A DNA stretch of 21,656 nt from a virus. The DNA is taken from IMG/VR virus record IMGVR_UViG_3300028041_000100, positions 1 through 21,656 of that record. One strand, written 5' to 3'. Each line of letters starts with the position of its first letter. Position 1 is the first letter of the stretch. Below are positions 1-21,656 of this stretch, one piece after another. The position numbers and the translations under genes were made by a program. The notes below the pieces were generated by a model. The model was not told where the DNA came from. It made no database searches and was given only the letters and a program-made list of their open reading frames with translations.

Positions 1-264
1 TTCAACGGCAGAGTATTTCCAGGCGACTTCGACCATCACTCCAGCGCCACCGGCAACGGCGATCAGGTTGGACCGCAGGGGTGCGTTGCCAGTGAGGCGG
101 ACGGCGATCCGCTGCGACGCCTGAACATCCTCGATCCGTGGGATTCGCAGTTGTCCAAGAGTCGTGACGATCTTGTTGATCGCGGCTGCGTTGTGGTTCC
201 ATATCTCCGCCTTCACCGGGTCGCCGGAAGCCACAAACAGGGCGTGCTGGAGTTGGCCGATCAT
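1..264 (-). CDS. Hypothetical phage protein, 3' end cut by the window edge
   Basis: An open frame starts at ATG 264 and stays open for 88 codons to base 1, so the C-terminus is missing. The start overlaps the stop of the preceding gene as ATGA, the coupling pattern used throughout this operon. The protein begins MIGQLQHALFVASGDPVKAE and carries a hydrophobic, Gly-rich stretch (IAVAGGAGVMVEVAW) near the cut end, which could be a beta-strand pair or part of a buried segment. I do not recognise a family. Its place at the end of the virion operon suggests a small tail or neck component, but that is inference from position only. Confidence 0.7.
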   Translation of the reverse strand, partial: MIGQLQHALFVASGDPVKAEIWNHNAAAINKIVTTLGQLRIPRIEDVQASQRIAVRLTGNAPLRSNLIAVAGGAGVMVEVAWKYSAVE

Positions 265-1019
265 GTCAGCCCCCCAGGCGCGCCAGAAGGCTTGATCGCC
301 TTGATCTTGTCGTCCTTATCGACCAGATGGACGGTCCAGCCGTTGATGTTGACTGACCCGCCGACGTTAAGCGCCTTCTCTCGCCACTCGTACGCCCTCT
401 TGATCTCGTAGGTGTAGTGCCCCGGTGTGCCAATCTCCACGAAGTCGGGCGGCAGGATACGCACAGCGTCGGTGACTGCACCGATTGTCGTGAATCCCCC
501 GACGCCCGCCATGAAATTGCTCGGCTTGGTCGAGGTGTATTCGATGCGGAAGATGTGGGAGCACGGCACGTCGAAATCGAAGAATACCGGGGTGCCGTTG
601 GGGTTGCGCATGGGCTTTTCGCCCTGCACGGCCAAAGAGGCTCCATCTTCCCGGAGGAACCTGCGGACCTGCATCTTGAAATCGTTGGACCATGCCACCA
701 CTGGCGGCTTACCACCCTGGAACGTCGTGTCTACGTCGGTGTTGATCCACGTGATGTAGACGATCGCCGCCGTCCCACCGTCGAGCATCTTGGCGCGGAC
801 GCTGCCGATCTCCATGTTCTGAACGTTCGGATCGCCGTGCCCACCCTCTGCCGCAAGGGCCGCAGCCTTGGCCTGCTCGACCGCCTTGGCCCCGACCCCA
901 GTGGATAGGCCATCGACATAGACGGTCTGAATCGCACGACGCGGAACCATGTCGCCAGTGCGAAGGTCCAGCACGCGCTCATACTCGACGGACGTTATGA
1001 CGTTCGCTCGTATACCCAT
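261..1019 (-). CDS. Hypothetical phage protein, probable virion component (252 aa)
   Basis: The start ATG at 1019 overlaps the preceding stop as TAATG, and the stop overlaps the next gene as ATGA, so it is translated in a coupled chain. No signal peptide or membrane segment is visible. The middle looks beta-rich (AAIVYITWINTDVDTTF, then PVFFDFDVPCSHIFRIEYT at about residues 138-156), and the C-terminal third has a GSVNINGWTVHLVDKDDK strand-turn pattern. The family is not recognised. Lying downstream of a tail-tube-like candidate and a coiled-coil protein, it may be a tail or neck protein, which is inference from gene order. Confidence 0.8.
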   Translation of the reverse strand: MGIRANVITSVEYERVLDLRTGDMVPRRAIQTVYVDGLSTGVGAKAVEQAKAAALAAEGGHGDPNVQNMEIGSVRAKMLDGGTAAIVYITWINTDVDTTFQGGKPPVVAWSNDFKMQVRRFLREDGASLAVQGEKPMRNPNGTPVFFDFDVPCSHIFRIEYTSTKPSNFMAGVGGFTTIGAVTDAVRILPPDFVEIGTPGHYTYEIKRAYEWREKALNVGGSVNINGWTVHLVDKDDKIKAIKPSGAPGGLT

Positions 1020-1711
1020 TACACAAACCTCGATACGTCGTCGCCGCCTGACCGAAGCGCCATCTCACCGTTGAGCGCCAACAGCAGATGCTCTACGCGC
1101 TCAAGGGAGCGGGCCGACGATTCGGCGGAGGAGGCGATCCGGCTAAGAATCTCACGCTGCTCCCGAAGCTCCGAGACGATCTGCTCGTCCGACTTGGCCC
1201 GCTCCTCAATCGCAAGTGGCGGAGCCGGACGGTCGGACGCAGGAGCCGACGGCTGACTGGGCGATGGCTGCGGTTCATCGCGTGGCTCGGGAGCCTTGCG
1301 CTCCTCGAACTCCACCGCAGCTTTCTCCAGTTCCTTGATCTCCCGATCTTCTGGACTCCAATCGACCGGTGGTGCAACGTCTGGCTTTGGCGACTCGATC
1401 TCTACCGGGTCCAGCGGCTCAGCGACCTTCGGCTCCTCCGGCTTGTTCTCAGCCAGCGACTCCTTGAGTTGGGCGATGGTCGCCGCGAGGGCTTGGATTG
1501 CCTCCAGAAGCTCCCTGCTGGGCTCCGGTCGCTCAGGGGGACGCTGGGATGTCTCTGCGACAGGAAGCGGCTGTGGAGGCTCTACGCGGGACTGTGGGGC
1601 AGCAGGCAATGGCGCGGCTGGCTCCGAGGGCTCCAGCAATGAGCCGTCGTCATCCCCCGGTGGGAGTGGCAGGCCGTCTGGCCCCTGCGTTAAGTCGTTG
1701 TAGTTAGCCAT
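1019..1711 (-). CDS. Pro/Glu-rich protein with C-terminal coiled coil (230 aa)
   Basis: The start ATG at 1711 overlaps the preceding stop as TGATG, and the stop shares a base with the next start. Residues 1-60 are Pro/Gln-rich and probably disordered. Residues 67-88 (LLEAIQALAATIAQLKESLA) are a predicted helix, followed by an acidic Pro/Glu-rich linker to about residue 170. Residues 171-220 (EQIVSELREQREILSRIA and onward) have clear heptad spacing for a coiled coil ending in LERVEHLLLAL. No catalytic motif is seen. This composition fits a linker, chaperone or scaffold-type assembly factor rather than an enzyme. Tail assembly chaperones often follow the tail tube gene, but no frameshift signal or homology was recognised, so the role stays open. 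Confidence 0.8.
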   Translation of the reverse strand: MANYNDLTQGPDGLPLPPGDDDGSLLEPSEPAAPLPAAPQSRVEPPQPLPVAETSQRPPERPEPSRELLEAIQALAATIAQLKESLAENKPEEPKVAEPLDPVEIESPKPDVAPPVDWSPEDREIKELEKAAVEFEERKAPEPRDEPQPSPSQPSAPASDRPAPPLAIEERAKSDEQIVSELREQREILSRIASSAESSARSLERVEHLLLALNGEMALRSGGDDVSRFV

Positions 1712-2523
1712 CAGGAGATATCGAAGTCGCTGATGACGCCCGAGAACTGGAACGGAATGACGCCGCCGGTCGTGTAGTCCACGTCAGACCGCAGGACCGA
1801 GAGCAGTGCATCTCCGGTCAGCGTCTTGCCGTTGTCCAGTACGAGGTTGGCGTCGAAGTGGAGAATGTCGAACGGAGTGTTCGCCTTGCTGATTGGACCG
1901 GTCAGCCGGAACGGCGTCACCAGATCGTGCGGGCCGCCACGGTTGAAGTAGATTCCCTGCCGCGTCGAGTCGAAGATGCACGCAGCAGAGACGGTCCCCG
2001 TCCCGAACGGGAACGTGACGGTCGCCGGTGGCTCGGCATGTTCAAACTCAAGTGGCGTCTCATCGTTGAGCAGGTGCCCGCGCAGTGACCCGCCGTAGCT
2101 GACCTTGGTGTAGGCGAAAATGGTCTTGGGCAGCGGATCGTTGGCGGCGGTGACGTTGATGAGCCCCATGTTCCGCTGGAGAACCACCTGCGAGACTCGG
2201 GCCTGGATCGCGCCTTCGACCCCACCGACTCCACCCGGAGCGGCGTACTGGAACTCCCATGAGCTTCCACCATCGCCCGAGGTCTGGTACCAGCCGTGGC
2301 CCTCCAGCCGCATCACCTGTCGCTTGGTCGCCCGGTAGGCGGCGGCAGTGACCGTGGTTGATGGGGTTGTGTAGGTGTCGGTGTCGCCCTGCTGGGTGAC
2401 ATCCTGAGACGGGGTCTGGCGGTCAATGGCAGTGTCATCAATGCAGATGCGAAAGCCCTGCCCCGCGTTGTTGAAGCCGGTCAGGCTGCTGCCGGCAGCT
2501 ACGGCGAAACTTGGAATGGCCAT
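1711..2523 (-). CDS. Virion structural protein, tail-tube-like candidate (270 aa)
   Basis: The start ATG at 2523 is set by the ribosome binding site GGGGAGAGAGA (2527-2537), 24 bases after the upstream stop. The product is Gly/Thr/Ser-rich and looks all-beta with no membrane segment. The C-terminus, with LDNGKTLTGDALLSVLRSD followed by GGVIPFQFSGVISDFDIS, resembles the closing strands of phage tail-tube and related beta-sandwich proteins. It is the only gene in this part of the operon with its own strong ribosome binding site, consistent with a more abundant structural protein. The tail-tube idea is inference from pattern and position; a generic virion protein is equally possible. Confidence 0.75.
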   Translation of the reverse strand: MAIPSFAVAAGSSLTGFNNAGQGFRICIDDTAIDRQTPSQDVTQQGDTDTYTTPSTTVTAAAYRATKRQVMRLEGHGWYQTSGDGGSSWEFQYAAPGGVGGVEGAIQARVSQVVLQRNMGLINVTAANDPLPKTIFAYTKVSYGGSLRGHLLNDETPLEFEHAEPPATVTFPFGTGTVSAACIFDSTRQGIYFNRGGPHDLVTPFRLTGPISKANTPFDILHFDANLVLDNGKTLTGDALLSVLRSDVDYTTGGVIPFQFSGVISDFDIS

Positions 2524-2526
2524 CGT

Positions 2527-2537
2527 TCTCTCTCCCC
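2527..2537 (-). promoter_or_regulatory. Ribosome binding site GGGGAGAGAGA
   Basis: The minus strand reads GGGGAGAGAGA, then ACG, then the ATG at 2523. The GGAG core is 8 bases before the start and fixes the start of the tail-tube-like gene. The same motif recurs at 11072-11081, 11469-11478, 14179-14187 and 20947-20959. Confidence 0.7.
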
Positions 2538-2547
2538 TCGTTCAAAG

Positions 2548-3231
2548 TCAGTTCTTGGTAGGTCTGGGCACAATCACACGCGGGTCGTTCTGTACGGGTC
2601 GATCCAAGTCGGGCCTGAACCCGGCGGCCACCCGGTCGCGGAACGATGTGTACGCCTGCCACCCCTGCTGCCCGTACATCGTGCGGGGGTCGGCGTAGAC
2701 CAGAGCGGTCGCCGCCCCGAATCGCAGCACGGCGTCGGCGTACTGGGGCGGAAGGTTCAGGATCACACCTGATGGGCTGGATGTCCCAATGGTCCAAGAC
2801 GTAAACGGCTGCCACCAGAACACCGTCAGCGTCATGTTGCCGCTGGGCTTCTTGTCGAACCACAGCCGGCTTGGGCCCTCGAAGGCAAGCATCGTCGGCT
2901 GCCCCGTGGGGGTTGCCCCATCGTGATATCTCTGGACGGTATGGAGCGGGGCCTGCTTGACGGCCTTGCCACCGATTGACGCCCAGATGAAGTTCTCCTC
3001 CATGAACCGATCCATCCCGGCGACGCCCTGGATGTTGAACGGATGGGCGGAACCGGCTGTCAGCGGCACGCTGGTCGTGCCGCGAATCGCGCGTGTGGTC
3101 TGGGCGAAGTCGTTGCCAGCGAACCGAATCGCGCGGTCCACGTTCTCCGGCCCGAAATGCCCATGCCCTGCCGGTGCGTGCAGCACGCCAGACAGCACCG
3201 TCTCTCTCGCTTCGGCCAGCGTCATGCTCAT
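2548..3231 (-). CDS. Probable neck/head-tail connector-type protein (227 aa)
   Basis: The start ATG at 3231 overlaps the stop of the upstream gene as ATGA, so the two are coupled. The N-terminus (SMTLAEARETVLSGVL, then ENVDRAIRFAGNDFAQTTR) is helical and resembles the start of phage head-tail adaptor proteins, in which short N-terminal helices precede a beta domain. Residues about 95-150 are beta-rich with many aromatics (LWFDKKPSGNMTLTVFWWQ), and a helix follows at YADAVLRFGAATALV. It lies directly after a second connector-like gene. The connector role is inferred from these patterns and gene order; no residue-level signature was found. Confidence 0.75.
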   Translation of the reverse strand: MSMTLAEARETVLSGVLHAPAGHGHFGPENVDRAIRFAGNDFAQTTRAIRGTTSVPLTAGSAHPFNIQGVAGMDRFMEENFIWASIGGKAVKQAPLHTVQRYHDGATPTGQPTMLAFEGPSRLWFDKKPSGNMTLTVFWWQPFTSWTIGTSSPSGVILNLPPQYADAVLRFGAATALVYADPRTMYGQQGWQAYTSFRDRVAAGFRPDLDRPVQNDPRVIVPRPTKN

Positions 3232-3992
3232 GGTCCCACCGTCCTAAAGTTCCACTGGTACCCTGCTCGTCCAACGCGACCTGACAGGATGCCGCCCCTC
3301 ATGGGTCCGAGATTCGCCTGAGCCGCACCATCCATCCGCTTTAGATCGCGGACCTGCGTGCTCTGGCTCGCCTCCTCGACCTTGGAGTAGTCCCCGGTGC
3401 TGGTCGCTATTGCGAATGCCGCCACGAGTCGTCGCAGCAGGTTGTCGAACGAGGTGGGCACGTTGGCCACATCGCCGGGCAGCGACAGAGGCACCCAGCC
3501 GGACCGGTAGACGGCACGCATCGCCGCCGCGAGATTGGCCGTGGGGATCGGGGCGATCTCCAGCCGGGCCGATGTCGGGGTCTGTGACGGGCTGGCCTGC
3601 GTGGGGTAGGCGACCGCAGCGTGATAGCCGCAACCTGCGGAGGTAGACCGAAGATGCTCGATCATCTCCAGCGTCGTAAGGGTGATCCCGCTGCCATCCC
3701 GCATCACGAGCGATTCAAGCTCGCCGAACCCGAAGTCCCCCGGCAGTGCGACGTAGGGCTGATTTGCCACGAAATCCAGGTCCACCGGGGGCCTGAGTCG
3801 CCAGCGCCACGAATGCAGGCCGTATAGGTGTCGGCCAGCCTCATTGACGATCTCGACCGGGTCGATGCGCGGGTCCGGCGAGCCCCCGAGCGAAAGTTCG
3901 CAGAAGTCCACCAGCTTTCGCAGCGTCAGTGCGCCCGAGGACGCCGGCGCCGACGCGAGCGACCCATCGTTAAAGTTGAAGGTCTGCGGCAT
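3228..3992 (-). CDS. Head-tail adaptor/connector-like protein (254 aa)
   Basis: The start ATG at 3992 lies 4 bases after the upstream stop, with GGAGG about 12 bases before it. After a short Ser/Ala-rich leader comes a helical segment (LTLRKLVDFCELSLGG, about residues 22-38). Then follows the pattern GLHSWRWRLRPPVDLDF, YVALPGDFGFGELESLVM and LTTLEMIEHL. A Trp-rich strand, then 'LP.DF', then an 'E.i' helix is typical of P22 gp4/T7 gp11-type adaptors and related neck proteins, which sit under the portal and join head to tail. The C-terminal half is helical (NLLRRLVAAFAIATSTGD). Assignment rests on pattern recognition; the position near other virion genes supports it. Confidence 0.75.
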   Translation of the reverse strand: MPQTFNFNDGSLASAPASSGALTLRKLVDFCELSLGGSPDPRIDPVEIVNEAGRHLYGLHSWRWRLRPPVDLDFVANQPYVALPGDFGFGELESLVMRDGSGITLTTLEMIEHLRSTSAGCGYHAAVAYPTQASPSQTPTSARLEIAPIPTANLAAAMRAVYRSGWVPLSLPGDVANVPTSFDNLLRRLVAAFAIATSTGDYSKVEEASQSTQVRDLKRMDGAAQANLGPMRGGILSGRVGRAGYQWNFRTVGP

Positions 3993-3995
3993 AAC

Positions 3996-4691
3996 TCACG
4001 ACGCCTCCACCGTGAAGGTGAGTGGATTCGTAAACTCGTAGCCCGATATCTGTGCCCACCGGTAATAAGTGCCCGGATCGAGATGCAGCGTCGGCGTGTT
4101 GCCGAACGCATCGGTCTTGACCGTCCCGGCCACGATGTCCTGCCCCACCGAGTCGGTCGTGATCCAGACGTCCGCGCCCGCCACCGGGTCACCAGCGGCG
4201 GTCTTGACGTTGAGCACCACGGCCTCTGCGCCATCGCCATCGGTGTCCAGCCCATCCACGCCCGCCTGAATGGCTGCGAGCTGGGCGTCGAGGTCTGGGC
4301 TGGCCAAGCCCACAGCGCCGCGAACATCGGCGGCGGAAAGGTTGTGAAGCGCCGCGATGGCTGCCCCGTTGGCGGCGACGGCTGCCTGCGTGACCTGATG
4401 CTCCGCGTCCGTCACCAGTGACGCCGAGAACAGAATCGCCTCATCGCTGATCCCGCCCACCGTCGCGGCAATCCGCACCCCCACGACATCGCCGCGCGCC
4501 CAGCCGGCGGGGATGGTCGCGCTGGCCCGGTAGCGCCCCACGCCGATGTCAGTGACAGTCACCGCCTCAGCCGTGTCCACTCCGTTGCGCACCAATGTCC
4601 CCGTTGGCAGGGAGTCCGCATCTGCAATCGACCCCGCCAGCGGCCGCGTTGTGAATTGAAACACGATGTTGTCGCCCGGCTTATGCACCAC
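3996..4691 (-). CDS. Two-domain beta-sandwich virion/fibre protein (231 aa, GTG start)
   Basis: The frame opens with two consecutive GTG codons (4691 and 4688) overlapping the end of the upstream gene. A GGGGGTG stretch about 5-6 bases upstream can act as ribosome binding site, so a GTG start is likely. Residues 1-95 look like a beta sandwich (ETVTDIGVGRYRASATIP-like strands). Residues 96-150 form a helical Ala-rich linker containing LSAADVRGAVGLASPDLDAQ, a motif also seen in modified form in the 677-residue fibre protein of this window. Residues 155-231 (AGDPVAGADVWITTD, FGNTPTLHLDPGTYYRW) match a carboxypeptidase-regulatory/transthyretin-like beta sandwich, common in phage fibre and decoration proteins. 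An enzymatic function is not indicated. Confidence 0.75.
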   Translation of the reverse strand: MVHKPGDNIVFQFTTRPLAGSIADADSLPTGTLVRNGVDTAEAVTVTDIGVGRYRASATIPAGWARGDVVGVRIAATVGGISDEAILFSASLVTDAEHQVTQAAVAANGAAIAALHNLSAADVRGAVGLASPDLDAQLAAIQAGVDGLDTDGDGAEAVVLNVKTAAGDPVAGADVWITTDSVGQDIVAGTVKTDAFGNTPTLHLDPGTYYRWAQISGYEFTNPLTFTVEAS

Positions 4692-6966
4692 AGAGCACCC
4701 CCGAGGATTGCAGGGTTGGAGAGCTGAAGATCGACGACGTGAAGATCGATGCTACCTCGTCGCCGGTGACATCCCAGTTGATCGCGTTGTCGAGCTGGCC
4801 CCGGAGCGTCGAAATCGTCTGACCACCGGAGGAGTCGATCCACGACGCGTTGACGTTGGTAAGGCTCTGGCTCGCGCCGCCGGCCAGCGTCACGTTGCTG
4901 TAGGTGCCCGGCGAACTGGAGCGGAACGTAGCATTGCTGGCGGTCAGATTGCTGGTGACGGTGTAAGTTTGACCAGCCGCGAAGGTGACATCACGGCGTG
5001 CCCCAGCCGCGACATCGAGCGACTGCGCCTCCCAGCCGAACGAGCCGCCGAACGTTGAAGCGACTCCCGCGGGGACTGCCAGCGTCCCGAACCGCGCGAA
5101 CGAGCCGAGAGTAATCGTCTGCGTCGTGTTGATCTGGATCGGGAGAGCGATGCGTCCGGTGGTCAGGGCACTGGTCGAGATCGTGCCGGCGGAGTTGATG
5201 TGCAGCGTGGACGTGCCTGCGATCTGGCCGGAGGTCATGGCGTTGGCCGTGATCGCGCTGCCGGAGAACTGGATCGGCGAGCCGTTGAAGGTTTGAGTCG
5301 TCGTGTCGCCCAGCCTGGCGAACGTGCCGGTGACGGTGAATGTAGATGCCAGAGTAACCGTCGCCGCGTCGGTTCGCATCTCGAAGTTGTCCCAACTGAT
5401 GCCACTCGTATTGAGGGTCGTGCCAAATCGCACCACGAGCGTCGATCCTGTCGCAACCACGGTCCCGGCGGTGTACGTCAGGATTCCTGTGGAGTAGCCG
5501 ACTCGCCCGGAGATGGTGATCGTCCCCGCGGTGTCAATCACGAGGTTGTTGCGAATGCCTCCACTGCTCAGGCTCGCACTTGCAGACCATGTGCCCGTTC
5601 CGACCAGCCTGATCGTGCTGGTGCCGGTTATGGTCCCGCTGGTCATCGCCGGAGCCGTCAGACTCCCGGACAAGACAAGATCGGAGCCGTTGAGAGTGTG
5701 AGTGCTGGTGTCTGTAGTCGAATCGAATGTCGCCGCGTTGAGCTGCTCAGTGAGAGTGCAGGTTACAGCGCCGCTGAGAATCTGCAAGTTGTTCCAGTTA
5801 ATTCCAGAAACCGCGTATATTCCACCCGACAAAAGCCGCAACGTCGATCCGGTCGTGATCACGGTCCCGGCGGTGTAGGTGAATGTGCTGCTTGCGCCAC
5901 CAGCGGCGAGCCGAGACCCAACAGTGATCGTTCCAGCCGTATTGATGACGACATTGCAGCGGAAGCCTCCGGAGTTTGAGGCGACGTTCGTGGTCTCAAA
6001 CGTGCCGGTTCCGATCAGGCGGATTGTCGCCGTGCCGACGATGCTGCCCGTTGTCATGCTGTTCGCGGTGCAGCTTCCAGTCAGGTTGATGTTGGGGCCA
6101 TTGATCGTCTGAATTACATTGGCTGAGGAGGAACTGAAGTTCCCGGCATTGAGATCGTCAGCAAGCGTGATGGTGCCTGTGAAGGTTGTGAGACTGATGG
6201 CCTGCCAGGCGATGCCCGCTGCATTGATGGTGGTGCCACTAGTCCCCAGCAGACGCAAGGTTGCTCCGGTCGCGATGACAGTCCCAGCCGTGTAGGTCAG
6301 GGTCACCGCGCCGTTGAATGCAAAGACGGATTGCACGGTGATCGTGCCGGAAGTATTGATTACGAGATTGACGCGAAATCCACCCGGATTGCCCGAGCTA
6401 ACACCTGTTGTCCCCAGATTCCCAGTGCCGATCAGGTGAAACACTGTCGTTCCTGCGACTGCGCCAGAGGAAACAGATGCCGTGCAACTGCCTTGGACAT
6501 AGAGATTGCGATCGTTGAACGTGCAAATCTGAGTTGTGCCGGCGAACGAAAACCCCCCGACGGTCCAGTCGTCGGCCAGCGTCACCGTGATGGTAAAGCC
6601 AGAGACATTGAGCGTCGTCGGCCAGGTCTTACCGTTAGAAGTGAGCGTGCCAGTCCCGCCCGAGCCCGCAATGAGGGTCAAGTTGGCCGATCCGGCAATG
6701 GTCATGGCCGGCGAAAGCGTCACCCCGGTTGTGCCGCTCGCAGTTTGGCTGCCAACCAGCAGTGCGGCGGTCATCGTAAGGGTGCCCGCGTAGTTCGAGC
6801 CGGACGTAAAATCAATCGTCCGGCAGTTGGACGAGACGTTGACGGTCAGGTTGCCGCTGCTGGCATCGGCGATCACGTCGTCGGCAGATGTAGGGACAAC
6901 TCCGCCATCCCATGTGCCGGATGCGTTGTAGTTGCCGCCCGCGTTGCTCAGTCGGATCGTCGCCAT
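4681..6966 (-). CDS. Repetitive beta-solenoid-like protein, possible tail fibre/adhesin (761 aa)
   Basis: The start ATG at 6966 overlaps the upstream stop as TAATG. The N-terminus (NAGGNYNASGTWDGGVVPT, residues 8-26, then SADDV) is the opening often seen in secreted and phage beta-helix proteins. Residues about 155-292, 294-430 and 431-565 are three diverged repeats of ~136 residues, with a partial fourth after 566. Each has GSCTA..MTSG.I.GT.TI, SGGFR.NLVINTAGTITV, TYTAGTV.ATGSTLRLL and a final 'NGP-L' turn. The protein is extremely rich in Thr, Gly, Ser and Ile and almost free of Lys and Glu, as expected for a beta-solenoid. No catalytic residues or signal peptide are evident. A receptor-binding or capsid-surface fibre is the likely role; its place between head and connector genes is unusual for a tail fibre. 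Confidence 0.85.
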   Translation of the reverse strand: MATIRLSNAGGNYNASGTWDGGVVPTSADDVIADASSGNLTVNVSSNCRTIDFTSGSNYAGTLTMTAALLVGSQTASGTTGVTLSPAMTIAGSANLTLIAGSGGTGTLTSNGKTWPTTLNVSGFTITVTLADDWTVGGFSFAGTTQICTFNDRNLYVQGSCTASVSSGAVAGTTVFHLIGTGNLGTTGVSSGNPGGFRVNLVINTSGTITVQSVFAFNGAVTLTYTAGTVIATGATLRLLGTSGTTINAAGIAWQAISLTTFTGTITLADDLNAGNFSSSSANVIQTINGPNINLTGSCTANSMTTGSIVGTATIRLIGTGTFETTNVASNSGGFRCNVVINTAGTITVGSRLAAGGASSTFTYTAGTVITTGSTLRLLSGGIYAVSGINWNNLQILSGAVTCTLTEQLNAATFDSTTDTSTHTLNGSDLVLSGSLTAPAMTSGTITGTSTIRLVGTGTWSASASLSSGGIRNNLVIDTAGTITISGRVGYSTGILTYTAGTVVATGSTLVVRFGTTLNTSGISWDNFEMRTDAATVTLASTFTVTGTFARLGDTTTQTFNGSPIQFSGSAITANAMTSGQIAGTSTLHINSAGTISTSALTTGRIALPIQINTTQTITLGSFARFGTLAVPAGVASTFGGSFGWEAQSLDVAAGARRDVTFAAGQTYTVTSNLTASNATFRSSSPGTYSNVTLAGGASQSLTNVNASWIDSSGGQTISTLRGQLDNAINWDVTGDEVASIFTSSIFSSPTLQSSGVLCGA

Positions 6967-7160
6967 TACTCAGCCTGCGCCTGTTCCTGTTCGAGTTTCC
7001 GCCGCTCGGTGATCGCGCGGTTCTCGATGCCCTTGATGATTTCCGCCTCGTCCTTGGGCTGGAAGTGCGGGATACTCACCTCGACCTCGCCAAGCTCGCC
7101 GAAGTCGTAGCGGACAACAGTCGTGATGGTTGTGTGTCGATTGAGGATTTCGTAGGTCAT
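6966..7160 (-). CDS. Small hypothetical protein (64 aa)
   Basis: The start ATG at 7160 has GGAG about 8 bases upstream (GGAGTAACCC), just after a strong stem-loop at 7179-7213. The first half is beta-like (ILNRHTTITTVVRYDFGE, then EVEVSIPHF), and the second half is a charged helix (KDEAEIIKGIENRAITERR, then KLEQEQAQAE). Its stop overlaps the start of the beta-solenoid gene as TAATG, so it may help couple translation of that large gene. I do not recognise a family. Confidence 0.75.
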   Translation of the reverse strand: MTYEILNRHTTITTVVRYDFGELGEVEVSIPHFQPKDEAEIIKGIENRAITERRKLEQEQAQAE

Positions 7161-7178
7161 GGGTTACTCCAACAAACA

Positions 7179-7213
7179 GCCCCCGCAGCCATCAGGAGCG
7201 ATGGCGCGGAGGC
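7179..7213 (-). terminator. Stem-loop, likely intrinsic terminator or attenuator
   Basis: On the minus strand an 8-bp helix (GCCTCCGC with GCGGGGGC, one G-U) continues into a perfect 6-bp helix (GCCATC/GATGGC) after a single-base bulge, closing a 6-base loop. The stem is followed by TGTTTGTT, a moderately U-rich tail. It lies in the 108-base gap between the genes ending at 7269 and starting at 7160. Stem strength is clear; the imperfect U-tract suggests partial termination. Confidence 0.6.
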
Positions 7214-7268
7214 TTCAGGATTGGCCACCACAGATTGGCGATAGGTTGTCGGGGCGATGAGTCACCCC

Positions 7269-7652
7269 CTATTCGATGACGATATGGAACGTGCCGCTCT
7301 TGGCGTTGCCGCCTTGCGCCACCACGATCTTCACTCTCTCATTGGCGCAGGCGATCTTGTCCAGAACGGCGGTTCCGCCAGCGGCATACAGGGCCGCAGC
7401 CCCGGCGGTGGAATGCGTAGCCTGTCGAGGGGCTACCGTTTTGGATGCGTTGACATCGTTCTCCACCCATACGTCGGTGCCGGATTGCTCCAGCGTGATC
7501 GAAACGTCCACGCCGTCGGCGTAGGCGCCTTCCGACGCCTTGACGTATCGCACCTGATGAATCAGGCCGTAGATGGGACCGATGAGCGCTGTCGCCGCAC
7601 CGTCCGCGTTCGTGGTGACGGTCACGGCATATCGTTGTGGAATGCGAGCCAT
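7269..7652 (-). CDS. Small virion protein candidate (127 aa)
   Basis: The start ATG at 7652 is preceded by AGGAGG 8 bases upstream, one of the best ribosome binding sites in the window, suggesting strong translation. The protein is beta-rich and Ala/Val/Thr-rich (YAVTVTTNADGAATALIG, then VDVSITLEQSGTDVWVEND, then TFHIVIE at the C-terminus). Alternating hydrophobic residues suggest a single beta-sandwich domain. The family is not recognised. It lies directly after the head genes, next to another beta-rich protein, so a head surface or head completion protein is plausible. Confidence 0.75.
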   Translation of the reverse strand: MARIPQRYAVTVTTNADGAATALIGPIYGLIHQVRYVKASEGAYADGVDVSITLEQSGTDVWVENDVNASKTVAPRQATHSTAGAAALYAAGGTAVLDKIACANERVKIVVAQGGNAKSGTFHIVIE

Positions 7653-7672
7653 CGGCGTACCTCCTAGTCAAC

Positions 7673-8128
7673 TCACTCCGACTCAGCTTCCCACGTGCCC
7701 GTGAAGCCCAGCACGCTCCACTGGCCGGCCTTGGTGCAGAGGATGTGGATCGTCTCACCGTCGGCGTTGGCGGTCAGATACTTGCCCGCCGCGCCCTGAA
7801 CACCGGTGGATGGAAGCGCAATCGTCTCGGTGCCGTTGGGGTCGATGCGAAGCTCCTGAGCGGCGCCGACGCGGAAGATGTATTCCAGGCCGACCACAGC
7901 CGCCGGAAGGGCGAACGTTACGGTGGCCGACGCGCCGACGGTCGTCAGCACCTTGCCGGAGTCCCCGGTGGTCACGGTGTAGTTGGCGGTCTTGGCGGTT
8001 ACAACGCGCTTGGCGCCAGCAGCCGTGCCGGTGAACACGGCATCCCCGGTGACGGTCGGTGAAGCGATCGTGGGGCTGGCCGCAAGGCGGTCACGGATGA
8101 TTTCACGAGTGCGGATCGGCGAAGGCAT
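7673..8128 (-). CDS. Head fibre/decoration-like beta protein (151 aa)
   Basis: The start ATG at 8128 is preceded by GGGAG 7 bases upstream. The N-terminus (MPSPIRTREIIRDRLAASPT) is helical and could anchor the protein. From about residue 40 the order is YTVTTGDSGKVLTTVGASA, VTFALPAAVVGLEYIFRV, IDPNGTETIAL, then HILCTKAGQWSVLGFTGTW. This succession (D-S-G-K, a 'LP.a..GleY.F' strand, and a final 'W.vl...GTW') is common in phage tail-spike, head-fibre and decoration domains that form trimeric beta structures. Position just after the capsid decoration gene favours a head surface fibre. The exact family is not certain. Confidence 0.8.
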   Translation of the reverse strand: MPSPIRTREIIRDRLAASPTIASPTVTGDAVFTGTAAGAKRVVTAKTANYTVTTGDSGKVLTTVGASATVTFALPAAVVGLEYIFRVGAAQELRIDPNGTETIALPSTGVQGAAGKYLTANADGETIHILCTKAGQWSVLGFTGTWEAESE

Positions 8129-8195
8129 GGTCTTTCTCCCGTCCGGGTGTGGTTGCCATTCCAGCCCGACCCGGTCACGTAGAAGCTGGATGGTG

Positions 8196-8227
8196 AAAAC
8201 CCGGCCACGCCGTCAGGCATGACCGGG
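8196..8227 (-). terminator. Strong rho-independent terminator after the capsid/decoration genes
   Basis: On the minus strand a 12-bp stem (CCCGGTCATGCC with GGCGTGGCCGGG, two G-U pairs) closes the 4-base loop TGAC and is followed directly by TTTT (8196-8199). It lies 26 bases after the stop of the decoration gene, in the 125-base gap before the gene starting at 8128. The rest of that gap shows no convincing promoter. Confidence 0.8.
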
Positions 8228-8253
8228 CGGATGTGGAGGCACGAGACGGTGCA

Positions 8254-8751
8254 TCAGGCCGAGGCCGCTCCAGCCGCGCCACTGAGAGCCAGCCCGTCAA
8301 ACAGAACGAGCTTGCCACCCGGGACCGCCGAAGCGCCGTCGTCCTCAAGGGCGATGCCGACACTCGCGTTGCCATCGGCGAGGATGGCGACCGCGTGCGA
8401 AGCATTGACCGGCATGACCATCTGACCCTTGGTGTAGTTGGACGTGCCGGGGTTCTTGATCTTCACCAGACCACGGAGCTTGATGCGCCCCTTGGCGTCA
8501 TCAGCGATGGACTGCATCGCAACTCCGAACGCCCAGCCCTTGAGATGGGCCGAGGCGGGCTTGACGAAGTTCTTGAACGGACCGGTGATGTCGTCCGTGA
8601 TGGCGGGCGTGTCAGTGTCGGCGTCGGTCAGGTCAAAAGCGACCAGATCGCCCGCCGCGACAGCCGCGCCGGTTCGGTTCGTGGCGATGACCTCGCCATA
8701 GTGAAACGGCTCACTGGAAGGCCACGAGCCTTCGAGACTATTGATTGCCAT
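8254..8751 (-). CDS. Probable head decoration protein, DUF2190-like fold (165 aa)
   Basis: The start ATG at 8751 is chosen because AAGGAG lies 9 bases upstream; a longer frame upstream of it has no such site. The body has repeated short beta-strands: EVIATNRTGAAVAAGDLVAF, then GWAFGVAMQSIADDAKGRI, RGLVKIKN, KGQMVMPVNASHAVAILAD and VGIALEDDG. The 'A G D L V' and 'G V A . . I . . . A . G . I . L R G . V' arrangement resembles small beta-barrel decoration proteins (DUF2190 type) found right after the major capsid gene in many phages. It is followed by a strong terminator. Assignment is by pattern and position. Confidence 0.8.
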   Translation of the reverse strand: MAINSLEGSWPSSEPFHYGEVIATNRTGAAVAAGDLVAFDLTDADTDTPAITDDITGPFKNFVKPASAHLKGWAFGVAMQSIADDAKGRIKLRGLVKIKNPGTSNYTKGQMVMPVNASHAVAILADGNASVGIALEDDGASAVPGGKLVLFDGLALSGAAGAASA

Positions 8752-8794
8752 TTGAAAGTTCTCCTTCGTTAGTTCTGAACATGAGCCCAAGAGA

Positions 8795-8824
8795 GGGCCG
8801 GGCGGTAACGGGCCCGCCCGGCCC
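8795..8824 (-). terminator. Perfect 11-bp stem-loop between capsid and decoration genes
   Basis: On the minus strand GGGCCGGGCGG pairs perfectly with CCGCCCGGCCC around an 8-base loop. The downstream sequence is TCTCTTGG, so there is no real U-tract. It begins 12 bases after the major capsid stop. It may be a partial terminator or a 3' mRNA stabiliser; the helix itself is certain. Confidence 0.6.
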
Positions 8825-8835
8825 CATTACTGCGA

Positions 8836-9918
8836 TCAGACCGTCTTGACGTACCCGTGACGCTGCCGCGAGCAGTTGAACACGTTGAGCCACGTATCGA
8901 CCCACACAACCATCGTGTCGGGCTTCGTGGGGGACGACATCGGAGCGCTGACCTGCATCCACTTTTCGCGGTGGAAGATCAGCTTGATGTGGTTCATGTT
9001 CAGGAACAGGTAGTGAGGCGCACCGGCGCTGAACACGGCGCGGTCATCGAACGCCTCGCACGCCCGGACCGGGATGTTGTTGAACACCGGGTCGGGATAG
9101 GACGGGTCTTGCGGACCTACGCGAGTCAGGTCGTTGTTGGCGCGGATGGCCTTCATGAACAGCCGACGCCCTTCCTTGTTGGTCAGGATGACGTGGCTGG
9201 CAAGCTCGGAGTCCGTGAAGTACCGCTCCGCGTTGGAGGGCTTCTTGAACTTGACGAGCTGGCTCATCTCGTCGAACGCGGCGATCACGCCGTTCTCGCT
9301 GTCCAGCGGAGCCGAAGCGGTGTAGCTGGCCGTCTGGTTGCGCCACTTGCTCTGGCTCGTGGGATTGACGCCCTGCACGGTCGTAAACCCTGCCGGGGCG
9401 AGCCCGTCGGAGGTCACGGACGCGAAGATTGAGTACGGGTCGGTCCCGTCCGACGCTTCCATCGCGCTGTGCGACGGCGCGGCGACCATCAGCCGCTCAA
9501 GTCGGTTGTACAGGTCGGTGTAGGCCGCCTTGTACTTGCTCTCCTTGAGCTTCTTGAACTGCTGGAACGTGGCATCGCCACTTCCACCCTCGTTCAGCAT
9601 GATCTCCTTTTCGTTCCAGGTGATCGGAACGCGGACGAACCGCCAGGGCACCGAGATCGTGGACAGGTGATTGGTGTTCGTGACGGTGGCTTCTGCACCA
9701 GACAGATAGGTCGTGGCCTGACCGTTGGTGTCGAACAGGATTACATCTTTGATGCTCGACCCGCCCTGAACGTCCTTCTTGGCGCGGGAAAGCGCGTCGT
9801 AGGCTTCATAGTTGCGAAGTTGAGCATCATTGATGATCTCGTCCGGACCCGACAGCAGTGCCGGACCAGTCGTCTGCGTGAAGAAGTCGGTGAAAAGCGA
9901 AAGCGCTGCACCGGCCAT
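8836..9918 (-). CDS. Major capsid protein (360 aa)
   Basis: This is the probable main shell protein of the phage head, presumably with the HK97-type fold. The start ATG at 9918 has AAGGGAG 5 bases upstream. The gene lies between a scaffold-like gene and a decoration gene, the canonical position. Visible features are an N-terminal helical arm (residues about 1-50), a beta-rich region (TISVPWRFVRVPITWNEKE) suited to the E-loop, a long charged helix (FQQFKKLKESKYKAAYTDLY, about residues 123-142), and a C-terminal part (DPVFNNIPVRACEAFDD, then YLFLNMNHIKLIFHREK) typical of the A and P domains. There is no N-terminal protease-cleaved extension obvious by eye. Length fits the family (300-400 aa). 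Confidence 0.8.
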   Translation of the reverse strand: MAGAALSLFTDFFTQTTGPALLSGPDEIINDAQLRNYEAYDALSRAKKDVQGGSSIKDVILFDTNGQATTYLSGAEATVTNTNHLSTISVPWRFVRVPITWNEKEIMLNEGGSGDATFQQFKKLKESKYKAAYTDLYNRLERLMVAAPSHSAMEASDGTDPYSIFASVTSDGLAPAGFTTVQGVNPTSQSKWRNQTASYTASAPLDSENGVIAAFDEMSQLVKFKKPSNAERYFTDSELASHVILTNKEGRRLFMKAIRANNDLTRVGPQDPSYPDPVFNNIPVRACEAFDDRAVFSAGAPHYLFLNMNHIKLIFHREKWMQVSAPMSSPTKPDTMVVWVDTWLNVFNCSRQRHGYVKTV

Positions 9919-9947
9919 AGTTTCTCCCTTTCGTTACGTAGTCTGCT

Positions 9948-11069
9948 CTACTGGGCCAGCGGACCGTAGTGCTTGGCGTATAGCTTCTGGAAACTGAGCC
10001 GTTCCTGCTCCTCCTTGGGGAGAGTCCGGCTGTTTTCAGAGGCCGCCAGCGTCGTTCTTGGCTGGCCCGCCTTTCGCTGTGTGCGATCGGCGAGCAGTTG
10101 GTTTCTGAGATTCACGGCGGTCGATTCGCCCAGTTCCCACCGCGAGGCTTCCGCGAAGGTTTCCTCGACGGTCTTGAACCGGCCCGTATCGGCCAGCGTG
10201 TCGTAGCGATCCAGCACACGCTGGAACGCCGCATCGTCGTTGAGGCCCGGGTAGCGGTTCGCAAGCCGCGCCCGTTCTGCCCGGATCGTCGCTTCGACAA
10301 TCTGGGCCTGCATGGCCGCTTCCCGCGCCTGCACTTGGGCAAGCCGCTGCTCGTATTCGCTCTTGACCTGATTGACGACCTGCGTCGTAACGGTCGAAAG
10401 CGCTTCGGTCAGCGGGCCCTTGAGGGGCGCGGTCAGTTCGTCGGCATCAATGGGCTCCAGCAGCTTCTCAATGGCGTCACGAAAGTCCGGGTTCGCCGGA
10501 GCCTGCGTAGCCTGAGTCGCTTGCTGTGGCGCGGGCTGCGGCTGTGACGCCGTAGCCGACGGGTCGGATGGAGTGGCGGGCTGGGACTTTTGAGAAGCCT
10601 TCCATGCCCGATACTCGCGTCCGTACTCGTCCTGGTCGCGCTGCGCCTTGAGGCGCTTGAGACCCTTTTCGACGAACTGCACGGGGTTGGCCTTGAAGCG
10701 TTCCCGAAGGTCCGCCTCGTCATAGACCCCGTCTCGCTGGTAGGCGGCAAGCGCCAAGTCCAGCGACTGCTCGGGATTGATGCCAAGGACCTCAACGTAC
10801 TTGGCAACCCCCTTGTCCCCGGTGATCTCCGACAGGTCGGGTTGGGCCGCCTCAGCGGGCGGGTCCGACTCTTGTACGGGTTCCGGCGACTGTTCCACGA
10901 CGGCTGGCTTAGTCTCAGTGTTTTGCGGTCCCGCCATGAGCCGGTCAAAAACCTCGCGGTCCTTGTCGGTCTGGCTCGGGGTTGTCGCGGCCTGAGCGGC
11001 CTGTGGAACAACTTCTGCGGGCGCCTGCGCAATGGCAGGCTCCGCAACTGCGGTAACAGCCTCGGACAT
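9948..11069 (-). CDS. Scaffold-like capsid assembly protein (373 aa)
   Basis: The start ATG at 11069 is directly preceded by the site GGGGAGAGAGAG (11070-11081). Residues 1-85 are Ala/Pro/Gln/Glu-rich and disordered. A helical region follows (VAKYVEVLGINPEQSLDLAL, then FVEKGLKRLKAQRDQDEYGR). Then comes a Pro/Gln/Ala-rich linker (about 158-193), and a long coiled-coil-prone helix (YEQRLAQVQAREAAMQAQIV, about residues 240-260). Acidic disorder plus coiled coil with a basic C-terminus, between portal and major capsid genes, is the usual pattern of phage scaffolding proteins, which direct procapsid assembly and then leave. No Ser-His protease motif is seen, so a protease-scaffold fusion is not supported. 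Confidence 0.8.
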   Translation of the reverse strand: MSEAVTAVAEPAIAQAPAEVVPQAAQAATTPSQTDKDREVFDRLMAGPQNTETKPAVVEQSPEPVQESDPPAEAAQPDLSEITGDKGVAKYVEVLGINPEQSLDLALAAYQRDGVYDEADLRERFKANPVQFVEKGLKRLKAQRDQDEYGREYRAWKASQKSQPATPSDPSATASQPQPAPQQATQATQAPANPDFRDAIEKLLEPIDADELTAPLKGPLTEALSTVTTQVVNQVKSEYEQRLAQVQAREAAMQAQIVEATIRAERARLANRYPGLNDDAAFQRVLDRYDTLADTGRFKTVEETFAEASRWELGESTAVNLRNQLLADRTQRKAGQPRTTLAASENSRTLPKEEQERLSFQKLYAKHYGPLAQ

Positions 11070-11071
11070 CT

Positions 11072-11081
11072 CTCTCTCCCC
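11072..11081 (-). promoter_or_regulatory. Ribosome binding site GGGGAGAGAG of the scaffold gene
   Basis: The minus strand reads GGGGAGAGAG, then AG, then the ATG at 11069. The 56-base gap in front of it also contains a small hairpin (CGCCA-TTC-TGGCG, 11092-11104) of uncertain meaning. Confidence 0.65.
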
Positions 11082-11125
11082 TCGGGGTTAGCGCCAGAAT
11101 GGCGATCCCGGTTTCCCCTCGAACC

Positions 11126-11464
11126 TCAAAAATCCTTCGTCCACTTGTGGCCCGTGGCGGCCTCGGCGATCTTGCAAACCTCTCGCTCGTGGGCCCTGGA
11201 CCGGATGATCGGGCAGCCGTAGTGGCGGCCCGGTTGCGTGACGCATTCAACGCCGGGGAGCCACTGCGGAAGGGACTTGCTGACGTAGGCGCAATCTTCG
11301 ACCGACCCTACGATCCCGCCCAGTTGCGGCCTCGACCGGAAGTAGGTCTTGCCGTTGCGACGAACCGCCAGCCGGTTCCTGACCAGCGGCAGGTCCATAA
11401 GCTCCTCAGCGGTCAACTCAAGACTTAGGCGGTCGCCGTCGTCGGCGACGAACTCCTCGGCCAT
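11126..11464 (-). CDS. Hypothetical protein (112 aa)
   Basis: The start ATG at 11464 is chosen because GGGGAGAGAG (11469-11478) lies 5 bases upstream; a longer frame would run through that site. The first 30 residues are acidic (AEEFVADDGDRLSLELTAEE), and the rest is basic with several Cys and His (VEDCAYVSKSLPQW, VECVTQPGRHYGCP, then HEREVCKIAEAATGHKWT). The Cys/His spacing could bind a metal but does not match a motif I know. It lies between the zinc-ribbon gene and the scaffold gene, so a role in head assembly or gene control is possible. Unknown function. Confidence 0.75.
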   Translation of the reverse strand: MAEEFVADDGDRLSLELTAEELMDLPLVRNRLAVRRNGKTYFRSRPQLGGIVGSVEDCAYVSKSLPQWLPGVECVTQPGRHYGCPIIRSRAHEREVCKIAEAATGHKWTKDF

Positions 11465-11633
11465 CGTGCTCTCTCCCCATAGCATTAAGCGCACGGACCA
11501 CAGTGGTTTTGACAAAGACCTCTAGTTTTTTTTCTAAAAAAGCGTCCCCGCAAATCTGGCACGGCCCGGACACGCTCGCCCAGTGGCGACCGCACACCGA
11601 ACAATCCACCCCGATTAGGTGGCGTTCGAGCAT
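11418..11633 (-). CDS. Small zinc-ribbon protein with an A8 tract, possibly frameshifted (71 aa)
   Basis: The start ATG at 11633 is two bases after the portal stop. The N-terminus holds two Cys knuckles, CSVC (residues 11-14) and CQIC (about 25-28), typical of a zinc ribbon that binds nucleic acid or protein. At 11526-11541 the gene contains A8 and T6 runs, unusual in this GC-rich sequence. In the reading frame as it stands, the C-terminus becomes Arg-rich (GVRRRRRRPPKS) and runs 47 bases into the next gene, past its ribosome binding site. A -1 shift at the A8 run would instead give KTRGLCQNHCGPCA and stop at TAA 11485, just before that site, adding more Cys residues. Either a frameshift, an assembly indel or a true overlap is possible. 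Confidence 0.6.
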   Translation of the reverse strand: MLERHLIGVDCSVCGRHWASVSGPCQICGDAFLEKKLEVFVKTTVVRALNAMGREHDGRGVRRRRRRPPKS

Positions 11634-11635
11634 GG

Positions 11636-13546
11636 CTACTGGATTCCAGACGCCTCATACCCGCTCGTGCCGGCGTTTTGCCGCATGACCGTCCCGCCCC
11701 GGAAGCTGGAGCCGGGCATGGCGACCTCCCCTGAATCGGGTGCTGCGGGCATGGAGCCCATCCCCGCCGCCTCTTGGCCGGGAACCCCCATCTGCTTCAT
11801 GCGTTCGAGCATGTTGTAGTCCACCCACTCGTCGGCATCGGGGATGTTCAGCGACTCGTAGATCACCCTCAGCGGCTCGCGCCAGTTGACGTGCGGCATG
11901 TTGGGCATCCGCTCCGCCGCCTGCACGAACATCTGGAAGGCGGCATTGACCCGGCGCTGGTAGACCGACTGGTTGGTGTGTTCCATGCTCATCGGGTCGA
12001 TGCGGATCGACAGGTCGAAGAAGGAGAAACCACCGGGGCCGGTATGCTTGCCACCGGTGAAGGTTTCCAGCCCGTGCCGCTCGCCATCGGGACCGAGCGG
12101 GTGAATCTGACTGTCTGAGTGGAAGGCGTACCACGCGGCGGTCTTGAATACCTTCGCCACGCACCGGGCGTACACCCGCTTGAGCCCACCCATGCGGACC
12201 TCGGCTGCCTGCTGGCCCACGGCATCCCGTGTCGCAGTTACACCTTTTTCGGTGTCACCGAGCATGGCGCCCGATACGCCCGCGTCGGACCGTAGCTTGT
12301 CCCTCGCGTATTGGTTGTATTGGTACTGGGCGCCCGATACTCCACCAAGTTCAATCTGCTGTAGCTTGCCCGCAGCGTCATCGAGCCCGATGTATTCACC
12401 ATGCTGGACGCTTCTGATTCTGTCGCCATCCCCGGATGTGATCGGACCGGCGACGAACCGCTTGTAGCTGGCCGCGTCACGGGCCGCTGCCGCCTCGTGG
12501 GCGTTGACGGCCTCAGCCTGCTCCGCTACCGCCGCAAGGGGCGAGAGGGGATAGGGCGATCCGGGAACCTTGTACGCCCCAAAGACGGTGTACGGCCCCC
12601 ACGGCGGGCAGTAAGCGGGCCGAGGCTCCCTGATCCACAGCGCCTTCTTGGATACCCCGTCAGGCGTAGCCGAGACGGCCAGCGTGAAGATCGACCCATT
12701 GAACCCCGGCTGGTCCGTCTGGTGAACTTCGGGAACCCAGATATCCCACGCGAGGATTTCCCGGCGACGCGGAATGTCCATTGACCGGTAGTGGCGCTCC
12801 TCCCACTTGTCGAAGTCGGTATCGACCGCCAACCTCTCGACTTCCTCCCGGTTGTAGTCCGGGTCGTTCATCAAGTCCTCGTGATCCGCCCGCCACAGGT
12901 GCCCCATAAACCTCGGGCCACCGGCCTGCATCGGGTCATTGGTTCTGGCGGCAGAGTCCATCAGGAAATGGTGCGGCGCGATCTGGACCAGATACGGCTG
13001 GGTGGGGGCGAGGTCCGAGCCCTGATGGCCGGGCTTGGAGTCCTCGACGACCATCCCCACCCCGTAGGAGAACAGGAAGTCCATTGCGATATCCGACAAT
13101 GGACTGGCAACTTCGTTGTCCTCCGACCAGCGATTGAGCGCGATTTCCAGCCCACGCGCCACATCGGACATCGTTTCGATGCCAAGCTCCTTCATCAGCG
13201 ACTTGGGGTCGGGAACCCCGAACATCATCGCCAGCTCATTGAGATCGCTCGTGCCCGCAATGCGCATGGCGGTCTGGAGCTTGGCCACCCCCTCGTCGGA
13301 GATGTTCTTGGGGCTCGTGGTGATGACCCGGCACTTGGGATTGTCGAAGATCAGCGACGGGAGCACGATGGCCACGAACTGATAGGCATGGTTCTCCACG
13401 ATGGGAACCGCTGGCATCCGGTCTGACCGGTAGTAGGCCCCGTGATATCGCTCCACCAGCTTGGCGGTGTTCTCCAGAAACTTGTCGCGCAGATCGGCGG
13501 CATGTTTGACCTCATCGTAGAGGTTGCCAGGGTCGGTTTTAATCAT
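11636..13546 (-). CDS. Portal protein (636 aa)
   Basis: The start ATG at 13546 overlaps the upstream stop as ATGA, and GGAGGA lies 8 bases before it. Position between terminase and scaffold genes and length (~640 aa) fit a phage portal, the dodecameric ring at one head vertex through which DNA enters. The N-terminal half is mixed helix and strand (IVENHAYQFVAIVLPSLIF, then NPKCRVITTSPKN). A region starting PGSPYPLSPLAAVAEQAEAV at about residue 328 leads into long helices (NAHEAAAARDAASYKRF), as in portal stem/clip regions. GVTATRDAVGQQAAEVRMG (about residues 433-451) resembles the 'TAtei' helix of portals. The C-terminus is Met/Gly/Pro-rich and flexible. No residue-level signature is absolute; context carries much of the weight. 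Confidence 0.85.
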   Translation of the reverse strand: MIKTDPGNLYDEVKHAADLRDKFLENTAKLVERYHGAYYRSDRMPAVPIVENHAYQFVAIVLPSLIFDNPKCRVITTSPKNISDEGVAKLQTAMRIAGTSDLNELAMMFGVPDPKSLMKELGIETMSDVARGLEIALNRWSEDNEVASPLSDIAMDFLFSYGVGMVVEDSKPGHQGSDLAPTQPYLVQIAPHHFLMDSAARTNDPMQAGGPRFMGHLWRADHEDLMNDPDYNREEVERLAVDTDFDKWEERHYRSMDIPRRREILAWDIWVPEVHQTDQPGFNGSIFTLAVSATPDGVSKKALWIREPRPAYCPPWGPYTVFGAYKVPGSPYPLSPLAAVAEQAEAVNAHEAAAARDAASYKRFVAGPITSGDGDRIRSVQHGEYIGLDDAAGKLQQIELGGVSGAQYQYNQYARDKLRSDAGVSGAMLGDTEKGVTATRDAVGQQAAEVRMGGLKRVYARCVAKVFKTAAWYAFHSDSQIHPLGPDGERHGLETFTGGKHTGPGGFSFFDLSIRIDPMSMEHTNQSVYQRRVNAAFQMFVQAAERMPNMPHVNWREPLRVIYESLNIPDADEWVDYNMLERMKQMGVPGQEAAGMGSMPAAPDSGEVAMPGSSFRGGTVMRQNAGTSGYEASGIQ

Positions 13547-13773
13547 GGATCATCCTCCTCCTCTAGCTCGACATCCGTGTGTGGTGGTGATATCAGGGCC
13601 GCCTTCGCCGATTCCAATAGCCCCAGCGCCGTGTACGGCCCGCCGGAAAACGACAACTCCGGCGTCTGACCCTTCCCGATACGATCAGGCATGAGGACCA
13701 CAACGAGCGCGGCGTCCGCTCGCTTGGCGATCTCCTCGATCAACTCGGGCATCGTGGCGGTAGACAGGTCCAT
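13543..13773 (-). CDS. Small hypothetical protein (76 aa)
   Basis: The start ATG at 13773 overlaps the upstream stop as TGATG, and the stop overlaps the portal start as ATGA, so the gene links the two in a coupled chain. The frame extends further upstream without a ribosome binding site, so the coupled ATG is preferred. The product has an N-terminal helix (TMPELIEEIAKRADAALVVV), a Gly/Ser-rich turn, a second helix (YTALGLLESAKAAL) and an acidic tail (DVELEEEDDP) whose codons also provide the portal ribosome binding site. The family is not recognised. Confidence 0.75.
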   Translation of the reverse strand: MDLSTATMPELIEEIAKRADAALVVVLMPDRIGKGQTPELSFSGGPYTALGLLESAKAALISPPHTDVELEEEDDP

Positions 13774-14174
13774 CAGAACTCGAACCTGAACTGGGGCTCC
13801 CACGCCGGTCCCTCGAACTGCGAATCGTCGCCGACGATGATCGGAATGCTCAGATCGCCCCAGGTCTGCGCATGCTCAATGTGATTGCGCCCGGCCTTGT
13901 TGATGAGCAGGCGAACTGGCAGCTTCGTGTCGATCCGGCGGTGCGCCGCGTCGAACGGCTCGTAGGCCGCGAAGATGGCCTTCTGGTACACGCTGGTCTG
14001 GTCCACGCGGACCGGATGACCCTTGACGGTTTCCGCCGTCGGCTGCGCCTCGTAGTGGCCATCATCGAATCGGACGCGGACCCAGCCCGCCGGGATGGGG
14101 TCGGTGGGCAGCACGTGCTCACCGGGCTTATACTTGCGAACCTTCTCCACATTCTCCTTGGCTACAACACTCAT
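13773..14174 (-). CDS. Hypothetical phage protein (133 aa)
   Basis: The start ATG at 14174 is set by GGGAGAGAG (14179-14187). A longer frame upstream would start inside the terminase gene and has no ribosome binding site. The N-terminal 40 residues are basic and mixed (VAKENVEKVRKYKPGEHVLP), followed by a beta hairpin (AGWVRVRFDDGHYEAQP), a helix-strand region (YQKAIFAAYEPFDAAHR) and a final strand set (LSIPIIVGDDSQFEGPAW). The family is not recognised. It sits between terminase and portal in a coupled chain with the next small gene. Confidence 0.75.
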   Translation of the reverse strand: MSVVAKENVEKVRKYKPGEHVLPTDPIPAGWVRVRFDDGHYEAQPTAETVKGHPVRVDQTSVYQKAIFAAYEPFDAAHRRIDTKLPVRLLINKAGRNHIEHAQTWGDLSIPIIVGDDSQFEGPAWEPQFRFEF

Positions 14175-14178
14175 CTGA

Positions 14179-14187
14179 CTCTCTCCC
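14179..14187 (-). promoter_or_regulatory. Ribosome binding site GGGAGAGAG
   Basis: The minus strand reads GGGAGAGAG, then TCAG, then the ATG at 14174. It decides the start of the 133-aa gene. Confidence 0.65.
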
Positions 14188-14200
14188 AAAAATGTGCAAT

Positions 14201-14219
14201 CCTCCAGAACGCCCGGAGG
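14201..14219 (-). terminator. Weak stem-loop after the large terminase gene
   Basis: On the minus strand CCTCCGG pairs with CTGGAGG (one G-U) around a 5-base loop, directly after the terminase stop. A T5 run follows only 8 bases later (14188-14192). Short stem and displaced U-run make it a partial terminator at best. Confidence 0.4.
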
Positions 14220-14220
14220 G

Positions 14221-15732
14221 TTATGCGGTCTTTCGTAACGAGAACACCGGTTTGGCCCGCCAACCCGCGCGCGAGCCCTTGAGAACATCTTCATGCTTGA
14301 GAATCGCGCCCATCGAGTTGGGCGGATACGACTTGACCGGTGGAGCTACCCACAGGCTGCGGTTGTTGCAGAACTGGGCCGCGTAGGCCGCACAGTCCAC
14401 TTGGTCGTCATGCTTGCCGTGGGGGAACACCAGAAGCTCGCGCTCAAGGGAATCCAGATAGCTGGCGTTCGACTGGAAGTAGACCTTCCCATTCTCCATC
14501 CACACCTGCGCGATGGACGCACGGGTGATCTTGTCCTTGTCGGGTTTGAGTGACCGCAGCGGAATCCCATCCCTGCGGAACCGCTGCAATACCGCCGATC
14601 CGTAGTGCGCGTCCTCCACCCCCATCCAGACAGGCTTGAACGTGCGGTACATCGACAGAAGCTGGTCCTCGACCTCCGGGGCTTCCTTGCGATCCCGCCA
14701 CTGCTCGACGAGCAGCATGTCGTTGTCTGGGGTAACGTCCCAGACCTGAATCACCGTGTAGTCGGCGCTGGTCTTGGCAGTCAGGGCAAGGTCGGCGACG
14801 ATCATTCGCCAGCAGCGATCCTTGAGCACCCTCTTGCCATCGAACTCGTAGTGGGCACCGGCGTCACGGAAGTACCGGAACCACTCGCGTCGGAACATCC
14901 CACCGCCAGCCGGAGAGGGTCGCTGCTGGAACTGTGCGACGAACTCCTGCGTACCGATGGCTCGGCGGATTCGCTCCAACTCCTCGACCGGGTATCGCTC
15001 GGGCCACAGTGCTTCGCCGGGCTTGCGGCCCAGTGGGTCGTTGTCCTCGGCCAGAGCGGGCAGCGCCACGTTGGTCCACCTCTCCGATCTGTCGGCGAGA
15101 ATGCGACCGATCAGATCGTCCTCATGCCAGCGAGTGTGAATCGCGATTATCGAACCACCGGGTTCAAGTCGCGTGTAGGCCGTGCCTCGGAAGAACTCCC
15201 AAGCCTTGTCCCGCATGATCTGGCTGTTGGCTTCCTCGCGGCTCTTGATGATGTCGTCGAGGATGAGCAGGTCGGCGCCCTTACCCGTAAGCGCACCTTC
15301 GATGCCGGTGGCGTACATCCCGCCGCCCTCAGTTGTGTCCCACCGGTAAGCCGCCTGAGAATCGACGGCCAGCTTGATGCCAAGCTCTTTCTCGTGCGAG
15401 ATCAGGGTGTTGCGGACGCGGCGACCATACTTGGCGGCGAAGTCTGACCCGTAGGAGCAGAGCATCACGCGCTTTTCCGGGAATGCCGCCAGATACCAAA
15501 CCGGGCCCCAGTGTGACAGCGACTCCGACTTACCATGCCGAGGGGGCATTGATACAACGAACCGGCTGTTGGGCGTGTTGGCGGCTCGCGTGATGATCTC
15601 GCTGAGCAGCCTCACGTGCTGCGGCGTCATGTATTTGCCATTGGACAGGTGTCGCGCCATCGTGTGAGGCGCAGCCCACCACGCGATGGGGGCAATGGCC
15701 TTGGCGTCGATCTGCTTAGGACTCTTTGGCAT
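14221..15732 (-). CDS. terL: Terminase large subunit (503 aa)
   Basis: This is the motor of phage DNA packaging: an N-terminal ATPase that pumps DNA through the portal and a C-terminal nuclease that cuts concatemers. Visible motifs, numbered from ATG 15732, are Walker A MPPRHGKS (about 62-69), Walker B LLILDD (about 155-160) and the coupling motif IHTRWHEDDLIG (about 198-209). The RNase H-like nuclease has acidic residues in VADLALT (about 312-318), VEDAHYG (about 372-378) and HDDQVD (about 441-446). All expected motifs are present and length is normal, so it should be active. A TTG four codons upstream is an alternative start. The gene overlaps the small subunit gene by 17 bases, suggesting coupled translation. 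Confidence 0.95.
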   Translation of the reverse strand: MPKSPKQIDAKAIAPIAWWAAPHTMARHLSNGKYMTPQHVRLLSEIITRAANTPNSRFVVSMPPRHGKSESLSHWGPVWYLAAFPEKRVMLCSYGSDFAAKYGRRVRNTLISHEKELGIKLAVDSQAAYRWDTTEGGGMYATGIEGALTGKGADLLILDDIIKSREEANSQIMRDKAWEFFRGTAYTRLEPGGSIIAIHTRWHEDDLIGRILADRSERWTNVALPALAEDNDPLGRKPGEALWPERYPVEELERIRRAIGTQEFVAQFQQRPSPAGGGMFRREWFRYFRDAGAHYEFDGKRVLKDRCWRMIVADLALTAKTSADYTVIQVWDVTPDNDMLLVEQWRDRKEAPEVEDQLLSMYRTFKPVWMGVEDAHYGSAVLQRFRRDGIPLRSLKPDKDKITRASIAQVWMENGKVYFQSNASYLDSLERELLVFPHGKHDDQVDCAAYAAQFCNNRSLWVAPPVKSYPPNSMGAILKHEDVLKGSRAGWRAKPVFSLRKTA

Positions 15733-16210
15733 CGGTCTGTTCAAACTCTGCGTCGATCACCGGGGCCGGAAGCATCGGCGCCTCGTCCGCGAGTCGAAGG
15801 GCGATTCGTCTGGCCTGCTCGTCCCGCACGAGCATCCGGCCCGCGTCCGATCCGATCGTGATGCTCACGCCCGCCGACTGCGGATCGTCGCCCCATAAGG
15901 GCCGGGCCATCTTGGATGCGGCCCACTTGTACGCCTCCATTGCGGCCCGGCCGGCGTTGTGCGGGATGCTGCCGGTCTCTACTGCGGCGGCGATGTCCAG
16001 CACCCTCTGGGCATACACATCGCCACGGGTCGCACGCGCCAGCTCGTACTCCTTCCAAAGCTGCGGGTCGTCGGCCACGCCACGCATGAACTCCATCCGC
16101 GTCATGCCAGCGACCTGACAGGCGTCGTCGAGCGGAACGCCGTTGCCCACCGCGTCGATCACGCCCTGAATCATCTTGCGACGGGTCTTGTCACCAATGG
16201 GTCTAGCCAT
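15716..16210 (-). CDS. terS: Terminase small subunit-like protein (164 aa)
   Basis: The start ATG at 16210 overlaps the upstream gene by 8 bases; the frame extends further but without a ribosome binding site and inside that gene. An N-terminal helix-turn-helix is visible (VPLDDACQVAGMTRMEFMRG, about residues 25-44), with which the subunit would recognise viral DNA. It is followed by the long helix ELARATRGDVYAQRVLDIAA (about 55-74) and then AAMEAYKWAASKMARPLWGD (about 86-105). The order HTH, 'A.a.rad...e.vl.Ia', then 'K.W.asK..p..wGd' matches the Sf6-type small terminase family. The C-terminus is acidic (DAEFEQTDAKES) and may contact the large subunit. Position directly before the large terminase supports the call. 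Confidence 0.85.
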   Translation of the reverse strand: MARPIGDKTRRKMIQGVIDAVGNGVPLDDACQVAGMTRMEFMRGVADDPQLWKEYELARATRGDVYAQRVLDIAAAVETGSIPHNAGRAAMEAYKWAASKMARPLWGDDPQSAGVSITIGSDAGRMLVRDEQARRIALRLADEAPMLPAPVIDAEFEQTDAKES

Positions 16211-16670
16211 TGGCAGACTCCCGGAGCTTTGCGATCGCCGCCTTGTGAATCCGCAAAACCTTGTCGTACTTGACGGACAGCGACCGGGCGATATCCGCCA
16301 GCGTTTCACTGCGAGCCCATCGACTGACGATGGTGCGTTCGAGTCCGCTCAGGCCATCGAGCAATTCGGCAAGCTCTGGCGACACCGCCTCAGCCTCTTG
16401 CGCTACCCGAGACGCCGCGGCAATGGCCCTGCAACGCCGGTCGTCGGCGATCTCCTGCGCACGCAGTGCGGTGCGCATCGCGTTGCTGGCGTGAGTTGCC
16501 AGCTTCACTCCATCGGGCTTGTCTGCGGCGTTTAGCCGTACAATCGCCGCAAGAGCCGCTTCCTGAATCCGGTCGCTCTCGTCTACCGCCGGATCGTTGA
16601 CCCCACCGCGATGCCGTGCGTAGGACCGCGCAGCAGCCAACACTTCTTTCCCTGTATCTCCCCCCTCCAT
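16203..16670 (-). CDS. Small sigma-70-like factor (155 aa)
   Basis: The start ATG at 16670 is preferred because GGGGAG lies 8 bases upstream; a GTG at 16679 is the alternative. Residues about 33-72 (DRIQEAALAAIVRLNAADKP, then DGVKLATHASNAMRTALR) follow the sigma region 2 pattern 'D.iQeg.lali.A......G..f.Tya...ir.al'. Residues about 100-150 (LLDGLSGLERTIVSRWA, then ETLADIARSLSVKYDKVLRI, ending AAIAKLRE) follow the region 4 helix-turn-helix pattern. Regions 1 and 3 are absent, as in small ECF-type and phage sigma factors. It probably binds host RNA polymerase or DNA and could direct late transcription. A small DNA-packaging HTH protein is the main alternative, given the terminase neighbours. 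Confidence 0.7.
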   Translation of the reverse strand: MEGGDTGKEVLAAARSYARHRGGVNDPAVDESDRIQEAALAAIVRLNAADKPDGVKLATHASNAMRTALRAQEIADDRRCRAIAAASRVAQEAEAVSPELAELLDGLSGLERTIVSRWARSETLADIARSLSVKYDKVLRIHKAAIAKLRESANG

Positions 16671-16685
16671 GCTCCACACTCCCCA

Positions 16686-17078
16686 CTAAGATGCCGCTGT
16701 CTTTCGCGGCTCAGCCCTGACCTGCCACGGGCACAAACCTCTTGCTCCCGTGGCCAAGGTGATGTCTGCCTCGATGCGATAACTTCTGTCGCCGACCGGG
16801 AACGCGGTGTGGGGGATGGTCGCGCGAAAGTTGTAGCCTTCGGAATCCTCTCGCCAGCGGTCGTCCGTCTGGAGGGAGTTGAAAAACACGGTCGATACCG
16901 TGGGAGTCGCGGAGTAGGTTTCCGCCAGCGTCGCCATGTCGGCGACCTTGATCGTTACAGCCTGAACACCGGCTATCGTGACCGGCAACCTGTTCTCGCC
17001 AAGCACTCGCGCCATCACCACCACGGCGCTGGACTGCATGGACTGAACCGTCTTGATAGGAAACAGCGAACCGCTCAT
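16686..17078 (-). CDS. Small beta-rich protein, possible tail/fibre component (130 aa)
   Basis: The start ATG at 17078 follows a purine-rich site (GAGAGGGGGAGAGGGG). The protein is mostly strands (SAVVVMARVLGENRLPVTIA, VQAVTIKVADMATL, then YNFRATIPHTAFPVGDRSY and RIEADITLATGARGLCPW). The pattern of an Ig-like sandwich closing with a 'y.iea.it...g......' strand resembles N-terminal domains of phage baseplate/fibre proteins. The neighbouring upstream genes encode fibre-like proteins. Function is inferred only from fold pattern and context. Confidence 0.75.
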   Translation of the reverse strand: MSGSLFPIKTVQSMQSSAVVVMARVLGENRLPVTIAGVQAVTIKVADMATLAETYSATPTVSTVFFNSLQTDDRWREDSEGYNFRATIPHTAFPVGDRSYRIEADITLATGARGLCPWQVRAEPRKTAAS

Positions 17079-17114
17079 CCCCTCTCCCCCTCTCTACGCC
17101 CCACCACATCCCAC

Positions 17115-17417
17115 CTAGCATCCGGCCTGAACTGCGATAGCTCCGACTGCGAACCCCTCCGTCGCCTGCGGCAGCACCGGGGTTGCATCCGCCTCGATGG
17201 CTCCAACCCCGAACGCGCCCTGGATCACATGGACCGCCAGCGTCACGCCCGCCGCCTCACCGCCGATCGCGTATCCATCCGTGCGATCCACGCACTGAAC
17301 GAACCGGATCGGAACGGCGATGGGCGTGTCGGTGTGCTGGCCGTCGAAGATGCCGCCAAAAAACGCGGGACGGTCCAGCCGGTCGATCTGCCCATCGACG
17401 TTGCCAAAGAGCCTCAT
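17115..17417 (-). CDS. Hypothetical protein (100 aa)
   Basis: The start ATG at 17417 overlaps the upstream stop as ATGA. The sequence is Gly/Ala/Val-rich with short hydrophobic strands (DTPIAVPIRFVQCVDRTDGY, then EAAGVTLAVHVIQGAFGVGA) and ends in QAGC. No motif is recognised. The composition suggests a small beta domain. It belongs to the fibre block by position. Confidence 0.65.
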   Translation of the reverse strand: MRLFGNVDGQIDRLDRPAFFGGIFDGQHTDTPIAVPIRFVQCVDRTDGYAIGGEAAGVTLAVHVIQGAFGVGAIEADATPVLPQATEGFAVGAIAVQAGC

Positions 17418-17761
17418 GCCAGCCCCTTCTCCGACCTTGCCATGACGCCGATGGCCGCGTCATACCACCGCCAGTACCGCCGCTTGTGATCGAGAATGTG
17501 CGTTGCGACGAACCGCTGCATGGCGATCAGGGTCTGGTCGAGGTCGTAGTAGTGGATCTGGTAGAACCGTCGCGCGTGAGTCATCGCGTCGTCCTTGAGC
17601 CCGTCGTCCGTCTCGTCGAGGTTGAGCCCGGTAAAGACGTGCGACACTGCCCGGACGCACTCTTTCCACAGGTCATCCATCGACATCGGCTTCGGCGTGT
17701 ATGCGTCGTAGCCGAAGCCCGAATAGTTCTTTTTCGCACGCATGAAGCCACCATCCCACAT
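17414..17761 (-). CDS. Hypothetical alpha-helical protein (115 aa)
   Basis: The frame starts at ATG 17761, 3 bases after the stop of the large fibre gene. A second ATG at 17743 has GGGATGG upstream and may be the true start, giving 109 residues. The body is helical and aromatic-rich (MSMDDLWKECVRAVSHVFTG, then HARRFYQIHYYDLDQTLIAM, then TAHILDHKRRYWRWYD-like segments). The KDDAMTHARRFYQIHYYDL pattern suggests a compact helical bundle. The family is unknown. Position between the fibre protein and small beta proteins suggests a fibre assembly or attachment factor, but this is weak inference. Confidence 0.7.
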   Translation of the reverse strand: MWDGGFMRAKKNYSGFGYDAYTPKPMSMDDLWKECVRAVSHVFTGLNLDETDDGLKDDAMTHARRFYQIHYYDLDQTLIAMQRFVATHILDHKRRYWRWYDAAIGVMARSEKGLA

Positions 17762-17764
17762 GGG

Positions 17765-19798
17765 TTAGCTCGCCAGACCCTGCACCTGAGTGACCGAATC
17801 GTCGGACACCGACTGCTGGGCAATCACGGTCGAACCGTTGGACCCGTGGGTTGTCAGCGTTTCGCTGGTCAGCGTCACATGCCCAAAGGTGCGAAGGAAC
17901 AGACCCGAGAACCGCTGGGGCAGCGTCCACGCCATCGGGTCGCCCGAAGGGTCAGCCGTGGTGATGAGATTCAGACCGTCACTTGCCAGCTTGTATCCCG
18001 TCTTGTCGAGAACGGTCTGGACCGTGACCGTCTCGCCGTCGAGTGTTGCCCGAACATCGGAACCGGTGAAGGTCAGCAGGTCGGTCTTGGCCTTGATCGC
18101 GGTCACGTCCGCGTTGCTCGGGGCGGTGTAGGCCGATGCGGCAAGCCGAGTGGAGGTAGCCACGTCGATTCGTCCAGTAACCGTGGGCGTAAGCCCCACA
18201 TCGGCCAGTGCCGCGTCAGCCTGAGTCTTTGCCTGTGCAGCCGTCAGCGTCGATCGGCTCGATACCGTCGCGTCGATCCGGCCCGTGATCGTGCTGGTCA
18301 GGCCCACATCGGCGATCGCCTGATCGGCCTGAGCCTTGACCTGACCGGTGGTGATCGTCGATCGGCTGCTGATCGTCGCGTCGATCCGGCCTGTCACGGT
18401 GGAGGTCAGCCCGACAGCCGAAAGAGCGTTGTCGGCCTGCGTGCGGACCTGCGTAGTCGAGACATCGTTGAACCCGGTGACGCCAGTGCCCTTGGCAAGC
18501 ACGATGTTGGCCCCGCTGGTCAGCGTTCGCGTAGCGTGCGTCCAGATGGCTTCCGGGGTCAGGTCCGACCCGCCAGCCGAGGACACCAAAGCGTCGAGGA
18601 AGTAGCCAAACGTACCGGCGACACGCGATCCGCCGCGGGGCCGGTCCCATATCGCGTCAGCCCCGGATGCGGAGAGCGTGTACCCGGTCTTGTCGTTGTT
18701 GGTCCCAACCGTCACTGCGTTGGTGATCGTGGACACCGTCGGGATTACCGCGTTGGTGTGCGTCGTGGCCGCCAGGATCACGCGACCACCAGCAGCGACG
18801 ATGATCGGCTCGCCCGTAGACGAGATATTCGTCGCGTCGGTCAGCCTGCGGGTTCCAACCGCCCAGACATCCGCCGCCGAATGGGTAGACCGGGACGCGA
18901 CGGTGGATTGCAATGCCTCTCCGAAGGTGCCTGCATCGGCGTAGCTGGCTCGCGTAGCGCCCCAGACAGCATCCCGCACCATAGACTCACTCATCCCGCC
19001 CGAAGCAGTGATCGCCTCGGTGATCTGGGCGTCGAGGAAGTGGCCGAAGCTGCCGGTGGGCCGCGAGTCCGCCGACCGCATCCGGTTCCAGATCGCGTCG
19101 ATGCCAGCGGTGGTCAGCGTGTAGCCAGTCTTGTCAGTGACGGACGACGCTTCGGCAGAGACAATGGAGGCTCGCGCGTCGTACCCGGTGGTGAAGAACA
19201 GCACCAGATTGTCGGCTGGCTCGGTGGCGTTGCGGACGCGATCAATGTCTACCCGAGGCACGCCATTGGTGTTGGGCGTAAGGACCGTCTGATTAGCCCA
19301 GTGAGTTACGTTGGCAACGACGCGACCGCTTGTAACGTCGATCTGGCCCGTGGCCGTGCCCGGCTGAACCTTGACGCGGCCCTGATCCAGATCAATCTGG
19401 CCGGTCGATGTGCCGGGCTGAACCTTGACGCGACCGCTGGTCAGGTCGAGTTGGTGGGCCCCGGTGCCCGCTGTCGGCAGGCCGCCGGAGCTGCCGGGCG
19501 CAGCGTTGGGCAGCCGCTCGAACTGGATCGTGACCGGGATGATGGATACTGAGGATGTGCTTGATTTGCCGGCCAGCGTGCCGATGTTGCAGTCGGTTTC
19601 GGTGGAAGTCAGCGTGATCTTGTAGATGCCGGGGCAGTTGGCCGAATCGACTTCGGACGGCGAATTGGTCGGCGCCGACGCCGTGCCGTCCTTGATCCAT
19701 CGCAAAGTGTGATTCGCCACGTCCCCGGTCTTGCCCGCACCGGCAGATGTGTCCCATGCGACGTACTGGATCGTCATGCCGACTGCGCGAGTAGCCAT
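17765..19798 (-). CDS. Repeat-rich tail fibre-like protein (677 aa)
   Basis: The start ATG at 19798 overlaps the upstream stop as TAATG. Residues 1-100 look like a beta-sandwich domain (TIQYVAWDTSAGAGKTGDVA, GIYKITLTSTETDCNIG). Residues about 118-155 hold 18-residue repeats (GRVKVQPGT.TGQID). The motif DKTGYTL...G.DAIW occurs around 222 and 369, with DKTGYKL near 598; 'ADVWAVGTRRLT' and 'PEAIWTHATRTLT' motifs occur near 309 and 415, as in many phage tail fibres. Residues 447-482, 483-518 and 519-554 are three tandem 36-residue repeats (Q.K.QAD.A..DVGLTST.TGRIDAT.SSRST). The architecture fits an elongated trimeric fibre; the C-terminal domain could be the receptor tip. No enzymatic motif is seen. 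Confidence 0.85.
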   Translation of the reverse strand: MATRAVGMTIQYVAWDTSAGAGKTGDVANHTLRWIKDGTASAPTNSPSEVDSANCPGIYKITLTSTETDCNIGTLAGKSSTSSVSIIPVTIQFERLPNAAPGSSGGLPTAGTGAHQLDLTSGRVKVQPGTSTGQIDLDQGRVKVQPGTATGQIDVTSGRVVANVTHWANQTVLTPNTNGVPRVDIDRVRNATEPADNLVLFFTTGYDARASIVSAEASSVTDKTGYTLTTAGIDAIWNRMRSADSRPTGSFGHFLDAQITEAITASGGMSESMVRDAVWGATRASYADAGTFGEALQSTVASRSTHSAADVWAVGTRRLTDATNISSTGEPIIVAAGGRVILAATTHTNAVIPTVSTITNAVTVGTNNDKTGYTLSASGADAIWDRPRGGSRVAGTFGYFLDALVSSAGGSDLTPEAIWTHATRTLTSGANIVLAKGTGVTGFNDVSTTQVRTQADNALSAVGLTSTVTGRIDATISSRSTITTGQVKAQADQAIADVGLTSTITGRIDATVSSRSTLTAAQAKTQADAALADVGLTPTVTGRIDVATSTRLAASAYTAPSNADVTAIKAKTDLLTFTGSDVRATLDGETVTVQTVLDKTGYKLASDGLNLITTADPSGDPMAWTLPQRFSGLFLRTFGHVTLTSETLTTHGSNGSTVIAQQSVSDDSVTQVQGLAS

Positions 19799-20946
19799 TA
19801 CATGCAGGCTCCGACAAGGTGTTGGATCGGCGTGTTTGCTGAGGATGGGGCAACCAGGTCGCTCATGCTCCAGTCGTCTAACTGTGCTGCGTTGCGGAGT
19901 ACCAGTCCCCCGTAGACGAACCCGCTGATGTTGGTGTCCGTCACGCTCTCATGCTGCACGCCATCGACCCATATGCTGATCGTGGACCCGAGGGCTCTGC
20001 ACCGGACGAACGTGCCGTCTGCCGGATCGCTGGCTCCGACCTGCGACAGAGAGGTGAATGCTCCGTTGACTACTCGCGCAAGCCCTCGCCCATCGCCGCC
20101 GCCAGTCAGGCTCGCTGCGTAGTAGGTCCGAGTCCCGGTGCCAGGAACGCGAACGAGGGCGCCGGCCTCACGGGCATTCGTGGTTATGCCGTAGACCCGG
20201 ACCTGCGCTGCAAGGTCATCGACGCTCAGGCCGGTCGTCGCGTGACACTCGGTCTTGCCAAAGTCGCCGACCACGGCGCAGCGGTTGGAGCGGGTTTCCG
20301 CATCGCCGCTGAGTTCGACCCACGAAAGCTGCGGCCCGAGCGTAGTAGAGTTGGCCTGATTGAAGTCCTCGCTGAGCGTAGTGGCGGGCCGGATCGGCTT
20401 GTCACCCTTCTCCGCGATCTCCTCGAACGGCACACGCAGCTTGCGACGTACGCACTCGCCATACTTGGCGGCGAGAGCCGTGTCGCGTTGCTTGATGGCC
20501 TTGTAGCTTGCCCGAACCTGCCGCTGGATGACAGGCCATGCCGGATCGGATTGACCGGTGAACGGCTTGCTTTGGACCAGCCCCAATGTCCCGACGTACA
20601 ACTCGCTGATCCCCTTGTGGGTCGGCATGATGGGCCGGGCGTGCTTCTCGCCATCGGAGTCGGCGGCGGCAGTGAGTGTTTCCCATAGGATGTCGAGCAG
20701 CCGGAAGGACGCAGGAGCCCGAGTCATCCCCACCCGGTCACGCCAGACGTTTCGCTGCCCGGCGGTCAGGTTCCCGTCGAGCGTGTCGCCGAGGTCTGTG
20801 TAGTCAGAACCGGGATGGGTCGAGCAGTGGAACAGACCAACACCACCGGCCTGCCCGCGCAGGTCCAGTGCGGACCCAGCATGGGAAGCCGGAGGGACAA
20901 AGCCCCCAGATGAATCGGTCTGCCAAGGCCCGATGTAGAACCTCAC
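19798..20946 (-). CDS. Tail protein with C-terminal ConA/LamG-like jelly roll (382 aa, GTG start)
   Basis: The GTG at 20946 is chosen because GGGGAGAGAGGGA (20947-20959) lies immediately upstream. The open frame goes further, but through the tRNA-like RNA at 20971-21075. The first 185 residues (RFYIGPWQTDSSGGFVPPAS, then helices at about 60-180) are of unknown fold. Residues about 190-365 form a jelly-roll pattern: SEDFNQANSTTLGPQLSWVE at the start, AQVRVYGITTNAREAGALVR, then TYYAASLTGGGDGRGLARVV, STISIWVDGVQHESVTDT and GFVYGGLVLRN. This is the order of ConA-like lectin/glucanase domains, suggesting binding of a host surface sugar. No catalytic acidic pair is obvious. It heads the fibre block. 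Confidence 0.8.
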   Translation of the reverse strand: MRFYIGPWQTDSSGGFVPPASHAGSALDLRGQAGGVGLFHCSTHPGSDYTDLGDTLDGNLTAGQRNVWRDRVGMTRAPASFRLLDILWETLTAAADSDGEKHARPIMPTHKGISELYVGTLGLVQSKPFTGQSDPAWPVIQRQVRASYKAIKQRDTALAAKYGECVRRKLRVPFEEIAEKGDKPIRPATTLSEDFNQANSTTLGPQLSWVELSGDAETRSNRCAVVGDFGKTECHATTGLSVDDLAAQVRVYGITTNAREAGALVRVPGTGTRTYYAASLTGGGDGRGLARVVNGAFTSLSQVGASDPADGTFVRCRALGSTISIWVDGVQHESVTDTNISGFVYGGLVLRNAAQLDDWSMSDLVAPSSANTPIQHLVGACM

Positions 20947-20959
20947 TCCCTCTCTCCCC
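20947..20959 (-). promoter_or_regulatory. Ribosome binding site GGGGAGAGAGGGA before a GTG start
   Basis: The minus strand reads GGGGAGAGAGGGA then GTG AGG TTC. It sets the GTG start of the jelly-roll protein and separates it from the RNA element ending at 20971. Confidence 0.65.
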
Positions 20960-20970
20960 AACAGCATCAG

Positions 20971-21075
20971 TGGAGGCGGGTGGAGTCGAACCACCGTCTC
21001 GCAGTCCTGTGGCCCCGCAGGGTTGTGCCGTTGTCGGGCTCCCTGCGGCAGTCTGCGGCTAACCCTTTCGCCCCC
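20971..21075 (-). ncRNA. 105-nt tRNA-like RNA with tmRNA-type ends and no clear anticodon
   Basis: On the minus strand a 7-bp acceptor (GGGGGCG, 21069-21075, with CGCCTCC, 20972-20978) includes G1-C72, G2-C71 and a G3-U70 wobble, followed by discriminator A. A perfect T arm is present (GGTGG-TTCGACT-CCACC, 20979-20995). Instead of a D arm there is an 11-base loop (AAAGGGTTAGC, 21058-21068), and instead of an anticodon arm a 5-bp helix (CGCAG/CTGCG) carries a perfect 8-bp helix (CCGCAGGG/CCCTGCGG). A loop for D, a long helix in place of the anticodon arm, and these end sequences match the tRNA-like domain of tmRNA, but the tag-coding and pseudoknot region is missing. CCA is not encoded. It could instead be a tRNA with an insertion or a decayed tmRNA. 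Confidence 0.55.
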
Positions 21076-21094
21076 TCTACGAACCACCCCTCAA

Positions 21095-21163
21095 TAGCGG
21101 GTCCGGGAGTTGAACCCGGCGTCGCTGGCTTATGAGGCCAACTTGGTCCCACGACCACCCGCG
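21095..21163 (-). tRNA. tRNA-Met-like (anticodon CAT), short D region
   Basis: On the minus strand the 69 bases fold with acceptor GCGGGT/ACCCGC plus a C1-U72 mismatch, anticodon stem TTGGC/GCCAG around the loop CTCATAA (anticodon CAT), and T arm CCGGG-TTCAACT-CCCGG, ending in A without an encoded CCA. Only 15 bases separate the acceptor and anticodon stems (normally about 19), with a 4-bp D stem (GGTC/GACC) and a 4-base loop. CAT may decode Met (elongator or initiator) or, if lysidine-modified, Ile. The unpaired position 1 is an initiator-like trait, but the anticodon stem lacks the full three G-C pairs of initiators. Confidence 0.6.
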
Positions 21164-21164
21164 A

Positions 21165-21223
21165 TGGTGCAGGGGCCTCGGGTTCAGGTGTACGGCGTCC
21201 ACCCGTTCCGTAAGGCCCCCGCA
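21165..21223 (-). other. GC-rich tRNA-like hairpin ending in CCA
   Basis: On the minus strand TGCGGGGGCCT pairs with AGGCCCCTGCA (11 bp, one G-U), followed directly by CCA and, one base later, by the tRNA at 21163. Counted as an acceptor it would read GCGGGGG/CCCCTGC with a G3-U70 wobble, discriminator A and CCA. The 34-base interior holds alternative small helices (TACGG/CCGTA or CGGGT/ACCCG), but there is no T-loop or D-loop consensus, so it is not a normal tRNA. It may be a processing signal, a tRNA mimic, or a tRNA remnant. Bases 21224-21257 between it and the upstream gene hold nothing I can name. Confidence 0.35.
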
Positions 21224-21257
21224 TGTGCCCGCCGATGCTATCTACGGGCGATTCAAG

Positions 21258-21656
21258 TCACTTCCGCTTCTTCTTCTTCTTGATCTTGCAGTTGTCCGCA
21301 TCCGAGCACTTGGCAGCGGATGGGCAGTCGCAGGTGTTGAACGTGCAACAAGTCCAGACGAAGGGTTCTGGGTACGGGCGAGCTGGCGGCTTCGGATCAA
21401 CCTTGTTCGCGGCGTACTGGAGAACTGCGAGCCGCATCAATTCCAATTCCTCGTCATTGAGTTCGATCGACGGGTTGTGAAACCTCCCGTGATAATCATG
21501 GAAACGCAGCCCAGACTTGTGGTCTACGCAGCCGTCCTTAGCCTCCCACTCCTCAGGCCGATGGATGATCGACCTAGCGATCCGCACGATCTCCGGCCGA
21601 ACCTTGTCCTCGTCCCGCTCCGGCAAACACCCGTCATCACGAAATAGTCCAAACAT
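21258..21656 (-). CDS. Cys-rich protein with Lys-rich tail (132 aa, start at window edge)
   Basis: The frame begins with ATG exactly at the right edge, so the true start could lie outside the window. The N-terminal 90 residues are charged and mostly helical (EIVRIARSIIHRPEEWEAKD, then HDYHGRFHNPSIELNDEELE and LMRLAVLQYAANKVD). The C-terminus holds six Cys within 21 residues (WTCCTFNTCDCPSAAKC, then CSDADNC region) and ends KIKKKKKRK. This could be a metal-binding or disulphide knot plus a nucleic-acid-binding tail. I do not recognise a family. It precedes the tRNA-like cluster. Confidence 0.7.
   Translation of the reverse strand: MFGLFRDDGCLPERDEDKVRPEIVRIARSIIHRPEEWEAKDGCVDHKSGLRFHDYHGRFHNPSIELNDEELELMRLAVLQYAANKVDPKPPARPYPEPFVWTCCTFNTCDCPSAAKCSDADNCKIKKKKKRK

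Follow-up and report, generated by a model that had tools for sequence, protein, structure and literature searches.

In bacteria, stalled ribosomes are rescued by transfer-messenger RNA (tmRNA). A G3-U70 pair together with A73 makes an RNA a substrate of alanyl-tRNA synthetase (AlaRS), while SmpB grips the elbow of tmRNA. The question raised by the locus described here, a 105-nt stretch with an alanine-type acceptor on a phage contig, is what kind of RNA it encodes and what such an RNA may do for the phage. Full tmRNAs are encoded by mycobacteriophages Bxz1 and Kumao and by Gordonia phage Forza.

As PMC4131195 and PMC11915505 describe with reference to Mao et al. 2009, Mycobacterium phage DS6A has a tmRNA that consists of the tRNA-like domain (TLD) only, and within the open-licence literature this tag-less kind was previously known from that one phage. 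PMC11915505 reports tmRNAs without CDS in the plastids of Mallomonadaceae (~65 nt) and also in mitochondria (Jacob et al. 2004), and states that these organelle molecules persist alongside SmpB.

Genomic setting and architecture of the RNA

The window, i.e. the whole stretch of DNA that was analysed, comprises the 21,656 bases of IMGVR_UViG_3300028041_000100, a linear virus record of IMG/VR that represents a genome fragment. It carries a GC-rich tailed-phage structural module that lies entirely on the minus strand and whose recognised members are a terminase, a major head protein and an adaptor of the SU10 type. The features of the locus are as follows (R1 and type B are defined below):

19798-20946 (-), protein gene downstream of the RNA, from the sequence and ORF list; likely GTG start at 20946
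20971-21075 (-), whole miniature tmRNA-like RNA, 105 nt; R1 45.0 bits and RF00023 41.5 bits, both end to end
20971-20978 (-), acceptor 3' strand CGCCTCC plus A73; U70 pairs with G3, A73 at 20971
20979-20995 (-), T arm GGTGG-TTCGACT-CCACC with a perfect stem
20996-20999 (-), linker AGAC; GGAC, GTAC or GAAC in relatives
21000-21057 (-), P2-like rod hairpin replacing the tag/pseudoknot domain, in the MFE and centroid folds
21058-21068 (-), D-loop-like unpaired stretch AAAGGGTTAGC, resembling type B relatives
21069-21075 (-), acceptor 5' strand GGGGGCG, 7/7 paired with 20978-20972
21094-21164 (-), tRNA-Met (CAT), from ARAGORN; Rfam tRNA model 26.4 bits
21258-21656 (-), protein gene upstream of the RNA, 132 aa, without a Pfam or PHROG match

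The 3' end of the tRNA-Met and the start of the 105-nt RNA are separated by 18 nt on the same strand, and the two probably share one transcript. The likely GTG start of the downstream gene is preceded by GGGGAG; the mechanically derived ORF instead begins at 21087, upstream of the RNA.

Two further observations were made in the window. The tRNA-Met resembles initiator tRNAs in that C1 faces U72 without pairing, yet its anticodon stem is devoid of GGG/CCC. The C-terminus of a 158-aa protein (16203-16679, minus strand) resembles, by eye only, the helix-turn-helix of sigma-factor region 4.

Read from its 5' end, the RNA consists of GGGGGCG, AAAGGGTTAGC, CGCAGACTGCCGCAGGGAGCCCGACAACGGCACAACCCTGCGGGGCCACAGGACTGCG, AGAC, GGTGG, TTCGACT, CCACC, CGCCTCC and A, while CCA is not encoded. 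The original prediction, which named no strand, had described a perfect T arm, a 7-bp acceptor with G3-U70 and A73, an unpaired D-loop-like stretch and a long helix in the place of the anticodon arm, and had reported neither tag nor anticodon. All of these elements were recovered on the minus strand: the T arm at 20995-20979, seven of seven acceptor pairs with A73, the unpaired stretch at 21068-21058 and the rod at 21057-21000, with neither a tag nor an anticodon seen in the 105 nt. Folding confirms the acceptor, the T arm and the long rod helix, the energy being only modestly below that of shuffled sequences (z -2.4). The rod is composed of outer CGCAG/CTGCG, CTG/CAG, inner CCGCAGGG/CCCTGCGG and GCC/GGC stems. 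A tag reading frame and pseudoknots are absent, and ARAGORN in tmRNA mode returned 'Tag not identified'.

Comparison with tRNA and tmRNA models

ARAGORN, the first of the checks proposed for this locus, called only the neighbouring tRNA-Met (21164-21094) at its default threshold. Neither ARAGORN at this threshold nor the Rfam tRNA model (RF00005) recognised at the RNA a cloverleaf with its D and anticodon arms. With a relaxed threshold ARAGORN draws a tRNA-Leu(CAG) with a 31-nt intron. The D stem of that model is mismatched, U33 and a bulge-helix-bulge are absent and its variable loop of 4 nt is unlike that of a leucine tRNA, rendering an ordinary tRNA extremely improbable.

The Rfam tmRNA model (RF00023) did match: from the first to the last, its positions 1-374 align to 20968-21075, the whole tag region appearing as a deletion (E 2.9e-17), and the score of 41.5 bits falls under the curated cut-off of 47 bits; since tRNA-sized matches of this model reach 38 bits in bacterial genomes, the score is suggestive only. 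R1, a family model derived from 21 phage tag-less RNA sequences with the window left out, found exactly 20971-21075 from end to end at 45.0 bits, with an E value of 4.5e-7 for the 649 kb searched, and its alignment marked zero non-standard pairs. With R1, tRNA-Ala genes score at most 32 bits, but the 3' end of one full tmRNA (L059) alone scores 42, and the R1 score is therefore supportive, not decisive. With filters off, R1 gave the RNA no more than 25 bits and covered less of it, probably because the hit-length limit of the model lies below 105 nt.

The window holds a single T arm with a 7-bp acceptor, for which 0.07 are expected per dinucleotide-shuffled window. Shuffling the sequence upstream of an unchanged T arm produced a 7/7 acceptor in 13% of cases and an acceptor plus in-register P2 in 1.6%. 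Acceptor, in-register P2 and D-loop motif coincided in five of 20,000 such shuffles, the D-loop criterion having been picked after the relatives had been seen.

As both RF00023 and the independent R1 align from end to end, the suggestion that this is a tmRNA cut down to its chargeable domain represents the best fit. Like the molecules described by RF00023 (ssrA), the RNA possesses a G3-U70/A73 acceptor, a T arm, an unpaired D loop and P2, and unlike them it is devoid of tag and pseudoknots and measures 105 as opposed to ~350 nt. The canonical D-loop GGTTTCGAC and GGAC linker are replaced by AAAGGGTTAGC and AGAC; the RNA was filed as a variant because its TTAGC D-loop is shared with type B relatives. 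On sequence grounds we therefore regard it as best described as a phage-encoded tag-less tmRNA of a divergent variant, with a TTAGC-type D-loop and an enlarged helix.

A decaying tmRNA gene, or a piece of host tmRNA retained as an attachment site, would account for the divergent D-loop, the isolated copy and the sub-threshold RF00023 score, and phages do integrate at the 3' ends of tmRNA genes. None of the seven acceptor pairs is lost, the T arm and P2 are preserved as well, many relatives are intact, and an attP piece would lack the acceptor 5' strand that is present here; such a remnant is very unlikely.

A permuted tmRNA was also considered and rejected: the relevant models (RF04321, RF01849-51) matched no more than part of the 3' half, at 16-21 bits, the downstream sequence is coding, and the 7/7 acceptor 5' strand sits upstream instead. 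Separately, unannotated permuted tmRNAs were noted with RF04321 in Pseudomonas phage PA_L9 (L349; 115.7 bits), Alcaligenes phage vB_Af_QDWS595 (L369; 111 bits) and cyanophage S-CRM01 (L367; 82.5 bits); those of PA_L9 and vB_Af_QDWS595 also match the betaproteobacterial permuted model.

Relatives in viral contigs

In viral contigs, a first generic pattern (GGGG, T arm, CTCCA) picked up many compact RNAs in which the acceptor is followed by an unpaired D loop, a hairpin, GGAC, the T arm and again the acceptor. Two refined scans then addressed type A, with ..TCGAC in the D loop and GGAC as the linker (at least 120 rows), and type B, with T[TA]AGC in the D loop and G[TA]AC as the linker (51 places). 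Together these represent at least 118 distinct sequences of 64-92 nt with 7/7 acceptors in at least 170 loci, their conservation in acceptor, D loop, linker and T arm being partly by design, because the scan patterns fix parts of these elements.

The MAFFT alignment (A1) put the acceptor out of register because D-loop lengths differ, and the model and the covariation were consequently taken from a subset (A3). Here 97.7% of pair cells are standard, double-change cells number 105 compared to 29 in shuffles, and the covariation score is 0.612 versus 0.116 for shuffled alignments, a signal that is destroyed by sliding the partners. The covarying changes sit in P2, in acceptor pairs 5 and 6 and in the outer T stem. 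RF00023 scores of the tag-less relatives tested ranged from 36 to 77 bits.

Among the relatives listed, the nearest by sequence are of type B: the RNA of contig L287 starts GGGGGCGAAGGGTTTAGC and that of the window GGGGGCGAAAGGGTTAGC, their acceptor strands being identical. The D-loop-like stretch of the window was likened to those of L287 (AAGGGTTTAGC) and L058 (ATTGGTTTAGC), both type B. Most relatives have a far shorter helix than the rod of the window RNA, and covariation is seen in the P2 of the relatives only. A tRNA lies within 300 nt at 14 of the 170 loci listed, and proximity to a tRNA is thus no rule of the tag-less class.

Searches with portal, terminase and major capsid protein (MCP) identified L055 as the nearest relative of the window phage (MCP 59% identical); L055 ends short of the RNA locus, which is not covered by any close relative in these searches. 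Exact-match scans with the 5' 18-mer and with the 25-mer of T arm plus acceptor gave zero matches. Conservation, proposed as a check on the prediction, is thus borne out insofar as the acceptor/T-arm plan is kept with covariation in other phage RNAs, none of which come from close relatives.

Longer forms on L074 (5246, minus), L107 (6291, minus) and L114 (3445, minus) separate the acceptor from the T arm by 97-134 nt, have a GGAC-like linker and are possibly intermediates between tag-less and full tmRNA. Further side observations are a type II hammerhead ribozyme (L287, 5839-5903, plus) and a Pistol ribozyme (L340, 1621-1716, plus), each on a contig with a tag-less tmRNA, and an apparent intein-like insertion, judged by eye, in the L055 terminase (1037-3034, plus; CLAGGTMVSTPMGEVPIESVKIGDEVYT...HNCDA). 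A planctomycete host for the window phage was considered but is not supported, its MCP being unmatched in 294 genomes in a search that had no positive control.

Occurrence in isolated Streptomyces phages

BLASTN searches with two tag-less RNAs led to seven Streptomyces phages (LuckySocke, GiJojo, pSt2308, Shaeky, BRock, Alone3 and Riptide), whose copies score 64.8-89.8 bits with R1 and are in no case annotated as RNA. Six of the copies lie shortly downstream of a tRNA-Val and that of Shaeky lies inside a tRNA cluster. G3-U70 and A73 are present in all seven, the acceptor being free of any search pattern in this instance (e.g. GGGTCTG/CAGATCC and GGGTTTG/CAAATCC). The D loop of the Riptide RNA, AAAGGTTAGA, resembles AAAGGGTTAGC of the window.

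Riptide (PV654398.1; L368) in addition encodes a full tmRNA (94862-95130, 92.9 bits), its tag-less copy (R1 64.9 bits) being located ~11 kb away. In GiJojo, gene 44 (hypothetical protein; L370 394-636, plus) is annotated over the tag-less tmRNA and is probably a false gene.

The RNA of the window resembles that of DS6A, compared by description only, in being a phage-encoded tRNA-like domain of tmRNA from which the tag reading frame is absent, and is set apart from it by the TTAGC D-loop and the 58-nt rod helix. It shares the reduction to the tRNA-like part with the organelle tmRNAs that lack a CDS; those are organellar, and the mitochondrial genes are usually permuted, whereas the tag-less phage genes are not permuted. 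The full phage tmRNAs (Bxz1, Kumao, Forza and Riptide) are likewise phage-borne, tmRNA-derived and often located among tRNA genes, but carry the tag domain that the window RNA lacks, Riptide having both forms.

Distribution in bacteria and archaea

Among the species genomes of bacteria and archaea, 84,980 in all, the type A pattern occurs at 10 places, three of which lie inside full tmRNAs. The seven remaining tag-less RNAs are mostly in MAGs or single-cell genomes, and six of these assemblies also carry a full-length tmRNA, the exception being a Prochlorococcus single-cell genome. Ten places in 84,980 genomes, as opposed to at least 120 viral rows in collections of different size, mark the class as viral. 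With ~15 candidates scored per genome, R1 detected the positive control only among 301 Mycobacterium-family genomes and had no match among 294 planctomycete-phylum genomes.

The chromosome of Cellulomonas massiliensis bears a tag-less tmRNA (L344 779-861, plus; also L362 near 9880) whose neighbouring genes are not clearly phage-like, and elsewhere a full tmRNA with the same GGGGGTG acceptor strand.

Proposed role of the tag-less tmRNA

Our analysis favours, with moderate confidence, an alanine-accepting decoy directed against host trans-translation as the best explanation overall. The RNA would probably be processed, in the manner of a tRNA, from the tRNA-Met transcript and receive CCA; its G3-U70 and A73 would let it accept alanine, EF-Tu and SmpB would bind it, and host tmRNA would then face a competitor for stalled ribosomes, for charging and for SmpB. 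Host ribosome rescue would thereby be damped during infection, to the presumed benefit of the phage. As resume codon and tag are absent, trans-translation cannot be completed, and competition is therefore the simplest outcome. An SmpB gene was not found in the 48 phage records bearing tag-less RNAs, so that SmpB of the host would be used. The decoy reading draws on what PMC4131195 reports of a DS6A-like TLD-only molecule, namely strong inhibition of tmRNA (as also in PMC11915505), whether charged or not, perhaps through titration of SmpB. SmpB binding by the window RNA is not assured, because its D-loop lacks GGTTTCGAC, its helix is long and its linker is AGAC.

Alternatively, the RNA might assist rescue: it would enter stalled ribosomes with SmpB, the nascent chain would be moved onto its alanine, and hydrolysis or drop-off would free the ribosome, allowing phage proteins to escape tagging for proteolysis. 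We know of no ribosome-freeing step of this kind. The retention of G3-U70 and A73 where no pattern forced it suggests that charging matters, and organelle tmRNAs without CDS coexist with SmpB according to PMC11915505; yet a similar molecule is reported in PMC4131195 to inhibit whether chargeable or not, and this role appears rather unlikely.

The alanine identity elements, the missing anticodon and the departure of the type B D-loop from the SmpB-facing tmRNA motif would also suit a mimic of tRNA-Ala that acts on AlaRS or EF-Tu, not SmpB, for example by holding back alanine or by resisting anticodon-cutting defences. This is unlikely given the overall tmRNA plan (no D stem, P2, a linker preceding the T arm) and the GGTTTCGAC/GGAC kept by most relatives, of which GGAC and TCGAC are partly fixed by the scan pattern.

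Beyond the decoy reading, we tentatively raise the possibility that selection maintains tag-less tmRNAs widely in phages as a tool or weapon against ribosome rescue, in two or more D-loop classes that include TTCGAC and TTAGC, and that the TTAGC class, including the window RNA, might contact SmpB or another partner in a manner new for any tmRNA.

Conclusions

What is new in this study is the breadth of the class, with two D-loop types in many phages, and the divergent form of the window RNA. Annotation pipelines overlook tag-less tmRNAs because a tag is expected. The tag-less tmRNA thus goes from a feature of one phage to a common phage gene, and seven isolated Streptomyces phages are at hand for testing. 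If trans-translation is indeed blocked, phages would be seen to target ribosome rescue directly, the role of trans-translation in infection would become testable, and these RNAs would represent natural inhibitors of a pathway that is studied as an antibiotic target.
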